DNA of 64,000 bases from Agrobacterium sp. AGB01 (lineage in GTDB: Bacteria > Pseudomonadota > Alphaproteobacteria > Rhizobiales > Rhizobiaceae): the NCBI RefSeq assembly GCF_014851585.1, contig NZ_JACVAB010000009.1, forward strand, positions 124,001 to 188,000, in the 5' to 3' direction. The stretch's first letter is position 1; each line of letters starts with the position of its first letter. The position numbers were made by a program, and so were the translations under genes. This document shows positions 1-64,000 of this stretch, piece by piece. The notes under the pieces are model-generated. The model was not told the origin of the DNA. It was given only the letters and a program-made list of their open reading frames with translations, and ran no database searches.

Positions 1-1
1 T

Positions 2-973
2 ATCGAAGCCCAGCGCGCCTTGTCCGTTCGTGAGCAGGAGTTGCAAACACTCACCGATGCGCTGCCGGTTCTGATCTCCTATGTCGACAAGGAAGAGCGC
101 TACCAGTTCGTCAACAAGTTCTATGAGACCTGGTTTCCAAGAAAGCGGGAATCGCTCATCGGCAAGACCTTGCTTGAGGTGGTTGGGCCGGATGCCTACG
201 CCAAGGTCAAACACTGGATTGATGCGGCGCTGGCCGGTGAGCGCCTGCATTTCGAACAGCGCATGCCATATTCAACGACCTCGCACCGCGACATCAGCGT
301 GGAGTATATTCCGCGTGTCAGCGGCAGTGGCAAGGTTGAAGGCTTTTATACGCTGGTGCAGGACATCTCGGAAATCAAGGCGGTGGAAGCCCGCCAGCGC
401 GAACTTACCAACGAGCTTTCCCATCGCATCAAGAACTCGCTGGCCATGGTGCAGGCCATTGTCAGCCAATCTTTGCGCAATGCCGATGACACCAGCCTGG
501 CACAGGAGGTCATCTCCGCACGGCTTTCTGCCATGTCCCGCGCGCAGGATATCCTGACGAATACCAACTGGGCATCGGCAGATATCCGCGAAGTGCTGGA
601 TATGGCGCTGAAACCCTATCTCGGTGGCGGTGACCGCTTTTCCTTTGTTGGTCCGTCCATCCGTCTTTCGGCGCAGCAGGGGCTGGGATTATCGCTGGCA
701 ATTCATGAGCTTGCCACCAATGCCACCAAATATGGCTCACTGTCGGTCATTGAAGGAACCATAGAAATTCAGTGGTCGGTCAGCGAGGATGGCGATTTCG
801 TCTTTGACTGGGTGGAAGTGGGCGGTCCCGCCGTCGTCGCACCGAAGAAAAAGGGCTTTGGCTCGCGACTGATAGAGCGCAGCGTTGCTCCGTATTTTGA
901 AGGTGCCTGCACCTTGTCCTACCTGCCGTCAGGTGTACGATTTAATCTGGTCGGCAAAATCCTTCACGAATGA
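2..973 (+). CDS. PAS-domain HWE-family sensor histidine kinase (5' partial)
   Basis: The reading frame is open to the left edge (codons run from base 2), so the N-terminus lies outside the window; the TTG at 20 is unlikely to be the true start. What remains is one PAS domain (about the first 125 residues, starting near TDALPVLISYVDKEE) and an HWE/HisKA_2 kinase core. The phospho-acceptor region reads ELSHRIKNSLAMVQA, the N-box HELATNATKYGSLS, and the family-typical W-x-E element is in FDWVEVGGP. HWE kinases are typical of rhizobial and Brucella-type alphaproteobacteria and often sense light, redox or general stress. No receiver gene follows; the next gene, 33 bases on, is an FMN-binding protein. 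A second HWE kinase sits at 27352-29358. Confidence 0.9.
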   Translation: MEAQRALSVREQELQTLTDALPVLISYVDKEERYQFVNKFYETWFPRKRESLIGKTLLEVVGPDAYAKVKHWIDAALAGERLHFEQRMPYSTTSHRDISVEYIPRVSGSGKVEGFYTLVQDISEIKAVEARQRELTNELSHRIKNSLAMVQAIVSQSLRNADDTSLAQEVISARLSAMSRAQDILTNTNWASADIREVLDMALKPYLGGGDRFSFVGPSIRLSAQQGLGLSLAIHELATNATKYGSLSVIEGTIEIQWSVSEDGDFVFDWVEVGGPAVVAPKKKGFGSRLIERSVAPYFEGACTLSYLPSGVRFNLVGKILHE

Positions 974-1006
974 TCTTGGCTGACTGCCGATGTCGGAGAA
1001 ACTGTC

Positions 1007-1495
1007 ATGAACGAACCGCAGAGCGGCCACCGGTTAAACGATGCGGTGAAAACGGATATTGAAAACTCCGTTCTCTGCTGGCTGGCCACTGTCGATGCCG
1101 ATGGCACGCCCAATGTCAGCCCCAAGGAAATCTTTGGCTCTTATGGGGACGACCATATTGTGGTGGCAGATATTGCCTCCACCCACACGGTGCGCAATCT
1201 TCACGCCCATGCAACCGCCTGCGTCAGCTTTGTTGATGTGTTTCGCCAGCGCGGGTTCAAGATTGTCGGCACAGCCAGAATAATTGCGCCTGATGACCCG
1301 GATTTTGCTGATCTAGGCGCAGACTTGCTGCGCATGGCGGGCGGTGATTTCCCCATCCGCCATGTCATCGCCATCAAGATCAGCCGTATTTCCCGCATCT
1401 GGGCACCCAGCTACAAACTGTTTCCGGAACGCAGCGAACAGCAGCGCATGCAAGGCGCCTACGATACCTATGGTGTCGCGCCCATCCAGAAATAA
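1007..1495 (+). CDS. Pyridoxamine 5'-phosphate oxidase-like FMN-binding protein
   Basis: 162 residues. The N-terminal half (SVLCWLATVDADGTPNVSPKE, then HIVVADIASTHTVRNL) has the split-barrel PNPOx pattern: a strand ending in 'LATVDADGxPNVSPK' followed by a region that contacts flavin phosphate. Members bind FMN (some F420 or heme) and reduce small substrates; the substrate here cannot be told. It follows the HWE kinase gene by 33 bases on the same strand and precedes a peroxiredoxin gene by 42 bases, so a redox-related run is plausible, but no shared promoter evidence was seen. Confidence 0.85.
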   Translation: MNEPQSGHRLNDAVKTDIENSVLCWLATVDADGTPNVSPKEIFGSYGDDHIVVADIASTHTVRNLHAHATACVSFVDVFRQRGFKIVGTARIIAPDDPDFADLGADLLRMAGGDFPIRHVIAIKISRISRIWAPSYKLFPERSEQQRMQGAYDTYGVAPIQK

Positions 1496-1537
1496 GCACT
1501 GTCTTCAGGCAGACCTCGAAGAGGAAGGATTACGGTA

Positions 1538-2071
1538 ATGACAACACCAGCCCCACTGGATGATGGCGCAGCGTCCCACCTTAAGGGTATGGCCGTGCCT
1601 GAACTCACACTGCCAGCCACCGATGGTACAAGCGTTTCCCTCAACCAGCCCGGCCTGACGGTCATCTATGCCTATCCGCGCACCAGCCCGCCGGATGGCG
1701 CAGCACTTGATGGCTGGGACACCATACCCGGCGCCCGAGGCTGCACACCGCAGTCCTGCGCCTTCCGTGATCATTTTGCAGAGCTGAAACAACTCGGCGC
1801 ATCAAGGGTGTTTGGCCTTTCAACCCAGACAACGGACTACCAGAAAGAGGCCGTCGAAAGGCTGCATCTGCCATTTCCCTTGTTGTCGGATAGCGGTCTG
1901 TCTCTGGCGGATGCCTTGCGCCTGCCAACCTTTGACGCGGCTGGCCTGACACTTTTTAAACGTCTGACCATGATCATCGAAAATGGCCGCATCGCCCATG
2001 TGTTTTACCCGGTCTTTCCACCGGAGAAAAACGCGCAAGACGTCATCGACTGGCTGCGCAGCCGTACGTAA
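1538..2071 (+). CDS. Peroxiredoxin (AhpC/TSA, BCP-like)
   Basis: 177 residues with a thioredoxin-like peroxiredoxin fold: ELTLPATDGTSVSL, then a strand ending YAYPRTSPPDG, then the catalytic segment GARGCTPQSCAFRDHFAEL. The CTPQSC motif carries the peroxidatic Cys and a second Cys four residues later, an atypical 2-Cys (BCP/PrxQ) arrangement. The usual PxxxTxxC spacing is altered by an insertion (PPDGAALDGWDTIPGA) seen in some 'redoxin family' proteins. Predicted role: cytosolic reduction of hydrogen peroxide or organic hydroperoxides with thioredoxin as donor. An AGGAAGG-like ribosome site (about 1522-1529) precedes the ATG. Confidence 0.85.
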   Translation: MTTPAPLDDGAASHLKGMAVPELTLPATDGTSVSLNQPGLTVIYAYPRTSPPDGAALDGWDTIPGARGCTPQSCAFRDHFAELKQLGASRVFGLSTQTTDYQKEAVERLHLPFPLLSDSGLSLADALRLPTFDAAGLTLFKRLTMIIENGRIAHVFYPVFPPEKNAQDVIDWLRSRT

Positions 2072-2081
2072 GATAAATCCC

Positions 2082-2729
2082 ATGCCACGAAAGCCTGTCA
2101 CCATATCTTTGCGAGACATACTTCGAAACCAGGAGATTCCGTTCCTGCCGTTGGGAACGCCGCTGCTGCAAGTCGCCGGTGAAATGGGACCGCCAAGAGG
2201 CTGGATTACGGATGTTTATGCCGAGCCTGTACCATTATTCTGGGCTTACCCGGCTGGCATGGAACTGCATTTTGAGCCTGAAAACCCGTATCCATTGACC
2301 ACAGTCAAACTGTCATCAGTTGGTGCTGCAACGGGCAAAGTGGCGCGCTTCAGTTACTGGCGCCGGATGCGCATCGACTTTCCCATGTATGAAACTCCGG
2401 TTTCCGGTTTTCTACGGGGTGGCTTGTGGGACCTCAATAAGGTGCAGATTGGAATATGCACGAATATGATGTCTCCAGCACTCGATATCTGCGTCGGCAA
2501 TCTCAGGATTAATTTTCACATGACTGTCGAGAATGAAGTGATCCTCGAAGAGGCATTGGAACGACCTGATTTCGATCTTGCTCAACAAGTTGCTCTGTTC
2601 GATCCAATCAGTTGCTTCATGGGCGCGTATTTTCTAACCGGCGACCCGAAAATGGATCGAATGCCGTCCACGGGCTGGACGACAATCAGTGGCACAGAAT
2701 ATCTGCAGCTGCTGGATCAAAACGGCTGA
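2082..2729 (+). CDS. Hypothetical protein (216 aa class)
   Basis: No family recognised. The frame is open from 1983, but the upstream part overlaps the peroxiredoxin gene; the ATG at 2082, just after the peroxiredoxin stop, is the sensible start. The protein is cytosolic-looking (no signal peptide or membrane segment), rich in aromatic residues and prolines, with stretches such as ISLRDILRNQEIPFLPLGTP and NLRINFHMTVENEVILEEAL. The next gene starts 10 bases after its stop, so the two are likely co-transcribed and may act together. Confidence 0.6.
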   Translation: MPRKPVTISLRDILRNQEIPFLPLGTPLLQVAGEMGPPRGWITDVYAEPVPLFWAYPAGMELHFEPENPYPLTTVKLSSVGAATGKVARFSYWRRMRIDFPMYETPVSGFLRGGLWDLNKVQIGICTNMMSPALDICVGNLRINFHMTVENEVILEEALERPDFDLAQQVALFDPISCFMGAYFLTGDPKMDRMPSTGWTTISGTEYLQLLDQNG

Positions 2730-2738
2730 GGCGCGGTC

Positions 2739-3008
2739 ATGACAACAACGGTTGTTCTTGGTGATGAATATGACCAGCAGTTGCGCACCGCGATCATGCA
2801 GGTGATGTTGCAATTGGGTGCCGTGCTGGAAAACCGCAACTGGGTTGTCGCCGGGTCGCAGGAGGTTGAAACCTTTCTCTGGCAGCTGGCCGGTCACGAG
2901 ATTGCCGTTGAGGCAGAGACCTATATGGGCCTGTCCATATCGGGGGATGAAAACACCATCAACGATATCGCGCAGCGTGTTAGCCAGGCCGTGCAAGCGG
3001 CAAACTGA
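2739..3008 (+). CDS. Small hypothetical protein, partner of the preceding gene
   Basis: 89 residues, acidic, no signal peptide. It begins MTTTVVLGDEYDQQLRTAIM and ends DENTINDIAQRVSQAVQAAN; the predicted order is alternating helices and strands with amphipathic ends. It starts 10 bases downstream of the 2082-2729 gene. The tight spacing between a roughly 215-aa and a 90-aa protein resembles paired unknown genes, including effector/immunity or toxin/antitoxin types, but nothing in either sequence proves such a role. Confidence 0.6.
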   Translation: MTTTVVLGDEYDQQLRTAIMQVMLQLGAVLENRNWVVAGSQEVETFLWQLAGHEIAVEAETYMGLSISGDENTINDIAQRVSQAVQAAN

Positions 3009-3189
3009 CGATCCGGTGCTTGAGGCGGTCTTTCACTTCAGCTGCGCTGCACAGTCTCATGCGACGCGACGTCCAGAATTTTTCATTTTTCAGAGTGAGA
3101 ATGTCACGCTAAAGTCCGGCCATAACACCTGATATCTGGCCCTTCCGGCCAATCAGACCGCCACTCTTGCCATCACGGAAGTTCAAGCC

Positions 3190-3933
3190 TTGGCCTCTTA
3201 TCCCTTGCTTCTCATTCAGGTCGGCACACCACCTGATGCTATCAGAAACCCGCTGGGCGATCTGCCCCTTTGGTTTCAGCGTGCCGTTGGCCCCGACACG
3301 GAAACCCTCGCGGTCATCAGGGTGTTTGAGGGTGAAAGCCTGCCAGCGCCCGATAGCGTAAAAGGCGCCATCATCACCGGCTCCTGGGACATGGTGACAG
3401 ACCGTCTGCCATGGAGCGAGGCAACGGCCGAGTGGATACGGCAGGCCATGGCCATCGACCTGCCGCTGTTTGGCGTCTGTTACGGCCATCAGCTCATTGC
3501 CCATGCGCTGGGCGGCGAGGTGGATTATCACCCTGAGGGCCGCGAAATCGGCACGCAGGCCGTTCGCCTGTTGCCGGGAGCCGAACAGGATCCGCTGGTC
3601 AGCACCATGCCCGCGCAGTTTCCGGCCCATCTCACCCATATGCAGACGGTCATCCGCCTGCCGGAGGGCGCGCAAGCGCTGGCCGCTTCCAGCCATGATC
3701 CGCATCAGATCGTGCGTTATGGCCGCAATGCCATCTCCACGCAGTTCCACCCGGAATTTACGCCGGAAATTTCCGCGGCCATCATTCGCATGCGGGCAGA
3801 TGTGCTGCGTGCCGAGGGGCGTGATCCCGATGATCTGCTGGCTGGCGTTGAGCATGCGGGCGAGCCACTGGCGCTGCTCCGTCGTTTTGTTGCCCACGCG
3901 CTGAACCACCAGCCAACCACTGAGCCAGCCTGA
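3190..3933 (+). CDS. Class I glutamine amidotransferase-like protein
   Basis: 247 residues, TTG start at 3190. It has the GATase1 triad: the nucleophile elbow LFGVCYGHQLIAHALGG with catalytic Cys, and the His/Glu pair in ISTQFHPEFTPEI. It resembles the stand-alone GMP-synthase-like GATase group (YfeJ, GuaA N-domain relatives) rather than a GuaA fusion; no ATP-pyrophosphatase domain follows. Such proteins hydrolyse glutamine or gamma-glutamyl amides; the acceptor is unknown. The gene converges on an HxlR regulator gene with 47 bases between. Confidence 0.85.
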   Translation: MASYPLLLIQVGTPPDAIRNPLGDLPLWFQRAVGPDTETLAVIRVFEGESLPAPDSVKGAIITGSWDMVTDRLPWSEATAEWIRQAMAIDLPLFGVCYGHQLIAHALGGEVDYHPEGREIGTQAVRLLPGAEQDPLVSTMPAQFPAHLTHMQTVIRLPEGAQALAASSHDPHQIVRYGRNAISTQFHPEFTPEISAAIIRMRADVLRAEGRDPDDLLAGVEHAGEPLALLRRFVAHALNHQPTTEPA

Positions 3934-3980
3934 TCAGCGCTTTTTAGCCATCGTGAGTGCGATCTGCTTCACGACGGATT

Positions 3981-4331
3981 TCAGACCTCGTCGCCGTTGC
4001 GCGCTTTCAGCCACAGGCCGAACTCCTTGACAACGCTGACCACGTTTTCCAGACGTTTGCCATCTTCGGTCAGGGCATATTCCACCTTTACCGGCACGGT
4101 GGGATACACCGTTCGCTGAACCATCGCGGCCTCTTCAAGCGTGCGCAAATCAAGGGTCAGCATGCGCTGCGAAATGCCCGGTATCAGTCTGCGCAATTCA
4201 TTGAAGCGCTTCGGGCCATCCACGAGGTAGGAGACGATCAACAGGCGCCAACGCCCGCCAAGCAGATGCATCGCTTCTTCAACGGAACAGCCGGATACCG
4301 TGTCTTTCATGGGGCATGACCTCTTTGCCAT
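3981..4331 (-). CDS. HxlR-family transcriptional regulator
   Basis: 116 residues with the HxlR winged helix: CSVEEAMHLLGGRWRLLIVSYL, then RFNELRRLIPGISQRMLTLDLRTLEEAAMVQRTVYPTVPVKVEYALTEDG. Two cysteines lie near the N-terminus (SCPMKDTVSGCSVEE), the second placed where HxlR/YodB/HypR regulators sense electrophiles or oxidants. The gene is divergent from a glutathione transferase gene (start 4462), and the shared 130-base spacer holds a palindrome at 4335-4353. It most likely controls itself and the transferase in response to thiol-reactive compounds. Confidence 0.9.
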   Translation of the reverse strand: MAKRSCPMKDTVSGCSVEEAMHLLGGRWRLLIVSYLVDGPKRFNELRRLIPGISQRMLTLDLRTLEEAAMVQRTVYPTVPVKVEYALTEDGKRLENVVSVVKEFGLWLKARNGDEV

Positions 4332-4334
4332 ACC

Positions 4335-4353
4335 AGGTATAATTTATGTACCT
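4335..4353. promoter_or_regulatory. Candidate HxlR operator
   Basis: Inverted repeat with arms AGGTA and TACCT around a 9-base AT-rich centre, lying directly upstream of the hxlR-type gene start in the divergent spacer with the GST gene. A related half (ATACCACC) occurs around 4385. Position and symmetry fit an HxlR dimer site; binding is inferred. Confidence 0.5.
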
Positions 4354-4461
4354 AGATGACAAACTTTTGCGTTCTTACGTTTATATACCACCTGAATTAC
4401 ATAGAGTCCGCACCTTCTGCAAGCGCAAGGATGGTGTTGAATTCTATGGAGAATACCAGCA

Positions 4462-5097
4462 ATGAAACTTTATTATATGCCCGCAGCCTGCTCGCTCTCG
4501 CCGCACATCGTCGCAAACGAACTGGGTCTTGAGGTCGACTTCATAAAGGTGGATCACAATGATCACACCACGCAGCAGGGTAAAAACTTTCACAAGGTCA
4601 ACCCGCACGGTTACATTCCGGCCCTTGAACTGGCAGATGGCACTATTTTGCGGGAAGGCCCTGTTATCGTTCAGTACCTGGCAGACTTGAAGCCGCAGGC
4701 AGGTTTGGTGCCGCTAAATGGCAGTTTTGAACGCTACAGGTTGCAGGAAATGCTCAGCTTCCTGTCAACGGAAGTCCACAAGGGTTTCATCCCGCTGCTT
4801 TATGCGCAGCAGGCGGGTGATTACATCAACACCGCGCGGCCAAAGCTGGAAAAACGGTTTTCATGGCTCAACGACCATCTCGCAGAGCGACCATTCCTCA
4901 TGGGGCAAAACTTCTCGGTCGCGGATGCTTATCTGTTTGCCCTGACCGGCTGGGGGCAGGCGCCCTGGTTGAAGTCCTATTACAATGCGCCAATCCATTT
5001 TGATGGTCTTCAGCATCTTCAAGGCTGGTACCTACGCGTCAAGGCGCGCGACGCGGTTGTAAAGTCCCTCTTGGAAGAAGGTCTGGACCTGAACTGA
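4462..5097 (+). CDS. gst: Glutathione S-transferase (beta class)
   Basis: 211 residues. The N-terminal thioredoxin-like domain starts MKLYYMPAACSLSPHIVANE, with the beta-class active-site Cys at residue 10 as in E. coli GstA and Proteus GST, then NPHGYIPALELADGTILREGPVIVQYL (glutathione-binding cis-Pro and Ser/Glu region). The C-terminal helical domain follows (ERYRLQEMLSFLSTEVHKGF, FSVADAYLFALTGW). It conjugates or reduces electrophiles with glutathione in the cytosol. It is divergent from the HxlR gene, which probably regulates it. Confidence 0.92.
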   Translation: MKLYYMPAACSLSPHIVANELGLEVDFIKVDHNDHTTQQGKNFHKVNPHGYIPALELADGTILREGPVIVQYLADLKPQAGLVPLNGSFERYRLQEMLSFLSTEVHKGFIPLLYAQQAGDYINTARPKLEKRFSWLNDHLAERPFLMGQNFSVADAYLFALTGWGQAPWLKSYYNAPIHFDGLQHLQGWYLRVKARDAVVKSLLEEGLDLN

Positions 5098-5133
5098 CCA
5101 CGGTCCCGCCCGGCGCCTGGCAGAAAACAGCCG

Positions 5134-6069
5134 CTATTCTGACGGCGCGGTGCTTCGCGTCGCTTTCTGCGCCGCAGCGGCATGAACACGGGCCAGCGCC
5201 AGAAATGCCTTGAGGCCCGCTGACAGGTTTCGCCGGCCAGGGTAATAGAGGCAAAGGCCCGGAAAGGGCGGTGTCCAGTCGTCAAGCAACCGCGTCAACC
5301 GGCCAGCCTCGATATCTGCCAGCACGCTTTGCTCCAAGAAAAAGCCAATGGCAGTATGTTCCAGCACGGCGGTGCGTGACAGGCTGGTCTCATCGAGAAT
5401 GATCGGCCCGCGCACATCGAGTTGCACGATCTCGCCATCTTTTTCCAGTCGCCACCGAAACAGCGATCCATCCGGCAACCGCACCCGAATGCAGGGGTGG
5501 TTCAGCAGGTCGGGCGGCACCAGCGGCACGCCGTGTTTGTCCAGGTATTGCGGTGTCGCCACAACGGCATAGCGTTGCGGGCGGCCAAGCGGCACGGCAA
5601 TCATGTCGGTGGGAATAAGCCCGGCAACACGCACGCCAAGATCAAACCCGTCGGCCACGATATCAACCAGTCTCCCTTCGGTGACAATGTCGACCACCAT
5701 GTCGGGGTAACGGCGCAAAAACTCCAGCACCAGTGGCGTGATGATCTCGCGTGCTGCAAAGGGTGCCGCATTGATGCGTATGGTGCCGGAGGGCGTATCG
5801 CGCTCCGATCGCACCGCCTCCAGCCCGCTTTCGATGCCTTGCAGGGCGGGGCCAATCTGCTCAACGAACAATTTGCCTGCACTGGTCAAAGACAGACTGC
5901 GGGTGGTGCGGTTAAACAGCCGCACGCCAAGGTTCGCCTCCAGCTTGTTGATCGCAAGGCTAAGCGCCGTCGTCGACATGTTCAGGTCAATGGCCGCCGC
6001 ACGGAATGTGCCGCGTCGCGTTATCGCCATCACCGCATTGAGATCCGCAAGGCTGGTTTTTTCCATCAT
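5134..6069 (-). CDS. LysR-family transcriptional regulator
   Basis: The open frame extends to 6132, but the helix-turn-helix begins at [20 protein letters not shown], giving a start at 6069 (or 6066). Residues 1-60 form the LysR winged helix ([28 protein letters not shown], then [10 protein letters not shown]). The rest is the periplasmic-binding-protein-like effector domain ([20 protein letters not shown]). It is divergent from an SDR gene at 6215 with 145 bases between and most likely regulates it. The C-terminus ends with the (K/R)[11 protein letters not shown] tail common in rhizobial LysR proteins of aldehyde/quinone reductase loci. Confidence 0.92.
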
Positions 6070-6214
6070 GCCCAAAGTCAATTGTCCCGATATTCGCAAT
6101 TCCTCATCCCGGTTTGTCCCACTTATCGGCATAAATGTCGAGTGTTACGTTAATTCCATCGGAAACACGCCGGGCAATTTGACCGCGTCGGTGCCGTTTA
6201 TAGGAGATGACAGC

Positions 6215-6994
6215 ATGACCGAATTTCTAACCTTGCGCGGCAAACGCGCGCTGATCACCGCTGGCACCAAAGGTGCCGGAAAAGCCACGGTTGATCTGTT
6301 TCGCCAATTGGGCGCACAGGTTCTCACCGCCGCACGCACCAAGTCGGACGATCTGCCGGAAGAGCTGTTTCTGGCCGCCGACCTGACGACGGCGGAAGGT
6401 GCAACGGCACTGGCGCAGGCCGCGCAGCAGCGCCTGGGTGGCCTTGATATCATCGTGCATATGCTCGGCGGTTCATCCGCACCTGGCGGCGGCTTTGCTG
6501 CTCTGGGTGATGATGATTGGAGCCGCGAGCTTGACCTCAACCTGTTTCCTGCCGTGCGCCTTGACCGGGCGCTGGTTCCAGCCATGGTCGCCCAGGGCCA
6601 CGGTGTGGTCGTGCATGTCTCATCCATTCAAAGGGTACTCCCGCTGCCGGAATCCACCACCGCTTACGCTTCCGCCAAGGCCGCACTTTCCACCTATAGC
6701 AAGGCACTGTCGAAAGAAGTGTCGCCCAAGGGCGTGCGGGTGGTGCGCGTGTCGCCGGGCTGGATTGAAACCGAAGCATCGGTGCGTTTTGCCCATCGTA
6801 TCGCCGAGCAGATCGGCGGAGATTACGAGGCTGGCAAACAGATGATCATGGATGGGCTGGGCGGCATACCGCTTGGGCGTCCTGCAAAACCGGCAGAAGT
6901 CGCAGATCTCATAGCCTTTCTCGCCTCGGACCGCGCTTCGTCCATTACCGGCACCGAACACATTATCGATGGTGGCACCGTGCCCACCGTCTAG
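6215..6994 (+). CDS. Short-chain dehydrogenase/reductase (SDR)
   Basis: The ATG at 6215 follows a GGAG ribosome site (6203-6206); the longer open frame upstream is antisense to the LysR gene and rejected. About 259 residues of classical SDR: cofactor motif [16 protein letters not shown] (T-G-x3-G-x-G variant TAGTKGAG), VHVSSIQ with catalytic Ser, YASAKAAL (Tyr-x3-Lys), and C-terminal [17 protein letters not shown]. The cofactor is probably NADP(H) or NAD(H); the substrate is unknown. It is likely controlled by the divergent LysR gene, with a SnoaL-like gene 66 bases downstream. Confidence 0.9.
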
Positions 6995-7060
6995 TGGTCG
7001 CGACCAGGAACACACTTTGCCTAACCGCAATACGTCACGAATGCTTGAAAGGAGAACACC

Positions 7061-7390
7061 ATGTCAATTCAGCTACCAAAGGCAATCGCCACCTATTTCG
7101 CAGCGGATAGAGAGGGTAATGCTGCGGATATCGCCAATTGTTTCCTCGATACCGCCTTTGTCCGGGATGAGGGCCACACCTATCTCGGCCGCGATGAAAT
7201 CCGTCGATGGAAGGAGGAGGCGTCAACAAAATACCAATACACCGCCACGCCATTCAACGTCACAACGGATGGCGCCCGCACCGTGGTCACCAGCCACCTC
7301 AGCGGCAATTTTCCCGGCAGCCCTGTGGACCTGCGTTACGCCTTTGTGCTGAGTGGCGATCTCATCGAGCAATTGGAGATCACGCTTTAG
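7061..7390 (+). CDS. SnoaL/NTF2-like fold protein
   Basis: 109 residues with the cone-shaped NTF2-like pattern: an N-terminal helix (LPKAIATYFAADREGNAADIANCFLDTAFVRDEG), then GRDEIRRWKEEAS, then beta strands FNVTTDGARTVVTSHLSGNFPG and FVLSGDLIEQLEI. Such proteins are polyketide cyclase-like enzymes or ligand-binding proteins. A GAAAGGAGAA ribosome site precedes the ATG. It follows the SDR gene on the same strand and may be co-transcribed with it. Confidence 0.85.
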   Translation: MSIQLPKAIATYFAADREGNAADIANCFLDTAFVRDEGHTYLGRDEIRRWKEEASTKYQYTATPFNVTTDGARTVVTSHLSGNFPGSPVDLRYAFVLSGDLIEQLEITL

Positions 7391-7418
7391 TCGGTTCGTT
7401 GCAGCGTGTTGCAACAGA

Positions 7419-7844
7419 TTATCGCTTTGTCCGACCAAGACGGTGCTGCGCTACCGCATCCGCGAGGCGTTTACGGATTTCGAGAAAAAACGCCTCGGGT
7501 ACCATTCCGTAATCCACTCGTGACGGATCTTCAGGACGCGGGCGTAATTCCGGACTGGGCCATTCGAATTCATTGACCTCTGAAACTCGCACCCAGTTCC
7601 TGTCGTTGTCCAAGCAGATCTCAGCACAAATTTCGGGTGGGATTTCGAGTGAATAGTCTTCTTGTCCAGGCTCGGGGTATGAGTGCGAGATAGGCACAAC
7701 CAATGTTTTGTTGGTGGCCTTTGTGTAAAGCACAATAGCGCAAGGCCTCTCTTTATTGCTGGTAGAGAGGCCTTTTTGATGGTCAATGTCCCACAGATAA
7801 TCGAAGCGGATCACCAAACCCGGTACAGGATCGGGATAATTCAC
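7419..7844 (-). CDS. PemK/MazF-type toxin of a type II toxin-antitoxin module
   Basis: 141 residues. The N-terminus PVPGLVIRFDYLWDIDHQKG, followed by KERPCAIVLYTKATNKTLVVPISHS, matches the alphaproteobacterial 'PemK-like / plasmid maintenance toxin' group (RPC...V.P..H pattern of the MazF SH3-like barrel). Members cleave RNA. The gene follows its putative antitoxin gene with a 4-base overlap (7841-7844), antitoxin first, as usual for such modules. The ribonuclease role is inferred from family. Confidence 0.75.
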   Translation of the reverse strand: MNYPDPVPGLVIRFDYLWDIDHQKGLSTSNKERPCAIVLYTKATNKTLVVPISHSYPEPGQEDYSLEIPPEICAEICLDNDRNWVRVSEVNEFEWPSPELRPRPEDPSRVDYGMVPEAFFLEIRKRLADAVAQHRLGRTKR

Positions 7845-8101
7845 TCTGATGCTTTACCGTATTCTGCGTTCATGATTGCGCCCAGCATATCGTCATCCAT
7901 GTCTCTTGCATGAATGACACGGCGCTCCTTGCTTTTCAGGCGCTCATAATTTTCGAGCTCCTTCATGCTGATATAGGCGCCAATTGGACGACCGTGAGAC
8001 GTAACCTCAACGCCGCCGGAAACCATCGCTTCGTCGCTATATTTGCCAAACTCTTTTGCGAAGGTTGTCGCGGCAACCCGAATTGCGTAAGCCATGGCCA
8101 A
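7841..8101 (-). CDS. Phd/YefM-family antitoxin
   Basis: 86 residues. The N-terminal part IRVAATTFAKEFGKYSDEAM...GGVEVTSHGRPIGAYISMKELENYERLKSKERR shows the Phd/YefM fold: a short strand, helix, then 'V-x(2)-HGRPIGAYIS' followed by a charged helix. The C-terminus is acidic, expected to wrap the toxin. A second possible ATG lies two codons in (MAMAYAIR). The toxin gene starts inside its stop codon. Phd-type proteins usually repress their own promoter, here in 8102-8230. Confidence 0.8.
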   Translation of the reverse strand: MAMAYAIRVAATTFAKEFGKYSDEAMVSGGVEVTSHGRPIGAYISMKELENYERLKSKERRVIHARDMDDDMLGAIMNAEYGKASE

Positions 8102-8230
8102 ACTCCTTATGTTCTCTTTAAAATACGGAATTTCCGTAATTTGTCAAAGGTTGCAACAGCCTCATGCCCGTGGCAGGTAATTGAAGCTCGGTGTTAAACC
8201 CGCACGCAATGCCTGCCGCATGGAGCAGAT

Positions 8231-8797
8231 ATGAAACGTTTACTCATCAGCCTGCTGGCCATAGCAGGCATTCCCTTCGGCGTCGCCACCGCCATTCCCG
8301 CGACACCCCAAGTGGAAGCGGTCCGGGCTTTCCACGATGCGGTTCACCAAGGCAATGTTGCCGAAGTGCGCGCCATGCTGAAAACCAATCCGGCATTGGC
8401 CACCTCTGAGGACGAATACAAGTTTCAGCCCATCCACCTCATGGATATGTATTTCGAGCCGGACATTCTCGATCTGCTGCTAACCGCCGGTGCCGATATC
8501 AACGCCGGAAATGATGAGGGCGTCACCATTTTGCATATCATAACCGATCCCGATGCCGTCAGTGCGCTGGTGGAAAAGGGCGCAGATGTTGAGGCGCGCG
8601 ATGCCAATGGCTGGACACCGCTGATCATGCAGGCCAACAATCAGCAAAACGGGCCGGATGTGGTTACAGCCCTGCTGGAAAACGGCGCAAACCCCAACGC
8701 TGAGGGTAACGGCGGCGAAACCGCCTTGTCCTTTGCGCTTGAAACCGGGGATGAGGATTTCATAAAGGTGTTGAAGGCTGGCGGCGCGACCAAATAG
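8231..8797 (+). CDS. Exported ankyrin-repeat protein
   Basis: 188 residues. The signal peptide MKRLLISLLAIAGIPFGVATAIPATPQ predicts export to the periplasm. About four ankyrin repeats follow: AVHQGNVAEVRAMLKTNPAL, DILDLLLTAGADINAGNDEGVTILH, AVSALVEKGADVEARDANGWTPLI, and VVTALLENGANPNAEGNGGETALSFAL. Ankyrin arrays mediate protein binding; no catalytic domain is present. In other bacteria, similar small exported ankyrin proteins sit beside catalase or other stress genes, but no such neighbour is here. Confidence 0.88.
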   Translation: MKRLLISLLAIAGIPFGVATAIPATPQVEAVRAFHDAVHQGNVAEVRAMLKTNPALATSEDEYKFQPIHLMDMYFEPDILDLLLTAGADINAGNDEGVTILHIITDPDAVSALVEKGADVEARDANGWTPLIMQANNQQNGPDVVTALLENGANPNAEGNGGETALSFALETGDEDFIKVLKAGGATK

Positions 8798-8835
8798 CGT
8801 CGCGGATTTTTAGCCAAGGGAGAGGGGCATTTACA

Positions 8836-9399
8836 GTGGTTTGGAATATCAGGTCGTCACGCGTCACCTACAAGAACCGCTGGATGGAAGTCCGCGAGGA
8901 TGAGTTCACCCGTGAGGACGGATCACCCGGCCTTTACGGCGTGGTCAGCAAGCCGGATTACGCGCTGATTGTGCCGCTGGACAATGACCACATCTATCTG
9001 GTCGAACAATATCGCTATCCGGTGTCGGGCCGTTATTGGGAACTGCCACAGGGCAGCAGCGAGGCGGAACCGGATAAGGACCCGACAGAGCTGGCAAAAG
9101 CGGAACTGGCGGAAGAAACCGGCCTGACGGCACAAAGCCTGCAGCATGTCGGCCATCTGTTTCAGGCCTATGGTTATTCCAGTCAGGGTTTCAACATCTT
9201 CCTTGCGACGGGTCTTGACCAAGGCAAACAAGATCTCGACCCGGAAGAACAGGGGCTGATCTGCAAGGCCTTTTCATTGGCTGAGGTCCGCCAGATGATC
9301 GAGGTCGGCAAAATCAAAGATAACGCAACACTTGCCGCCTTCGGCCTGTTGCAGATGAAGGGCCTTTTGTCTTTCGCTCCTGAAGACACCACGCGCTGA
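8836..9399 (+). CDS. NUDIX hydrolase (ADP-ribose pyrophosphatase-like)
   Basis: 187 residues, GTG start. The N-terminal strand set VTYKNRWMEVREDEFTREDG and VEQYRYPVSGRYWELPQGSSE resemble ADP-ribose pyrophosphatases. The Nudix box is atypical: from the Gly in PQGSSE to ETGL it is two residues longer than the canonical 23, and the usual Arg of RExxEE is Ala (AELAEETGL). The metal-binding Glu pair is intact, so hydrolysis of a nucleoside diphosphate derivative is still expected. A 'PQGS' subgroup with this longer box exists, so the change is probably ancestral rather than decay. Confidence 0.85.
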   Translation: MVWNIRSSRVTYKNRWMEVREDEFTREDGSPGLYGVVSKPDYALIVPLDNDHIYLVEQYRYPVSGRYWELPQGSSEAEPDKDPTELAKAELAEETGLTAQSLQHVGHLFQAYGYSSQGFNIFLATGLDQGKQDLDPEEQGLICKAFSLAEVRQMIEVGKIKDNATLAAFGLLQMKGLLSFAPEDTTR

Positions 9400-9493
9400 T
9401 TGGCGCTGCTGCCTGGCGTCTACGGGCGGTGACAATACCGCCTTTCATGCTATCAATGTGTCATAACAACCGCTTGGCGCTTGGGAGGCATCC

Positions 9494-9700
9494 ATGGCAA
9501 CCAGTCCTGTAAAAGGTCCCGCATCCTACTTTCCATCCATCGAGGCCAAATACGGCCGGCCGATTGCCGAGTGGAAAGAGCTGATCCGCAGCCACGGGGC
9601 CAAGAAACATATGGAACTGGTCAACTGGCTGAAACAGGAACATGGCATGGGCCACGGCCACGCCAATGCGCTGGTGGCAGATACGCTGCGCGAACCATGA
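9494..9700 (+). CDS. DUF4287 small protein
   Basis: 68 residues, all DUF4287: PASYFPSIEAKYGRPIAEWKELIRS followed by KHMELVNWLKQEHGMGHGHANALVADTL. The family is common in actinobacteria and proteobacteria, often alone or fused to DUF5655; its function is unknown. The pattern 'W...GLKHMELV.WLK.EHG.GHGHANALV' is diagnostic. GGGAGG (9483-9488) precedes the ATG. The gene stands alone between the NUDIX gene and the first 233-aa paralogue. Confidence 0.85.
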   Translation: MATSPVKGPASYFPSIEAKYGRPIAEWKELIRSHGAKKHMELVNWLKQEHGMGHGHANALVADTLREP

Positions 9701-9890
9701 TTGCCGGCCGCTAAAGATCGAAGCAACGCAGGCAAGTATCGTCGTTGTTGTCGACATCTCTGGATTTATGTCTGAAATTCCACTCGCGCTCCGGTTTGTG
9801 CACCGCACCGTGTTGACTCGCCAAAGCAGCTTTTATTTAAACGGGGTAAGGGTTTGCAGGGCATCGGTTTTCGCGCAGGGTAGGGGCAAC

Positions 9891-10592
9891 ATGAACAAGC
9901 TTTTTAGAATCGTCGCAGTGCTGATCCTGTCTGCGTTTGGCGGTTTTTCACTTTCCGCATTTGCGGCGGACATCTTTTCCAAAAAAGAGCGCGAGATTTT
10001 CGATAAAACAATGTCTGCGGCGCGCAATAATGATCCGGCGACTTATGCCGTGTTGTTAGATCATATTGAGGAAACGGAAGCGATTTTTCGCGAACTGTTT
10101 GACACGGGAGATGCGGCTGCAGCCAGGCAAAAGGTACTTGATCTCGCGGGGAAGTATGCAATGCCGACATTGGCGAGAGCAAGCGACGAGACGACCGTGG
10201 CACTTTATGCACCTGTGAGGACTGTCATTGAAGTGCTCAAGATCCATAAACCTGAGGGTTGCAAACAATATCTCTATGGTCAGTTTAATATCAATTTTTT
10301 GGACAATCCGGTGCTGACCGCTGCCAATAAATATTTCTCCGATACCATTCTCGAAACCTATTCCAGTGGAAAGAAAAACACTCAGACTGGAACGTTGTTA
10401 ACCGAGGATCAGTTGGCGGACATAATGATCGAAAACCTGGGCATTTCCGAAGAAGAGTTGGAGAAACTGGAAGATCTATCCGCAATATCCGCCGCTGATG
10501 CATGTCGGTTGGCGGCGAAGTTTTATGATCATCAGCGTATCCCGGAGGTTCACCGGGCAGCCTATCTACGCACGCTGGTGTTTGCGCAGTAA
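9891..10592 (+). CDS. Exported protein of an unrecognised family (paralogue A, 233 aa)
   Basis: The open frame begins at 9642, but the ATG at 9891 starts a clear signal peptide (MNKLFRIVAVLILSAFGGF...SAFA/AD), so the mature protein is likely periplasmic or surface. The body is helical and charged. Two Cys (124 and 205) could form a disulphide. The C-terminus holds SEEELEKLEDLSAISAADAC and HRAAYLRTLVFAQ. The gene at 12415-13116 encodes a second 233-residue protein that aligns with it end to end without gaps, sharing RASDETT-ALY, YSSGK, TGTLL, SEE-EKL-DL--IS-ADAC and HRAAYLR. The two flank the rtcB-like gene. No known domain was recognised. Confidence 0.8.
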   Translation: MNKLFRIVAVLILSAFGGFSLSAFAADIFSKKEREIFDKTMSAARNNDPATYAVLLDHIEETEAIFRELFDTGDAAAARQKVLDLAGKYAMPTLARASDETTVALYAPVRTVIEVLKIHKPEGCKQYLYGQFNINFLDNPVLTAANKYFSDTILETYSSGKKNTQTGTLLTEDQLADIMIENLGISEEELEKLEDLSAISAADACRLAAKFYDHQRIPEVHRAAYLRTLVFAQ

Positions 10593-10646
10593 AGTTGCAA
10601 TAGGTCACGAACCGCAGGGATTGATGGTTCTCAAAGGTTGACCACC

Positions 10647-10681
10647 AAAACAGCGGGATCAACGTCCCGCTGTTTTGTTTT
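10647..10681. terminator. Rho-independent terminator, usable on both strands
   Basis: Perfect 9-bp stem ACAGCGGGA / TCCCGCTGT with a 6-base loop, flanked by AAAA on the left and TTTGTTTTT on the right. It lies between the convergent paralogue-A gene (+) and the rtcB-like gene (-) and can stop transcription from either side, best for the + strand. Confidence 0.85.
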
Positions 10682-10695
10682 TGCCGTAAAGCCGC

Positions 10696-12204
10696 TTATC
10701 CCTTCACGGTGACAAGCGGCTTCACCTTCGCCACCCGCGTTGCCATTCCGGCCGCGACCATCGGCTCAACCACGCTGTCTATCGGCTTGTAGGCCGTGGG
10801 TGCTTCCTCATTCAACCGGGCGCGGATCTCAGCCAGAATATCCGGCCGGCCCAACAAGGCAGGACTTGTCGGGTCTACCGGGCCAACCACGCGCAGCCTG
10901 TTGCCAATAACGCCTTGTGCGCGTGCCTCTTGGCGGGAAAGCCTGCGTCCGGCCCCGTGCGCGGAACTTTCCAGCGTCTCGGCAGCACCCCGGCCAGCCA
11001 GCAGCCAGGTACCATCGCCCATCGAACCTGGCAAAATGACCGGTTCACCCAGCCACTGGTAAGGGCTGGCGGCCATCGCGCCGATCCCGCGGGCCGGGCA
11101 GGCGCCTTTCCTGTGCCGCACGATCTCTCCATGCTCCCACACGGTGTTGTGGGGCGCGTCATAAACCAGCCGGTGCTCAACCTCTCGGTTAGTTGCGCGT
11201 GACACGGCCTCAACCGCCGCCAACCCAATCAGGAAACGATTGGCAAAGGCCGCATTGGCGGCATTGGCATGGCCGGTCATGTAACGCCGGTAAAGCGCCT
11301 GCTGGCTCTCCTTCGAAAGCACCCGCCAGTCGAGACCGCGTTTGTCATGTGCCTTCAACCGGTCCTTGATTGAGGTGCCAACCTGCTGGCCAAAGTCCAG
11401 CGAGCCGGAATGCACCACCAGCACGACAGAACCGCTTTTCAGGCCGGCCGCCGTCGCAAAGGCACCATCGACAATGTCTTCGACATAACCGATTTCCACG
11501 AAGTGGTTGCCGCCGCCAATCGTGCCCAAAATCGCGTCGTGGCGGTGCTGGTCATCAATCCGCGCATAGTCCTGAAAATCCGGATCGACGCCGGAACAGG
11601 CAAATACGCCATTGTCGCATTGCCGCTCCAGATCATCCCAGGCGTGGTTGATATCCAGCCTGCCAAGCAGGCCGGTTGCCTTGTGCTGCAGGCTGCTGAG
11701 CAGCCCCGGCAACCCATCCCGCAATATTGCGTGGCGGTCTTTGCCCGTTAGCGCAATGTCGCGCCCACCCTGAAAAAACACATGGCGCAGATGCCGCTCC
11801 AGCAGCGGTGTCGCCAACTGGTCTGCGGTGATGTTGCCCAGCACCATCATGCGCATGCCACAGCCAATATCGGACCCGATCAGATGCGGCACAACCGCAC
11901 TTTCGAAATCTGCGACAACGCCAACCGGCACGGGTTTGCCGGGGTGGAAATCCGGCGTGGTGGCGACAGCCCTTAAACGCGCGTTCTTCTCAGAAAGCGC
12001 GTCCGGCGTCGGCAAGGCGCTTGCAAGGTCATCAAGCGAGCGCATGAAAGATCGTTCCGGTTCGTCGTGTGCAACGACAGACCTGACGACATGCCCGGCA
12101 ACATGGCCGGTGCGGTATTTGAAATATGGTGCGTACACTCTGTTCTCCGTAAGTGCGCGGGTTTCAGCAGCCGCGGCAATACAGAGAGGAGGGGCCTTTG
12201 CCAC
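10696..12204 (-). CDS. rtcB: RtcB-family RNA ligase
   Basis: 502 residues, GTG start (first ATG codon 54 residues in). RtcB signatures are present in order: VGVVADFESAVVPHLIGSDIGCGMRMM (metal-binding Asp and Cys), TIGGGNHFVEIGYVEDI (metal His), VHSGSLDFGQQVG (metal His), YDAPHNTVWEHG (metal His), HRKGACPARG, and PGSMGDGTWLLAG. RtcB ligates RNA 2',3'-cyclic phosphate or 3'-phosphate ends to 5'-OH ends using GTP and manganese, in tRNA or rRNA repair. There is no rtcA or RtcR sigma-54 activator next to it, unlike E. coli. Flanking genes are two paralogues of an unknown exported family. Confidence 0.9.
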   Translation of the reverse strand: MAKAPPLCIAAAAETRALTENRVYAPYFKYRTGHVAGHVVRSVVAHDEPERSFMRSLDDLASALPTPDALSEKNARLRAVATTPDFHPGKPVPVGVVADFESAVVPHLIGSDIGCGMRMMVLGNITADQLATPLLERHLRHVFFQGGRDIALTGKDRHAILRDGLPGLLSSLQHKATGLLGRLDINHAWDDLERQCDNGVFACSGVDPDFQDYARIDDQHRHDAILGTIGGGNHFVEIGYVEDIVDGAFATAAGLKSGSVVLVVHSGSLDFGQQVGTSIKDRLKAHDKRGLDWRVLSKESQQALYRRYMTGHANAANAAFANRFLIGLAAVEAVSRATNREVEHRLVYDAPHNTVWEHGEIVRHRKGACPARGIGAMAASPYQWLGEPVILPGSMGDGTWLLAGRGAAETLESSAHGAGRRLSRQEARAQGVIGNRLRVVGPVDPTSPALLGRPDILAEIRARLNEEAPTAYKPIDSVVEPMVAAGMATRVAKVKPLVTVKG

Positions 12205-12414
12205 AAACGGGGCGTGAGCTCAAATTATTGGCGACATCTCGAATATGTCGGGAGGCAATTGGGCTTGGAATGTCGGCTCTTTTATCACAGCTAAAGATTT
12301 AGTGTGAAAAACGTGTTCGCGTCGTGGTTTGGATGGCCTGTTGTGTTGACTTGGTGGAGCGTCCTTTTATGCGTTTTCGCATCGGTGGGGTACCGATCAA
12401 GGGACACGGGCAAT

Positions 12415-13116
12415 ATGAAGACGTTTCTGAGAATTATAATCGTAGCAGTTATGGTTGCGGTCGGCATTCGTCTCATCGAGCAAATCGAGCGCGGAGGATT
12501 TTCCCAATCGAAGGAAGATCCCATTAAAGTGGCTATGGCTGAGTTGCAAAAAAGAGACCCTCTGACCCACGCGGTGTTGAGCGACCATCCGCAGGAAGTA
12601 GAGCCTATTCTCCAGGAAGCGCTCAAAACCAAAGATATGAAAACGATGCAAAAGAAAGTCGCTGATCTTTATTTGGAATATGGTCCACCAGTACATCGCA
12701 GAGCGAGCGATGAGACCACGTTAGCGCTTTACGTCCCAATGCTGAACCTTATCGACGCATTGGCGAAACATGCCCCATCTAGCTGCAAAGATTTACTCAC
12801 GGGCTTTGTTAAAGTTGATATTCTAAGTGATCCTGCTGTAGCGGCGGCGTACAAAACCTACTCCAGCGCATACATCGAAATTTACTCCAGCGGGAAACAG
12901 CGGGTTGAGACCGGGACATTGTTGAACGATGATCAGTTCTATCAAATCCTCTTCGTTGAACTCGATTTTTCCGAAGAGGATATGGAAAAATTGGCTGATC
13001 TTCAGAGTATCTCCAATGCTGATGCGTGTAATCTAGGCGCACGGCTCTACGATTATAAGCTTATTCCGCCGGCTCATCGAGCCGCCTATTTGCGAAGAAT
13101 AATGTTCGTTCAATAG
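12415..13116 (+). CDS. Membrane-anchored protein of the same unrecognised family (paralogue B, 233 aa)
   Basis: The frame is open from 12304, but ATG 12415 gives a protein exactly as long as paralogue A and aligned with it from residue 1. The N-terminus MKTFLRIIIVAVMVAVGIRL is a hydrophobic segment without a clear cleavage site, so this copy may stay membrane-anchored. Shared positions include RASDETTLALY (residues 96-106), Cys124, YSSGK, ETGTLL, SEEDMEKLADLQSISNADAC (Cys205) and HRAAYLRRIMFVQ. The gene is divergent from the rtcB-like gene. The local base composition is more AT-rich than in its neighbours. Confidence 0.75.
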   Translation: MKTFLRIIIVAVMVAVGIRLIEQIERGGFSQSKEDPIKVAMAELQKRDPLTHAVLSDHPQEVEPILQEALKTKDMKTMQKKVADLYLEYGPPVHRRASDETTLALYVPMLNLIDALAKHAPSSCKDLLTGFVKVDILSDPAVAAAYKTYSSAYIEIYSSGKQRVETGTLLNDDQFYQILFVELDFSEEDMEKLADLQSISNADACNLGARLYDYKLIPPAHRAAYLRRIMFVQ

Positions 13117-13228
13117 CTTTTGCAGGAAGTGAACCGCCAGAATAATACATTGAGACGGTTTCAATTTCACGAAGCACCATGACGGCCACCACCTTACCTC
13201 CATCCCCTGAAAATGCTTTAAAGCGCCT

Positions 13229-13663
13229 ATGACCAGACCCACGCCTGAACAGACAGAACAACTCACCCACGCTCTTGAGCGGTTTACGCGTCGTTTCAAG
13301 GTGGCCGAGGCAACGGCCGCCATGGACAATGCGTTAAGCGCGCTTGATGTGCAGACCCTGCTGTTCGTGTCGGATCACAAGGGCTGCGGCCTGGGCGATG
13401 TTGCCCGTTACCTGCAGGTGCCGCTGACCACCATGTCATCAGCCGTTGACAGGCTGGTGCGCAAGGACATGGTTTTGCGCGAGCGGCCGCAGGAAAACCG
13501 CCGCGCCGTCGCATTGTCGCTTACCGAGCAGGGCGAAGGTGCTGTTGCCGGTTATATCGCCGGTTACGGTGCCACCTGCCACGCCATGCTGGAAGCGCTG
13601 GACCCGGCCGAACGGGACGAATTTGTGCGGCTGACGCAAAAAATATCAAAATCCGAATATTGA
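13229..13663 (+). CDS. MarR-family transcriptional regulator
   Basis: 144 residues. The winged helix is VQTLLFVSDHKGCGLGDVARYLQVPLTTMSSAVDRLVRKDMVLRERPQENRRAVALSLTEQG; dimerisation helices lie at both ends. MarR proteins repress nearby genes and are released by small ligands or oxidants. An SDR gene starts 56 bases downstream, and the spacer holds two inverted repeats (13663-13685 and 13689-13708), so control of that gene by this regulator is likely. Confidence 0.9.
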   Translation: MTRPTPEQTEQLTHALERFTRRFKVAEATAAMDNALSALDVQTLLFVSDHKGCGLGDVARYLQVPLTTMSSAVDRLVRKDMVLRERPQENRRAVALSLTEQGEGAVAGYIAGYGATCHAMLEALDPAERDEFVRLTQKISKSEY

Positions 13664-13685
13664 ATAATACGAAATTCGTAGTATT
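13663..13685. promoter_or_regulatory. MarR-type operator candidate
   Basis: Palindrome with perfect core arms TACGAA and TTCGTA around one A, extended outward by AATA and TATT after one mismatched base. It begins at the last base of the marR stop codon and ends 33 bases before the SDR start. The length and AT-rich arms fit a MarR dimer site; this is inference. Confidence 0.65.
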
Positions 13686-13688
13686 TGT

Positions 13689-13708
13689 CTGATCGATGAA
13701 ACGATCAG
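13689..13708. promoter_or_regulatory. Second inverted repeat upstream of the SDR gene
   Basis: Perfect 7-bp arms CTGATCG and CGATCAG with a 6-base spacer, just after the MarR-like palindrome and 10 bases before the SDR start codon. It could be an operator half-set or an mRNA hairpin near the ribosome site. Confidence 0.45.
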
Positions 13709-13718
13709 GGATTTTACG

Positions 13719-14465
13719 ATGAGCGATTTAAACCGCATCGCGCTGGTAACCGGTGCCAACAAGGGCATTGGCCTTGCCATTGCCCGCCAGCTGGGCGCGC
13801 AGGGGCATTCCGTCTGGCTGGGTTGCCGCGATCTTGCGCGTGGAGAAGCGGCCGCCGATCAGCTGCGTGCCGAAGGCATCAAGGCGCAAGCCGTGCAGCT
13901 GGATGTGACGGACGATGCGAGCGTCGCCAGTGCCGTCGTCACGCTGTCCCACCACACGGACAGGCTGGATGTACTGGTCAACAATGCCGGTGTCATGTTT
14001 GCCCCGCCGCCATCTTTGGCCGAAGAAAGTCTCGATGAGGTCAGGCAGATGTTCGACACCAACGTGTTTGGTGTGTTGCGGGTCACACAGGCGTTTTTGC
14101 CTCTGTTGCGCAAATCCAGCGCCGCGCGTGTGGTGATGATGAGCAGCGGTCTGGCCTCGATCAATGACGCCATGGACATGCGCAGCGAAACCTGGACCGT
14201 CGGTTTTGGCGGTTATTGCAGCTCCAAAACCGCGCTCAACATGCTGACTGTCAAACTGGCGAAAGAGCTGGAGCGTGATGGCATCAAGGTCAATGCGGTT
14301 GACCCCGGCCTGACCTCGACAGACATGACCGGAAACGGCCCCGGCCACCCGGTTGATGTCGGCGCACGCCCGGCTGTCGCGCTGGCCACAATCCATGCCT
14401 ATGGCCCAACCGGCGGCTTTTTTGCCTGCGGGCCATCAGGTGAGCTCATCCAAAAAAGCTGGTAG
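13719..14465 (+). CDS. Carbonyl-reductase-like SDR
   Basis: 248 residues. Rossmann motif LVTGANKGIGLAIARQLG (TGxxxGIG), LDVLVNNAGVM, VVMMSSGLASI with catalytic Ser, and YCSSKTALNMLTVKLAKEL with Tyr/Lys. The TGANKGIG motif and the RDLARGEAAADQL segment match the plant/bacterial carbonyl reductase (SDR21-like) group, usually NADPH-dependent. The C-terminus ends PTGGFFACGPSGELIQKSW. The gene lies 56 bases after the MarR gene and is probably its target. Its 3' end overlaps the convergent GNAT gene by 20 bases. Confidence 0.9.
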   Translation: MSDLNRIALVTGANKGIGLAIARQLGAQGHSVWLGCRDLARGEAAADQLRAEGIKAQAVQLDVTDDASVASAVVTLSHHTDRLDVLVNNAGVMFAPPPSLAEESLDEVRQMFDTNVFGVLRVTQAFLPLLRKSSAARVVMMSSGLASINDAMDMRSETWTVGFGGYCSSKTALNMLTVKLAKELERDGIKVNAVDPGLTSTDMTGNGPGHPVDVGARPAVALATIHAYGPTGGFFACGPSGELIQKSW

Positions 14466-15297
14466 TCGGCTCGGGGCAAGGGGCGGCGTCGACACTGCCG
14501 CCTTCCTCTAAAACTTTAGCTGGGTCAAACGTCAGCAGGTCGTAAGACGCTACATCCTCGAAGCCCAGTTTTTTGTAGATCGGGTATCCACTGCTGCTGG
14601 CCTGCAGTGTTGCCACATCAAGGCCAAGTTCACGTCCTGCCATGCAGGCCGCATGGGTCAAGGCCGTGCCGATGCCACGGCAACGATGGCTCTTCTTCGT
14701 CGAGACAAGGTAGATGCCCGCAATCCCTTCATGCACGAAAAGCTCCGATGTTCCAACGATTTCTCCGTCAGAGAATGCGGCAAAGCGCGTCAACTGGCCC
14801 GGCGCGTCAGAGCGGTTTTGCTCCACCCGCAACATGGTGGCGATATCTTCTTTCCTAGCACCCACAGCCTCGCTGTAACTTTGAACCCAGGGGAAAAGAG
14901 CAGCACCTTCCTGCAACCGCACGACCGTCCAGTGGGGTGAGGGTATTGGCCTTTGGGCGAGATTTTGTAGCTGAATTGCCATCACCGGCAATGTTGTGCT
15001 CAGTTTTGCACCGGCATTGATTACGTCCTCAGCGGCGGTTGGGTAGCTGTCCGGACCGACCCACCACACAGACGGCAGGTCGCTGAGCTGCGAGACGACC
15101 TCACGGATCTCGTCAGCGCTCGCCGCGTTCATGTGGATGACGCCGTTAAGCTGATGGTGCGGCACACCGGTGCGGTAAACGGCAATAGGTCCATCAGAGT
15201 GTGGAGCCTGCGAATAATTCAGCCAGTATTGCCGACAATTAGCCAGCATCGCTGCCACGTCATATTGGTTTTGATGTGTTTTTAAAGCATGTGTCAT
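14446..15297 (-). CDS. GNAT-family N-acetyltransferase
   Basis: Start placed at 15297 (MTHALKTHQNQYDVAAML); an ATG four codons upstream (15309) is also possible, and the frame is open to 15480. About 283 residues. The C-terminal half carries the GNAT core: FAAFSDGEIVGTSELFVHEGIAGIYLVSTKKSHRCRGIGTALTHAACMAGRELG, with acetyl-CoA motif RCRGIGTAL, then ASSSGYPIYKKLGFEDV. The N-terminal half is a second, degenerate GNAT-like region (WWVGPDSYPTAAEDVINAGAK). The substrate is unknown. Its end overlaps the SDR gene end by 20 bases. Confidence 0.85.
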   Translation of the reverse strand: MTHALKTHQNQYDVAAMLANCRQYWLNYSQAPHSDGPIAVYRTGVPHHQLNGVIHMNAASADEIREVVSQLSDLPSVWWVGPDSYPTAAEDVINAGAKLSTTLPVMAIQLQNLAQRPIPSPHWTVVRLQEGAALFPWVQSYSEAVGARKEDIATMLRVEQNRSDAPGQLTRFAAFSDGEIVGTSELFVHEGIAGIYLVSTKKSHRCRGIGTALTHAACMAGRELGLDVATLQASSSGYPIYKKLGFEDVASYDLLTFDPAKVLEEGGSVDAAPCPEPTTSFFG

Positions 15298-15557
15298 CTT
15301 AAAGCCCATCGCTGCGTGATGAGGCATCTGGCACCATCGCCGTTGCGGGGCGGTATCAAAACGCCGTCGTCGGGTTTCAAATGCAACCTCGCAGCACTTG
15401 CCCGCATCTATCGGCGACGCGTGCTCGGGCGGGAGATACCAAACCGCCGCGACGCCACCGTTTCCGCAAAACCGTGGCAAGACAGGTTGTGTCCTCGGTC
15501 AAAATTCTTATCCTCGTGCCTAAGCCCCCAAGTTCGTGACCATGTCGAGGGTATCCG

Positions 15558-16718
15558 ATGCAGGTAACAGATGCTGACTACGCCGATGTCGTGGAGTGGA
15601 GACGAGACCTTCACGCCCATCCGGAATTGCAGTTTGAGGTTCACCGCACGGCAGCTTTTGTGGCGCAAAAGCTCACAGAATTTGGCTGTGATGAGGTCGT
15701 CACGGGCATTGGCAAAACCGGCGTGGTTGGTGTCATCAGGGGGCAAAAACAGGCAAGCGGCCGGGTCATTGGCCTGCGGGCCGATATGGATGCCCTGCCG
15801 ATAGAGGAAGAAACCGGCGCGCCATGGGCCTCCAAAACCAAAGGTGTCATGCATGCCTGCGGGCATGATGGCCACACCGCCATACTGCTGGGCGCGGCGC
15901 GTGAACTGGCACGCAGCCGCGCTTTTGATGGCACGGCCGTGGTGATTTTCCAGCCGGCGGAAGAGGGCGGTGGTGGCGGCAAGGCCATGGTGGAGGATGG
16001 GCTGATGGACCGTTTCGCCATTAATGAAGTCTATGCCATGCACACCGAACCCGGCCTGCCCATTGGCCAGTTCATGACGGCAAGCGGACCCTTGGCCGCT
16101 TCCGCCGATGGGTTTCGCATTCGCATTGATGGCAAGGGCGCGCATGGCGCATCACCCCATGTCAGTGTGGATCCGCTGGTGGTCGGCGCCAACATTCTGC
16201 TGGCGCTGCAAACCATCGTGTCGCGCAATGTGCATCCGCGCCAGTGCGCGGTGGTCACAGTGGGCTGGATGGCCGGCGGCAAGGCCGGCAATGTCATTCC
16301 GCAAACCGCTGAAATGGGCGGCACGACAAGAACCTTTGACCCCGCCACCCGCGACCTTATGGAAAAGCGCATAACCGACATCGCCACCCATGTGGCAACG
16401 GCCTATGGCGCAACGGCAACCGTGACGTACAAACACATGTTTCCGCCGGTGGTAAACCATGGCAAACAAACCGCTTTTGCGGTTGATGTCGCCAGGTCAC
16501 TGGTCGGTGATGACAAGGTCAATGGCACCATGGAGCCATTGATGGGCTCGGAAGATTTCGCCTTCATGCTGGAGGCACGCCCTGGCAACATCATGCTGAT
16601 TGGCAATGGCAACGGCCCCTCCGTGCATGAAGCGGGTTACGACTTCAACGACGCCGCCATATCCTATGGCGTTGCATATTTTCGAGCGTTGGTGGAGCGC
16701 GGCCTGCCGCTGGCATGA
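15558..16718 (+). CDS. M20-family amidohydrolase (hippurate hydrolase-like)
   Basis: 386 residues. The M20D pattern is complete: WRRDLHAHPELQFEVHRTAAFV, RADMDALPIEEETGAPWASK, MHACGHDGHTAILLGAARELA (metal Cys/His), FQPAEEGGGGGKAMVEDGLMD (catalytic Glu), MHTEPGLPIGQF, and C-terminal MGSEDFAFMLEARPG. The lid/dimer domain lies at residues about 180-295. It removes acyl groups from N-acyl amino acids (hippurate, N-acetyl-amino acids or indole conjugates). No signal peptide; cytosolic. Confidence 0.93.
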   Translation: MQVTDADYADVVEWRRDLHAHPELQFEVHRTAAFVAQKLTEFGCDEVVTGIGKTGVVGVIRGQKQASGRVIGLRADMDALPIEEETGAPWASKTKGVMHACGHDGHTAILLGAARELARSRAFDGTAVVIFQPAEEGGGGGKAMVEDGLMDRFAINEVYAMHTEPGLPIGQFMTASGPLAASADGFRIRIDGKGAHGASPHVSVDPLVVGANILLALQTIVSRNVHPRQCAVVTVGWMAGGKAGNVIPQTAEMGGTTRTFDPATRDLMEKRITDIATHVATAYGATATVTYKHMFPPVVNHGKQTAFAVDVARSLVGDDKVNGTMEPLMGSEDFAFMLEARPGNIMLIGNGNGPSVHEAGYDFNDAAISYGVAYFRALVERGLPLA

Positions 16719-16907
16719 GGTCCCGCATGGTGCCGGGCAGGCACTGCCTGTCTCGCGTACAAATCATTGATATCAGGCGGAAAGGGCACCTGACACTGTT
16801 TGCGTGTCCTTCAATGTTTTACTGCTTTGGCGCGAATATTAGGGAGATGTTAAGCATGTTTATTCATTGTTTGATAAACGTCATTTCCCTCATGCCTTCG
16901 GGTCGTC

Positions 16908-19904
16908 ATGCAAAAGCGCCACGCCTTCCGCACTCTTCGGCCGTCCTATCAACTCCTGCTTTTGTCCACCGCGCCGCTCGTTCTGGCCTTCGCGGCCACT
17001 CCGGTCACTGCGCAGGCTGCTGATTGGACAGGGGGTGCCGGTAATAATGACTGGTTTGACGCCGGCAACTGGAGTTCCAACACCCTCCCGGATCTGACGT
17101 CGGACGCAGTCATTGCGCCCGGTAACGTCAATCTGTCGGGTGTTGGCAGCGCAAACAATGTCACTGTCGAGGCCACAAGCACTTTGACGGTTACAGGCGC
17201 GGGTTCATCCTTGAACACGACAGAAACGCGCACGTCCGACGGAACGCTGAACATCACCGCCGGGGCCAGTGTTACCAATGCCAGTGGCGTGGTTGGTGGC
17301 TTAACCGTGGTATCCGGCACGGATGGCCTGGGCAACGCATCCACCTGGACCAACAACAGCTATTTTGCGATTGGCGACGGCGGTGATGGTGACTTGCAAA
17401 TTCTTGGCGGCGGTAGAGTCATCGTTAATACGGATGCCACGCTCGGCGGCGCTGATGAGGGTAAGGTTCTTGTGTCCGGCAACGGATCGTCGTGGGAAAA
17501 TACCGGTCGCATCACCATCAATAATGGAAGCCTGAATATCGACAGCGGCGGCCAGGTTTCAAGCGATCTTGCCATTATCGGAGAGTCTGTTGCGGGTGCC
17601 GCTACTGTCTCCGGCGGCACCTCCAGCTGGACCAGTTCCGGCCAGTTGACCGTGGGCAATTTCGCCAATGGCACACTGCGCATTGAGGACGGTGCCACGG
17701 TGTCCAGCCAGCAGGGATATGTCGGCGCCGGTCCCGGTGGTCTCGGAAGTGTCGTGGTCACGGGTGCCGGTTCCAACTGGCGTATCACCGACTACAACCT
17801 CAATCTGGGAAACTATGGCGCAGGTGACATCACAATTGAAGATGGCGCTGAGGTTTACGCCCAAACGGGTGTCTGGCTCGGCATTTCCTCGGCAACCGCA
17901 GTCGGCACCATGGATATCAACGGCACGGCTGGCGCGCGCGGCGTGCTGGAAACCCGCTTTGTGCGTCTTGGGCTAGGCACCGCTGACGTGACAATCAATG
18001 GTGGCATCCTGCGTGCCACTGCCAACATCGGCAATTTCTTCGTCAACTTTTCCAACGAGCAGGTCTCGCTTGGATCTGAGGGAGGTTTCTTCGACACCAA
18101 CGGTTTTAACATCGGCGTTGAACCGGAATTGACCGGCGCTGGCGCGTTGACCAAACAGGGTGCAGGCACCCTGACACTGACAGGCGAAAACACCTATAGC
18201 GGCAACACCACCATTACCGGTGGCACCTTGAAACTGGGCAATGGTGGCACCACCGGCAGCATCGTGGGTGACGTTGCCAATGATGGCATTCTGGCCTTTG
18301 ACCGTTCTGACGTGGTGACCTTTTCGGGCACGGTCAGCGGCTCCGGCGGCGTGCGGCAGGTCGGCTCCGGCCAGACCATTCTCACCGCCAACAATGCCGC
18401 GCTGCTCGGCGTATCAGGCGTTTATAATGGCATATTGTCGGTCAACAACACACTGGGCGGCAGCATGGAAGTTCGCGGCGGGCGTTTGCAGGGCATAGGG
18501 CAGGTCGGCACCACCACCAACTTTGCCGGCGGCACCATTGCGCCGGGCAACTCCATTGGCACCCTCACGGTTGCGGGGGACTATATCGGCAGTGGCGGCA
18601 CGCTGGAAATTGAAACGGTGCTGGGCGACGACACCTCTTCCACCGACCAGTTGATTATCACCGGCAACACGTCTGGCACCACCAATGTGCGGGTCATCAA
18701 TTTTGGTGGCAGCGGTGACCAGACGGTGGAAGGCATCAAGATCATCGATGTCGGCGGCGTGTCCGCCGGTGCCTTCTCACTGCTCGGCAGTTATGTTTTT
18801 GAGGGCGATCAGGCCGTGGTCGCAGGCGCTTACGCTTACCGGCTGTATCAGGGCGGCGCCAGCACGCCACTGGATGGCGACTGGTATCTGCGCTCGGCCC
18901 TGTTGTCGTCAGGCACTCCGCTTTATCAGGCTGGCGCACCGGTTTACGAAGCCTATTCATCGGTGCTGCAACGGTTCAATACGCTGGATACGCTGCAACA
19001 GCGTGTGGGCAGCCGCGTCTGGGGCAGCAGCGATACAAATGCCGGGCAGGGTTCTGATGCTGGTGATTACGGCATCTGGGGCCGCATTGTCGGCCAGCAT
19101 GACCGTCTGTCACCACATTCCTCAACCACGTCAACGGACTACACGGTTGATACCTGGCAATTGCAGGCCGGTACCGACATGGAACTCATGTCCTCAAGCG
19201 GCGGCAATCTGGTTGGCGGCTTGTCCCTGCGTTACGGCACTATTGATGGCGACATCACGTCGCCCTATGGCAACGGCGCCATCAGCAGCAGTGGCTACGG
19301 CCTTGGCAGCACGCTGACCTGGTACGGCAATGGCGGTTTTTACGTCGATGGTCAGGTCAACCTCACCTGGTTTGACAGTGACCTCAATTCCACCACCGCA
19401 GCCACCCGGCTTGCCTCAGGCAATAATGGTTTCGGCTACGCGCTGGGCGTTGAGGCAGGCCAGCAGATTGCCATCAGCCCCGGCTGGAGCCTGACCCCGC
19501 AGGCCCAGCTCAGCTTTTCCGGCCTGAGCTACCGCGACTTTATCGATGCCTTTGGCGCAAAGGTGTCTCTGGGCAGGGACAATGACCTGAAACTGCGCCT
19601 TGGCCTGTCATCGGATTATGAAAACAGCTGGACGGGTGAGGCCGGCACCCGCAACCGCCTGCAGGTCTATGGCATTGCCAATCTCTATTATGACCTGTCG
19701 CCCGACGCCAGAACAGACGTGGCCGGCGTTGCATTGCGCAATTCGCAGGAACGTCTGTGGGGCGGCCTTGGCCTTGGCGGCACCTATGCCTGGGACAATG
19801 AAAAATATGCCGTACACGGTCAGGCGGGCATCAACACAAGCCTTGGCGACCTCTCTGGCAATACCAGCCTCAGCGGCACGCTTGGGTTTACCGCCAGGTT
19901 CTAG
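16908..19904 (+). CDS. Autotransporter (type Va secretion) outer-membrane protein
   Basis: 998 residues. It has a signal peptide (about residues 1-37, ending PVTAQA). A beta-helix-like passenger follows (about 38-720), opening DWTGGAGNNDWFDAGNWSSN. It contains degenerate repeats built on 'V-GxGSxW...LxxGNxGxGxLxIEDGAxV' (for example GNGSSWENTGRITINNGSLN and GAGSNWRITDYNLNLGNYGA). A passenger-associated repeat LTKQGAGTLTLTGENTYSGN follows at about 410. The C-terminal 280 residues are the autotransporter barrel (YGIWGRIVGQHDRLS ... GTLGFTARF, ending in Phe). It has a terminator just downstream. Predicted to expose or release an adhesin-like passenger; no protease motif seen. Confidence 0.93.
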   Translation: MQKRHAFRTLRPSYQLLLLSTAPLVLAFAATPVTAQAADWTGGAGNNDWFDAGNWSSNTLPDLTSDAVIAPGNVNLSGVGSANNVTVEATSTLTVTGAGSSLNTTETRTSDGTLNITAGASVTNASGVVGGLTVVSGTDGLGNASTWTNNSYFAIGDGGDGDLQILGGGRVIVNTDATLGGADEGKVLVSGNGSSWENTGRITINNGSLNIDSGGQVSSDLAIIGESVAGAATVSGGTSSWTSSGQLTVGNFANGTLRIEDGATVSSQQGYVGAGPGGLGSVVVTGAGSNWRITDYNLNLGNYGAGDITIEDGAEVYAQTGVWLGISSATAVGTMDINGTAGARGVLETRFVRLGLGTADVTINGGILRATANIGNFFVNFSNEQVSLGSEGGFFDTNGFNIGVEPELTGAGALTKQGAGTLTLTGENTYSGNTTITGGTLKLGNGGTTGSIVGDVANDGILAFDRSDVVTFSGTVSGSGGVRQVGSGQTILTANNAALLGVSGVYNGILSVNNTLGGSMEVRGGRLQGIGQVGTTTNFAGGTIAPGNSIGTLTVAGDYIGSGGTLEIETVLGDDTSSTDQLIITGNTSGTTNVRVINFGGSGDQTVEGIKIIDVGGVSAGAFSLLGSYVFEGDQAVVAGAYAYRLYQGGASTPLDGDWYLRSALLSSGTPLYQAGAPVYEAYSSVLQRFNTLDTLQQRVGSRVWGSSDTNAGQGSDAGDYGIWGRIVGQHDRLSPHSSTTSTDYTVDTWQLQAGTDMELMSSSGGNLVGGLSLRYGTIDGDITSPYGNGAISSSGYGLGSTLTWYGNGGFYVDGQVNLTWFDSDLNSTTAATRLASGNNGFGYALGVEAGQQIAISPGWSLTPQAQLSFSGLSYRDFIDAFGAKVSLGRDNDLKLRLGLSSDYENSWTGEAGTRNRLQVYGIANLYYDLSPDARTDVAGVALRNSQERLWGGLGLGGTYAWDNEKYAVHGQAGINTSLGDLSGNTSLSGTLGFTARF

Positions 19905-19919
19905 AACCGCAAATTTTAG

Positions 19920-19947
19920 GGCAGCGCAATTGCCTTGCGCTGCCTTT
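19920..19947. terminator. Bidirectional terminator between autotransporter and hydrolase genes
   Basis: Perfect 10-bp stem GGCAGCGCAA / TTGCGCTGCC with a 5-base loop, 16 bases after the autotransporter stop. It is followed by TTTA, whose TTA is the hydrolase stop codon read on the other strand, so it likely ends both convergent transcripts. Confidence 0.8.
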
Positions 19948-20638
19948 ACGCTTCAAGACCATCCAGCCATTGCCGCATCACTGTTATAAGTTCATCCGGC
20001 GCTTCCAGCGGTATCATGTGGCCGGTCTTTTCTATCACCTGAAGGCTGGAGCCGCTGATGCCCTCATGCAGTTCTTCCGCTTCCGTGCGGCTGCGCAGCT
20101 TGTCCTGTTCACCTGCTAGAATCAGACAGGGGCAGCTGATATCGGCCAGCAAATGGCGCTCATCCACCCGCTCCAGCAGCGATTGCCGGCGAAACACATC
20201 GCTACCCAGGCGCTGGCCCATGGCCTGAATGCGGGCAATCAGGTCCTGCCGTCCGGCATTGTCAGGGTGCAGGGAAGAGGCGACGGCCGCCGTGCTCAGG
20301 CCCTTGAAGGAAACACTGTCCGGCTTGTGTGCCACAGCTTCCTTCCGCTGGCGCTGCACCTCTGTGTCACCACGCGCAGACGTGGCAATCAGCACCAGCG
20401 CTTTAACCCGCTCAGGTGCCTGGCGCACAATTTCGCGCGCCACATAACCGCCCATCGAAAACCCGACGAGGATGAATGTCTCCGGCGCCTGCGCCAGCAC
20501 GCGGCTGGCCATGTCCTTGATCGTGCCGTCTTGAAAGAGATCGGCATGCACAAATGGCCCGAATTCGCCAAGACCCGGCGTCACATCGCGCCACAGGTCG
20601 GCATCCAGCATGAAACCGGGTATCAGAAGCATCGACAT
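19946..20638 (-). CDS. Alpha/beta-fold hydrolase
   Basis: 230 residues. Nucleophile elbow ILVGFSMGGYVAREI (G-x-S-x-G), acid region ISCPCLILAGEQDKL, and terminal His in IEKTGHMIPLEAPDEL give a full Ser-Asp-His triad. It resembles the small hydrolases of the MhpC/PcaD kind without a signal peptide. The substrate is unknown. It converges on the autotransporter gene with a shared terminator and is divergent from a methyltransferase gene. Confidence 0.88.
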   Translation of the reverse strand: MSMLLIPGFMLDADLWRDVTPGLGEFGPFVHADLFQDGTIKDMASRVLAQAPETFILVGFSMGGYVAREIVRQAPERVKALVLIATSARGDTEVQRQRKEAVAHKPDSVSFKGLSTAAVASSLHPDNAGRQDLIARIQAMGQRLGSDVFRRQSLLERVDERHLLADISCPCLILAGEQDKLRSRTEAEELHEGISGSSLQVIEKTGHMIPLEAPDELITVMRQWLDGLEA

Positions 20639-20854
20639 ATCTTGTCCATCGTCATTGCGTGGTTGCTCCTGGGTTGGCGCAACGTGAATGAGTTAGCGCA
20701 ACGCAGATGAGTTGGCTACTGATGCCCCGTAATAGGCGCAAACATTGCGATTGTCATCGATATGACTATCCTTGCGCGCTTAGAAGTTCAGCAGACACCG
20801 CCACTCCGCACGTGACTAGTGGTAAGTGGCAACACAGACATGATGAGGTTTCGC

Positions 20855-21586
20855 GTGGCGCAGAATATTTATGACAATCCGGCCTTTTTTGCCGGTTACA
20901 GCCAGCTTCCGCGTCAGGTGCATGGGCTGGATGGCGCGCCGGAATGGCCAGCCATTCGTGCCATGCTGCCGCCACTTGCCGGCAAACATGTGGTGGATCT
21001 CGGCTGCGGTTTTGGCTGGGCATCCCGCTGGATGGCCGGGCAGGGTGCGGCCAGCGTTCTGGGGCTTGATCTCTCGGAAAACATGATCAACCGCGCCAGA
21101 CAGGACACGTCCGCCAGCGCAATCACCTACGACATAACCGACCTTGAAACGCTGGAATTGCCGCAGTCGCAGTTCGATCTTGCCTATAGCGCACTGGCCT
21201 TTCATTACGTCAGGGATTTTGCCCGTCTTGTCCGCATGGTGCACGCGGCCCTCAAACCCGGTGGCGACTTCGTGTTCACGATAGAACATCCCATCTTTAT
21301 GGCGGCCGCCCATCCGCACTGGATTGAAGATGAGGACGGCCGCAAAACCTGGCCGGTCAATGGTTATTCCGTGGAGGGAGAGCGCCGCACGGACTGGTTC
21401 GCCAAGGGTGTGGTCAAATATCACCGCACCATCGCCACCACGCTCAACAGCCTGATCACCTCAGGGTTCACCATCCGTGAGATTAAGGAATTTTACCCGA
21501 CGGCAGAACAGATCGCGGAAGTTCCAGCCCTTGCGGAAGAGCTGGAACGGCCAATGATGTTGCTGGTATCAGCGCACCGCGCCTGA
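20855..21586 (+). CDS. Class I SAM-dependent methyltransferase
   Basis: GTG start at 20855 chosen because GATGAGGT lies 7-8 bases upstream and the protein then begins VAQNIYDNPAFFAGYSQLPR, as in many related methyltransferases; the open frame reaches 20819. SAM-binding motif I is VVDLGCGFGWASRWMA, motif II VLGLDLSENMINRAR, and motif post-II LAYSALAFHYVRDFARLV. The C-terminal part (FTIEHPIFMAA, VKYHRTIATTLNSL, FYPTAEQIAEVPAL) matches the Methyltransf_11/25 group. The target molecule is unknown. Confidence 0.88.
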   Translation: MAQNIYDNPAFFAGYSQLPRQVHGLDGAPEWPAIRAMLPPLAGKHVVDLGCGFGWASRWMAGQGAASVLGLDLSENMINRARQDTSASAITYDITDLETLELPQSQFDLAYSALAFHYVRDFARLVRMVHAALKPGGDFVFTIEHPIFMAAAHPHWIEDEDGRKTWPVNGYSVEGERRTDWFAKGVVKYHRTIATTLNSLITSGFTIREIKEFYPTAEQIAEVPALAEELERPMMLLVSAHRA

Positions 21587-21605
21587 ACTGGTGGCGGTGC
21601 AGCAC

Positions 21606-22517
21606 TCAAACCGTGCCAAACATCAGCGAGCGATGCACGCCGGCACCTGCCAGATTGCCATCACCCACGGCCAGCGCCACCGACGCCATTGGCCGTGCGG
21701 CATCACCGCAGGCAAACACGCCGGGCAGGGAGGTTTCCTTCATCACGTCGGTTTTGATGGTGGCGCCTAACGGTCCTTGCTCCATCTCAAGCCCCAGATC
21801 ATGGGCGATGGGGCTCGCCAGCTCAAACGGCGCCATGGCAAACAGGCCGGCGAAGGAAAGCATCCGGCCATCGGCAAGATTTATGTCGGCATGGCCGGTA
21901 ATGGCTGATATCGGGCAGCGTTCCAGCGTCGTTCCACGCGCTGTCAGCGCCGCCAGCTGCTCGGCATCCGGTGTAAAGGCATCGTTCAAGAGCAGCGTTG
22001 TTGGCCCCCAATCCGGCAACATTAGCGCATGGTGCATGGAAAGCTCAGACCCGGCAATGACGCCAATCGGCCCCTGGTCCAGCTCATAACCGTGGCAATA
22101 GGGGCAGTGAAACACCGCTTTGCCCCAGCGCTCGGCAAGACCCTCTATGGCAGGCAGCAAATCCTTGACGCCAGTGGCCAGCAACAGGCGGCGAGACAGG
22201 TGGCGAACACCCTTGGCCAACACTTCAAAACCCGCATCCGCACCGCTTGTCGCCAATTTTTGCGCGCTGTCGGCACGGGCCGAAAGCCAGGTGATTGTCG
22301 GGTAGTTCAAAACCTGCTCGCGTGCCTTAGCGGCAATCACAGCCGGGTCGACGCCATCCTGCGTGATGAAACCATGTGAGTGGGCGGCAAAACGGTTGCG
22401 CCGGAGGCCTTCATCGATAATCAGCACCTTGCGCCGCGCGCGGCCCAACTGAATGGCGGCGGAAAGGCCGGCATAGCTGCCGCCAATGATGATAACGTCG
22501 TACATTGTGTCAGTCAT
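21606..22517 (-). CDS. FAD-dependent thioredoxin-reductase-like oxidoreductase
   Basis: Start at 22517 (MTDTMYDVIIIGG), preceded by GAGGT; the upstream open frame to 22694 has no support. About 303 residues: FAD motif VIIIGGSYAGLSAAIQLGRARRKVLIID, then FHCPYCHGYEL, NAD(P) motif GPIGVIAGSELSMHHAL, and FAD motif GVFACGDAARP. CPYC lies where thioredoxin reductase has CxxC, but bacterial relatives of this short TrxR-like group (e.g. gliotoxin/holomycin-type reductases) can lack thioredoxin-reducing function. The C-terminal VALAVGDGNLAGAGVHRSL is typical. It is divergent from a NUDIX gene; the promoter region carries an inverted repeat. Confidence 0.88.
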   Translation of the reverse strand: MTDTMYDVIIIGGSYAGLSAAIQLGRARRKVLIIDEGLRRNRFAAHSHGFITQDGVDPAVIAAKAREQVLNYPTITWLSARADSAQKLATSGADAGFEVLAKGVRHLSRRLLLATGVKDLLPAIEGLAERWGKAVFHCPYCHGYELDQGPIGVIAGSELSMHHALMLPDWGPTTLLLNDAFTPDAEQLAALTARGTTLERCPISAITGHADINLADGRMLSFAGLFAMAPFELASPIAHDLGLEMEQGPLGATIKTDVMKETSLPGVFACGDAARPMASVALAVGDGNLAGAGVHRSLMFGTV

Positions 22518-22550
22518 GGAATACCTCATCAATCTTTCGTCGCAACATAA

Positions 22551-22585
22551 GTATCGTGATATTGTGAAGTCAATAGTCATGATAC
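22551..22585. promoter_or_regulatory. Inverted repeat in the promoter region of the FAD oxidoreductase
   Basis: Arms GTATCGTGA and TCATGATAC (8 of 9 bases complementary) separated by 17 AT-rich bases, 34 bases upstream of the oxidoreductase start. It may bind a regulator encoded elsewhere, since no regulator gene is adjacent. Confidence 0.4.
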
Positions 22586-22732
22586 ATTTGATGTGACGAA
22601 TTGATGATGGGATGTTTTCGGTGCAGCAGATGGTGTTTGAAATTCCCGTCAGGGCTGTATTTATCGGCTTCCTAATATCACCGAGATTGTGCAAATAGAC
22701 TTAGGGGGACACGAACCGGGAGCGATGTGTTC

Positions 22733-23203
22733 ATGGCAGAAATACCCATCCGCAGTTTTGGCGTGGCCGTTGTTGTGTTGCGTGAAGTCGGCGCGGAAAC
22801 GCAGGTGCTGCTGCTGCGCCGCAACCACACCCTGGTTGGGGAGTGGTGCCAGATTGCCGGCGGCATCGAAGACGGTGAAAAAGCCTGGCAAACGGCACTG
22901 CGCGAGGTGAAGGAAGAAACCGGGCTTTCCTGCACACGGCTTTATTCCGCCGATATCTGCGAACAGTTTTACGAGGCGGACCGCGACGCCATCACGCTGG
23001 CACCGGTGTTCGTAGGCATCGTGGATGCAGAGGCTGAAGTCGTGCTGAACGAAGAACACAGCGCGTTCTGCTGGACCTCGTTTTCAAGCGCCGTCGATAT
23101 GGTGCCCTTTGCCGGCCAGCGCCACGTGCTGCGACATGTCGAGGCCGAATTTGTGCAGCGCCAGCCCGTCAAACATCTTCTGCTGCATGAGGGACAGAAG
23201 TGA
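22733..23203 (+). CDS. NUDIX hydrolase
   Basis: ATG 22733 (or GTG two codons upstream) behind GGGAG. About 156 residues with a perfect Nudix box, GGIEDGEKAWQTALREVKEETGL (described in parts: G-x5-E-x7-REVKEETGL). The first strand, IPIRSFGVAVVVLREVGAETQVLLLRRN, is as in dATP/8-oxo-dGTP or dihydroneopterin-triphosphate pyrophosphatases. The product is probably a cytosolic nucleotide pyrophosphatase; the substrate cannot be assigned. Confidence 0.9.
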   Translation: MAEIPIRSFGVAVVVLREVGAETQVLLLRRNHTLVGEWCQIAGGIEDGEKAWQTALREVKEETGLSCTRLYSADICEQFYEADRDAITLAPVFVGIVDAEAEVVLNEEHSAFCWTSFSSAVDMVPFAGQRHVLRHVEAEFVQRQPVKHLLLHEGQK

Positions 23204-23311
23204 TGGCAATCGCCGGTTTCAGTAAAATATTAAATGTAGTCCTGTTGGGATAAAGTGAAGATTTCAGGAAAATTTTTACTCCTGTCTGGCAGTGAAGGGG
23301 AAAGCTGAAAC

Positions 23312-23761
23312 GTGGCTATCGTTGATAAAACAGCCGCCTCTATAGCTTTTTATGGCGATGATCTTGATCCGGATGAAATCACGTGTGCACTCGGACAGCC
23401 CACTAAGGGCGTTAGGAAGGGTGAAGTGTATTTCCGACCGGAAAACATACGTCGTGTCGCCCGCACCGGCCAGTGGAGTTTCAGTGTAGAAGATGCTCAG
23501 CCGGGCGACCTCGACCAACAAATCCGAACTTTGTTCGCCAGCCTCAGCGATGATCTGGGCGCGTGGAAGGATTTCACCACCCGTTACAAATCATGGCTGT
23601 TTGTCGGGCTGTTTTTGGCTGAACACAACGAAGGCCTGAGCCTGTCGCCGGAAACATTGAGCGCCATTGGTGCACGCGGGCTTGAACTGGAACTGGATAT
23701 CTACAGCGCCCGAGACAAAGACGATGATGAGGACGATGGCAGCAAGGAGATCATGGCGTGA
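23312..23761 (+). CDS. DUF4279-domain protein
   Basis: 149 residues, GTG start after AGGGGAAAG. The body ASIAFYGDDLDPDEITCALGQPTKGVRKGEV and ARTGQWSFSVEDAQPGDLDQQIRTLFASLSDDLGAWKDFTTRY matches the DUF4279 family (often beside toxin or immunity genes, function unknown). The C-terminus is an acidic tail (DKDDDEDDGSKE). Its stop overlaps the next gene's GTG start by 4 bases, so the two are translated together. Confidence 0.8.
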   Translation: MAIVDKTAASIAFYGDDLDPDEITCALGQPTKGVRKGEVYFRPENIRRVARTGQWSFSVEDAQPGDLDQQIRTLFASLSDDLGAWKDFTTRYKSWLFVGLFLAEHNEGLSLSPETLSAIGARGLELELDIYSARDKDDDEDDGSKEIMA

Positions 23762-24513
23762 CGGCGGTAACTCAACATTTCATTGAAAGGGACGATGGCG
23801 CGCGTGTCGAGCTGTTCCTGTCTTCGCCGCCTGCAACAACTAATGGTGCCATCCTCTTTGTGCATGGCAATCAGGGCGGGCTGTTGCTGGGCGGCAAGGA
23901 ATTCGCCGATAACGGCTCGCTTGTCCGTTTCTCCTCGCGTCTTGGCATTACGGCCGCTGCGGTCTCGCAGCCGGGGTTTGGTGCATCTGGTGGGCCAGCG
24001 GATTTCTGCGGCCCAGCAACCCAGCACGCGATCATCGCGGCGCTGGCGTTTCTGCAGCAGCAACCAATGGTCGACCCTGACCGCATCGTGCTTTACGGCA
24101 ACAGCCGTGGCGCCGTCGCATCGGCCATGGTCGCCACCAAAATTCAAACCTTGAGGGCGCTTATATTGTCGAGTGGCGTTTACGACCTGCGAGACGCTTA
24201 TGAGCGCAGCTCAAGAGGCTTGCAGCAGACCATCAAGACCGAGAGTGGTGCCACTGACCGCGCCTTTTCAGACCGCTCGGCGCTGCATGACGCGCAGCGG
24301 ATCACGGCCGAGACCTTGCTGCTGCATGGTGTCAATGATGACCGTGCGCCTGTCGATCAAGCGGAGCGATTTTCCGCGGCTCTGGCAAAGGCCGGTGTGC
24401 CGGTTAGCCTGCATAGATTGGATGCGGGACATCGCTTGGCCGGGCAGCTGGTCATGCCGTTCCTCAAGGATTTCCTGACACGGATATTTAGACCGGCCGT
24501 GACGCTTCACTAG
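23758..24513 (+). CDS. Alpha/beta hydrolase (dienelactone-hydrolase/peptidase S9-like)
   Basis: 251 residues, GTG start overlapping the DUF4279 gene. ILFVHGNQGGLLLGGKEFAD supplies the oxyanion strand, DRIVLYGNSRGAVASAMVATK the nucleophile (G-N-S-R-G), AETLLLHGVNDDRAPVDQAERF the acid, and LDAGHRLAG the His. Predicted cytosolic esterase or peptidase. Translational coupling to the DUF4279 protein suggests a shared job, but none is known. Confidence 0.85.
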   Translation: MTAVTQHFIERDDGARVELFLSSPPATTNGAILFVHGNQGGLLLGGKEFADNGSLVRFSSRLGITAAAVSQPGFGASGGPADFCGPATQHAIIAALAFLQQQPMVDPDRIVLYGNSRGAVASAMVATKIQTLRALILSSGVYDLRDAYERSSRGLQQTIKTESGATDRAFSDRSALHDAQRITAETLLLHGVNDDRAPVDQAERFSAALAKAGVPVSLHRLDAGHRLAGQLVMPFLKDFLTRIFRPAVTLH

Positions 24514-24657
24514 CGACTGATCGCACACCACGCTGCCCAAATACCCATGCAAAGAGGACGGCACTATGGTTGCAAACAGGTGTTGTCTTGTGCTTCCCGC
24601 TTGCGGGCGTTATCGTTGCGCTGCCAATGTTAAGTGAATGGAATCAAGAGAGAAAAC

Positions 24658-25020
24658 GTGAATCGTATTTCAGTGTTATTGATAACCGGCCTCAGCCTGA
24701 CCCTCACAAGTTGCGGTTTCACCCGTGCATCAGAGCGTGGCCATGCCCGTGAAGTCAGCAAGATCAATGCGGTTGGCGTCAGCCTCGATACTGCACGCGA
24801 AATGGCTGTCAAAAAGGGATTTCTGTGTGATCAAAGCGTTGACAGGGGCCGTACCGTGGTGAGTGGTGGCATCACCAGAAAGACCGACATTCTGTCCTGC
24901 CACAAAAAATCTCTCGAGCTTATCTGCCCGCAGCGCAGATATGTGATTTTTAATGCTTATCCAGCAACCGGCAAGGTCTACTACGTCGGCGGCCGCATTA
25001 CCGAGCATTCCTGCTTTTAA
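24658..25020 (+). CDS. Putative lipoprotein
   Basis: GTG start at 24658, behind GAGAGAAAAC; a longer form from ATG 24634 is possible. The protein begins MNRISVLLITGLSLTLTSCGF, a lipoprotein signal with lipobox LTSC, so it should be anchored in a membrane. The mature part (about 100 residues) has four further cysteines (FLCDQ, LSCHK, LICPQ, HSCF) that may form two disulphides. No family recognised. Confidence 0.7.
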   Translation: MNRISVLLITGLSLTLTSCGFTRASERGHAREVSKINAVGVSLDTAREMAVKKGFLCDQSVDRGRTVVSGGITRKTDILSCHKKSLELICPQRRYVIFNAYPATGKVYYVGGRITEHSCF

Positions 25021-25205
25021 GTGACGTCTCGATGTGGTGACATTGGTTTGAGGGCTGCCCTGCCTCCTCTCTAAAACGCCCCAAACCAATGGCCCGTAAA
25101 CCATTTGCACAATCTCCTCGGTGTCTGACGAAACCTTTCGCTGCTGAGGGGATTAAGCGTACAGATGATAGTGTGCTGAATGCACGCTTGTTTGCGGAGG
25201 AAAAC

Positions 25206-26465
25206 ATGGCGGAGCAAGCCTACACAACGGATGATCCTGCCACCCGTCTGGGGCTGTTCGACTTTGCGTTCGATCACGCACCTATAGGCATTGCGCTTGT
25301 CGATCTGGAGGGACGGATCCTGCGAGGCAACGCCGCATTCGCAAGGCTGGTCGGTCTGCCGATTAAAAAAGTCATTGGCACCCACTTCAAGGACTTCACC
25401 CACCCGGACGATATCGACGCAGACATGCACCAGTTCCAGCAGGTCTTGCAGGGTCGTCGGGATGGTTACACCATCGAAAAACGCTATGTGCGGCCGCTTG
25501 GCGACGTGGTTGATGTACTGATCCATGTTGCCGCCATGCGCGATGCGGAAGGCCGTGTGGTGCGCTTCATTTCACAGATCGAGGATATTACCCGCCATAA
25601 GGAACATGAGCGGCAATTGGCCGAACGCGCCGCACAGCTGGAACTGGCCATGGAAGCGGTGAGGGGCGGGTTCTGGCATATGGACATCCCAAGCGGCAAG
25701 TTCGAAACCTCGGATCGCCTCGCACAGTTCATCGGCGGCCAGACCGCCGCCCGGCTTGATCTGGAGCGCTACGTCAGCCGGGTGAATGTCAATGACGGCG
25801 CGCAGGCAGATCTCACGCCGTTGATCTCAGGCGAACTGGACCAGAATGTTGCTGAATACCGGCTGGATACCATTCAGGGCGAACGGTGGATGCGCTGTGA
25901 CCGGCGCCTGCTGCGCGATGGCGATGGCCGGCCGCTGAAGATCGTTGGCATGGCCATTGATTTCACCGATGAGCGCCGCCGCATCGAACAGCTGGAAGAA
26001 AGCGCCAGCACGGATGCCCTGACTGGCCTGTTGAACCGTCGCGGCTTGGTTGGAGAGTTTGCCGCCCTGCAATCTGCCGATGGTTTTGTGGTGCTGGCGC
26101 TGGATCTGGATGGTTTCAAGCAGGTCAATGACGTTCATGGCCACGGCGTTGGAGATGTGGTGCTGTGCGAAACGGCGCGGCGCATCACGGGCGCGGTGCG
26201 CAGCCATGATCTCGTCGCCAGAACCGGCGGTGACGAATTCGTGGTCGTGGTGGCGGGAAGCCGTGCCGCTGGCATGGCGGCTGCAGAACGTATCCTGGAA
26301 AGAATGCGGGCACCGGTGCTGATTTCGGGTGGTTCTACCCATGTGCGCGCCAGCATTGGTGGCGTTTGGAGTGCGGCCAAACGAGATATAACCGGCCTGA
26401 TCAACGAGGCAGATGCGCTGCTTTACGATGCCAAGGCATCCGGCAAGGATGCGATGCAGTTTTAA
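25206..26465 (+). CDS. PAS-PAS-GGDEF diguanylate cyclase
   Basis: ATG 25206 follows GCGGAGGAAA; the upstream frame to 25089 is ignored. 419 residues: PAS 1 (FDHAPIGIALVDLEGRILRGNAAFARL ... VRFISQIEDITRHKEHE), a second PAS-like domain (LELAMEAVRGGFWHMD ... GMAIDFTDERRRIEQLEE), then GGDEF from STDALTGLLNRRG with active site RTGGDEFVVVV. An inhibitory I-site RSHD sits five residues before GGDEF. No EAL domain and no membrane segment: a cytosolic sensor that makes cyclic di-GMP. Confidence 0.93.
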   Translation: MAEQAYTTDDPATRLGLFDFAFDHAPIGIALVDLEGRILRGNAAFARLVGLPIKKVIGTHFKDFTHPDDIDADMHQFQQVLQGRRDGYTIEKRYVRPLGDVVDVLIHVAAMRDAEGRVVRFISQIEDITRHKEHERQLAERAAQLELAMEAVRGGFWHMDIPSGKFETSDRLAQFIGGQTAARLDLERYVSRVNVNDGAQADLTPLISGELDQNVAEYRLDTIQGERWMRCDRRLLRDGDGRPLKIVGMAIDFTDERRRIEQLEESASTDALTGLLNRRGLVGEFAALQSADGFVVLALDLDGFKQVNDVHGHGVGDVVLCETARRITGAVRSHDLVARTGGDEFVVVVAGSRAAGMAAAERILERMRAPVLISGGSTHVRASIGGVWSAAKRDITGLINEADALLYDAKASGKDAMQF

Positions 26466-26469
26466 AGCC

Positions 26470-26814
26470 TCAAACGGCGGGGTCGGTTTTGTCCTTTTTC
26501 GCCCAGCCGTAATGCGCGACAATGTTCTGCTGGTTGCGGATCAGGTGCCCGGCCAGGTCCGCATCACCACCGGTCATTGTCTCGGCGTCGGCGCCGCATA
26601 GGTTCAAGAACATGCGCTGGTGAACAACGGCTGCAAAATAGTCGTAAGGTGGCGGGGGTTCCTGCGTCTCTACGCTCTTCCACTCTGCGGCAACTTGGCT
26701 GCTTGCTGCATCCAGCGCCTCCAGCACCGTCCGCATCATCTGTGCATTGGCACGTTCGACAATGTCGTTAAGTTTGCGCTCCTCAGGCGTCAGCACGGGA
26801 CAGGAATTGCTCAT
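26470..26814 (-). CDS. Hypothetical protein
   Basis: 114 residues from MSNSCPVLTPEERKLNDIVERA (a start six codons upstream is possible; GAGAG precedes the chosen ATG). Mostly helical: NAQMMRTVLEALDAASSQVAAEW, then YDYFAAVVHQRMFLNLCGADAETMTGGDADLAGHLIRNQQNIVAHYGW. No signal peptide and no recognised domain. It converges on the diguanylate cyclase gene, ending 4 bases from its stop. Confidence 0.65.
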   Translation of the reverse strand: MSNSCPVLTPEERKLNDIVERANAQMMRTVLEALDAASSQVAAEWKSVETQEPPPPYDYFAAVVHQRMFLNLCGADAETMTGGDADLAGHLIRNQQNIVAHYGWAKKDKTDPAV

Positions 26815-26974
26815 GTTGGGTTCTCTCATCAAGCATAGCTTTTGCGGTCATGGCATCTGCCATGTGGTCATAACTCCTATCTTTAAACGGAAAAACAGGC
26901 AAAAATTGCGCCTGCAACAATATTAGAAGGCCGCTATGGACGGTAAATCCCTTGCGCGCGGGTGGCGGTGTTTG

Positions 26975-27352
26975 TTACGCCGCCATTGCTTGCAACTGCG
27001 CTGTCACGCGGTCAACGTCGTAGGGTTTTGAAAAGAACACGCTGCGTTCAGGTAGATCGTCATCGGAAACCTTGCGATGGCCGGAAACGATGATGATTTC
27101 CACCGGTGGCCAGCGATCGCGCACCATGGCCGCCAGCTTCATGCCATCCATGCTGCCAGGCATATCAATGTCCGTGAACACAATGCGGATGTCTTTGCGC
27201 GCGTTGAGTATCTCGATGGCCTCATCGGCATTGCGCGCCTCGACCGCTTCAAAACCTGCTTCTTCAACAAGGTCGACAGCTGCCATCAGCAATAGCGGTT
27301 CATCCTCAACAACAAGGACGACATTTTTCTTGGGCGGATTAAATGTACCCAT
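26975..27352 (-). CDS. Single-domain response regulator
   Basis: 125 residues, only a receiver domain: acidic pair VVEDEPLLL, phospho-acceptor Asp in IVFTDIDMPGSMDG, Ser in IIVSGH, and Lys in FFSKPY. No output domain, as in CheY-like or FixJ-less receivers of HWE kinases. Its ATG overlaps the kinase stop codon by one base (TAATG), so the two form one operon and a cognate pair. Confidence 0.93.
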   Translation of the reverse strand: MGTFNPPKKNVVLVVEDEPLLLMAAVDLVEEAGFEAVEARNADEAIEILNARKDIRIVFTDIDMPGSMDGMKLAAMVRDRWPPVEIIIVSGHRKVSDDDLPERSVFFSKPYDVDRVTAQLQAMAA

Positions 27353-29358
27353 TAGTGTTCGGCCTGTTGGAGTTGGTGTAGCGTCGCTTCCATTCGGAGA
27401 ACGAGTCCAGATGACTCATAACGAACGTCTACCTTGCCTGTTCCACCAAGGCCCATTTTAATCAGCTTTGATCCAAATCCGGCCTTGTCAACGTCGTGCA
27501 CCGGCGGACCGCCAATCTCCTGCCAGTCAAGGTGGAACGTCGTGTTCTCGCCTTCACCCGTCAGGTACCAGCGCAGCACAACCTTACCTGTCGTGTTCGA
27601 CAACGCGCCATATTTGATGGCATTCGTCGTCAGCTCATGCAGCAGCAGGGAAAGCGATAGCGTGCCCTTGGGACCAAAGGTCAGGTCTTCGCCCTGCAGC
27701 ACCACACGGTCACGCACGGACAGCCGGTCGAACGTCCGTTCCATCACCTGTACGATGGCGGCGCTGCTCCAGTTGCGCTCAAACAAAACATCATGGGCGG
27801 TACTCAGCGCGTGAACGCGGCGCTCAAAGGCTTCCACATATTGCCGTTCCTTGACCGGTCGCAGGGTCTGCGTGGCAATGGCCAGAACCATGGACAGTGT
27901 GTTTTTCAGCCGGTGGCCCATTTCCCGGTGCAACAACTGTTGCTCAGACTCTGCCCGCACACGCGCAATCGCCGCCTGTATGCGGTCGCCAAAGCTGCGC
28001 ACAAAGGCAATTTCTTCATTCGACCACTGGTAGGGCCGATCATGGTGCACGAAGACGACAAGGCTGAAATTGCCCTGGTCGATAACCGGCACATTGACCA
28101 GCACCCGAATGCCCAGATCAAGCAGCGCTTGTGCGTTTGCAGCGGTGCGTGGATCCTGCGTCACATCAGGAATGACCACAGGATTGCCGATTTTCAGATC
28201 GTTGATAAAGCTGCCATAGGCCCGGAAATGGTGCAGGCCGGTCACGGGCGTAATGCCCGGTGCGGTCCATTGCGGCTGCATCAACACGGTCTCATTGACA
28301 GGGTCTACTATGCCAAAACCGGCGCGCGTCGCATCTAGGGCTTTGGCCATCAGGTCTGCGGCGGCGGATGCCATGGACTCGATGTCGCTCAGTTGTGTCA
28401 GCCTGTCACCCAGGTCCAGCAGCGCCTGTATGCGCGCTGCCGCACGGCGCGTCACTGTGACATCCTTGACCGCACCGATCATTTTCACCGGCAGGCCGTT
28501 TTCGCCGCGAATGAATGTTGCAGTCCGGGAAATCCACCGCAAACCAACCGGCGTATTGATGCGATATTCCACATCAAGTGCTGCCGAGCCATCGGCGCGG
28601 TTGGCCTGTGTCGATTGCGTGCCCTGATCGTCAGGAAAAACCATCTTCTCAAACACGGACGTTGGATATGACCTTGCCGGAGGCAGATGAAAGATACGGT
28701 AAAACTCTGGGGATGCGCGCAGTTCGTTGCGCGTCAGGTCAATCTCGAAGGTGCCAACACCACCAGCCTCCTGCGCGGCAAGCGTTTCTTTCGCCGCACT
28801 GCGCAAACTGGCCGTAATGCCTTTTTGGCGGCGAAACAGGTCATCCTTGCGCTGGGATAATCGACGCGCCTCAAAAAGCGCAATGACCTGCGAGGCAAGC
28901 GCCTGCAGGCCGTCGGCCTGTTCCTCGTCTAGTCCTTCAGGCCGTATGACCGTATCGATCACACACAGGCTGCCAATGATAATTCCGTCTGGGGTAATCA
29001 GCGGGGCGCCCGCGTAAAACCGGATGAATGGTTCGTCCGTAACCAGCGGGTTGTCCTTGGTGCGCGGATCGGCCGTCAGGTCGGGTATTTCAAGCAATTC
29101 GCGGCTGAACAGGGCATATTGGCAGACAGATCCTGCCATTGGCGTCTCGCAGGGTTCAAACCCGACACGGGCTTTGAACCACTGCCTGTTTTCTTCCACC
29201 AGACTGATCAGCGCAACGGGGGTGCGGCAAATGACGCGGGCAATCTGCACAATGCCATCAAACTCCGGTTCTGGTGGAGTGTCCATGATGTCATAGGCTT
29301 CAAGCGCCTCAATTCTCTCATGCAGATCGGTCTGGTCATCATAGTTGGTCTGTCGCAA
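27352..29358 (-). CDS. GAF-PAS-GAF HWE-family histidine kinase
   Basis: 668 residues. GAF 1 (about 25-165: FDGIVQIARVICRTPVALISLVEENRQWFKA ... SVCQYALFS), PAS (about 195-310), GAF 2 (about 320-470: YGSFINDLKIGNPVVIPDV), and HWE kinase core. The acceptor His is residue 482 in MGHRLKNTLSMVLAIATQTLR. The N-box is LLLHELTTNAIKYGALS and the W-x-E element DWQEIGGPPV. Cytosolic. The first GAF belongs to the group often found in bacteriophytochrome-like and sigma-factor stress kinases but lacks an obvious chromophore Cys motif. Co-transcribed with the receiver gene at 26975-27352. Confidence 0.93.
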   Translation of the reverse strand: MRQTNYDDQTDLHERIEALEAYDIMDTPPEPEFDGIVQIARVICRTPVALISLVEENRQWFKARVGFEPCETPMAGSVCQYALFSRELLEIPDLTADPRTKDNPLVTDEPFIRFYAGAPLITPDGIIIGSLCVIDTVIRPEGLDEEQADGLQALASQVIALFEARRLSQRKDDLFRRQKGITASLRSAAKETLAAQEAGGVGTFEIDLTRNELRASPEFYRIFHLPPARSYPTSVFEKMVFPDDQGTQSTQANRADGSAALDVEYRINTPVGLRWISRTATFIRGENGLPVKMIGAVKDVTVTRRAAARIQALLDLGDRLTQLSDIESMASAAADLMAKALDATRAGFGIVDPVNETVLMQPQWTAPGITPVTGLHHFRAYGSFINDLKIGNPVVIPDVTQDPRTAANAQALLDLGIRVLVNVPVIDQGNFSLVVFVHHDRPYQWSNEEIAFVRSFGDRIQAAIARVRAESEQQLLHREMGHRLKNTLSMVLAIATQTLRPVKERQYVEAFERRVHALSTAHDVLFERNWSSAAIVQVMERTFDRLSVRDRVVLQGEDLTFGPKGTLSLSLLLHELTTNAIKYGALSNTTGKVVLRWYLTGEGENTTFHLDWQEIGGPPVHDVDKAGFGSKLIKMGLGGTGKVDVRYESSGLVLRMEATLHQLQQAEH

Positions 29359-29601
29359 GGCACTCTCGCAGTCACGTGGTTAACCTATCTGTGCAGTTCC
29401 AGGACGGTTATTATCGCTATCCTTTGAGAGTGAACGCTGCCCATCGGGTTGATGAACGGACACTGGCAATTAAAGTTCCTTCGTCCCGCATAAAATTTTC
29501 GTAAAAACAATCCCATATGCCCGCGGCCGGACAAGCTGACGGGGCAGGGAACTCACGCATCGTGTTCACTGCGCTGACAGTTGCTGCTCAGGTCTGTAAT
29601 C
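29359..29601. other. Intergenic region upstream of the HWE kinase gene
   Basis: 243 bases between the FAD oxidase gene and the kinase gene, both on the minus strand. It must hold the kinase promoter; around 29496-29510 it is AT-rich (AAAATTTTCGTAAAAACAA). No repeat, RNA or small gene was seen. Confidence 0.4.
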
Positions 29602-30942
29602 TTACAGTGCCGGGCCGGGGCGGATGGTATTTCCCGGTGCAAACCGCGACAGGCGGAAGCGGTGCAGGTTATGGCCGGTTTCATTGCCCTGAATAAGGTC
29701 TGCCATTACCCGCCCAATGCCCGGGCCAATGCCAAAACCATGGCCGCTCATGCCCGTTGCCACAAACAAGCCGTTGATTGTCGCAACCCGGTCAACCACC
29801 GGCACCACATCCGGCATCGCATCAATCATGCCCGCCCATGTGGTTTTCAGTCTGACGGGTTTGGCCTGCGGAAACAGCGTGTTGAAACCACGCTCTATCG
29901 CCTGTAGTTCACGCTTGCCGGGGGCAGGGTTCAGCACCCGCATCCGCTCAAACGGGCTTACCGCATCGGCCGCCCAGTCGCGCGGCGTGGTCCAGGCATC
30001 GGGATATCCTGATGGGGCCATCGGCGCATATCGTGTGCCAAACGGGTGTGCCTTGAGTGCCGGCATATATTTGCTGGCATGGCGAAACGCGTCCGGCCCA
30101 ACATACAGCAGGCTGCTGCCGCCGGCTGCCAGCGTGTAACCACCATCCTGCCGCCGACGAAAGGCAATGTCATCCTCTGCCACTGCACCGGCATGCAGTT
30201 CCGGCATCGGTTCGGTGGCCGCCACCGTTGCCCGCACGCTCAGCTGCGGAATGGACACGCCGTGTTTGCGCAAAAACAGCGATGACCATGCGCCACCGGC
30301 CACCAGAACGTTGGATGTCTCTATCTTGCCGTGCTCGGTCCATACGGCTTTGACGCCGCCCGCAGCCGTATCAACTGCGCGAACCGCACAGTTTTCGATG
30401 ATGCGAACACCCCGGCGCACCGCCAGCCGCGCCAGCGCCGGAACGGCCAGCCATGGCTCGGCTCGCATGTCGGATGGTGTCACCATCGCACCGGCAAAAT
30501 TGCGCGCCATGCCAGGTATAATCTGCCGCACCGCTTCACCGTCAATCAGCCGCGTGTCGAGTGCGTGGGCGGCGGCAATCTTCATGAAGTCTTCAAAACC
30601 GGCCATGTCCTTAGGTGTGCGTGCCAGATAGGTGACGCCGGTCTGCTGCAAGCCAATGTCTTCGCCGCACTCCTGCGCCAGTTCTTGCCACAGGCGGCAG
30701 GCTTCCATGACAATTGGCAGTTCGTCTGCATCGCGGCCTTGCTTGCGGATCCAGCCCCAGTTGCGGGAGGATTGTTCCGCCGCAATGCGCCCCTTTTCCA
30801 GCAAGGTCACCTCAATGTTGTTGCCGGCCAGATAAAGCGCGGTCGACACGCCAATCACCCCGCCACCGACAATCACCACCTCGGATTTCTGGGGGATAGG
30901 GCCAGAATGCTGAACCGCATCGGCCTCGGAGAACGGGAACAT
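29602..30942 (-). CDS. FAD-dependent amino-acid/sarcosine-oxidase-like oxidoreductase
   Basis: 446 residues of the DAO fold. FAD-binding motif EVVIVGGGVIGVSTALYLAGNNIEVTLLEKGRIAAEQSSRNWGWIRKQGRD; a substrate region with ETSNVLVAGGAWSS; C-terminal LFVATGMSGHGFGIGPGIGRVMADLI, contacting FAD. It is like the glycine/D-amino-acid oxidases (DadA/SoxB/MSOX relatives). The SSRNWGW motif is typical of proteobacterial members acting on N-methyl or D-amino acids. No transporter gene is adjacent. Cytosolic. Confidence 0.9.
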   Translation of the reverse strand: MFPFSEADAVQHSGPIPQKSEVVIVGGGVIGVSTALYLAGNNIEVTLLEKGRIAAEQSSRNWGWIRKQGRDADELPIVMEACRLWQELAQECGEDIGLQQTGVTYLARTPKDMAGFEDFMKIAAAHALDTRLIDGEAVRQIIPGMARNFAGAMVTPSDMRAEPWLAVPALARLAVRRGVRIIENCAVRAVDTAAGGVKAVWTEHGKIETSNVLVAGGAWSSLFLRKHGVSIPQLSVRATVAATEPMPELHAGAVAEDDIAFRRRQDGGYTLAAGGSSLLYVGPDAFRHASKYMPALKAHPFGTRYAPMAPSGYPDAWTTPRDWAADAVSPFERMRVLNPAPGKRELQAIERGFNTLFPQAKPVRLKTTWAGMIDAMPDVVPVVDRVATINGLFVATGMSGHGFGIGPGIGRVMADLIQGNETGHNLHRFRLSRFAPGNTIRPGPAL

Positions 30943-31143
30943 CGCGCTTTTCCTGGATCAGAGTAATCACCAATCCTTAGCGCTGTGCCATGGGGTGTTC
31001 AAGGTGGGGGTGTGAAAGGGTAGGAACTGCCGCCGGAGTCCAAAGTTCCAATGCGTTTTATTTCTTCACTGAACGTGTCGAAATATCGCTCGCTATTGCA
31101 AGCGCCGCTTGAGAAACATTCGAGCGATCGTGCTTGATTTGAC

Positions 31144-31914
31144 TCACTCGTCAAAAAGGTCTCTAGAGCGAGGCGTATGATTAGACGGTCCCTCACGTCT
31201 CGTGCGCTCAACTTCCTCAGCCATTTCTTTCAGCAAGATTTGCCGAACCAACTCTCGCGACTGCAAGAAAATCTCCACGGCTTCATTTAACTCATGTTCT
31301 CCCAAGAGATTATAATCTCCTCGGTTCCAAACTTCCGCTGTTCGCTTAACTTCGCCGCTCCGATCCCCTTTGGGAAAAAATAGAAATTCTGCGGGTGAGT
31401 TCTGATAGTCGGTAAGAGACAGGAACGCATCTTCATAGATTGTTACAAGCAGTCGTCTTTGAAAATCAGTGAGGTCGAGCTGACTCCAGCCACATACAAA
31501 TAGTGGCACAAACTGTCCTTGTTCTCGAATAACACATAGAGGAGATACAGGAACCGCAATATCTCTAGACACGCGAAACCATTCTTTTTCGAAGTCGATA
31601 AAATTATGTGAAGCATAACGACGCTCTAAGTCATGCTCAAAAAATGATCTGACCAAATCCTCGTTTTGTTTTCGACCGGCCGGCGCGCCTGAGCGTGCCG
31701 CCACAGCTATAGCCGTCTCTAGGTTTATGCCAAGCTGGATACGGTCCTTGATCGCAGTATATCCAGCTGAGTAGGTGAAAGGTGGAGAGCCTTTTACAAA
31801 TGAAATGATAGACTTGGTAGTGCTTATCACATCACTTCGAACGAACCGTACCCAGTTTGGGCCAGATGGAGGTCTGTCGAGCTTAGCAAGTAGCTTCACA
31901 TAGTTGGATGCCAT
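31144..31914 (-). CDS. Putative toxin paired with a Panacea antitoxin
   Basis: 256 residues, no domain recognised for certain. Its start codon overlaps the stop of the Panacea-domain gene by one base (TAATG), the coupling seen in toxin-antitoxin operons. It has mixed alpha/beta segments (PSGPNWVRFVRSDVISTTKSIISFV, CVIREQGQFVPLFVCGWSQLDLTDFQRRLLVTIYEDA) and a charged helix near the C-terminus. The extreme C-terminus TPRSRDLFDE resembles the [Q]xxDLF beta-clamp-binding motif. In Caulobacter, the Panacea protein SocA controls SocB, a toxin that binds the replication clamp; this gene could be a SocB-type partner, but that rests on context and a short motif. The region is AT-richer than its neighbours. 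Confidence 0.6.
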   Translation of the reverse strand: MASNYVKLLAKLDRPPSGPNWVRFVRSDVISTTKSIISFVKGSPPFTYSAGYTAIKDRIQLGINLETAIAVAARSGAPAGRKQNEDLVRSFFEHDLERRYASHNFIDFEKEWFRVSRDIAVPVSPLCVIREQGQFVPLFVCGWSQLDLTDFQRRLLVTIYEDAFLSLTDYQNSPAEFLFFPKGDRSGEVKRTAEVWNRGDYNLLGEHELNEAVEIFLQSRELVRQILLKEMAEEVERTRREGPSNHTPRSRDLFDE

Positions 31915-32399
31915 TAGTGCTTTACCGTCCTTTCATACCAGCCCTTGATCGCCTCGTCAGATATCTTCATCGAGGCGTTCGTTTTCGTTTCATGATTCCA
32001 GGTTTGATCCCAAGGACCACCCTCGACGTGGGATTGGGCGACCAAGGCGCCCGGGGTCATAGAAGTGTACTTGCTTACGAGTTCTGAAAGGAATTCTTCT
32101 TCCTCTTTACTGAAGTGCCACTGCGCATTCTTCTTTTGACCGGTTTCCGGGTCAAGGTATTTGGCTCTGCTGCCAATTGGTGCATCGCCCCATTGCTTGA
32201 ACTCTCGGTACAGTTCACGAAATACAGGTCCATAAGTCCATGCTTCAATTTTCGCCGAAACTAACGGACGTGAAAACGCAACTAGAAAATCAGCATGCAG
32301 AAAGTACACAATTTTATTAATGTGCAGATTTGAGACGTCTCTACCGTCTTTCTCTGCGACATCTAAGACGAAGTTAGCAATCGCGCGAACATCATACAT
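31914..32399 (-). CDS. Panacea-domain (DUF4065, SocA/GepA-like) antitoxin
   Basis: Start at 32399 gives MYDVRAIANFVLDVAEKDGRDVSNLHINKIVYFLHADFL, the usual N-terminus of this family; the frame is open to 32474 (25 more residues). Further family features are IEAWTYGPVFRELYREFKQWG and PGALVAQSHVEGGPWDQTW. Panacea domains neutralise unrelated toxins, and SocA acts as a proteolytic adaptor that delivers its toxin to ClpXP. Upstream gene of a two-gene operon with the 256-aa protein. Composition is AT-richer than the surrounding genes, suggesting transfer. Confidence 0.85.
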   Translation of the reverse strand: MYDVRAIANFVLDVAEKDGRDVSNLHINKIVYFLHADFLVAFSRPLVSAKIEAWTYGPVFRELYREFKQWGDAPIGSRAKYLDPETGQKKNAQWHFSKEEEEFLSELVSKYTSMTPGALVAQSHVEGGPWDQTWNHETKTNASMKISDEAIKGWYERTVKH

Positions 32400-32474
32400 A
32401 GCTCTTATTACTTCATTCTCTGTTTGTTCACAACTGTTTCGCACATTTTCCCCAAGTTTCCCCATGTTGTTCAC

Positions 32475-32921
32475 TGAAAATACCCGTTTCGGTCGAGCAC
32501 GATTGGTGGTCTGAGTGTAAATGTACTCGTCATCTTACTTAATTTACTAATCGCCAAAAGACGTCAGTATATCTTTTGTAACTATGTTTTCGCCAGCGAT
32601 TGACGTTCCGGATGCAGCGACGAACATGAGCCGTAATAAAATACTGCTAGTTCCACGTACTTGATCGCCCTTGCCAAGCGATCGTTCGTGTTTAGGAAAT
32701 GCAGATAGAAACGGGGTATTATAACCTATTTCGAAACTCAAGATAGTTACCAAGCCAAATCCCATGCCCCTTTGTGTGCAAGCAACGCACCGCAGATGTT
32801 TGATTGTATTCGCGGCGCGCTCGCTGTCCATTACATGACCCATTGCGACTGACGAAAAGGCCTTTATCCTGTTGCTACAGCACGTCCTCGCCATGCGAGT
32901 TCACAAGAGGAGGGGGGGCGG
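32475..32921. other. Gene-poor, AT-richer stretch beside the toxin-antitoxin pair
   Basis: About 450 bases with no convincing gene. A 115-codon minus-strand frame (32547-32894) is open but its product resembles nothing and lacks a ribosome site. The first part (up to about 32760) has the low GC of the TA pair. The rightmost bases carry a ribosome-site-like GAGGAGGGGGG in front of the LysE remnant. It must include the promoter of the Panacea operon. Confidence 0.4.
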
Positions 32922-33110
32922 ATGCAGCATTTGCCGGAAATAGGTTTGGCTTTTGGTGCCTTTGCGCTGGGCATGTTCAGCCCCCGATCCTAACAATCTC
33001 TCGGTCATTGGCATGTCGATGGCAGTCAGCCGCAAGGCGGGCATTGCCCTTGCGCTTGGCATTTCGTCAAGCCTCCAAACCCTGCCTTGGGCCGGGTCAT
33101 TTCTCCAGGC
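32922..33110 (+). pseudogene. LysE/RhtB-family exporter remnant
   Basis: ATG 32922 behind a strong purine-rich site opens a frame reading MQHLPEIGLAFGAFALGMFS, then a stop at 32991 caused by a one-base insertion around 32982-32990. In the shifted frame the text continues PNNLSVIGMSMAVSRKAGIA and LALGISSSLQTLPWA, the conserved first third of LysE-type amino-acid exporters (normally SPGPN followed by this helix). Similarity ends near 33110, and about two thirds of a normal 205-210-residue protein is missing. Not functional. Confidence 0.75.
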
Positions 33111-33177
33111 GATCAAGGGGTGATTTGCGTTCAATGCAGAATTGTCTACCCTGGCATGGTGCAAATTGGAGGTGACG

Positions 33178-33333
33178 ATGAGACAGTTTTTACCTGGTCT
33201 GGTTGGCGGTTTGTTCGCTGGCGCAATCGTTTGGATCGCTCAAAACATGGGCGCGACGTTTCTGGTTGCCGCCATTCTGGCAGCCATCGGAGGATTTCTG
33301 GGCACCGTTGCTGGGCAGAAGTTGCAGCTTTAA
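33178..33333 (+). CDS. Small membrane protein (51 aa)
   Basis: ATG 33178 follows TTGGAGGTGACG, a good ribosome site. The product starts MRQFLPGLVGGLFAGAIVWI and continues AQNMGATFLVAAILAAIGGF with tail LGTVAGQKLQL: two short hydrophobic helices with glycine-zipper spacing, charged ends. No family recognised. It sits alone between the LysE remnant and an Rrf2 regulator. Confidence 0.6.
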   Translation: MRQFLPGLVGGLFAGAIVWIAQNMGATFLVAAILAAIGGFLGTVAGQKLQL

Positions 33334-33540
33334 GAGCGACGTTCATCTACCAAGGTTAGAGCTTGATCCGGCATCACCGATTGGTGACAGCCGGCTTTGT
33401 TTCACCTGCGAGTGACAGTCTCGAAACCTGTCGCTCAAAAAGGGTGGTCAGTTCCAGCCCCTCACGACACATTTGCCGTAACGAAACGGTCCATCCTGTG
33501 GTATGGCAAGATTCACAGGGCAGAAGATGAGGCAAGCCAG

Positions 33541-33990
33541 ATGAGACAGGACAGCCGGTTGTCGCGCATGTTGCATGTGTTGATCCACATGGGCAGGCAC
33601 AAGGGCGTCATGACATCGGACATGATTGCCACCATGCTGGATGCCAATCCGGTTGTCATTCGCCGCACCATGGCAGGCCTGCGTGAGCAGGGGTATGTGC
33701 ACTCGGAGCGTGGCCATGGCGGCGGCTGGACATTGGCGCGGCCGCTGGAAGAACTGACGCTGCTGGATATTTACCGCGCTGTGGGCGAACCCTCGATTTT
33801 TGCCGTCGGCCCGGCCTATGACATGCCCGGCTGCCCTATTGAAAAGGCCGTCAACGCCACGCTGGAAGATGTATTTTCCGATGCGGAAAAACGCCTGATG
33901 GACCGTTTTGCCGGCGTCACTCTGGCTGACATTGCCAAGACATTTGTTGCCCCTGAAGGCGCGCACCAGGACCAGTCCTGCAGCGCGTGA
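33541..33990 (+). CDS. Rrf2-family transcriptional regulator (paralogue 1)
   Basis: ATG 33541; the frame is open to 33397. 149 residues. Winged helix: RLSRMLHVLIHMGRHKGVMTSDMIATMLDANPVVIRRTMAGLREQGYVHSERGHGGGWTLARP. Only one Cys (residue 98, MPGCPIEKA) is in the sensor loop, so it lacks the three-Cys set of Fe-S Rrf2 members (IscR, NsrR) and may sense thiol oxidation or electrophiles. The second Rrf2 gene in the window (40929-41348) aligns residue for residue through this region, with Cys also at 98. The target is unknown; the LysE remnant upstream may have been a former target. Confidence 0.88.
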   Translation: MRQDSRLSRMLHVLIHMGRHKGVMTSDMIATMLDANPVVIRRTMAGLREQGYVHSERGHGGGWTLARPLEELTLLDIYRAVGEPSIFAVGPAYDMPGCPIEKAVNATLEDVFSDAEKRLMDRFAGVTLADIAKTFVAPEGAHQDQSCSA

Positions 33991-34198
33991 TCTGTTGAGC
34001 CTGATCAGGGCGCGGTAAGCAAGTTTTAGCCAAAAAATAAAGATCGCCACTGGAACGAATTTTTGCGATGTATGGTTGTGCCTGTCCGTGCGTCACATCT
34101 TGATGTGAAGTTCGGTAAAGCGCAGCTGGCTGGGAAATCATTAATTTCCGGGAACCGGCCTTTGATTGTCGACTGTTGTCAGAGAGTGATGCCCGCAG

Positions 34199-35659
34199 AT
34201 GTTACGCAATATCTTTTCCCGACTGCTCAATAAAACCGAGCCAGAGGCATCGGAAGGCCCGTCCGCCCATGACTTTGACAGCTGGAACCGCATTGGCCGC
34301 GCCAAGGCGCTGAATGTCTGCGCCGCGCTGGAGGCCATCATCGATCTCGATGAAAGTCCCGACGAAGATCTGGTAGAAGACGAGCGCGATGAAGAATTTG
34401 CCGATGCGGTGCTGGATGAGGTTGTCGCGCTGAATGCTGCCGGCCACTGGCAGCGGGCGCGGGAACGTTTTGACCCTGCCCACACACCTTTCACCTCGCA
34501 TATGGGCGATGTTGGCCTGCATGCTGTCGTCATCCTGGGGCCGGACGCCTTTCTGGTGCGTCTGGATGATCAGGTGCTGCATATTGATGGCGGCGAGATC
34601 ACCGAAGTGGATGGCGCCACCATGGCGGCAATTTCGCGCAACCGCCGCTGGATTGTTCTGGCCACCGGGCAGGGCCTTGCCATTTCCGAGGGCTTTGACC
34701 CCGCCACACAAGAAATCACCCCATGGCCTGAAGATATCGAGGTCGATGCCACAACGGTGCGTTGCCTTGAAATTTCAGATGATGGCAAAAGCGTTGTTCT
34801 GGCCAGTGATGAGTTCGGCATCTGGCTGTTGCGCGGCAGCGACTGGACACTGCTGGCGCCACGCCCCGGCCATGTCGACGAAGACGACGAAGACGAAGAT
34901 GATGATGCCGGCGCAGACGACGCTGAAGCTACGGCGGATGAGGCCGAAGATGGCGTGCGCAATGTCGGCTCCGATGATTGCCCGGTTTACATAGGCAGCT
35001 ACAAGGACATCAAGGCCAAGTTCGGCGGCCCGCTGGGCATTGATGTCAGCCACGTCGCAATCTCGCCAGATGGGCATTACGTTGCCTATGGCTGGCAGGA
35101 TGCTTATGGCGGTCATTATGTCGAGCGCATCACCGAGACCACCATTGAACCGCATGGCCGCATCGAGGCTGAGAGCGATTACCCCTATAATCTGCGTTTC
35201 ACCGATGACTCCAAAAGCCTGCTGTCAAACTCCCGATACGGCTCCAGCGGCGTTACCGTCTGCCGCGATCTGGCGTCACTGAAGGGTGACAATGACGAGG
35301 AAGAGGACGAACCGCAGACAACGGACGATTATCTGCGCGCCTATGGCATGACGCAGCTGCCCGGCGAAGTCTATGGTCTGGGTGAGCCGGTGGCGTGGAT
35401 TGGCGGCGCAGGCTGGTCGCATGCCGCACCACTTAGCGGTGGCAAGCCGGTGTTCACCCAGTTCCTCGGCTCTGCCTTGCGCGGATTTGATTTCGATCCG
35501 GTCAGCGGTCGTGTCGCCGTTGCCAGCGCATCCGGTGTGCTGCATGTGCTGGACCCGTTTTCCGAGGCGCAGCCCGGCCGCGAACGCGGGTACCATCCGC
35601 GCCGCGAAGTGTTCCGCTGGATTTTCTGGGAAACGCTGGAAACCCCAATCCGCTGGTAA
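34199..35659 (+). CDS. Beta-propeller-like hypothetical protein
   Basis: 486 residues, no signal peptide. Several blade-like repeats with WD40-like endings: CLEISDDGKSVVLASDEFGIWLL, VSHVAISPDGHYVAYGWQDAYG, LRFTDDSKSLLSNSRYGSSGVTV, FDFDPVSGRVAVASASGVLHVLD. An extremely acidic low-complexity segment (DEDDEDEDDDAGADDAEAT) interrupts the middle, and a second acidic stretch follows (DNDEEEDEPQ). The last residues VFRWIFWETLETPIRW are aromatic. Probably a cytosolic protein-interaction scaffold; no catalytic motif. Its end is 12 bases from the convergent LysR gene. Confidence 0.7.
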   Translation: MLRNIFSRLLNKTEPEASEGPSAHDFDSWNRIGRAKALNVCAALEAIIDLDESPDEDLVEDERDEEFADAVLDEVVALNAAGHWQRARERFDPAHTPFTSHMGDVGLHAVVILGPDAFLVRLDDQVLHIDGGEITEVDGATMAAISRNRRWIVLATGQGLAISEGFDPATQEITPWPEDIEVDATTVRCLEISDDGKSVVLASDEFGIWLLRGSDWTLLAPRPGHVDEDDEDEDDDAGADDAEATADEAEDGVRNVGSDDCPVYIGSYKDIKAKFGGPLGIDVSHVAISPDGHYVAYGWQDAYGGHYVERITETTIEPHGRIEAESDYPYNLRFTDDSKSLLSNSRYGSSGVTVCRDLASLKGDNDEEEDEPQTTDDYLRAYGMTQLPGEVYGLGEPVAWIGGAGWSHAAPLSGGKPVFTQFLGSALRGFDFDPVSGRVAVASASGVLHVLDPFSEAQPGRERGYHPRREVFRWIFWETLETPIRW

Positions 35660-35671
35660 CTTCGGAACGGT

Positions 35672-36574
35672 TCAGATCCAAGGCGCGCCATTGGCCCAAT
35701 CGGCGCGCAACATCTCCACAAAGCGCCGCACCTTGGGCGATACGTGGCGCCGCGTCGGGTACACGGCGCAGATTGGCGTTTCCTCGCGCACATAATCCGG
35801 CAGCAGCGCTATCAGCCGACCTTGCCTGATGTCGTCACCGACAAGAAATTCACCCAGCTGCGCCACGCCAAGCCCGGCCAGAACAGCATCGCGTATCGCT
35901 TCGGTATTGCTCAGGCGCAGCGCGCCTTGAACGCTGATATCGCGGGCCACGCCACCCATCTGGTAGCGCCATGGCACCAGCCCGTTGGCATAGGTGAACA
36001 CGATCTTGTCGTGCTGGGCCAAGTCATCCAGCGTGCGCGGCAAACCACGTCGTTCCAGATACTCCGGCGTGGCACACGTTACCAGCCGGTGAGGGGCCAA
36101 AACCTTGCGGATCAGGCCGCTATCGCTTGGTCCGCCAATGCGAATGGCCACATCGATACCGTCTGACACAAGGTCGCAATAATCATCGGAAAATGAGACA
36201 TCGGCCTCCAGCTCAGGCCAATCCTGCAAAAAACGCTGCAGTACTGGCAGCACGTGCAGCCGGCCAAAGGCGGTCGGCAGATCGATGCGCAAACGTCCCT
36301 TCGGGGTCTGGTTACGCTCGGCCAGCGTTGCCTCAGCATCGTCCACCTCGCATAAAATCCGCAGCGCATGCTCGTAAAACAGCTTGCCCTCATCGGTCAG
36401 GCTGGCGCTGCGCGTCGTGCGCTGTATCAGCCGTGTGGCAAGGTTTTCCTCCAGCCGCGTTATGCTTTTGCCAACCGCAGAACGTGTCACGCCCAGCCGT
36501 TCGGCCGCGCGGGTAAAGCTGCCGCTGTCGGCCACCCGCACAAACGCCAGCACATCGCCAAAATGATCAAGCAT
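35672..36574 (-). CDS. LysR-family transcriptional regulator
   Basis: Start at 36574 (MLDHFGDVLAFVRVADSGSF); the frame is open to 36613. 300 residues: winged helix SFTRAAERLGVTRSAVGKSITRLEENLATRLIQRTTRSASLT, then effector domain (GRLRIDLPTAFGRLHVLPVLQRF). It is divergent from an MFS transporter gene (36700) with 125 bases between, and probably regulates that transporter and the downstream hydrolase. Confidence 0.92.
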   Translation of the reverse strand: MLDHFGDVLAFVRVADSGSFTRAAERLGVTRSAVGKSITRLEENLATRLIQRTTRSASLTDEGKLFYEHALRILCEVDDAEATLAERNQTPKGRLRIDLPTAFGRLHVLPVLQRFLQDWPELEADVSFSDDYCDLVSDGIDVAIRIGGPSDSGLIRKVLAPHRLVTCATPEYLERRGLPRTLDDLAQHDKIVFTYANGLVPWRYQMGGVARDISVQGALRLSNTEAIRDAVLAGLGVAQLGEFLVGDDIRQGRLIALLPDYVREETPICAVYPTRRHVSPKVRRFVEMLRADWANGAPWI

Positions 36575-36699
36575 TGTATCCGTTTCGTCCCATGTCTTGC
36601 CCTGTGTGGCCACTTTATCGGTTTTTCGGAACCAGTAAACAGCGTGTCTTCAACGGCGCGGCATCTTCGCCGCGTAAAGCGCAAAGGACAGGCAGGCTC

Positions 36700-37896
36700 A
36701 TGCAACCGCATATTTCAGATCAGGCAAAAGGCGGCGGCTGGCCCGCCGTGTTAACGGTGGGGCTGGCCACATTCTCCGTCGTCACCACGGAAATGTTGCC
36801 CGTGGGGCTAATGACCTCGATATCAACGGCGCTGGAAACTTCTGTCGGTACAGCCGGCCTGATGATTTCGTTGCCCGCGCTGCTGGCGGCGCTGTTTGCG
36901 CCCTTTGTTCTGCTGGTGGCTGGCAGTGTGGACCGGCGACATATTCTGGCCGGGTTGCTGGCACTGCTGGTCGCCGCCAATGTTGCCTCGGCCCTTGCGC
37001 CCTCCATGGGCTGGCTGTTGGCGGCACGGGTCATTGTCGGTTTCTGCATGGGCGGCATCTGGGCCATATCAGGTGGTCTGGCACTGCGGCTGGTGGCAGG
37101 CCATGCGGTTGGCACTGCAACCGCCATCATCTTTGGCGGGGTGGCCGCTGCCTCGGTGCTGGGCGTGCCCATGGGCGCCGTGATTGGTGATTTCGCCGGC
37201 TGGCGCGCTGCCTTTGCCGCCATGGCCGTGTTCAGCGCCATTGTGCTGGCGCTTAACCTCTGGGCCTTGCCCGCACTGCCCATTCGCCAGTCCGTCAGCC
37301 TTGGCCAGTTCAAAACCCAGCTGTCGCGCCCGGTTGTGGTGTTTGGCCTCACCATCACGCTGCTTCTGGTGACAGGGCATTTCATGGCCTACACCTTTGT
37401 CAGCCCCGTCTTGCGGATCGTCTCGGGTGTGAAGCTGGAATGGATCGGCGCGCTGCTGTTTTTATATGGGGCCGCTGGCATTGCCGGAAACTTTCTGGCC
37501 GGCATGGCCGCTATCAGCCACATCAGGCTCACGCTTCTGGCCATCTCGGCCGGACTGATTGTCGCCATGTCAGGTTTCGTCTGGCTCGGCGCAACGCCGG
37601 CCAGCGGCGCCACCTTGCTGCTGCTCTGGGGCGTGGCCTATGGCGGCGTGTCCGTCACCCTGCAAACATGGATGATGAAGGCGGCACCATCAGCCATTGA
37701 AATTGCCTCGGCGCTGTTTGTCTCGGTGTTCAACATTGGCATTGCCACCGGCGCCTTTATGGGCGGGCAGGTGGTTGATAGGGCCGACCTTGTTACCAAT
37801 ATGGCGCTGGCAGCCATCTTGCCCGCGCTGGCGCTGCTGGCCACCCTTGTTTTTCCACCCTCGTTCCTCGACGCAAAACCCATCTGTGAGCACTGA
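36700..37896 (+). CDS. MFS transporter (DHA1-type efflux)
   Basis: ATG 36700; 398 residues with 12 predicted membrane helices. It starts GGWPAVLTVGLATFSVVTTEMLPVGLM (helix 1) and has the MFS motif A-like VAGSVDRRHILAGLLALLVAANV between helices 2 and 3, and motif C-like FGGVAAASVLGVPMGAVIGDFAGWRAAF. It belongs to the AraJ/PucT/YdeA kind of drug or sugar efflux carriers. One base separates its stop from the start of the next gene, so the pair is an operon, under the divergent LysR gene. Confidence 0.9.
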   Translation: MQPHISDQAKGGGWPAVLTVGLATFSVVTTEMLPVGLMTSISTALETSVGTAGLMISLPALLAALFAPFVLLVAGSVDRRHILAGLLALLVAANVASALAPSMGWLLAARVIVGFCMGGIWAISGGLALRLVAGHAVGTATAIIFGGVAAASVLGVPMGAVIGDFAGWRAAFAAMAVFSAIVLALNLWALPALPIRQSVSLGQFKTQLSRPVVVFGLTITLLLVTGHFMAYTFVSPVLRIVSGVKLEWIGALLFLYGAAGIAGNFLAGMAAISHIRLTLLAISAGLIVAMSGFVWLGATPASGATLLLLWGVAYGGVSVTLQTWMMKAAPSAIEIASALFVSVFNIGIATGAFMGGQVVDRADLVTNMALAAILPALALLATLVFPPSFLDAKPICEH

Positions 37897-37897
37897 C

Positions 37898-38908
37898 ATG
37901 TCCCATGACATCTTTGAACTGGGTGACATCACCCTGCAGTCGCGCCGCACCATCCGGCAGGCAAAACTGGCCTATAAAACCTTCGGCACGTTGAATGCGG
38001 CCAAGGACAACGCCATCATCTACCCCACATCCTTTGCCGCAAGCCATGATGACACCGCCTGGCTGGTTGGGCCGGGCAGGGCGCTGGACCCTGCGAAATA
38101 TTTCATCATCGTGCCTGACATGTTCGGCAATGGCGTTTCCAGTTCGCCCAGCAACACACCGTCACCAACAGGTGATGCCAGGTTTCCTCACGTTACCATC
38201 CATGACAATGTGCAGCAGCAGCACCGGCTGGTGTCGGAACATTTCGGCATCACCAAACTGCACATGGCCATTGGCTGGTCGCTGGGTGGTGCGCAGGCTT
38301 TTGAGTGGGCGGCGGCCTTTCCTTGTATGGTCGAACGGCTGTTCACCTTCCAGAGCGCAGCGCGCACCTCGCGCCACTTCCATCTGTTTTTTGACAGTGT
38401 GCGTGCGGCCATCGAGCTGGATGCAGATTTTCATGGTGGCTTTTATGTCAATCCGCCGCATCGCGGCCTGCGGGTTGCCGCCCGCATCTATGCGGCATGG
38501 GGTTTTTCGCAAGGCTTTTTCCGGCAAAGGCTGGATGAGACGGCGCTGGGTTACGCGTCGCTGGAAGACTTTCTGGTCGATTTCTGGGAAGGCTGGTTTC
38601 TGAAGCGGGATGCCAACAACCTGCTTGCCCATATCTGGACTGGCCAGCACGCCGATATCAGCGCCAATGTCCGATATGGCGGCGATCTCGATAAGGCGCT
38701 GGCTGCGATCACGGCAGACACCATCATCATGCCGTGCTCCAGCGACCTTTATTTCCCGCCGGATGATGCCGCTTATGAGGCGGATAGGATTGCCAGGGCC
38801 GAACTGCGCATTCTCAATTCAGCTTGGGGCCATGTGGCCGGCGAAGGTTTAAACGATGCCGACACCGCCTTCATCGAACAGGCAATCCGGGATCTGCTCG
38901 CTCGTTAA
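37898..38908 (+). CDS. MetX-like alpha/beta hydrolase
   Basis: 336 residues from ATG 37898, one base after the MFS stop. It resembles homoserine O-acyltransferases and their hydrolase relatives: early beta strands FELGDITLQSRRTIRQAKLAYKTFG, NAIIYPTSFAASHDD, PDMFGNGVSSSPSN, and nucleophile elbow MAIGWSLGGAQAFEWAAAFP (G-W-S-L-G-G). The late acid/His region is MPCSSDLYFPPDDAAYEA and SAWGHVAGEG. True MetX has GGSMGGMQ at the elbow, so this one is probably not homoserine acetyltransferase but a hydrolase or acyltransferase on a substrate exported or imported by the MFS partner. Confidence 0.85.
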   Translation: MSHDIFELGDITLQSRRTIRQAKLAYKTFGTLNAAKDNAIIYPTSFAASHDDTAWLVGPGRALDPAKYFIIVPDMFGNGVSSSPSNTPSPTGDARFPHVTIHDNVQQQHRLVSEHFGITKLHMAIGWSLGGAQAFEWAAAFPCMVERLFTFQSAARTSRHFHLFFDSVRAAIELDADFHGGFYVNPPHRGLRVAARIYAAWGFSQGFFRQRLDETALGYASLEDFLVDFWEGWFLKRDANNLLAHIWTGQHADISANVRYGGDLDKALAAITADTIIMPCSSDLYFPPDDAAYEADRIARAELRILNSAWGHVAGEGLNDADTAFIEQAIRDLLAR

Positions 38909-39065
38909 GGGGCATGCCGCAAGGTAACATCCGCTTACGGCAGGTTGCCCGCACTTGCCGGATTGCGCGCTGCAACCTACCTTCCACTCCACGCGTTTGG
39001 TGGTCTGCCTGTAAAACAAGCGGACCCAAGACAAACGGGCCTAAGATTGGCGAGGAGAAAACGGC

Positions 39066-39719
39066 ATGGCAGAAACATCAGGCGATGGCCTAACGGTGCT
39101 CATTGTTGGTGCCACCGGGCTGGTCGGCAGCCATGTGCTGCAACTGGCGCTGGAGGACCCCGCCGTGACCAAGGTCATTGCACCGACCCGCCGTCCTCTG
39201 CCGCCACATGAAAAACTCCTGTCACCGCAGGTCGACTTCAACCAGCTGCCAACCGAGGCCGACTGGTGGCGGGCGGATGCGGTTATTTGCACGCTCGGCA
39301 CCACCATCAAGGCGGCCGGTTCGCAGCTGGCCTTCCGCAGGGTGGATCATGATTACCCGCTGGATGTGGCGCGTCTCGCCAAGGCTTACGGCACCTCCAC
39401 CTATGTGCTGACCTCGGCCATTGGTGCGGATGCCAAATCGCGGTTCTTTTACAACCGCGTCAAGGGTCAGCTGGAAAAGGAACTGGAAGCGCAGCGCTTT
39501 ACATCGCTCACCATCGTGCGCCCCGGCATTATCGGCGGTAAACGCGCTGAATTTCGGCTTGGCGAACGGGTGTTCCTGCATGCCATGCGGCTCATTGGCC
39601 CGCTTCTGCCGCGCCAGTGGCGCGTCAGCCCGGCCGATAACATCGCCCGCGCACTTCTGACCGCCGCCATTTCTCAAAAACCGGGCGTGCATATCATCCC
39701 AGCCAGCGAACTGGCGTGA
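39066..39719 (+). CDS. NAD(P)H-binding atypical SDR (HTATIP2-like)
   Basis: 217 residues. Rossmann motif LIVGATGLVGSHVLQLALEDP (G-x-x-G-x-x-G), then VIAPTRRPLPPHEKL, ADAVICTLGTTIKAAGSQLAFRRVDHDYPLDVARLAKAYG, and FFYNRVKGQLEKELEAQRF with YxxxK-like NRVKG. The C-terminal part is like bacterial relatives of HTATIP2/TIP30 and NmrA sensors. It binds NAD(P)H; enzymatic activity is uncertain. The gene stands alone before a repeat-filled spacer. Confidence 0.85.
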   Translation: MAETSGDGLTVLIVGATGLVGSHVLQLALEDPAVTKVIAPTRRPLPPHEKLLSPQVDFNQLPTEADWWRADAVICTLGTTIKAAGSQLAFRRVDHDYPLDVARLAKAYGTSTYVLTSAIGADAKSRFFYNRVKGQLEKELEAQRFTSLTIVRPGIIGGKRAEFRLGERVFLHAMRLIGPLLPRQWRVSPADNIARALLTAAISQKPGVHIIPASELA

Positions 39720-39741
39720 GGCTTGTATGTTTATGTAGGCA

Positions 39742-39860
39742 CCTCATGCCTTGTGCTTGCTGTGGGCATCCAGTGCCGCGCGTCTGCGCGGCGAAAGGCT
39801 TCTTTTCATCCCAAAGACTTGGGCTGGCCTGGATCTCTGTGACAAGCACAGAGATGAGGG
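39742..39860. repeat. Intergenic repeat family B, copy 1
   Basis: Starts CCTCATGCCTTGTGCTTGCT and contains GGGCATCCAG, GCGGCG-AAAGGCTTCTTTTCATCCC and GGCTGGCCTGGATCTCTGTGA, ending in a GAGATGAGGG tail. Close relatives lie at 56945-57033 (shorter) and 61198-61335. It has short internal hairpins (CGCGCGTCTGCGCG; TCTCTGTGACAAGCACAGAGA). Confidence 0.75.
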
Positions 39861-39917
39861 GGAGTATGTTGCACTGAACGACATAGGATAGCGTTCATGG
39901 GTTGGGATCGTGCCCTA

Positions 39918-39991
39918 CCTCTACCCTTGTGGGAGAGGAAGAAAAATCATCATCTTAGCTTGCTACGTGACAGATTTTTCAGGTGAGGGGT
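39918..39991. repeat. Intergenic repeat family A, copy 1 (74 bp)
   Basis: Starts CCTCTACCCTTGTGGGAGAGG (hairpin 1), then AAAAATC ... CTTAGC-TTGCTACG ... GATTTTT (hairpin 2) and ends CAGGTGAGGGGT. Same order and length as the copies at 56819, 57090 and 61402, and nearly the same as 63448. This copy has one changed base in the inner stem. Confidence 0.85.
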
Positions 39992-40024
39992 CATGTTCTG
40001 CCGCATCTCGATCCGCCCACACGA

Positions 40025-40109
40025 CGTCATCCTCGCCTTTGTGGCGAGGATCCAAGCCGGTGCCAAATATGCAACGTTTTTAGACTCTCGGGACAAGCCC
40101 GAAATGACG
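40025..40109. repeat. CGTCAT/ATGACG-bounded palindromic repeat (family C-like)
   Basis: Bounded by CGTCAT and ATGACG, with inner hairpins ATCCTCGCC...GGCGAGGAT and CTCGGGACAAGCCCGA. Related in plan to the 123-bp family C copies at 61023 and 61486 but with different internal sequence. Confidence 0.6.
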
Positions 40110-40158
40110 ATGTTCTGGGTGAGGGCGGAAACGACCTGTGAAACATCGCTTCAGCGTT

Positions 40159-40929
40159 TTAGCCCAAGTTCCTGTTCTGCGCGGCCATCCAGTCGACAAA
40201 TGACTGCAGCCGCACGGTAAAGGCTGCAGGTTCATCCTGCGGTGTCAAAGCCTGCGTCAGAAAATAATCGATATCGTCACGCCTGAACGGAAAACGGTCG
40301 CGCAAGCGGTTGGCATGGGCATCCAGCGTATCCGGCCAGTCGATATCCTCATGATGCCGCAAGACATTGGTGGAGCGGATCAGTTTGCGTGATGCCTCAC
40401 GCATCAGTCGGGCAGCCGTACTGTGTGAAATGTCTCCGCTCAGTGATGTACGGTAGTGGCCGAGAACTCTCTCGAAGTCTCCATTCACCGCCAGCGCCAA
40501 GTGCCGCGACGGGCGAAACAACCCGATACCAAGCGTCAGATCTTCCCCTAGGAGACAGCGGCAGTGGTGTCGCAGCCAATATTTCCAGGCTATGCCGGCC
40601 TCTGACGGCAAAACCTCACTTAGCAGGCCGATGTCGAAGTCGATCTTGCTCGCCACCGGATAGGCGGTCTCTGCCTCACGGCGTATCTGTTCAAGGTCTG
40701 CCGCCTCCTCGGAGGTGGGTGCGGCGTGCAGGATGATGGAGAGATCAAGATCAGAGCGCCCGGCAACGGCTTGGCCCGTGGCAACACTGCCATAGACATA
40801 GACGCTGTGAACGCAAGGAAGGTTTGTGGGCGAAAGTTGCTGGCAAATATGGTCGAGCAGCGGGCGAAATGCCTCCTGAAAGGGTGGTGTGACAACCGTC
40901 TGGATAAACCCGTTCTGATCCACACCCAT
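40159..40929 (-). CDS. Nucleotidyltransferase-domain protein
   Basis: 256 residues from ATG 40929, whose A is the last base of the upstream Rrf2 stop codon (TGATG); a GTG one codon earlier is also possible. Polymerase-beta-like motif: VHSVYVYGSVATGQAVAGRSDLDLSIIL (GS-x10-D-x-D), with the third carboxylate likely in ASKIDFDIGLL. The C-terminal half is helical, like minimal nucleotidyltransferases of the aminoglycoside adenylyltransferase kind. The target (small molecule, protein or tRNA) is unknown. Operon with the Rrf2 gene. Confidence 0.85.
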   Translation of the reverse strand: MGVDQNGFIQTVVTPPFQEAFRPLLDHICQQLSPTNLPCVHSVYVYGSVATGQAVAGRSDLDLSIILHAAPTSEEAADLEQIRREAETAYPVASKIDFDIGLLSEVLPSEAGIAWKYWLRHHCRCLLGEDLTLGIGLFRPSRHLALAVNGDFERVLGHYRTSLSGDISHSTAARLMREASRKLIRSTNVLRHHEDIDWPDTLDAHANRLRDRFPFRRDDIDYFLTQALTPQDEPAAFTVRLQSFVDWMAAQNRNLG

Positions 40930-41348
40930 CACGTCACATCCAGCGCCGCGCTGCCAATCTGCGCAAGGGTCGTTGCGGCATAGGCCTCCACCAGCCGTGC
41001 CTCGGCTGCCGCATGCGCCGCCTCGATCACCCTGTTGGATGCGCGTTCCACCGGGCAGGACGGGTGGTCTTCAGAGGTTGGTGCGGTCAGAATATTGCCG
41101 GCGGTCAGCGCACGTTGCACGTCCAGCACGGTAATCTCGTCGAGCGGTCGGGTCAGTTTCCAGCCGCCACCACGGCCACCTTCAGACTCCACAATGCCAT
41201 GTTCGCGCAGCGCACCCAGCGTGCGGCGCACCACCACCGGGTTTGTGTTCAGCATCTGGCCAATCCGCTCGGAGGTTTCCCGGCCACCCAGCAACCCCAT
41301 GTGAACCAGCACGTGCAACATTCTGGCAAGCCGACCGTCGGTTCTCAT
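40929..41348 (-). CDS. Rrf2-family transcriptional regulator (paralogue 2)
   Basis: 139 residues from ATG 41348 (MRTDGRLARMLHVLVHMGLL); the frame is open to 41369. Winged helix: TSERIGQMLNTNPVVVRRTLGALREHGIVESEGGRGGGWKLTRP; single Cys98 in HPSCPVERA, as in the paralogue at 33541. Divergent from an epoxide-hydrolase-like gene. The 92-base spacer carries two near-identical 17-bp operators, 42 bp centre to centre, so it probably represses both itself and that gene and is released by oxidants or electrophiles. Confidence 0.9.
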   Translation of the reverse strand: MRTDGRLARMLHVLVHMGLLGGRETSERIGQMLNTNPVVVRRTLGALREHGIVESEGGRGGGWKLTRPLDEITVLDVQRALTAGNILTAPTSEDHPSCPVERASNRVIEAAHAAAEARLVEAYAATTLAQIGSAALDVT

Positions 41349-41362
41349 GAATGGCCTTTTCT

Positions 41363-41379
41363 GAAACAATAAAAGTTAC
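41363..41379. promoter_or_regulatory. Rrf2 operator 1 (imperfect)
   Basis: GAAACAATAAAAGTTAC differs at two of 17 positions from the reverse complement of operator 2 (GTAACAATAAATGTTAC). It lies 14 bases upstream of the Rrf2 start, inside its likely promoter. Confidence 0.7.
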
Positions 41380-41404
41380 GGTATATTGACATCCGACCTA
41401 ACGT

Positions 41405-41421
41405 GTAACATTTATTGTTAC
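41405..41421. promoter_or_regulatory. Rrf2 operator 2 (perfect)
   Basis: Perfect palindrome GTAACA-TTTAT-TGTTAC, 19 bases before the hydrolase ATG at 41441. Its centre is 42 bp from that of operator 1, four helical turns, which would place two regulator dimers on one DNA face. Confidence 0.75.
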
Positions 41422-41440
41422 GCGATGAAAGGATATGTGC

Positions 41441-42520
41441 ATGTACCGTCGCCACTTTCTGCTGAAGGCGATGGCGCTGCTTACCACCGTTTCCGCACCC
41501 CATGCCCAGCCGCTTTTGCGGCCAGCCGCCAAGGAGCAGCCGATGATCGAAAAAACCGTAAATACCCGCACCATCAGCATCAGCGTGCTTGAAGCCGGCG
41601 AAGGCCCGCTGGTTATTTTGTGCCATGGTTTTCCCGAGACAAAACGTGCCTGGCGGCATCAGGTTACGGCACTGGCGAAGGCCGGTTACCGCGTCGTGGC
41701 ACCGGATCTGCGCGGTTATGGCAAAACCGATGCGCCAGCGCGTGACGACCAATATAGCGTGGTGCATGCGGTGGGTGATCTGGTGGCACTGCTGGATGCG
41801 CTGGGAGAACAGCAGGCTGTCCTTGTCGGCCATGATTGGGGTGCAACCATCGCCTGGCAGGCCGTGCTGATGCGGCCGGACCGTTTTCGCGCCGTGGCGG
41901 CACTCAGCGTTCCCCTCATGGGCCAGCCGCCCGTGCCGCCATCGCAGATTTTTCCGCAAAATGAACAGGCGCTGTTTTACACCCTGTATTTTCAGGAGCC
42001 GCAAGGCGCGGAGGTCGAGTTTAACCGTGACGTGGCGCTGACACTGCGCAAACTTCTGTTTGCCGCCAGCGGTGAGGCGGGGCCGCGCAAGGCAGGGGAT
42101 GCGACACCCAATCCATTCGGTATGGTGGACCGCAAGTCAGGGCTGCTGCCCGGCCTGCCAGACCCGAAAACTCTGCCGTCCTGGCTGCCGCAGGAAGAGT
42201 TCGACCAGCTGGTTCACGCCTTTGAAAAAAGCGGCTTTACCGGTGGCCTCAATTATTACCGCAATCTAGACCGCAATTGGGAACTGCAACAGGCAAACAT
42301 CGGCCAGATGGTCAGCATGCCGGCCCTGTTTATGATCGGCGAACGGGATACCGGCCTCAGCATTCCCGGCATGGATCAGATCATCGCCGCCATGCCGTCT
42401 CTGGTGCCGGGTCTGCGCGGCAGCCATGTGCTTGGTGGTGCGGGTCACTGGCTGCAACAGGAAAGGCCCGAAGAGGTATCGGGCCTGTTATTGGACTTTC
42501 TCAATACACTGGAAAACTGA
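41441..42520 (+). CDS. Exported epoxide-hydrolase-like alpha/beta hydrolase
   Basis: ATG 41441 is favoured over 41435 because GAAAGG then stands at a normal distance. About 359 residues: a signal-like N-terminus (RRHFLLKAMALLTTVSAPHAQ, with twin Arg), then LVILCHGFPETKRAWRHQV (HGFP oxyanion motif), VVAPDLRGYGKTDAP, nucleophile VLVGHDWGATIAWQAV (catalytic Asp in GHDWG), lid region with TGGLNYYRNLDRNW (likely ring-opening Tyr), acid in FMIGERDTGL, and His in VLGGAGHWLQQE. Hydrolysis of epoxides is the best guess. Divergent from and probably repressed by Rrf2 paralogue 2. Confidence 0.88.
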   Translation: MYRRHFLLKAMALLTTVSAPHAQPLLRPAAKEQPMIEKTVNTRTISISVLEAGEGPLVILCHGFPETKRAWRHQVTALAKAGYRVVAPDLRGYGKTDAPARDDQYSVVHAVGDLVALLDALGEQQAVLVGHDWGATIAWQAVLMRPDRFRAVAALSVPLMGQPPVPPSQIFPQNEQALFYTLYFQEPQGAEVEFNRDVALTLRKLLFAASGEAGPRKAGDATPNPFGMVDRKSGLLPGLPDPKTLPSWLPQEEFDQLVHAFEKSGFTGGLNYYRNLDRNWELQQANIGQMVSMPALFMIGERDTGLSIPGMDQIIAAMPSLVPGLRGSHVLGGAGHWLQQERPEEVSGLLLDFLNTLEN

Positions 42521-42553
42521 GGTTTTTCCCGCTCCAGATGTCATGCAAACGGC

Positions 42554-43483
42554 TTATGGCGTCGGCCTGACGCCATCATCGTCAGGCAGCGGCGTGTCGT
42601 CCTGTTGTTTTTCAGCGGCCTTCAATTCGCTGACGATAACACCAGCGACGATAAACAATGCGCCCAGCAGTGCCAGCGGCGGCAGCCGGTCGCCAGCCAT
42701 GCGGCCAATAATGCCGCCCCACACCGGTTCCCCGGCATAGATGATGGCGGCGCGAGAGGCCGACACGGTTTTCTGCGCCCAGTTCATGGTGAACTGGATC
42801 AGCGCGCTGGCCACCGCCAGTCCGAGGGCCGCCGTCAGCCATACCCATGAAAAGTCGGGAATTCCTTCGCCAAACAGCGGCATGGCAAGGAAGGAAAGGG
42901 CGCTTGCCACAAAACACTGCACCACGGAAATACGGCCGCTATCCACCACCGTCGCAAACCGGCTCATCAGCAATATCTCAACGGCAATGGCAAAGGCACT
43001 CAGCAAGGTGGCAATTTCGCCAGCCCCAAGCCCGACATGCAGCGCATCCGGCCCGGCAATCATCACAAGCCCGGCAAAGGCCAGCGCCACGCCAACAAGC
43101 GTGGTGGTTTTCGGCGGTCGTTTCAACACCAGCCATTGCAGCAGCGGCACCAGCGGCACGTAAAGCGCCGTCAAAAAGGCCGATGTGCTGCTGTTGACCG
43201 TCTGCAAACCAAAGGTCTGCAGGGAAAACACGATGAAAATCGACGTGCCGATAACCGCGCCGCCACGCAGCTCAGTCAGGGTCAGGTGCCGCATGCGCTT
43301 GCGGAAAATGACCAGGCAAATGGCAGCAGCGCCCAGAAACCGCAGGCCGACAAAAAACAGCGGCCCGGTATGGCTCATGGCAGTGTGAATGATCAGGAAT
43401 GTCGCGCCCCAGATCACGGTAATGGCGATCAGCGCCAGCTCCTGGCGCGAAAAAACCAGCTTGTATTTCGAAAGTGTGTGCAT
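42554..43483 (-). CDS. EamA/DMT-family transporter
   Basis: Start at 43483 (MHTLSKYKLVFSRQEL). 309 residues with ten predicted helices in two EamA halves: LALIAITVIWGATFLIIHTAMSHTGPLFFVGLRFLGAAAICLVIFRKR, and GEIATLLSAFAIAVEILLMSR ... SRAAIIYAGEPVWGGIIGRMAGDRLPPLALLGALFIVAGVIVSEL. Such proteins export amino acids or metabolites. The start codon lies only 13 bases from the earliest start of the divergent XRE-cupin gene; both fall within one inverted repeat (43477-43515). Confidence 0.9.
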   Translation of the reverse strand: MHTLSKYKLVFSRQELALIAITVIWGATFLIIHTAMSHTGPLFFVGLRFLGAAAICLVIFRKRMRHLTLTELRGGAVIGTSIFIVFSLQTFGLQTVNSSTSAFLTALYVPLVPLLQWLVLKRPPKTTTLVGVALAFAGLVMIAGPDALHVGLGAGEIATLLSAFAIAVEILLMSRFATVVDSGRISVVQCFVASALSFLAMPLFGEGIPDFSWVWLTAALGLAVASALIQFTMNWAQKTVSASRAAIIYAGEPVWGGIIGRMAGDRLPPLALLGALFIVAGVIVSELKAAEKQQDDTPLPDDDGVRPTP

Positions 43484-43515
43484 AATAATACGCAATATGA
43501 GCAATATAATGCACA
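43477..43515. promoter_or_regulatory. Inverted repeat spanning two divergent start codons
   Basis: Arms TGTGCATAATA (43477-43487) and TATAATGCACA (43505-43515), 10 of 11 bases complementary. The ATG of the EamA gene (43483, minus) lies in the left arm, and an ATG of the XRE-cupin gene (43509, plus) in the right arm. A direct repeat GCAATAT is in between. Neither start has a visible ribosome site. Confidence 0.6.
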
Positions 43516-44066
43516 GTCAAGATGACCCATCCGATGTTCTCGCCCATGTGGCCGCCAATCTCCGCCGTTACCGTGCTGATGCGGGCATGAGCCAGGAAGC
43601 ACTGGCCCAGGCCTCCGGCCTCAGCCGCCGCATGATCAGCAATCTCGAAAGCGGCGATACCAATATCAGCCTCAGCAAACTGGCCTCGCTATCGCGTGCG
43701 CTGGGTGTCGGTTTTGCGGCCATGGTGGCAAATCCGGCCGCCAGCACCACCAAGGTTGAGGAAATTGCCTGGCGCGGCGCAACGCGCAAAAGTTTTGCCG
43801 TGCTGTTGGGCACGGCGCCAGCCCGCAGCCTTGCCGAATTGTGGTCCTGGTCGATCGATGTTGGTGATACCTATCAGGCAGAGCCTGATCCCGTCGGCTG
43901 GTATGAAATGATATCAGTGTCGGCCGGTCGCCTGCGCATCAACAAACAGGATGGTTCGGTGGTGGTCAAAGCCGGGGACTTCACCATTTTCGACAGCGCT
44001 CAGCCTTACTCCTATGAAAATATCGGGGATGAGGTGCTGCATTTTACCCGCGTGGTGGTCTGCTAA
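43497..44066 (+). CDS. XRE-family regulator with cupin domain
   Basis: Start at 43497 (MSNIMHSQ) or, within the palindrome, 43509. 185-189 residues: helix-turn-helix LAHVAANLRRYRADAGMSQEALAQASGLSRRMISNLESGDTNISLSKLASLSRALGVGF, then a cupin-like beta domain ending KAGDFTIFDSAQPYSYENIGDEVLHFTRVVVC. This arrangement is common in regulators of nearby exporters and metabolic genes, with the cupin binding a small ligand. Control of the divergent EamA exporter is very likely. Confidence 0.9.
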   Translation: MSNIMHSQDDPSDVLAHVAANLRRYRADAGMSQEALAQASGLSRRMISNLESGDTNISLSKLASLSRALGVGFAAMVANPAASTTKVEEIAWRGATRKSFAVLLGTAPARSLAELWSWSIDVGDTYQAEPDPVGWYEMISVSAGRLRINKQDGSVVVKAGDFTIFDSAQPYSYENIGDEVLHFTRVVVC

Positions 44067-44120
44067 ACGCAAGCCCGACCCACCCAAATTCCTGCCTTCC
44101 AGCATATATCGAGCATGATC

Positions 44121-44750
44121 ATGAGCACCACAAAGACCTTCACGCCATCAGGCTATTCGCATGTCCAGCCGGGACATATTGCCAGTGTCGTCACCTGTCT
44201 GGAAATGACCGAAAACCCTGATGCGGCGGAACCGTCCTTTGCTGGTGACATCCGCCTGGACCGTGTGGAAAAGCCAAATCTGGAGGCGTATCGCACGCTC
44301 TATCGAAAGATTGGTGCAGAATGGCTGTGGTTCTCGCGCCTCATCATCAGCGATGAAAAACTGGCCTCGATCATCGGCCATGAGGACGTCGAGGTCTATG
44401 TGCTGCGTGATGGTCAGCAGGATATCGGCCTGATGGAACTTGATTTTCGTCAGCCGAATGAATGTGAACTGGTGTTTCTGGGCCTGACCGAGGAAGTAAC
44501 CGGCAAGGGTCTTGGCCGCGCGCTGATGAATGCGACGCTGAAACGTGCCTGGCAGAGGGATATCCAACGCCTGCATTTGCACACCTGCACGCTGGACCAT
44601 CCCTCGGCACTCGGCTTTTACCTGCGCTCCGGTTTCCGGCCCTATGCTTTTCAGGTGGAAACGCAGGCCGATCCGCGCCTGACCGGCCACCTGCCACTGA
44701 CGGCCGCACCGCATGTGCCGCTGATCCAGCCGCAACAGCAGAAGGGCTAA
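44121..44750 (+). CDS. GNAT-family N-acetyltransferase
   Basis: About 209 residues from ATG 44121 (44115 also possible). Core pattern: YVLRDGQQDIGLMELDFRQPNECELVFLGLTEEVTGKGLGRALMNATLKRAW, acetyl-CoA loop TGKGLGRAL, then LHLHTCTLDHPSALGFYLRSGFRPY. The substrate is unknown. It follows the XRE-cupin gene on the same strand with about 55 bases between. Confidence 0.9.
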   Translation: MSTTKTFTPSGYSHVQPGHIASVVTCLEMTENPDAAEPSFAGDIRLDRVEKPNLEAYRTLYRKIGAEWLWFSRLIISDEKLASIIGHEDVEVYVLRDGQQDIGLMELDFRQPNECELVFLGLTEEVTGKGLGRALMNATLKRAWQRDIQRLHLHTCTLDHPSALGFYLRSGFRPYAFQVETQADPRLTGHLPLTAAPHVPLIQPQQQKG

Positions 44751-44949
44751 CGCCTGTCACCCGACCTTGCCCTTGTCACACGGTTGCGAGGGGCAGGGGC
44801 TGGCTGTGCATTCACCACCCAACGCCCTTGTCATAATAATCAATCATGTTATGTAATAACGTAACTTGGTTATCTGTTGGTCCATCCACTGCCCGTACCA
44901 AAGCGCGGCTTGGTAACATTGACAGTGACATTTGAACGTGTAGCTTGTC

Positions 44950-45125
44950 TGCGTCATGGTTCTTCCACTTCTGGGTGGAAGCTAAGAGGGAATTCGGTGC
45001 GAAACCGAAGCTGTCCCGCAACTGTAAGCGGTTAGCCGTTTGTCCAACATGTCACTGGCAGAAATGCCGGGAAGACGGACAACGGCATTGACCCGCAAGC
45101 CAGGAGACCTGCCTGACGAGATACG
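44950..45125 (+). promoter_or_regulatory. Cobalamin (B12) riboswitch
   Basis: Core features are in order: stem GTTCTTCCACTT...GGTGGAAGC, the element AAGAGGGAATTCGGTGCGAAACC, then the B12 box GAAGCTGTCCCGCAACTGTAAGCGG (about 45007-45031, cited in part). Next come a peripheral stem with TGTCACTGGCAGAAATGCCGGGAAG, and the closing AAGCCAGGAGACCTGCC. This matches the adenosylcobalamin aptamer. Bound cobalamin should turn off the downstream genes (45225-49271). A possible CAGGAA/TTCCTG hairpin at 45148-45176 may belong to the switching region. Confidence 0.93.
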
Positions 45126-45224
45126 ATTCCGTGGTCGGGGTGTGCCACAGGAATGAGTGTGTGCGCGGCTTTCCTGCCAGACATGCCTTCATTTTTGCTG
45201 CCTCCTGTATTTGAGATTTTGGCA

Positions 45225-46055
45225 GTGAATGAAGACGTAAAACACCTGATAACCCCACCCATGCGCCCGTCACGGCGCGCCATTCTTCTCATTGCAAAGT
45301 CTGCCTTTGCCGCATCTCCACATCTGGAAATGCAGCGCCTTGCCGAAAAAATGGCTGAACATATTGCTCTGTCACATCCCGGAGACATCGTGCAGTTTGC
45401 CTTTACGGAGCAGGGCACGCCCTCGCTGCGCGAGGGGCTGTTTTCCCTGCTGGAACAGAAGCTTGACTACATCACCATCCTGCCGCTGGTTTTGCCGGTC
45501 GAGCCGAGTTTCCGCAACTGGCTGGTCAAGTCGCTGAAGCGCTGGCGCGCGTCAGCCACCCAGCCATGGCCCGAAATTTCCATCACGGGTGATATTGCCT
45601 CTGCCAGCCAAATGCTGCCGCTGATGAGCGAGCTTCTGGAACAGGCGCAGGCGCAGGCGCTGGAAACCACGCCCGGCAAGGCGGTCGTACAGGAAGGGTC
45701 GCTGGTGCCCGCGCAGAAATACCGCGTTCTCGTCTGTTCCGGCGGTGCCTGCAACAGCGCAGGCGCCGACACGATCTGGAACCACCTTCGCAACCAGCAG
45801 GAACGTTTGAAACTGCGCGTCACCGGTGCTGGCACCATGACGGCCAAATCCACCTGCCTTGGGCCGTGCAATCTGGCACCGGTGCTGCAGGTGTTTCCCG
45901 ATGGCACCTATTACGGCGGCGTGACCGAACAGGCGGTCGATGACATCATTTCAGGGCATCTGCTCGGCAGCCCTGAACTCGGCAACCATGTGGTCGAGAC
46001 CCATGCCTACCACCCAACAGGCCGCAAGCAGCGGCTGCGTATTCCCCAAAACTGA
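45225..46055 (+). CDS. CbiX-like domain fused to a thioredoxin-like [2Fe-2S] domain
   Basis: Start uncertain: in-frame candidates are GTG 45225, ATG 45261 and ATG 45153 (inside the riboswitch leader). About residues 12-140 resemble CbiX/sirohydrochlorin chelatase (RRAILLIAKSAFAASPHLEMQRLAEKMAEHI; YITILPLVLPVEPSF). The usual first His (GHGS) reads AKSA and the second (FLxxGxH) reads LPVEPS, so both metal-binding His seem lost. The C-terminal part is a thioredoxin-like ferredoxin: CSGGACNSAG (C-x4-C) and CLGPCNLAP (C-x3-C), with VFPDGTYYGGVTEQAVDDII. First gene after the B12 riboswitch and 14 bases before the ABC operon. Perhaps a cobalt-handling or electron-transfer protein. Confidence 0.75.
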   Translation: MNEDVKHLITPPMRPSRRAILLIAKSAFAASPHLEMQRLAEKMAEHIALSHPGDIVQFAFTEQGTPSLREGLFSLLEQKLDYITILPLVLPVEPSFRNWLVKSLKRWRASATQPWPEISITGDIASASQMLPLMSELLEQAQAQALETTPGKAVVQEGSLVPAQKYRVLVCSGGACNSAGADTIWNHLRNQQERLKLRVTGAGTMTAKSTCLGPCNLAPVLQVFPDGTYYGGVTEQAVDDIISGHLLGSPELGNHVVETHAYHPTGRKQRLRIPQN

Positions 46056-46069
46056 TCCGAGGAGATAAA

Positions 46070-47566
46070 ATGTCATCCAAATTCCTGTCGCGCCTTGGTG
46101 CGACCTGGTTTGCCACCGCCGTCATGTCCACGGCGGCTGCCTGTTTTGCCGCAGAGCCGCTGCGCGTTGGCGCAACCTACATCACCTCGGGCACCGATCC
46201 GGCCAAGGGTTCCAATGGCTGGGCACTGACTAGCCACGGCGTAGGCGAAAACCTGTTTACCGTTGACCGTGATGGCAAGCTGGTGCCGGAACTGGCTGAC
46301 AAGGCAGAGCGCAATGACGATCTGTCCTGGACAATCACATTGCAGCCCGGCCGCGCCTTTTCAGACGGTTCGCCCGTCACCGCCAAGGCGCTGGCCGCCG
46401 GATTTGACAATACCTTCGCCAACAACAAGGCGGCGCTTGCCACCGGTGGCAAGTTGAGTTTTGCAGCGGTGGATGACCTGACACTCAAGGTCACGACGGA
46501 AAAGCCGGTGCCTTACATTCAGGCGCTGTTTGCCGAATGGCCACTGGTGGCCTACACACCGGCGGCCAATGGTGAAGCGCTGTATACCGGCCCTTACAGC
46601 ATTGCCGCCTTCAAGACAGATGCCTCGATCACCCTTGCACCCAACGCCCATTTTGCCGGTGCAGACAGCCGTTCGCCGGTTGAGTTCCGCAAGTTTGGTG
46701 ACGCGCAAAGCATGACGCTGGCGCTGGAATCCGGTGAACTTGATCTGGCCTTCGGCCTGCCGTCAGAAGTCGTCAGCCGGCTGAAAACCAACCCGGACCT
46801 TACCATCAAGTCTTTCCCGGTCGGGTATCAATATCTGGCATTCCTCAACACAACCCGTCCGCTGCTGGCAGATGTCAAAGTGCGCCAGGCGCTTGATCTG
46901 GCCTTTGACCGCACCGAACTGGCAGCCGCCATCAATGGCGGTGAACCTGCAACCGGCGCTTACGCCGCCTATTTTCCCTTTGCCGGTAAAAATGCCCGCG
47001 TGACCGATCTGGACAAGGCCGCGGCGCTGCTGGAGGAGGCGGGCTGGACCAAGGGTTCCAACGGCAGCCGCGAAAAGGACGGCAAGCCACTGCGCCTGCT
47101 GGCCATTACCTATCCGCAGCGTCCTGACCTCGTGACCATGCTGCCAGTCGTCAAGGCGCAGCTGGCACGGGTCGGCGTGGAGCTTGATACGCAGGTCGTC
47201 GAAAGCATCCAGCAGGTTGCTTCGGCAGGGGATTTCGATATTGCGCTGTGGGCACAACATACCGCACCAAGCGGTGACCCGGCCTTCTTCCTCAACTCGA
47301 TGCTGCGCACCGGCGCGTCGCTCAACTACGCCAAATATGCCTCGCCGGAATTTGACGCCATTCTCGACCGCTTCGCGTCGGAAAGCGAACCGGATGCCCG
47401 CGTCAGCATTGCACTGGATGCGCAGGACAAGCTGTTTGAGGACGTTCCGGCGTCATTCCTTGTCTCACCGGTCTGGTATGTCGGTGTGTCCAAGCGGCTG
47501 GAAAACTATCAGCCCTGGGGTTCGGACTACCACGTGCTGCGCGCCGATATTGGCGAAGCGAAATAG
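46070..47566 (+). CDS. ABC transporter substrate-binding protein (family 5)
   Basis: 498 residues, GAGGAGAT just upstream. The signal peptide ends about ACFA-AEP, then EPLRVGATYITSGTDPAKGSNGWALTSHGVGENLFTVDRDGKLVPELADKAERNDDLSWTITLQPGRAFSDGSPVTA. This is the SBP_bac_5 (DppA/OppA/NikA) fold, with LESGELDLAFGLPSEVV and VRQALDLAFDRTELAAAI typical. Under a B12 riboswitch the ligand is most likely cobalt or nickel chelate, or a corrinoid/cobinamide precursor, rather than a peptide. Periplasmic. Confidence 0.9.
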   Translation: MSSKFLSRLGATWFATAVMSTAAACFAAEPLRVGATYITSGTDPAKGSNGWALTSHGVGENLFTVDRDGKLVPELADKAERNDDLSWTITLQPGRAFSDGSPVTAKALAAGFDNTFANNKAALATGGKLSFAAVDDLTLKVTTEKPVPYIQALFAEWPLVAYTPAANGEALYTGPYSIAAFKTDASITLAPNAHFAGADSRSPVEFRKFGDAQSMTLALESGELDLAFGLPSEVVSRLKTNPDLTIKSFPVGYQYLAFLNTTRPLLADVKVRQALDLAFDRTELAAAINGGEPATGAYAAYFPFAGKNARVTDLDKAAALLEEAGWTKGSNGSREKDGKPLRLLAITYPQRPDLVTMLPVVKAQLARVGVELDTQVVESIQQVASAGDFDIALWAQHTAPSGDPAFFLNSMLRTGASLNYAKYASPEFDAILDRFASESEPDARVSIALDAQDKLFEDVPASFLVSPVWYVGVSKRLENYQPWGSDYHVLRADIGEAK

Positions 47567-47568
47567 AC

Positions 47569-48486
47569 ATGAACCTGATCTGGCCCTGCATCAGATCAGC
47601 CATCGGGCTGGCGGCGATTTCCTTCGCCGCCTTCGCCATTATTTCCACAATGCCGTCTGACCCCGTGGCCATTGCCGTGCATGTCTGGAACCTGCCGGCA
47701 ACAGAGGCAACATTCGCTGCCTTGCGCGCAGAATGGGGGCTGGATCAGCCAATTCCGCTGCGCTACCTGAACTGGCTGCAAGGGTTTGTTGTGGGCGACT
47801 GGGGCCGGTCCTTCCGCACGGGTGAGGCGGTATTTTCCGAGTTTGCCGCGCGTCTGCCGGTCTCGCTGTTCATGGGCCTGTCGGGGCTTTTTCTCGCCAT
47901 GCTACTTGCCGTGCCGCTTGGCTTTTTTGCCGCGGTCAAACCCGGCGGCATTGTCGACAGGTTCAGCCGCAGCCTGTCGGTGTTCGTGCAGGCCGTTCCG
48001 GCCTTCTGGGCCGGACTGGTGCTGTTATGGGTGCTGGGCGTGCAATTGAAGTGGATCAGACCCTTCGCCAACGACACGGCCTCGATCGTCCTGCCCATTT
48101 TGTTGATTGCGCTGCATTCGGTTGCCGTACTGGCGCGGGTCTACCGCCATGATCTCAGGCAAACCGCAACCCTGCCATTTTACGTCACCGCTTTGGCCAA
48201 GGGTCTGTCACCCCGTCAGGCGCTGTGGCGCCACGGCCACCACAGTGCGCTTTACGCGCTGCTGTCAGCGGCTCGCTCCGAGGCCGGTTGGGTCATTGGC
48301 TCCACAGCAACCATGGAAATCCTGTTTGGCCTGCCGGGCATCAGCCAGTTCTTGGTGCAAAGCATTGCCGCACGTGACCAGATGGTGCTGCAGGCCTATG
48401 TCGTGGTCATTGCGCTGTGGATGCTGCTGATGAATGCGACCGCACGCCTTGCCATGGAATATCTCGATCCGCGAGCCCGCCTATGA
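47569..48486 (+). CDS. ABC transporter permease (DppB/NikB type)
   Basis: 305 residues starting 2 bases after the binding-protein stop. Six predicted helices: AISFAAFAIISTMPSD (N-terminal helix), then WLQGFVVGDWGRSFRTGEAVFSEFAARLPVSLFMGL, RPFANDTASIVLPILLIALHS, and an EAA-type loop LARVYRHDLRQTATLPFYVTALAKGLSPRQALWRHG. Typical of the first permease of oligopeptide/nickel systems. Overlaps the next permease gene by 4 bases. Confidence 0.92.
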   Translation: MNLIWPCIRSAIGLAAISFAAFAIISTMPSDPVAIAVHVWNLPATEATFAALRAEWGLDQPIPLRYLNWLQGFVVGDWGRSFRTGEAVFSEFAARLPVSLFMGLSGLFLAMLLAVPLGFFAAVKPGGIVDRFSRSLSVFVQAVPAFWAGLVLLWVLGVQLKWIRPFANDTASIVLPILLIALHSVAVLARVYRHDLRQTATLPFYVTALAKGLSPRQALWRHGHHSALYALLSAARSEAGWVIGSTATMEILFGLPGISQFLVQSIAARDQMVLQAYVVVIALWMLLMNATARLAMEYLDPRARL

Positions 48487-49271
48487 TCCGTTATCTGTTG
48501 CTGGCGCTGATCGCTTTGTTTTTCGTCACCGGTGGCCTCTGGCAACCGCATGATCCGGATGCCGTCAATATTCTGGCCCGCCATGCCAGCGCAAGCAGCC
48601 AGCATATTCTCGGCACCGATCATCTGGGGCGGGATCTGTTTTCGCGCATTCTGGCCGGTGGCTGGAGAACCGGCTGCGTCATCTTTGCCGTCGCCTCCAT
48701 CGGTTTTGTTGTCGGCAGCATTCTTGGCACCACCGCCGCCATTCTGGGCGGCTGGCGTGAAAGCATTCTGCTGCGTGCCTGCGAATTTTTCATCATGGTG
48801 CCAACGCTCATCGTGGCGCTGACTGCCGCCGCATTGTTTGGCCTGTCACCGCTTAGTGCCGGCATGGCATTGGGGCTGGCAGGCATTGGCCCGCATTCGC
48901 TGCTGGCCCATTCGCTCAGCAAACGGGTGCTGGGCCAGCCCTTCATCCTGGCGGCACAAAGCCTTGGCGTCTCACCGGCCAGAATGATAACCTGCCACCT
49001 GCTGCCCAACACATTACCGCTGATGTTGACCTATGTCGGCAATCAGGCCGGCCTTGCCATCGTTGCCTATGCGGCGCTGGCCTTTATCGGCCTTGGCGCA
49101 GACCCATCAAAACCCGACTGGGGCTCCATGCTGTTTGAATATCGCGTCTTCATCTTCGACCATCCAATGTTGATGATCTGGCCGGGCATCGCCATTGCCA
49201 TCACGGTCTCGGTGTTGAACTGGACCTTCGATAATTCCGAAATGGATCAGAAACGCCGCCGCCATATCTGA
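48483..49271 (+). CDS. ABC transporter permease (DppC/NikC type)
   Basis: 262 residues from ATG 48483 (overlap ATGA with the preceding gene). LGTDHLGRDLFSRILAGGWRTGCVIFAVASIGFVVGSILGTTAA is the DppC/NikC signature. The EAA loop is AAQSLGVSPARMITCHLLPNTLPLMLTYVGNQAGLAIVAYAALAFIGLG, ending with NWTFDNSEMDQKRRRHI. The partner of the permease before it. No ATP-binding-protein gene follows; the next gene (49370) is a TetR regulator, so the ATPases must be encoded elsewhere. Confidence 0.92.
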   Translation: MIRYLLLALIALFFVTGGLWQPHDPDAVNILARHASASSQHILGTDHLGRDLFSRILAGGWRTGCVIFAVASIGFVVGSILGTTAAILGGWRESILLRACEFFIMVPTLIVALTAAALFGLSPLSAGMALGLAGIGPHSLLAHSLSKRVLGQPFILAAQSLGVSPARMITCHLLPNTLPLMLTYVGNQAGLAIVAYAALAFIGLGADPSKPDWGSMLFEYRVFIFDHPMLMIWPGIAIAITVSVLNWTFDNSEMDQKRRRHI

Positions 49272-49369
49272 TGCTAACCGAAAAATCGGCCAAAGGTCTT
49301 GCTTGACCGCCCATCATCTGGCGGCTTCAATCCCGGCTCACATCTTGTGTGTTGCAGGGGAATGTCCCA

Positions 49370-49984
49370 ATGAAACCGACCCGTGAACGATTGCTTGCTG
49401 CGGCTGGAAAGCTGTTTCGCGCCGAAGGTATCCGCGCCGTCAGCGTGGACGCGGTGGCGGAAAAAGCAAAGGTCACCAAGCGCACGCTCTATTACCATTT
49501 TCGCAGCAAGGATGACCTGATTGCTGCGCATCTGCAGGCGCAGGATCAGCCGAACCTCGACCTGTTCAAACAGTGGTTCGATGCCGGGCAGGGCGATGTC
49601 GCCGCGCGGGTACAGGGCATTTTCACGCAGCTGGCCAGCACCGCCAGACACCCCAAATGGAAGGGCTGCGGTTTTCTGCGCACCTCGGTAGAGCTGATCA
49701 ATCTGCCCGGCCATCCCGCCATTGTCGCAAGCCGCGCCCACAAAAAGAAGGTCGAGAACTGGCTGCGTATCGAGCTGGAAACCATTCACTCGCCAGCCCA
49801 GGCGCAAGAACTGGCACGTCACATCGTCCTGCTGCTCGACGGTGCCTTTTCCGTGGCGCTGCTGCACCGCGACGCGACCTATCTGGAAAGTGCCGGTGTC
49901 GCCGCCGCACAGCTGATCCGCCACGGCGCCGTAAACCAGTCCAACACCGGGAGTGAGGATTCAAGGGTCCAACAGCCCATGTGA
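49370..49984 (+). CDS. TetR-family transcriptional regulator
   Basis: About 204 residues from ATG 49370 (frame open to 49349). Helix-turn-helix: TRERLLAAAGKLFRAEGIRAVSVDAVAEKAKVTKRTLYYHFRSKDDLIAAHLQAQ, then a helical ligand domain (GIFTQLASTARHPKWKGCGFLRTSVELINLPGHP) of the TetR_C group. The enoyl-CoA hydratase gene begins 87 bases downstream and is a likely target, perhaps in response to an acyl-CoA or aromatic-acid ligand. Confidence 0.9.
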   Translation: MKPTRERLLAAAGKLFRAEGIRAVSVDAVAEKAKVTKRTLYYHFRSKDDLIAAHLQAQDQPNLDLFKQWFDAGQGDVAARVQGIFTQLASTARHPKWKGCGFLRTSVELINLPGHPAIVASRAHKKKVENWLRIELETIHSPAQAQELARHIVLLLDGAFSVALLHRDATYLESAGVAAAQLIRHGAVNQSNTGSEDSRVQQPM

Positions 49985-50071
49985 AGGCCATCCATGTATA
50001 CCGTGCAGTGAATATACATAGCAGTTCACAGGCGGCATGATTTCCTCCAGCCATTGCCCAAGGAGGACGAC

Positions 50072-50884
50072 ATGTCAAACCTGCTACTGTGTGAAATCAG
50101 CGACCATATTGCCACCCTGACGCTGAACCGCCCGGAAAAGCTCAATGCCCTGAACTATCAGCTGATTGATGCGCTGCTGGCAGCGCTTGACCGAATGGAA
50201 ACGGATGATGATGTCAGAGCCATCATCCTGACCGGGGCAGGCGACCGCGCCTTTTCCTCCGGCGGTGACATCCATGAATTCAGCAAGAGCGTGGCGCAGG
50301 GCGTGGAAACCGCCATGCGGGATTTTGTAGCGCGTGGCCAGCGCCTGACCGCGCGGCTGGAAGCGTACCGCAAGCCGATCATCGTTGCAGTCAACGGTCT
50401 TGCCTTTGGCGGCGGCTGCGAAATTACCGAGGCCGCACCCTTTGCCATTGCCAGTGACCGGGCTCTGTTTGCCAAGCCGGAAATCAAACTCGGCATGCCA
50501 CCGACCTTTGGCGGCACACAAAGGCTGTCGCGTCTGGCAGGCCGCAAACGCGCAATGGAACTGCTGTTAACCGGCGACAGCTTCACCCCGCTGCACGCGC
50601 TGGAACTGGGACTGGTCAACCGCGTCGTTGACCATGACCAACTGTTGCCGGTGGCACGGGAATTTGCTGAAACCATCATGCGCCATTCGCCGCTGGCCAT
50701 CTCCGCCATTCTGGCCGCCGTGACGCGTGGCCTTAACCACAGCATTGCCGAGGGCCTGCTGGTCGAGGCAGAACAATTTGCCCGCGTTGCCCCGTCGGAT
50801 GATCTGCGCGAAGGGCTGGATGCATGGATCGCCCGCCGCCCGGCCGTTTACAGCGGCAGATGGCGTGGGCGTCAGCCTGGTTGA
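50072..50884 (+). CDS. Enoyl-CoA hydratase/isomerase-family protein (crotonase)
   Basis: 270 residues from ATG 50072 behind AGGAGG. Crotonase pattern: ISDHIATLTLNRPEKLNALNYQLIDALLAAL, oxyanion loop AGDRAFSSGGDIHEFSK, NGLAFGGGCEITEAAPFAIASDRALFAKPEIKLGMPPTFGGTQRLSRLAGRKRAMELLLTGD. The catalytic Glu positions corresponding to Glu144 (GGCEI) and Glu164 (PEIKLG) are present. Probably hydrates 2-enoyl-CoA in fatty or aromatic acid breakdown. It follows a TetR gene. Confidence 0.92.
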   Translation: MSNLLLCEISDHIATLTLNRPEKLNALNYQLIDALLAALDRMETDDDVRAIILTGAGDRAFSSGGDIHEFSKSVAQGVETAMRDFVARGQRLTARLEAYRKPIIVAVNGLAFGGGCEITEAAPFAIASDRALFAKPEIKLGMPPTFGGTQRLSRLAGRKRAMELLLTGDSFTPLHALELGLVNRVVDHDQLLPVAREFAETIMRHSPLAISAILAAVTRGLNHSIAEGLLVEAEQFARVAPSDDLREGLDAWIARRPAVYSGRWRGRQPG

Positions 50885-50966
50885 TTTGGTTGCAACCCGT
50901 TCAGCTTCGTGTCAGCCGCATCAGTCACCTCTGCAATACAAGCAGTCGTTCCCCGGAAACACGCCC

Positions 50967-51452
50967 ATGCGCAGTTACTCAACCGTCCAGAAACTTCTCC
51001 ACTGGAGTGTCGCAGCCCTTGTCGCCTTTAATCTGTTGTTGCCGGATGGCATGAATGCCTGGCACCGTTTGGTCAAACACGGCCAGGTGCCACAACCCGC
51101 AGATATATCAGCGGCCAATATTCATGCGCTGGTTGGCATTGCCATTCTGTTTCTGGTTGCGGTGCGGCTTGCCATCCGCATCACATCAGGCGTGCCGCCA
51201 CAGCCACGTGGCCAACCGCCCATCATTCACCGGCTGGCAGGGCTGGTGCATGGTCTGCTCTACGCGCTTTTGTTTGCCATGCCGATTTCAGGCATGATGG
51301 CCTATTACATGGGCATTGATGTCGCCGGCACGCTACATGCCGAGGTACTGAAAACAGCCCTATGGCTGCTGCTCGGTGCCCATGTCGCAGGCGCTCTTGC
51401 CCAGCATTTCTATTTCAAATCTGACGTCTTGCGCCGCATGACTGTGTCTTGA
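50967..51452 (+). CDS. Cytochrome b561-type membrane protein
   Basis: 161 residues from ATG 50967. Four predicted membrane helices carrying heme-ligand His candidates: VQKLLHWSVAALVAFNLLLPDG, AANIHALVGIAILFLVAVRLAIR, HRLAGLVHGLLYALLFAMPISGMMAYYMG, and LKTALWLLLGAHVAGALAQHFYF. The pattern matches bacterial cytochrome b561 (YodB/CybB group), a quinol-oxidising diheme protein. No soluble partner gene is adjacent. Confidence 0.9.
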   Translation: MRSYSTVQKLLHWSVAALVAFNLLLPDGMNAWHRLVKHGQVPQPADISAANIHALVGIAILFLVAVRLAIRITSGVPPQPRGQPPIIHRLAGLVHGLLYALLFAMPISGMMAYYMGIDVAGTLHAEVLKTALWLLLGAHVAGALAQHFYFKSDVLRRMTVS

Positions 51453-51614
51453 GTGCATCGGCGCAGGGTTGCGCTGCCGTGCTGCCCCCACCAAGGCACG
51501 GCAGCGCAACCTGAACCTCGTGACCACCTGAACATGTTTCAGTCCACCAGCCCATCCGGCCAGATCAGTGTCGCGCCATCAATGCCCGTGACAGAATTCA
51601 GTGTCCCAAAAATA

Positions 51615-51638
51615 ATTATTGACAGATGTGTCAATAAT
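51615..51638. promoter_or_regulatory. TetR operator 1 (autoregulatory)
   Basis: Perfect palindrome: arms ATTATTGACA and TGTCAATAAT around GATG, 15 bases upstream of the tetR start at 51654. It matches the site at 52274-52297 at 20 of 24 positions. Confidence 0.85.
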
Positions 51639-51653
51639 GCCTAGTTTGATTCT

Positions 51654-52235
51654 ATGGCGAGACCAAGAGAATTCGACCGCGACGCGGCGCTGGACAAGGC
51701 ATTAAGGGTGTTCTGGGCAAAGGGATTTGCCGCGACATCGACCGATGATCTGCGCGAAGCCATGGGCATCGGCCGCCAAAGTCTTTATGGCGCGTTTGGT
51801 GACAAACGTACGCTTTATCTGGAGGCGCTGGACACCTATCAGCGCCGCACCAATTCCGGCCATGTCAGACGGTTGACACAGCCTGCGTCACCCATTGAAG
51901 GCATCGAAGCCTTGCTGGCAGGCTTGGTCGCCGATGATGATGCCGAACGGGCGCTGGGCTGCATGGGCGTTGGCTCGGTGGGTGAATTCGGCGTGACGGA
52001 TGAGGCGCTGAACACCCGCCGGCAAAAGGTCGGCTCATTGCTGCACCAACGCATCAGAGAACGCGTGGAAGAGGGGCAGAAACTGGGAGAACTGGATCAA
52101 AGTCTCGATGTCGACCAAACGACTACCTTCATCCAGATGACGATGACGGGTATGCAGTTGGCAGCACGCGCTGGTTCATCTCTCGATGATCTCAAGGGCA
52201 TGGCACGTTTTGCTGTTGCCCGCCTGAAACCCTGA
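51654..52235 (+). CDS. TetR/AcrR-family transcriptional regulator
   Basis: 193 residues. Helix-turn-helix MARPREFDRDAALDKALRVFWAKGFAATSTDDLREAMGIGRQSLYGAFGDKRTLYLEALDTYQ, the common 'MARPREFDxDxALDxALxVFWxxGxxATS' type. The ligand domain includes AERALGCMGVGSVGEFG with a Cys. An operator palindrome lies just upstream and a second, near-identical one before the SDR gene 73 bases downstream. Autoregulation plus repression of the SDR gene is the natural reading. Confidence 0.93.
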   Translation: MARPREFDRDAALDKALRVFWAKGFAATSTDDLREAMGIGRQSLYGAFGDKRTLYLEALDTYQRRTNSGHVRRLTQPASPIEGIEALLAGLVADDDAERALGCMGVGSVGEFGVTDEALNTRRQKVGSLLHQRIRERVEEGQKLGELDQSLDVDQTTTFIQMTMTGMQLAARAGSSLDDLKGMARFAVARLKP

Positions 52236-52239
52236 AAAA

Positions 52240-52268
52240 CACCTCTCTAGGACGAGAGGTTTTATTTT
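52240..52268 (+). terminator. Rho-independent terminator after the tetR gene
   Basis: Stem ACCTCTC / GAGAGGT (7 bp) with a TAGGAC loop and a TTTATTTT tail, between the tetR stop and the SDR promoter. It gives the SDR gene its own transcript rather than readthrough from tetR. Confidence 0.85.
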
Positions 52269-52273
52269 GCATA

Positions 52274-52297
52274 ATTATGGACAGATCAGTCAATAAA
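52274..52297. promoter_or_regulatory. TetR operator 2 (SDR promoter)
   Basis: Imperfect palindrome: arms ATTATGGACA and AGTCAATAAA around GATC, 11 bases upstream of the SDR start. The same register and length as operator 1, with four changed bases. Confidence 0.8.
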
Positions 52298-52308
52298 GGA
52301 GAAACTGA

Positions 52309-53040
52309 ATGACGATCAATGAACGTAAAACGGCTCTGGTATTTGGTGGTGCGCGCGGCATTGGCCGCGCTGCGGTCGAACGGCTGGTAGCGGATGGTTT
52401 TGATACCGCCTTTACCTACGTCTCACGGCCAGACAGCGCCAATGAACTGGTGGCTCATGTTGAAGCGCTGGGCGGTCGCGCTTTCGCTATTCAGGCAGAC
52501 AGTGCGGACCCGGCGGCCATACAGTCGGCGGTTGCCAAAACGGTTGACCTCTTAGGGAATATAGACACGGTGGTGGTCAATGCCGGCATTTTGCGTCTCA
52601 ATCCAGTTGACGCCGTCAGCCTGGATGAGCTCAACATGATGCTCGACATCAATATTCGCGGTGTCTTCCTGTCCATTCAGGCCACTGTGCCACATTTGAA
52701 GGATGGCGGCCGGGTCATCACCATCGGCTCCAATGTCGCCATCAGCACTGGTTTTCCCGGCAGCAGTGTCTACCAGCTGACCAAAGCCGCGGTCGCAGCC
52801 ATGGTCAAGGGTCTGGCGCTTGATCTTGCGCCGCGCCGTATCACCGTCAACAATGTCCAGCCCGGCCCAACCGACACTGACATGAATGCCGGTATCATCG
52901 ACATGCTGTCGGCCAGAAGCCCGCTGAAACGTGTGGCAGATCCCGCAGAAATTGCCGGTGTAGTGTCTTATCTCGCCGGTTCCGGTTCGTCCTACATGAC
53001 CGGCGCAAGTTTGACTATCGATGGTGGACTTACCCTCTAG
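52309..53040 (+). CDS. Short-chain dehydrogenase/reductase (SDR), TetR-controlled
   Basis: 243 residues. Motif LVFGGARGIGRAAVERLVADGFDTAFTYVS (GGARGIG), IDTVVVNAGIL, ITIGSNVAISTGFPGSSVYQLTKAAVAAMVKGLALDLAPRRITVNNVQPGPTDTDMN with Ser, Tyr and Lys of the catalytic set, and C-terminal SYMTGASLTIDGGLTL. The NxAG tetrad is NAGI. It is likely an NADPH-dependent ketoreductase. Its promoter holds TetR operator 2. Confidence 0.93.
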   Translation: MTINERKTALVFGGARGIGRAAVERLVADGFDTAFTYVSRPDSANELVAHVEALGGRAFAIQADSADPAAIQSAVAKTVDLLGNIDTVVVNAGILRLNPVDAVSLDELNMMLDINIRGVFLSIQATVPHLKDGGRVITIGSNVAISTGFPGSSVYQLTKAAVAAMVKGLALDLAPRRITVNNVQPGPTDTDMNAGIIDMLSARSPLKRVADPAEIAGVVSYLAGSGSSYMTGASLTIDGGLTL

Positions 53041-53190
53041 GCCTGCCGCCACCCACTACCACCGCACGGTCCCGGCCATCGGCCGAACCGTGCGGCAAAC
53101 CGCCAAACATCTGATGCCGGACTGAGGCTATCTTCGTCTTTCCGATTTTTCATGATCATCATTGACCACCGCCATCGAAACACGCATATG

Positions 53191-53205
53191 GTTGCATGAT
53201 GCAAC
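53191..53205. promoter_or_regulatory. MarR-type operator candidate before the HTH-GNAT gene
   Basis: Perfect 15-base palindrome GTTGCATGATGCAAC, 19 bases before ATG 53225. Its position supports that start, since the longer open frame from 53162 would run through the operator. Confidence 0.65.
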
Positions 53206-53224
53206 TATATTGAAAGTTCGTGCC

Positions 53225-54190
53225 ATGGCCGTTGAACCCGCAAGTCAGCTTATTGATCACATCCGCGCAACCTCGCGCCATCTGGTGCGGGAGCTCGGTT
53301 TTATGGGCGGTGATTTTGCCGGCACCGATCTGCCACCCTCGGCCGTGCATGCGTTGATTGAAATTGAAAAGGGCGGCATGACGGCGCGTGATCTGGCGGC
53401 CATCCTGCGTCTGGAAAAATCAAGCGTCAGCCGCATGTTGCGCAAGCTGGTGGAAGCAGGCGATGTGCGTGAAGCGGCCGGTGAGGAAGACACCCGCACC
53501 AAACGCCTGTCGCTGACACCGGCAGGACAACAGCGCGTCGCATCCATTCACGCCTTTGCCCGTGCGCAGGTCTCTTCGGCGCTTGGCCGTCTGCACCAAG
53601 GGCAGCATGAGACGGTGCTGGAGGGCATGAGGCTCTACGCCGATGCGCTGTTGCCATCAGATCAGAAGCCGGAAGACCGCAAGCCACAATCAAGCCCGGT
53701 CGAGATTGTCACCGGCTATAGACCAGGCATCATTGCCCGCATCACCGAGATGCATGCGCTTTATTATGCCCGCACCAGCGATTTCGGTCAGGCCTTTGAA
53801 AGCCGGGTCGCGGGCGGGCTGGCGGAGTTCTGCGGCCGTCTTGAAAACCCGCAAAACCGGATATGGGCCGCCATGCGTGACGGCCAGGTGCGGGGCTCGG
53901 TCGCCATTGACGGTGAAGATCTCGGCGAGGGCATTGCCCATCTGCGCTGGTTCATCACCGATGATGCGCTGCGCGGCACCGGTGCTGGCAAAAAGCTGCT
54001 GGATGCCGCGATGGATTTCGTTGACGCCAGTGGTTTTACCGAAACCCATCTTTGGACCTTCGCCGGCCTCAACGCTGCACGTCACCTCTATGAAACAAGA
54101 GGTTTTGCGCTGGTTGAGGAATATGCTGGCAGCCAGTGGGGCCGCGAGGTGCTGGAGCAACGTTTTGTGCGTAAAATCCCGCAAGCGTGA
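53225..54190 (+). CDS. MarR-type regulator fused to a GNAT acetyltransferase
   Basis: 321 residues from ATG 53225. N-terminal winged helix (about 20-140): LPPSAVHALIEIEKGGMTARDLAAILRLEKSSVSRMLRKLVEAGDVREAAGEEDTRTKRLSLTPAG. C-terminal GNAT (about 160-321): EIVTGYRPGIIARITEMHALYYARTSDFG, HLRWFITDDALRGTGAGKKLLDAAMDFVDASGF with acetyl-CoA loop RGTGAGKKL, LWTFAGLNAARHLYETRGFALVEE. 'Bifunctional HTH/GNAT' proteins are widespread; a palindrome in its promoter suggests self-control. The acetylation target is unknown. A terminator follows at 54215. Confidence 0.92.
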   Translation: MAVEPASQLIDHIRATSRHLVRELGFMGGDFAGTDLPPSAVHALIEIEKGGMTARDLAAILRLEKSSVSRMLRKLVEAGDVREAAGEEDTRTKRLSLTPAGQQRVASIHAFARAQVSSALGRLHQGQHETVLEGMRLYADALLPSDQKPEDRKPQSSPVEIVTGYRPGIIARITEMHALYYARTSDFGQAFESRVAGGLAEFCGRLENPQNRIWAAMRDGQVRGSVAIDGEDLGEGIAHLRWFITDDALRGTGAGKKLLDAAMDFVDASGFTETHLWTFAGLNAARHLYETRGFALVEEYAGSQWGREVLEQRFVRKIPQA

Positions 54191-54214
54191 ACCAACCTTA
54201 CCGTCTGACATGAC

Positions 54215-54242
54215 AAAGGCCACCGTTTCGTGGTGGCCTTTT
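54215..54242 (+). terminator. Rho-independent terminator after the HTH-GNAT gene
   Basis: Stem AAAGGCCACC / GGTGGCCTTT with a 7-base loop GTTTCGT and a T run. It stands between this gene and the convergent tautomerase gene and could serve both. Confidence 0.88.
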
Positions 54243-54273
54243 GACATCAAATTTGTGGCTCAGGCCTTGGTAT

Positions 54274-54513
54274 TTATGCCTTGGCCAGATCACCGTAACC
54301 GGGGCGTTTGTAAAGTGCGGCCTCATTGGCTGCTATGTCGGGGCCATAAACGGTGGCGTCCCATTCCGGTGGCTCTACCTCGGAAATGGCAACCGAAAGC
54401 GATGCATCGGTGGAGCCGAAAATCGCCTTGGCGGCTTCCACCACCTTGGCGGCAAATTCCTGCTTCTGCTCTTCAGTCTTTCCGGGAAACATCTTTACGG
54501 AAATATGGGGCAT
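54274..54513 (-). CDS. 4-oxalocrotonate tautomerase-family protein (PptA-like)
   Basis: 79 residues. MPHISVKMFPGKTEEQKQEFAAKVVEAAKAIFGSTDASLSVAISEVEPPEWDATVYGPDI: the catalytic Pro follows the initiator Met, as in the tautomerase superfamily, and the length and the PEWD...Y element match the PptA group (YdcE of E. coli). It presumably catalyses keto-enol tautomerisation of a 2-oxoacid. GGAAAGACTG-like upstream bases could serve as a weak ribosome site. Confidence 0.88.
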   Translation of the reverse strand: MPHISVKMFPGKTEEQKQEFAAKVVEAAKAIFGSTDASLSVAISEVEPPEWDATVYGPDIAANEAALYKRPGYGDLAKA

Positions 54514-54659
54514 GGTCGTTCCATCACTTTGGGCCAGCTCTCAAGAATCTCTCGGCAGCGGCGGTTACAGTCTCCATCAATATGGCAGAAAGCGTCTGGC
54601 GAACACAACGCCGGGTCGGCCGGATGTGGCAGATGAAGGCAGGCGTCTGAACGGGTCGT

Positions 54660-55052
54660 TTACTGCGCGGAAACCGTCAGCGTGTACTGCGCGGTTTCGT
54701 TGCGGCGGGCGGCATTGCGCATCAGGTAAACATCGACAATGTGTTTGCCGGAAACACCAGCAGTAAAGCTTGTGCTGCCGCCGGCAATCGAGCCGTTAAA
54801 CAGTGCAGTGTCGGCGCCGGGTGCCATCACGTTGAAATAATTGCTGTTGTTGCTGGTATCCAGCTGGATGCTGACGTTCTGGCCGCTTTTTACATCAAGA
54901 ACGTAGCGCACGGATTGCTGTCCCTTGATGGTGCCTTTGAGGCTGGCGGAAGATGCACCCGCAGCGAAATGGATCGTTTCATTGCGCACATCTTGCGCCA
55001 AAGCCGCACAACACATGATAAGCGAAACAAAGGCGGCAAAAACCACACGCAT
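54660..55052 (-). CDS. Exported PliG-like protein (g-type lysozyme inhibitor family)
   Basis: 130 residues with a signal peptide (MRVVFAAFVSLIMCCAALA/Q). The mature part is a beta sandwich: VRNETIHFAAGASSASLKGTIKGQQSVRYVLDVKSGQNVSIQLDTSNNSNYFNVMAPG, then GVSGKHIVDVYLMRNAARRNETAQYTLTV. The last segment (YxxRVYLMRxxARRxExAxYxL) is typical of PliG-type periplasmic lysozyme inhibitors. Relatives have been labelled 'DNA breaking-rejoining protein', a name with no support in this sequence. Predicted periplasmic. Confidence 0.65.
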   Translation of the reverse strand: MRVVFAAFVSLIMCCAALAQDVRNETIHFAAGASSASLKGTIKGQQSVRYVLDVKSGQNVSIQLDTSNNSNYFNVMAPGADTALFNGSIAGGSTSFTAGVSGKHIVDVYLMRNAARRNETAQYTLTVSAQ

Positions 55053-55204
55053 GGCAAACTCCGTGACCGGTTAAATCTCAAAGACGGCGCAGTTTATTTC
55101 AGGCGTTTATACGGCGGAAACTGATTTCCCGCAATCTGGCCGCTGATCTGTGATCGGCGCATATATCCTTCGTGATGGCAGGTCCCGTCCTCAAAGGGTA
55201 GCGC

Positions 55205-55852
55205 TTAAAATCCCATAAGACTGGTGGCTTCCTGCAGCGATCCGGCCTGATGGTGGGCGTAAAGGTCACGGCTCATCACCATATCCGGTATCTGGATAAC
55301 CTTTCCCACACCGGCGTCGATTGCGGCGCGCACGCCAAGGTCGCTGTCGTCAAGCGCCACGCATTGCTCAGGCCGCAGCCCCAATGTTTCCGCTGCCATG
55401 ACGTAGATGTCAGGCGCAGGCTTGCCACGTTTTACCATGTCCACGCCAATAACCGCGTTCATGCGGTGCAAAAGGCCGGCATGTTGCAATTTCCATTTGG
55501 CGCGGTCCGTCTCGCTGTTGGTGGCGATGGCGCGTGGCAGTTGCTGCTCATCCAGCATATCGAGAAAGTCATGCACGCCTGGGCGCAGCGGAATGGCGTC
55601 GCGCATGCGTTCATCCATGGCTTCATTCCATGCCCGGTCAAGGGCTGCGCCATCAATGTCACCGCCCAGTTCCTTGCTGATCATGCGGGCGCCGGTGGCG
55701 CGGTCCACGCCGACCAGTGCATGAAAAAACGTTGGCGCCACTTCAAAACCCATGCCTTTGAGCACGGCAGGACCGACCTCGAATTGCAGTCTTTCCGTGT
55801 CGAGCAAAAGCCCGTCCAGATCAAGCAATACGCCGGAAAACTGCAAAGCCAT
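55205..55852 (-). CDS. HAD-superfamily phosphatase (beta-phosphoglucomutase-like)
   Basis: 215 residues from ATG 55852 (frame open to 55915). Motif 1 FSGVLLDLDGLLLDTERL (DxDG), motif 2 AIATNSETDRAKWKLQHAGLL, Lys in VDMVKRGKPAPDIYVMAAETLGL, and motif 4 CVALDDSDLGVRAAIDAG. The cap helices lie between motif 1 and motif 2. Subfamily I, cap type C1 phosphatases such as phosphoglycolate phosphatase or sugar-phosphate phosphatases. The substrate is not assignable. Confidence 0.9.
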   Translation of the reverse strand: MALQFSGVLLDLDGLLLDTERLQFEVGPAVLKGMGFEVAPTFFHALVGVDRATGARMISKELGGDIDGAALDRAWNEAMDERMRDAIPLRPGVHDFLDMLDEQQLPRAIATNSETDRAKWKLQHAGLLHRMNAVIGVDMVKRGKPAPDIYVMAAETLGLRPEQCVALDDSDLGVRAAIDAGVGKVIQIPDMVMSRDLYAHHQAGSLQEATSLMGF

Positions 55853-55964
55853 GGTCAAATCCTGTTTTGGTTGTATGCCGGGTTTCGAATGTGCCCGGTC
55901 TATCCGACATGGCACAGCTAGTCCAGCTTACATGACGCATCTGCAGCAATGGACGGGGAGAGAC

Positions 55965-56723
55965 TTACGGTGCCAGCCCGCCAGCAACCGTCAATATGGT
56001 GCCAGACACGAATTTCGCCTCCGGTGAGGCCAGCCAGCGTGCTGCATTGGCGATGTCATCGGGCTGGGCAATGCGGCCAAGCGGCGTCATCCGCGCCACC
56101 ATATCCGGCCGGTCGGGGTTGCCTTCACGCTGGTGCATGTCGGTTGCCGTGGTGCCAACCCGCACCGCATTGACGCGGATGCCGACCGGACCAAGTTCCT
56201 TGCCAGCACCGATCGTCAGGGTTTCCACTGCACCCTTGGAGGCGGCGTAATGCACATATTCACCGGGGCTGCCAAGGCTTGCGGCAATCGACGACATGTT
56301 GATGATGGCACCACCATCACCGCCCTGGTCGGTCGCCATGCGTTTGACCGCTTCCTGAATGCAATAGACCATGCCGAACACATTGGTGCCGAAAGTGGCA
56401 ACGAGGCTTTCCGGCTTCAGGCTGGCAATGGTGCTGGCGCCGCCAATGACACCGGCATTGTTGACGAGACAGGAGAGGGGGCCAAGCAGCTTGTCGCAAC
56501 TGTGGAACATCTGCGCCACCGCATCACGGTCTGCGACATCGGCCTGCGCGGCAATGGCCCTTGCGCCCTCAGATTTGCAGCGTTCCACCGTCTCGCTCGC
56601 ACCCTCGGCATCGCTGTTGTAATTGACGCAGACGTCATAACCGGCCTTGGCAAAGGCAACGGCCGTTGCAGCACCTATTCCCTTGCTGGCGCCGGTAACG
56701 AGGACGATAGGGCGGGTGGACAT
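55965..56723 (-). CDS. Short-chain dehydrogenase/reductase (SDR)
   Basis: 252 residues from ATG 56723 (frame open to 56756). MSTRPIVLVTGASKGIGAATAVAFAKAGYDVCVNY (TGASKGIG; Asn-Tyr after strand 2 suggests NADP), CLVNNAGVIGG, INMSSIAASLGSPGEYVHYAASKGAVETLTIGAGKEL with Ser, Tyr and Lys, and C-terminal FVSGTILTVAGGLAP. A 3-oxoacyl-reductase/glucose-dehydrogenase-like enzyme. Its upstream region begins the repeat-rich spacer. Confidence 0.92.
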   Translation of the reverse strand: MSTRPIVLVTGASKGIGAATAVAFAKAGYDVCVNYNSDAEGASETVERCKSEGARAIAAQADVADRDAVAQMFHSCDKLLGPLSCLVNNAGVIGGASTIASLKPESLVATFGTNVFGMVYCIQEAVKRMATDQGGDGGAIINMSSIAASLGSPGEYVHYAASKGAVETLTIGAGKELGPVGIRVNAVRVGTTATDMHQREGNPDRPDMVARMTPLGRIAQPDDIANAARWLASPEAKFVSGTILTVAGGLAP

Positions 56724-56818
56724 GGCGGTGTAGGTTCCTTGCTGGTTGACGCACAATGGTTAGCAGCACTGCACGGCAAACGAAAGCGTGGGGTGGAACG
56801 GCGCCACTTGCGCCTTTA

Positions 56819-56892
56819 CCTCTACCCTTGTGGGAGAGGACGAAAAATCATGGTCTTAGCTTGCCAAGTGATAGATTTTTCAGGTGAGGGGT
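56819..56892. repeat. Intergenic repeat family A, copy 2 (74 bp)
   Basis: Same layout as copy 1: CCTCTACCC...GGGAGAGG hairpin, then AAAAATC and CTTAGC / GCCAAG and GATTTTT forming the second stem (one base of the inner stem changed, G-U pairable), ending CAGGTGAGGGGT. It is followed by AT-rich sequence and family B copy 2. Confidence 0.85.
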
Positions 56893-56944
56893 TCGTGTAT
56901 TTGCACGTAGTCAATTGCTTGACACTGGCGATCCAACAAACTCT

Positions 56945-57033
56945 CCTCATGCCTTGTGCTTGTCACAGGCATCCAGCCGACGCGCGTATGCGCGGCGTGA
57001 AGAGTCTTTTCATCCCCAAGACTGGGGATGACT
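56945..57033. repeat. Intergenic repeat family B, copy 2 (truncated)
   Basis: From CCTCATGCCTTGTGCTTGTC through GGCATCCAGCCGACGCGCG, GCGGCGTGAAGAGTCTTTTCATCCC to a short GACTGGGGATGAC end. Lacks the GGATCTCTGTGA half of copies 1 and 3. Confidence 0.7.
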
Positions 57034-57089
57034 AGATTGCCGCAACAAGCGCGGGAATGTGGGAGGTTATGGCGTCACTCGGCACCCAA

Positions 57090-57163
57090 CCTCTACCCTT
57101 GTGGGAGAGGACGAAAAATCATGGTCTTAGCTTGCTAAGTGATAGATTTTTCAGATGAGGGGT
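57090..57163. repeat. Intergenic repeat family A, copy 3 (74 bp)
   Basis: CCTCTACCCTTGTGGGAGAGG, then AAAAATC ... CTTAGC-TT-GCTAAG ... GATTTTT with a fully paired inner stem, ending CAGATGAGGGGT. It is 38 bases before the stop of the hydrolase gene at 57201. The best-preserved copy of the second hairpin. Confidence 0.88.
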
Positions 57164-57200
57164 TGTGTTGTGCCGCTAACCCAACCATCTCACCGCATAG

Positions 57201-58286
57201 TCACGCCAAATGTTGCCCGAAGAAATCGGCAATCCGGTCAAACGGGATCTTGTCCATCCGGTCATAGAGATCCGTGTGGTTAGCATCCGGCACGATCACC
57301 AGTTCCTTCGGCTCGGCAGCGGCGGCAAACGCCGTTTCGCTGAAGTAACGCGAATGGGCGTTTTCGCCATGCACCAGCATCACCGGGCGCGGAGAAATCT
57401 CGGCAATATAGGTCAGGATCGGCATGTTCATGAAGGACAGCGGCGTGGTGCGCGACCATGCGTTGCCAGAGTTGACCGCCCGGGCGTGATACCCACGCGG
57501 CGTGCTGTAATAATCATGGTAATCGATCATGAACTGCGGTGAATCCGCCGTGATTTCGGCGTTATAGGCCGGCTGGTAGGCAGGGGTACCGTTTTGTGCA
57601 TCCAGCCAGCGCTGCTGGCCCAGTTGCTCCAGTGTCTGGGTGCGCTGCTCCAGTGTCACGCTGTCATTGTAGCCTTTGGACATGACGCGGGTCATGTCAT
57701 ACATGGTGCTGGCCACCACGGCCTTGACGCGCTTGTCCGCAGCAACTGCATTCAGCGCCATGCCGCCCCAGCCGCAAATGCCGATAACGCCAATCCGCTC
57801 GCGGTCGACGAAGCTTTGCAGGCCGATATAATCCACCGCCGCACTGAAATCTTCAGTGTTGATATCGGGCGAGGCGATGTTGCGCGGCTCCCCACCGCTT
57901 TCACCAGTGTAGGACGGGTCAAAGGCCAGCGCTGCAAAACCGCGTTCTGCCATGGTCTGGGCATAAAGGCCTGACGACTGTTCCTTGACCGCGCCAAACG
58001 GCCCGCTGATGACCAGAGCGGCCAAAGGTGCGCTTGTGCGGTTCTTTGGCAGGTACAAGTCACCGGCCAGTGTTATGCCGTAGCGGTTTTTGAACGACAC
58101 CTTCTGATGGTCCACATTTTCGCTTTTGGGAAACACCTTGTCCCATGCATTGTCCTGCGCCAGCGCCGGTGTCACGCCCGCCGCCATGGGCAACAGGCTC
58201 ATGGTTGCCGCAGTCAGCGCGGTGACCTTCATCAGGTTTCGGCGGCTGGTGTTTGCGCCGGTGGTGGTCTGCTTATCGTTGCTCAT
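57201..58286 (-). CDS. Tat-exported alpha/beta hydrolase
   Basis: 361 residues from ATG 58286 behind CAGGAGAC (frame open to 58406). The N-terminus carries a Tat-like signal, SRRNLMKVTALTAATMSLL, ending PALAQ. The hydrolase body has LAALVISGPFGAVKEQ, FDPSYTGESGGEPRN, IGVIGICGWGGMALNAVA (nucleophile is Cys in G-I-C-G-W-G-G rather than Ser, as in dienelactone hydrolases), RPVMLVHGENAHSR, and VPDANHTDLYDRMDKI. Operon-like spacing (43 bases) with the cyclophilin-like gene; a periplasmic enzyme on an unknown substrate. Confidence 0.85.
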   Translation of the reverse strand: MSNDKQTTTGANTSRRNLMKVTALTAATMSLLPMAAGVTPALAQDNAWDKVFPKSENVDHQKVSFKNRYGITLAGDLYLPKNRTSAPLAALVISGPFGAVKEQSSGLYAQTMAERGFAALAFDPSYTGESGGEPRNIASPDINTEDFSAAVDYIGLQSFVDRERIGVIGICGWGGMALNAVAADKRVKAVVASTMYDMTRVMSKGYNDSVTLEQRTQTLEQLGQQRWLDAQNGTPAYQPAYNAEITADSPQFMIDYHDYYSTPRGYHARAVNSGNAWSRTTPLSFMNMPILTYIAEISPRPVMLVHGENAHSRYFSETAFAAAAEPKELVIVPDANHTDLYDRMDKIPFDRIADFFGQHLA

Positions 58287-58329
58287 GGCAAGTCTCCTGT
58301 GTCGTGGAAGGGGGCAAAAGGGGTTGGAT

Positions 58330-58809
58330 TTAACCGATGCGCTCAATGCGCAGCGCAAATTCGCCGGGCACACGAAGTGCCTCAAAACCATCATCAAAAC
58401 GGCCAAGGCGGATCAGGCCCGGATGTTTGTAGGCACCGTGGAACATCGCCAGATTGCCCCACGGCATGTAATAACAAAGGTCAAACGGCTGTTCGTTGTC
58501 GAAGGGGCCATGACCTTCTGTCGTCAGCTTGCGCGGCAAATAGGCAATCTTTTCATTGCCGCCAAAGTCGCTGATCGTCAGGTCCAGCGGCAGCATGGAT
58601 GCAAAGTCGCGCGCCGAGGCATTGTCATGCAGCGTTGCCGTCATGGTGCGGTTTGCAAAACTCAGCTTTATCCTCATGCCCATCTGCTCCTGTCTGTTGG
58701 TCTCTTTGTCGGGGCTGCGCTGGCTGAAGGCGCGGCAGGGGAAAGTGGAGGCGGCAAGAATAGTGGCCAGCAGCGCCCGTCTTTTGGTTTGAGAAATGCG
58801 TGCGGTCAT
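58330..58809 (-). CDS. Cyclophilin-like-fold protein with an N-terminal signal
   Basis: 159 residues from ATG 58809, overlapping the MFS gene stop by 4 bases (ATGA). The N-terminus SQTKRRALLATILAASTFPC suggests export. The mature part MGMRIKLSFANRTMTATLHDNASARDFASMLPLDLTISDFGGNEKIAYLPRKLTTEGHGPFDNEQPFDLCYYMPWGNLAMFHGAY matches the 'cyclophilin-like' (DUF3830-like/MJ0488) group, whose function is unknown. Middle gene of an MFS / cyclophilin-like / hydrolase run. Confidence 0.85.
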   Translation of the reverse strand: MTARISQTKRRALLATILAASTFPCRAFSQRSPDKETNRQEQMGMRIKLSFANRTMTATLHDNASARDFASMLPLDLTISDFGGNEKIAYLPRKLTTEGHGPFDNEQPFDLCYYMPWGNLAMFHGAYKHPGLIRLGRFDDGFEALRVPGEFALRIERIG

Positions 58810-59993
58810 GCTGGCCTCCGTGTCACCCGCCATGCGACAAGCGCCAGAAGCGATGAGCCGCATAGCAGCAGTGCACTCATCGAAAATGTCGAGCGCCATC
58901 CAAGGGCATCAAATACCAGTCCGCCAAGCGATGCCCCGGCGGTGATCGCCAGCTGAATGACCGCCACCTGCAGGCCGCCGCCGGCCTCGACATCATCAGC
59001 CAGTGTGCGGCTTAGCCAGGTACCCCAGCCGACAGGCGCTGCGGTGCTCAGAAAACCCCAGCCAATAAGGCAGGCAAATACTGCAACCGGCCGTTCTCCA
59101 AGGGCAATCATCACCCCGGCATTGCAGGCCATCAACAACGGAATTGTCACCAGAATGCTGAACAGGCGGTGTTGTAAAAGCCGGCCAATCATCCACGTTC
59201 CGGCCGCACCCGACAGGCCCATGACCAGCAGGAACAGCGACAGGGTTTCAATTCTGACCTGCGTGACCTGCTCCAGAAACGGCCGCAGATAGGTAAACAG
59301 CGTAAACTGGCCCATAAACAGCAGCAGTATGGCCGCCATGCCAGTGGCAACAGGCACGCGCAACAACAGCCTGAAAACATTGTGCGATTGGCGGTCAGTC
59401 CGGGGTGCAAGGGCAGGCAGCCGCACCCACTGCCACAACAAGGCAAGCAGCCCAATCGGCACCACCAGAAAGAACGCGCCGCGCCAGCCGATATAGGCAC
59501 CGAGAAGGCTGCCAAGAGGCGCGGAAATGGTGGCGGCAATGGCATTGCCCGCATTCAGCAGCGCCAGCGCCTTTGGCACCTCGCGGGCAGAGACCAAGCG
59601 CATGACAATGTCTGTCGACATGGCCCAGAAACCACCGATCGACACACCGAGCAGCGCGCGCCCGACCATCAACAGGATAAAGGATGGCGCAATGGTCACG
59701 ATAATGCCTGATATAATCAGCAGCCCCGTCAGGCCCAGCACCACAACACGCCGGTCCAGCCTGCGGGTGAGGGTGGCTATGAACAGGCTGGTCAGAACGG
59801 CAAAGATGCCGGACACCGATATGGCCTGGCCGGTCGTGCCTTCCGATACGCCAAGATCAACGGCAATGGGCGTCAGCAGACTGACCGGCATGAACTCTGA
59901 TGCAATCAGCACGAACACGCACAGCGTCATGGAAAGCACGGCACTCCAGGCGGCGCGTCTGCCTTCAATGTCTTCATGATAGGTCAGTGTCAT
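58806..59993 (-). CDS. MFS transporter (DHA1-type)
   Basis: 395 residues, about 12 membrane helices. AAWSAVLSMTLCVFVLIASEFMPVSLLTPIAVDLGVSEGTTGQAISVSGIFAVLTSLFIATLTRRLDRRVVVLGLTGLLIIS includes the DHA1-type motif (TRRLDRR). SIGGFWAMSTDIVMRLV and APLGSLLGAYIGWRGAFFLVV complete the first half. Close in plan to the MFS gene at 36700. Efflux carrier, substrate unknown. First gene of a three-gene run and divergent from a LysR gene. Confidence 0.9.
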   Translation of the reverse strand: MTLTYHEDIEGRRAAWSAVLSMTLCVFVLIASEFMPVSLLTPIAVDLGVSEGTTGQAISVSGIFAVLTSLFIATLTRRLDRRVVVLGLTGLLIISGIIVTIAPSFILLMVGRALLGVSIGGFWAMSTDIVMRLVSAREVPKALALLNAGNAIAATISAPLGSLLGAYIGWRGAFFLVVPIGLLALLWQWVRLPALAPRTDRQSHNVFRLLLRVPVATGMAAILLLFMGQFTLFTYLRPFLEQVTQVRIETLSLFLLVMGLSGAAGTWMIGRLLQHRLFSILVTIPLLMACNAGVMIALGERPVAVFACLIGWGFLSTAAPVGWGTWLSRTLADDVEAGGGLQVAVIQLAITAGASLGGLVFDALGWRSTFSMSALLLCGSSLLALVAWRVTRRPA

Positions 59994-60066
59994 CAGATGT
60001 TGTCCTCAGCCCAATCCGATCTCTCGCAGTGACACAAAGATATTGGCGCAGGACTTTTCGAGCAAT

Positions 60067-60084
60067 CCATGCTAATCCGCATGG
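60067..60084. promoter_or_regulatory. Inverted repeat in the LysR/MFS promoter region
   Basis: Perfect arms CCATGC and GCATGG with a TAATCC spacer, between the divergent MFS (59993) and LysR (60119) genes. A likely LysR site. Confidence 0.55.
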
Positions 60085-60093
60085 ACTTATCGA

Positions 60094-60108
60094 AATTCAA
60101 TATGAATT
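60094..60108. promoter_or_regulatory. Second inverted repeat before the LysR gene
   Basis: Perfect AATTCA-ATA-TGAATT, 10 bases before the LysR start. Fits an autoregulatory LysR-box (T-N11-A type). Confidence 0.5.
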
Positions 60109-60118
60109 GAGGCCAGCA

Positions 60119-61012
60119 ATGTTGCGCGAAGACATGAAGGATCTGCTGTGGTTTGTTGAAGTTGCCAGAGAGCAGAGCTTCACCAAGGCCGCTGCCACGC
60201 TCGGCACGTCACAATCCACGCTCAGCCACACCATCAAGCAGCTTGAGACGCGGCTTGGGGTGCGCCTGCTGACCAGAACGACCCGCAGTGTGGCCACAAC
60301 AGAGGCGGGCGAGCGTCTGTTGTTATCGATTGGGCCACGGTTTGAAGGCATCGAAGCCGATCTGGCGAACCTGGTGGCGTTTCGGGAAAAGCCGTCTGGC
60401 ACCGTGCGTCTGACCCTTTCGGACCACGCATTGCAAACCACCGTCTGGCCAAAGCTTGGCAAGGTCCTGTCGCGATATCCGGACGTCAAGGTCGAGCTTT
60501 ATAGCGACAACGGCATGCGCAACATTGTCGAGGAACGTTTTGATGCGGGGGTTCGGTTGGGCGAAAGTGTCGACAAGGACATGATCGCCGTTCGCATCAG
60601 CCCGGACTGGCGGCTGATTGCCGTGGCATCCCCGGATTATTTTGCCCGCCATGCCGCGCCGGAAACACCCAAAGACCTTGTGGGCCACAGCTGCATCAAT
60701 CACCGGCAGGCGACATGGGGTGGTCTTTACGCCTGGGAGTTTGAACAGGATGGCCGTGAACTTCGCGTGCGGGTGGAAGGGCAGCTGACCTTCAATTCAT
60801 CAGTGGCGATGATTGACGCCACGCTGCAAGGTTACGGCATCGCCTATGTCCCGGAAAATCTGGTTGCGGACCATATTGCCGCCGGGCGTCTGGTCAGCGT
60901 GCTCACAGACTGGAGCCCACCCTTTACCGGTTACCATCTCTATTATCCCAGCCGTCGGCAGATGTCGCCGGCGCTGGCCGTTGTCGTGGATGCACTGCGC
61001 CAGCGTGGGTGA
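60119..61012 (+). CDS. LysR-family transcriptional regulator
   Basis: 297 residues from ATG 60119 (frame open to 59900). Winged helix MKDLLWFVEVAREQSFTKAAATLGTSQSTLSHTIKQLETRLGVRLLTRTTRSVATT, then effector domain SGTVRLTLSDHALQTTVWPKLGKVLSRYPDVKVEL. Two inverted repeats in the spacer with the divergent MFS/cyclophilin-like/hydrolase run make that operon its likely target. Confidence 0.93.
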   Translation: MLREDMKDLLWFVEVAREQSFTKAAATLGTSQSTLSHTIKQLETRLGVRLLTRTTRSVATTEAGERLLLSIGPRFEGIEADLANLVAFREKPSGTVRLTLSDHALQTTVWPKLGKVLSRYPDVKVELYSDNGMRNIVEERFDAGVRLGESVDKDMIAVRISPDWRLIAVASPDYFARHAAPETPKDLVGHSCINHRQATWGGLYAWEFEQDGRELRVRVEGQLTFNSSVAMIDATLQGYGIAYVPENLVADHIAAGRLVSVLTDWSPPFTGYHLYYPSRRQMSPALAVVVDALRQRG

Positions 61013-61022
61013 GGGTTGGTGG

Positions 61023-61145
61023 TCAGACCGCTCCACCCACTCTACGTCATCCCAGGGCTTGTCCCTGAGATCTAACCACCAATCCGCAACCGCACCATGT
61101 CTGGTCAGCGTAGTTAGATCCTCACTACCGCGGCGAGGATGACGC
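61023..61145. repeat. Intergenic repeat family C, copy 1 (123 bp)
   Basis: TCAGACCGCTCCACCCACTC, GTCATCCCAGGGCTTGTCCCTG, GATCTAACCACC, TCTGGTCAGCGTAGTTAGATCCTC, ending GGCGAGGATGACGC. The arms GTCATCC...GGATGAC and GATCTAACCAC...GTAGTTAGATC make a long folded structure. Copy 2 at 61486-61608 has the same length. Confidence 0.85.
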
Positions 61146-61197
61146 ACAGAAAATGGTTGGAGCATTGTTTGCCGTTGAGGGCCACTTCAGCCAACCC

Positions 61198-61335
61198 TTC
61201 ATGCCTCGTGCTTGCTGTGGGCATCCAGCCGTCACACGTCCGCGCGGCGTGAAGAGTCTTTTCATCCCAATGACTTGGGCTGGCCTGGATCTCTGTGACA
61301 TCCCTCGGGCCAAGCCCGAGGACAGGGGTGAGGGA
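61198..61335. repeat. Intergenic repeat family B, copy 3 (138 bp)
   Basis: Begins TTCATGCCTCGTGCTTGCTG, then GGGCATCCAGCCG, CGCGGCGTGAAGAGTCTTTT, GGGCTGGCCTGGATCTCTGTGA, with an extra TCGGGCCAAGCCCGAGGACA hairpin, and a GGTGAGGG end. The longest copy of the family. Confidence 0.78.
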
Positions 61336-61401
61336 GTTTGGAGCACCCACCGAGCCAAATACGATAACCTCAAGGCTGGGGCGGCGCCACCAGCACCCCT
61401 A

Positions 61402-61475
61402 CCTCTACCCTTGTGGTAGAGGAAGAAAAGTCATCATCTTAGCTTGCTAAGTGATAGATTTTTTAGGTGAGGGGT
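61402..61475. repeat. Intergenic repeat family A, copy 4 (74 bp)
   Basis: CCTCTACCCTTGTGGTAGAGG (now a better-paired first stem), then AGAAAAGTC ... CTTAGC-TT-GCTAAG ... GATTTTTTAGGTGAGGGGT. The first hairpin carries a compensating G to T change opposite the A of ACCC. Confidence 0.85.
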
Positions 61476-61485
61476 TTTGGTTTGA

Positions 61486-61608
61486 TCAGACCGCTCCATC
61501 CACTCGACGTCATCCCAGGGCCTGTCCCTGGGATCTAACCACCTATCCGCAACCGCAATATGTCTGGTCAGCGTGGTTAGATCCTCGCCACAGGGGCGAG
61601 GATGACGC
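61486..61608. repeat. Intergenic repeat family C, copy 2 (123 bp)
   Basis: Same length and order as copy 1, with GTCATCCCAGGGCCTGTCCC, GGGATCTAACCACC and GTGGTTAGATCCTCGCC. The inner stems pair better here (GTGGTTAGATC against GATCTAACCAC is perfect), ending GGCGAGGATGACGC. Confidence 0.85.
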
Positions 61609-61983
61609 CGAGATAATGATTGACGCCGAGTATGACAGGCCTCTCAACGGTACGGTCAATCCACTTCGCTATGATTGGCTTTGTGCGCGGACAGCCACCC
61701 CAACGGGCCCGCTTTCCTGTACCTGTCACAGGAATCGAGGCCCGCTCAAGTCTTTGGCTGACGAGACTCTTTTGTCGTGCTGGCCATCAACTATGTCGCC
61801 TGGGTGGCGGATTGGAACGGCCTGCAACAATCCGCGTGGTAGCGGTCAATGACGCACGACAAGTCTGGTGAGAATTACACTGCAATACAACCTCCCGTAA
61901 ATTAAAGTTTGCTTGGGGACTAGACCAATTGCACGCTTTGCGTTAATTCTGAAATCTATCCTTGGTTGTGGGGGTATGTTACA
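61609..61983. other. Gene-poor region between repeats and a small ORF
   Basis: About 375 bases. A plus-strand frame running through family A copy 4 and C copy 2 (61451-61852) is open but is made of repeat sequence, so not a gene. Around 61771-61842 a short frame reads VVLAINYVAWVADWNGLQQ then a stop, recalling the end of the 62717-63151 protein (TINVVAWVVDW). From 61921 the DNA resembles the region before the 62214 gene. Confidence 0.45.
61771..61842 (+). pseudogene. Possible C-terminal remnant of the small membrane-protein family
   Basis: The frame FVVLAINYVAWVADWNGLQQ...W ends in TAG; VLA, IN-VAW and ADW match VLAVSALTINVVAWVVDW near the end of the 62717 product if four residues are skipped. 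A stop lies four codons upstream of the shown frame. The match is short, so a chance resemblance is possible. Confidence 0.3.
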
Positions 61984-62097
61984 ATGTCACCTAAGGTCTA
62001 TGCGGGTTTTGCCGCCTCTGTATTTATTGCGCTTTTCCTTATTTGTATAATTTTGATGGGCAACAACGCTCATCTGGAGCTTGTCCAGAACGGCTGA
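61984..62097 (+). CDS. Small membrane ORF (37 aa)
   Basis: ATG 61984, 37 residues: MSPKVYAGFAASVFIALFLI continuing CIILMGNNAHLELVQNG. One hydrophobic helix. No good ribosome site is visible, but the 60 bases before it resemble the 60 bases before the 62214 gene (shared TAGACC, GCACG, GAAA-TCTATC, GGTTG), so it lies in a duplicated upstream context. Gene status uncertain. Confidence 0.4.
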   Translation: MSPKVYAGFAASVFIALFLICIILMGNNAHLELVQNG

Positions 62098-62213
62098 TAC
62101 GCTTTTTCGCTGCAATTTGTCGGTAGCTACAATTTTCGCAAATTGTAGACCGATGGCACGTCTTGGCGCTAGGTTGAAAATCTATCTTCGGTTGAGTGAG
62201 GTTGGTTTTCCAT

Positions 62214-62663
62214 ATGCCATCATGGCTGCGCCGCGTGCTGTCTTACGCGTTCTTTTTCTTCGCCGTTTTGGCAATCATTATCATGATGGCGGCCTTGGGT
62301 TTTCCTGTTGCCGTCTTGGCTATCATCCCCATTGGTTTTGCCTTTGTTTACAAGATCAAACATACGGCGACAGGTAAACTCATGCCGCAAGATGTTTTGT
62401 TGCAAAAAGCCCTGACACCAGTTCTCAAATTTGTGATCAGGACGTTTAATCTCAAGCCACGCACCAGAGCCCTGACGCGACGTGAACGCATTAGCGAAAC
62501 CGTTGTCGGAAGTATCGTCCTGTCTCTGGTCGCGCTGATTGCTTATTTCCTGGAGGCGAAGTCCGGCGTTTTCGCGTTCCTCGCAGTGGCATGGGTCGCC
62601 TGCGTCGTCACGGTGTGGCTGGTCGGCAAGCCAAACCCGAACTGGCCGGATGAAACATCGTGA
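62214..62663 (+). CDS. Small membrane protein (149 aa)
   Basis: ATG 62214 (GTG 62196 also in frame). Two N-terminal helices: LSYAFFFFAVLAIIIMMAALGFPVAVLAIIPIGFAFVYKIK, a charged loop (KPRTRALTRRERISE), then two helices TVVGSIVLSLVALIAYFLEAKSGVFAFLAVAWVACVVTVWLVG. The next gene has the same plan (VIRTFNLKP here, IMRVCNLKT there), so the two are paralogues. Function unknown. Confidence 0.75.
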   Translation: MPSWLRRVLSYAFFFFAVLAIIIMMAALGFPVAVLAIIPIGFAFVYKIKHTATGKLMPQDVLLQKALTPVLKFVIRTFNLKPRTRALTRRERISETVVGSIVLSLVALIAYFLEAKSGVFAFLAVAWVACVVTVWLVGKPNPNWPDETS

Positions 62664-62716
62664 TGGCACGACAGATATCGGATGAACCCCTTTTTGTGAC
62701 GTCGGGCTTTTTGTAA

Positions 62717-63151
62717 ATGCCAGTGTATGACCGCACGCTTTTGCCAGTTATTTTTGTCGTCGCCTTGGTTTCTGTTTTCAGGATTTGGCAGGGCCATAGC
62801 GGAGCTTTCGAGATTTTTCTCGTCGTGATGTTCTGCGCCGATGGCATCTTCTTGATAAAGTACCGCCGCAGGCTGTATTTTTTCATTGCCAAGAGGTCGG
62901 CCATTGGCATGGCGCGGCTGATCATGCGGGTTTGTAATCTCAAAACCTGCTCCGAGCCGCCGACTGCTGTGGAAAGTCTGACAACCACTGTTGTCTCGAC
63001 CATTATCCTGTCTGGCCTTGCGATTACTGTCCACATCAAACAGGCGGACCCAAGCTGGTATGGTGTGCTTGCAGTCAGCGCCTTGACCATCAATGTTGTT
63101 GCATGGGTAGTTGACTGGACGGCATTCTCGCGTCGGGATGATGGGGTCTAA
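62717..63151 (+). CDS. Small membrane protein (144 aa), paralogue of the preceding gene
   Basis: MPVYDRTLLPVIFVVALVSVFRIWQ, then FEIFLVVMFCADGIFLIKY, the loop MARLIMRVCNLKTCSEPP, helices TVVSTIILSGLAITVHIK and WYGVLAVSALTINVVAWVVDW. Four helices with a cytosolic basic loop, in line with the preceding product. 53 bases separate the two genes, so co-transcription is likely. Function unknown. Confidence 0.75.
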   Translation: MPVYDRTLLPVIFVVALVSVFRIWQGHSGAFEIFLVVMFCADGIFLIKYRRRLYFFIAKRSAIGMARLIMRVCNLKTCSEPPTAVESLTTTVVSTIILSGLAITVHIKQADPSWYGVLAVSALTINVVAWVVDWTAFSRRDDGV

Positions 63152-63447
63152 TGCCGCCTCGGTTCATTTCCCACAACTGATGATTTGACGTTGACGTTGC
63201 TCCACCCAGCCCTCAAGCCTCGTGCTTGCTGAGGGTGGTTGGGGTTGCCCAATGCGCGTAGCGCTGAGGCAAAGAATTCACCCCTCACTTGCGATTTCTA
63301 ACACTTGGCACGTTCGTCCCAAGATGTTGAAATCGCTTTCTCTCCCACAAGGGGAGAGATGGGTGGGCGCTGCACGCATCGAGCAAATCAGCACCCATCA
63401 GGCACGTCTTAAACGTTGCTGATGAAATGAAACGGTGAGGCTTGGCG
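63152..63447. other. Intergenic stretch with repeat fragments
   Basis: Holds a short family B start (CCTCAAGCCTCGTGCTTGCTGAGG, 63211-63234, cited as a fragment) and a hairpin TCTCTCCCACAAGGGGAGAGA near 63339 that matches hairpin 1 of family A in reverse orientation. No gene seen. Confidence 0.5.
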
Positions 63448-63523
63448 CCTTTACCCCTGTGGGAGAGGAAGAAAAATCATGGTCTTAGCTTTAGCTAAGT
63501 CATAGATTTTTCAGGTGAGGGGT
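63448..63523. repeat. Intergenic repeat family A, copy 5 (76 bp)
   Basis: CCTTTACCCCTGTGGGAGAGG, then AAAAATC ... CTTAGC-TTTA-GCTAAG ... GATTTTT, ending CAGGTGAGGGGT. The inner loop is two bases longer than in the other copies while both stem arms stay intact, a sign that pairing is what is kept. Confidence 0.88.
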
Positions 63524-63596
63524 CATTACCTCTATAACGACTATTGTTTGACACTGACGGTCCCACAAATTCCCCTCTAGCCTTCTGAGTAAGAAC

Positions 63597-64000
63597 TTAC
63601 TGTGCCTGCGCACTCTCCAACGCGGCCTTCACCCGCAACCGCGCATCGTCATCCAGCGGCAGGATCGGCAGTGGTGGGGCAAATGTGCCAAGGCCCAATA
63701 GTTCGGCAATCACAAACATCACCCGGAAGCTGCCAAACTCCTTGAACAGCGCCCAGAGCGGTGCAAAGGCGGCATTGAGTTGACCGGCCTTCACGCTATC
63801 ACCATCCAGTGATGCTTGCGCCAGGGTCAGTGTTTCCACCGGCAGCAACCCGGCAATGACGGAATACCAGCTGTCTCCACCGGCCAAAAGCGCGGCGGCG
63901 CAGCCCCAGTCGCCGCTATATCCCACCTTGAAGGATGCGGGCGTGGCGGCCCTGATGGCCGCTAGTTCACCGGCAAAATCATCGCCATCGGGCAGGGGCA
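63597..64000 (-). CDS. DapA-family (dihydrodipicolinate synthase-like) protein, 5' partial
   Basis: The frame stays open to the right edge; only the C-terminal 133 or so residues are inside. They read PLPDGDDFAGELAAIRAATPASFKVGYSGDWGCAAALLAGGDSWYSVIAGLLPVETLTLAQA and end VKAALESAQAQ. The FKVGYSGDW...LLAGGDSWYSVIAG part matches the C-terminal half of DapA-type class I aldolases, in the D-4-deoxy-5-oxoglucarate / N-acetylneuraminate lyase-like branch; the Schiff-base Lys and YNxP region lie outside. The reaction cannot be fixed from this part. Confidence 0.8.
   Translation of the reverse strand, partial: PLPDGDDFAGELAAIRAATPASFKVGYSGDWGCAAALLAGGDSWYSVIAGLLPVETLTLAQASLDGDSVKAGQLNAAFAPLWALFKEFGSFRVMFVIAELLGLGTFAPPLPILPLDDDARLRVKAALESAQAQ

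Follow-up and report, generated by a model that had tools for sequence, protein, structure and literature searches.

The known systems nearest to the importer described here include the nickel ABC importer NikABCDE, predicted to lie under B12 riboswitches in Clostridium tetani and Desulfitobacterium hafniense (PMC2667541), and CbtJKL of Sinorhizobium meliloti, which is reported to import cobalt under B12-riboswitch control and has a BtuF-like CbtJ (PMC7689651). A reduced S. meliloti strain without cbtJKL, among other genes, is reported to nodulate more poorly when no cobalt is added (PMC12239276). Importers that share an ATPase are also established: FhuC of S. aureus serves the IsdF, Hts and Sir importers (PMC10147376), and MsmK is reported to power sugar importers in trans (PMC4519317).

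We analysed a 64,000-nucleotide stretch of DNA from Agrobacterium sp. AGB01 (the window), in which four tightly packed genes follow a riboswitch and encode a CbiX-like/[2Fe-2S] fusion, a NikA-like binding protein, and NikB-like and NikC-like permeases (Table 1). Nickel models are the best families, and NikA structures the nearest ones, for the binding protein and permeases; the operon differs from NikABCDE in having no NikD or NikE, in scoring below the NCBIfam cut-offs, in the residues His56 and His397 of its binding protein, and in carrying the fusion. B12-riboswitch control is common to the operon and CbtJKL. The BtuF/FecB-type binding protein, permease and own ATPase of CbtJKL are replaced here by PF00496 and PF00528 proteins and no ATPase, whereas the CbtJ-like protein of the same genome belongs to PF01497, not PF00496, and lies with an ATPase of its own. 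The lack of an ATPase gene is shared with the importers served by FhuC or MsmK, but those belong to other transporter families and their ATPase is known, while for this operon there are candidates only. We recognised no paper describing the operon in the literature searched, and a mention in earlier papers or regulon databases is possible.

The spacings between the four genes (+14, +2 and -4 bases) exactly match those read in a first-pass annotation of this DNA, which had also named a TetR regulator as the next gene; that gene is on the same strand (start 49349 or 49370, end 49984) and is followed by an enoyl-CoA hydratase-like gene. Conservation places the start of the fusion at about 45261, position 45153 being only the start of the longest frame. 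From the end of the operon to that of the window, a distance of 14.7 kb, no ABC ATPase was detected on the operon strand, in agreement with the earlier remark that no ATP-binding protein follows. The operon as observed, with its riboswitch, its gene order and its lack of an ATPase, is thus confirmed.

Table 1. Features of the operon, with positions in the window.
Feature	Position	Strand	Evidence
Cobalamin (B12) riboswitch aptamer	44939..45130	+	RF00174, 134.3 bits, E 1.2e-33, model 1-189
CbiX-like / thioredoxin-like [2Fe-2S] ferredoxin fusion, 264 aa (P0001)	45261..46055	+	
Lys13 of fusion, place of first catalytic His of CbiX	45297..45299	+	profile alignment to 3lyh
Ser83 of fusion, place of second catalytic His of CbiX	45507..45509	+	profile alignment to 3lyh
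Four [2Fe-2S] ligand cysteines of fusion (C159, C164, C199, C203)	45735..45869	+	each invariant, 49/49
NikA-like family-5 solute-binding protein, 498 aa	46070..47566	+	PF00496 8.4e-69
His56 of binding protein	46235..46237	+	invariant in ATPase-less family
His397 of binding protein	47258..47260	+	near-invariant in ATPase-less family
PermB, NikB-like ABC permease, 305 aa	47569..48486	+	PF00528 2.9e-26
Coupling (EAA-type) loop of PermB	48181..48252	+	TAx(A/S)KG core in 35/35 sequences
PermC, NikC-like ABC permease, 262 aa	48483..49271	+	PF00528 5.1e-18
Coupling (EAA-type) loop of PermC	48942..49019	+	Axx(L/M/I)G 33/34, H(L/V/I)(L/V)P 34/34

The full cobalamin riboswitch proposed at first pass was recovered over the full length of the RF00174 sequence and structure model (gathering score 31.5 bits) and is the single match at the gathering threshold in the window. 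Cobalamin riboswitches permit expression of their mRNA when adenosylcobalamin is scarce. Control of the operon by the riboswitch is supported, and a response to B12 is predicted. By pattern search, a B12 box precedes 39 of 42 importer sets, the window counted in, and was not seen at the other three loci. The other six B12 riboswitches of the genome have as targets DUF1636-cobW-cobN (PF07845; cobW 34% to a PF02492 protein; PF02514), metE and nrdAB (both named by eye), bluB (PF00881; name by eye), cbtA (PF09490), and a PF01497/CbtK-like/ABC-ATPase set. A search for DppD/DppF-type ATPases under B12 riboswitches had been suggested as a check; no Dpp/Opp-type ATPase follows any of the six within the surrounding stretches of 9.5-11 kb, and one of them precedes a set that includes its own CbtL-like ATPase.

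The family-5 identity of the binding protein stands as first read. The permeases had been called DppB/DppC-type, but the importer resembles the nickel group NikA/NikB/NikC more than it does Dpp. The best solved relative of the binding protein is NikA of B. halodurans (3t66, E 2e-48), and ranks 1-7 of its Foldseek search are NikA or NikA-like, with peptide-binding and other family-5 structures close behind (E 6e-34 and weaker). Nickel models were the best NCBIfam families for the binding protein (NikA, 254.4 of 600 bits), PermB (Opp2B nickel permease, 3.5e-67, 226.7 of 350 bits) and PermC (Opp2C nickel permease, 1.2e-51, 175.6 of 300 bits), although all three fall below the equivalog cut-offs. 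Two histidines set the binding protein apart. His56 is present in 30/30 close sequences and 9/9 other binding proteins (from 8 loci), and His397 in 30/30 and 8/9, the exception being Asn in the second copy of L255; in 3/3 binding proteins of complete systems these positions hold Asn and Cys, respectively. Equivalents of neither histidine were seen in the aligned NikA proteins of B. halodurans and S. aureus.

On balance, we think it more likely than not that the operon encodes a B12-repressed importer of cobalt or a cobalt chelate that borrows its ATPase, and that the fusion receives or reduces the cobalt. Cobalt as the cargo, the shared ATPase and the job of the fusion are what we infer; the first interpretation of the operon as a whole is partly supported. 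Under this proposal, low adenosylcobalamin would let the riboswitch permit expression, and the NikA-like protein would bind a periplasmic cobalt ion or small cobalt chelate for passage through a channel formed by PermB and PermC. An Opp/Nik-type ATPase pair from another, complete system would dock on the coupling loops and power import, and the cargo would be handed to the cytosolic fusion. There, the CbiX-fold domain would serve for binding or delivery rather than as a chelatase, and the [2Fe-2S] domain may pass electrons, which could, for example, release Co(II) from oxidised or chelated cobalt.

Different importers stand behind the same riboswitch-fusion unit. In one Rhizobium, the unit is followed by a complete Opp/Nik-type system instead of the ATPase-less importer; the DNA of its riboswitch and fusion is 89-90% identical to that of two ATPase-less loci, and no further similarity between these loci was found beyond those two elements. 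Complete A-B-C-D-F systems follow the fusion at 5 of 69 named loci (this Rhizobium and four further species), and CbtJKL-like sets take the importer's place at three of the 69, two of them lacking a B12 box by pattern. Three label changes in the tree are counted in support alongside the importer types that follow the fusion. More widely, the neighbours of fusion-gene relatives are often importers of Nik, CbtJKL-like or TonB/BtuFCD-like type, and a B12 box accompanies many of them. These neighbours and the riboswitch bear out the link to cobalt or corrinoid uptake suggested at first pass.

The cargo could also be a corrinoid or another tetrapyrrole, with the CbiX-fold domain holding the ring and the [2Fe-2S] domain reducing its cobalt; proteins of decyanation or reactivation are the comparison for such a reduction. 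We regard this as unlikely, if the most serious of the alternatives. It fits because relatives of the fusion adjoin TonB receptors and BtuFCD-like transporters in several loci. The predicted structure of the fusion matches CfbA structures with sirohydrochlorin or uroporphyrin, in two Aminobacter loci a lone fusion relative follows a metH-like gene (named by eye), and heme-binding family-5 proteins exist (3tpa). However, the binding protein is nearest NikA by sequence, the 24 ATPase-less operons mapped showed no adjacent TonB receptor, and the typed complete system that occupies this position resembles nickel importers. That typing by NCBIfam covers one of the five complete systems: its permease passes the nickel cut-off (352.9 of 350 bits), while the best models for its ATPase (247 of 332.6 bits) and binding protein (214 of 600 bits) are also nickel ones, with scores short of the cut-offs. 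Across genomes, the gene set does not follow B12 synthesis genes. A CobN-family (PF02514) match is present in 23/23 genomes, the 17 carriers and 6 same-genus non-carriers alike, and CbtA in 18/23, so presence and absence do not single out cobalt.

The missing ATPase was followed across 42 non-identical loci of the importer set, window included, which span several alphaproteobacterial families; the fusion precedes the set at 32 of them. Carriers of the operon include root-nodule and soil bacteria, e.g., Neorhizobium, Shinella, Aminobacter and Agrobacterium. Within 2 kb downstream, no same-strand ABC ATPase, NikD and NikE included, was found at any of the 40 loci with enough downstream sequence (0/40). 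The detector was positive at 16/16 control loci with other importers, which is a test of reach rather than of independent sensitivity because the controls were chosen for ATPases on earlier maps. The absence of a linked ATPase is thus confirmed as a general feature and not one broken operon; truncation or an assembly gap was rejected on the same ground, the lack recurring across the 42 loci. An ATPase lies farther downstream at two of the 40 loci (2.9 and 3.6 kb) and a complete Opp system directly upstream in two further loci, so some partners may be local. Adjacent complete Opp systems were set aside as the local partner, occurring at three loci only (L116, L187 and L247).

The genome itself holds at least 29 Opp/Nik-type D-F pairs, each with both permeases in sequence around it. 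No orphan pair was found among the matches followed up from a search whose NikE-type list scored 150 of 281 candidates; other matches are a partial fourth one at L139, the L178 ATPase, C17:151535 (184.5 bits) and many weaker ones. Because all pairs found adjoin permeases of their own, the partner is probably shared. Three L139 matches considered as orphan ATPases are PhnC, PhnL and PhnK, and two single ATPases at L177 scored best as MetN- and NtrCD-like. Pairs were also mapped in carriers G303 and G1087 (in G1009, ATPases were counted only), with one D-F pair (L268) in the former and one fused D-F gene (L265) in the latter having no permeases nearby. L265 is 61-66% identical to L131 of the Agrobacterium genome, which has permeases; as a pointer to the partner, this relation is a lead only. 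The first-pass annotation had held that the ATPases must be borrowed. The operon does lack its own, while the borrowing is what we infer; none of the 29 candidate pairs in the genome stands out as the partner.

It is improbable, we believe, that the permeases form a facilitated or binding-protein-gated channel that needs no ATPase. The count of 0/40 and the lack of an unattached Opp/Nik pair among those found in the genome are compatible with such a channel, and in Rhizobium rhizoryzae a CbiM-domain protein lies under a B12 riboswitch, a hint that the absence of a linked ATPase may extend to further cobalt permeases. Against it, the ATPase-coupling loops of both permeases are intact as judged by alignment, being kept in 35 PermB and 34 PermC sequences; the single departure from the Axx(L/M/I)G motif is Thr for Ala in one sequence, and conservation in the PermC loop is a little below the average for the protein. 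The absence of a cognate ATPase gene together with intact coupling loops is the combination looked for in a shared-ATPase importer. The four carriers examined have 8 to 46 PF08352 matches per genome, so ATPases to share exist.

The fusion shares its N-terminal fold with the class II chelatases CbiX, CfbA and SirB, and its C-terminal domain has the fold and four cysteines of thioredoxin-like [2Fe-2S] ferredoxins (Aquifex Fd, NuoE family). It differs from the former in lacking both catalytic histidines and being joined to a ferredoxin domain, and from the latter in an extra tail, AYxPTGRKQxLR, kept in most relatives. Its longest frame matches PF01257 (1.1e-11) and PF01903 (CbiX, 1.4e-4). The earlier reading as a CbiX-like/ferredoxin fusion holds for both folds and is backed by profile search, while the CbiX match in Pfam is thin (22.6 bits, cut-off 22), with 3/6 relatives tested passing and 3/6 slightly below. 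The predicted structure (mean pLDDT 91) resembles CfbA chelatase (Foldseek TM-score up to 0.81 by target length) and an Aquifex-type ferredoxin. The protein is currently annotated as "(2Fe-2S) ferredoxin domain-containing protein" or "NAD(P)H-dependent oxidoreductase subunit E".

Were the CbiX-like domain a working cobalt chelatase, import would be coupled to insertion into sirohydrochlorin. The chelatase fold and the Pfam match would suit that role. However, at the positions aligned to the catalytic histidine pair of 3lyh, which we take from the family motif, no histidine occurs in 49 sequences (position 13: K 27, R 21, G 1; position 83: S 30, G 10, A 5, N 3, T 1). Because both are gone, the domain is unlikely to work as a normal chelatase; a CobN-family cobaltochelatase gene is also present in the genome, behind one of its B12 riboswitches, and we consider this explanation very improbable. 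Least credible, and already disfavoured, is the idea that a Nik operon decayed and its ATPase genes were lost: those genes are missing, and in two relatives the binding-protein gene is broken (by a stop in L256, into two frames in L100/L193), but 42 loci from several alphaproteobacterial families share the lack, and their proteins, loops and, mostly, riboswitch box are conserved.

Returning to the cobalt importer with a borrowed ATPase, a broader and more tentative proposal is that riboswitch and fusion together form the heart of a cobalt-reception system not described before. In it, a chelatase that lost catalysis would have turned into a [2Fe-2S]-driven acceptor or reductase for newly imported cobalt, served by at least three interchangeable importer classes, one of them a deep alphaproteobacterial Nik-like lineage living permanently on the ATPases of others. 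We know of no agreed general factor for the handling of cobalt just after entry. If our reading is true, the operon would represent a new class of B12-controlled metal importer with ATPase sharing as the rule, and the fusion, whose present names as a ferredoxin-domain protein or oxidoreductase subunit E would be affected, may be a protein that handles cobalt right after it enters the cell.

The cobalamin riboswitch and four closely spaced genes described in the first-pass annotation were borne out: the riboswitch was the single RF00174 match at the gathering threshold in the whole 64 kb, and the gaps between the four genes were +14, +2, and -4 bases. The TetR and enoyl-CoA hydratase-like genes that follow look like a separate unit, because they are also paired, divergently, in another locus (L041; 58% and 66% identity).

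Features of the operon and of further loci (L numbers, fetched loci; coordinates within each)
Feature	Location	Coordinates	Strand	Remark
Cobalamin riboswitch (RF00174)	window	44939-45130	+	134.3 bits; gathering score 31.5
Fusion protein gene	window	45261-46055	+	longest frame from 45153; conserved part from near 45261
Family-5 binding protein gene	window	46070-47566	+	
First permease (PermB)	window	47569-48486	+	
Second permease (PermC)	window	48483-49271	+	
TetR, then enoyl-CoA hydratase-like gene	window	49349-50884		
Second binding-protein/two-permease set	L143	8653-12016		own genome (G000:C17)
Opp-type ATPases	L265	1441-3327		
Opp-type ATPases	L268	5265-7219		
B12 riboswitch, CbiM-domain membrane protein	L280	769-1449		G493
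DUF1636 protein	L008	6184-6636		

The absence of a linked ATPase is the rule for these importers. At E 1e-80, relatives of PermB were found in 10 of 346 family genomes and 8 of 397 order genomes; the class, searched at E 1e-50, had them in 8 of 385 genomes (window's genome counted each time). The six same-genus genomes listed had none. At ≥45% identity over ≥85% of PermB length, 47 loci gave 35 non-identical sequences, the window's included, and with seven remoter ones (36-55% identity) made a set of 42 loci. The importer set was preceded by a B12 box in 39 of these and by the fusion in 32. No same-strand ABC ATPase lay within 2 kb past PermC in any of the 40 loci with enough sequence; two had an ABC ATPase within 4.5 kb, at 2.9 and 3.6 kb. 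This test (tblastn, 67 ATPase queries) recovered ATPases overlooked by a regular expression, as in L247, and was positive in all 16 controls, loci of other importers preselected from maps showing an ATPase. Hoeflea alexandrii and Paracoccus aminophilus carry a complete Opp system whose end lies directly upstream of the ATPase-less set. L100/L193 and L256 have a disrupted binding-protein gene, split into two frames in the former and interrupted by a stop in the latter.

The coupling loops were intact in all aligned proteins (35 PermB, 34 PermC); their conservation was higher than the protein average in PermB (0.83 vs. 0.77) and slightly lower in PermC (0.70 vs. 0.75). Intact loops thus favor, without proving, that the permeases would be driven by some ATPase. 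Two importer sets, each with a riboswitch, share one contig in L110 and L111 (G698:C11). Loci L255-L261 extend the ATPase-less group to distant relatives in other alphaproteobacterial families; the sets of L257, L260, and L261 have a CobW-like neighbor, and L255 has the binding protein twice.

The window's own genome has 46 PF08352 matches, and from these and the strongest NikE-type hits among the matches listed we counted at least 29 pairs of Opp/Nik-type ATPases (D-F), every one with both permeases beside it within the stretch fetched. Three other ATPases, at L139, were PhnC, PhnL, and PhnK. The first-pass annotation had suggested looking for DppD/DppF-type ATPases under B12 riboswitches, and no Opp-type ATPase was found in the stretches fetched for the genome's other six. 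Their targets were DUF1636-cobW-cobN, metE, nrdAB, bluB, cbtA, and a PF01497 binding-protein set with its own CbtL-like ATPase (metE, nrdAB, and the name bluB assigned by eye). Since the D-F pairs counted all have permeases and no Opp-type ATPase was found under the other riboswitches in the stretches fetched, the simplest reading is that the window importer shares the ATPase of a complete system (A-B-C-D-F: binding protein, two permeases, ATPase pair). According to PMC10147376, S. aureus FhuC powers both heme and siderophore importers, a precedent for sharing in which the importer operons likewise lack an ATPase. The second set in L143 directly follows a LysR-like gene and a complete A-B-C-D-F set, has no ATPases in the next 2 kb, and is possibly another case of sharing. 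The Opp-type ATPases of L265 and L268, without permeases nearby in two genomes with the ATPase-less importer, are possible partners. In L008, a riboswitch-controlled cobW-cobN operon begins with a gene for a DUF1636 protein whose cysteines are spaced, by eye, as in ferredoxins.

By sequence, the window importer is Nik-like. The best NCBIfam models were nickel-binding proteins for the binding protein (254.4 bits vs. a cut-off of 600) and nickel permeases for the permeases (226.7 vs. 350, 175.6 vs. 300), all below cut-off. The nearest solved relatives of the binding protein were NikA of Bacillus halodurans (E 2e-48), S. aureus, and E. coli, with peptide binders behind (OppA, 5e-20; DppA, 7e-13). 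Foldseek with its model (mean pLDDT 81) placed NikA or NikA-like proteins at ranks 1 to 7, other family-5 proteins following closely. Two histidines, His56 and His397, at positions that presumably line the NikA metal pocket, were invariant across 30 aligned sequences; in nine further ATPase-less binding proteins (eight loci, second L255 copy included) they were kept in nine and eight, respectively. Residues other than histidine align with them in NikA of B. halodurans and S. aureus.

The fusion combines a class II chelatase-like domain with a thioredoxin-like [2Fe-2S] domain, and Foldseek with its model (mean pLDDT 91) retrieved CfbA and Aquifex ferredoxin. Unlike CbiX, none of 49 fusions has histidine at either aligned catalytic position (first: K 27, R 21, G 1; second: S 30, G 10, A 5, N 3, T 1), as placed by the residues of 3lyh that we take to be the two catalytic histidines. 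The four [2Fe-2S] cysteines are kept in 49 of 49. Class II chelatases need two histidines, according to PMC7689651, and the fusion is unlikely to be a chelatase.

An order-wide search matched the fusion in 25 of 297 genomes, over most of its length in 10 and in the ferredoxin part alone in 12. A scan of a single genome from each species yielded 69 named fusion loci, with classes from our own reading of the maps: riboswitch-fusion-A-B-C without ATPase (24); fusion, then a complete A-B-C-D-F system (five: Rhizobium sp. RU36D, Shinella sp. SUS2, Aminobacter sp. AP02, Nitratireductor aestuarii, and a Mesorhizobium MAG); a CbtJKL-like set after the fusion (three, one with a B12 box in front) or before it (seven); a TonB-receptor/BtuFCD-like set after it (four); the fusion preceded by a riboswitch box, its strand showing no recognized importer (five, Aminobacter); and other or ambiguous arrangements (21). 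In L195 and L213 (Aminobacter), the fusion stands alone with its own B12 box directly 3' of a metH-like gene (by eye), no importer being recognized on the fusion's strand.

Permeases of the complete systems share about 28-29% identity with the window PermB, and their binding proteins have Asn and Cys at the His56 and His397 positions and a CxC motif (all three read, of five systems). In the one system typed, a permease exceeded the NCBIfam nickel cut-off (352.9 vs. 350); nickel models were also best for the binding protein (214 vs. 600) and ATPase (247 vs. 332.6), with cut-offs unreached. In a tree built from 49 fusions (16 from ATPase-less loci, five complete, 28 other), the complete-system label needs three changes and well-supported branches force three, support being less trustworthy given the quick method and long rows. 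The riboswitch and fusion of L186 (complete) match those of L205 or L117 (ATPase-less) at 89-90% DNA identity over 1.09 kb; identity stops near the fusion 3' end, with no similarity beyond at E 1e-10. Three more pairs share 70-77% identity in the riboswitch and fusion part only. Importers of different build thus appear to work with one fixed partner, the fusion.

The main rival to cobalt as cargo is that the window importer carries corrinoids. Co-occurrence, a check proposed in the first-pass annotation for B12 synthesis genes, decides nothing on cargo, since PF02514 (CobN and Mg-chelatase family) occurs in all 23 genomes, 17 carriers and six same-genus non-carriers, and CbtA in 18 (12 of 17 and 6 of 6). 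Genome G461, taken as Allorhizobium borbori, gave no CbtA match; its eight riboswitches precede a TonB-receptor-like gene (two in tandem), the importer operon, nrdA, cob genes (two divergent riboswitches; naming partly by eye), bluB, and a PF01497-type set. In G493, taken as Rhizobium rhizoryzae, a B12 riboswitch lies ahead of a CbiM-domain protein (PF01891, 59 bits; 3.2 kb stretch). Cobalt is the favored cargo: the binding protein is akin to NikA, nickel-like or CbtJKL-like importers take the place of the ATPase-less set at other loci, and S. meliloti CbtJKL is a reported cobalt importer (PMC7689651).
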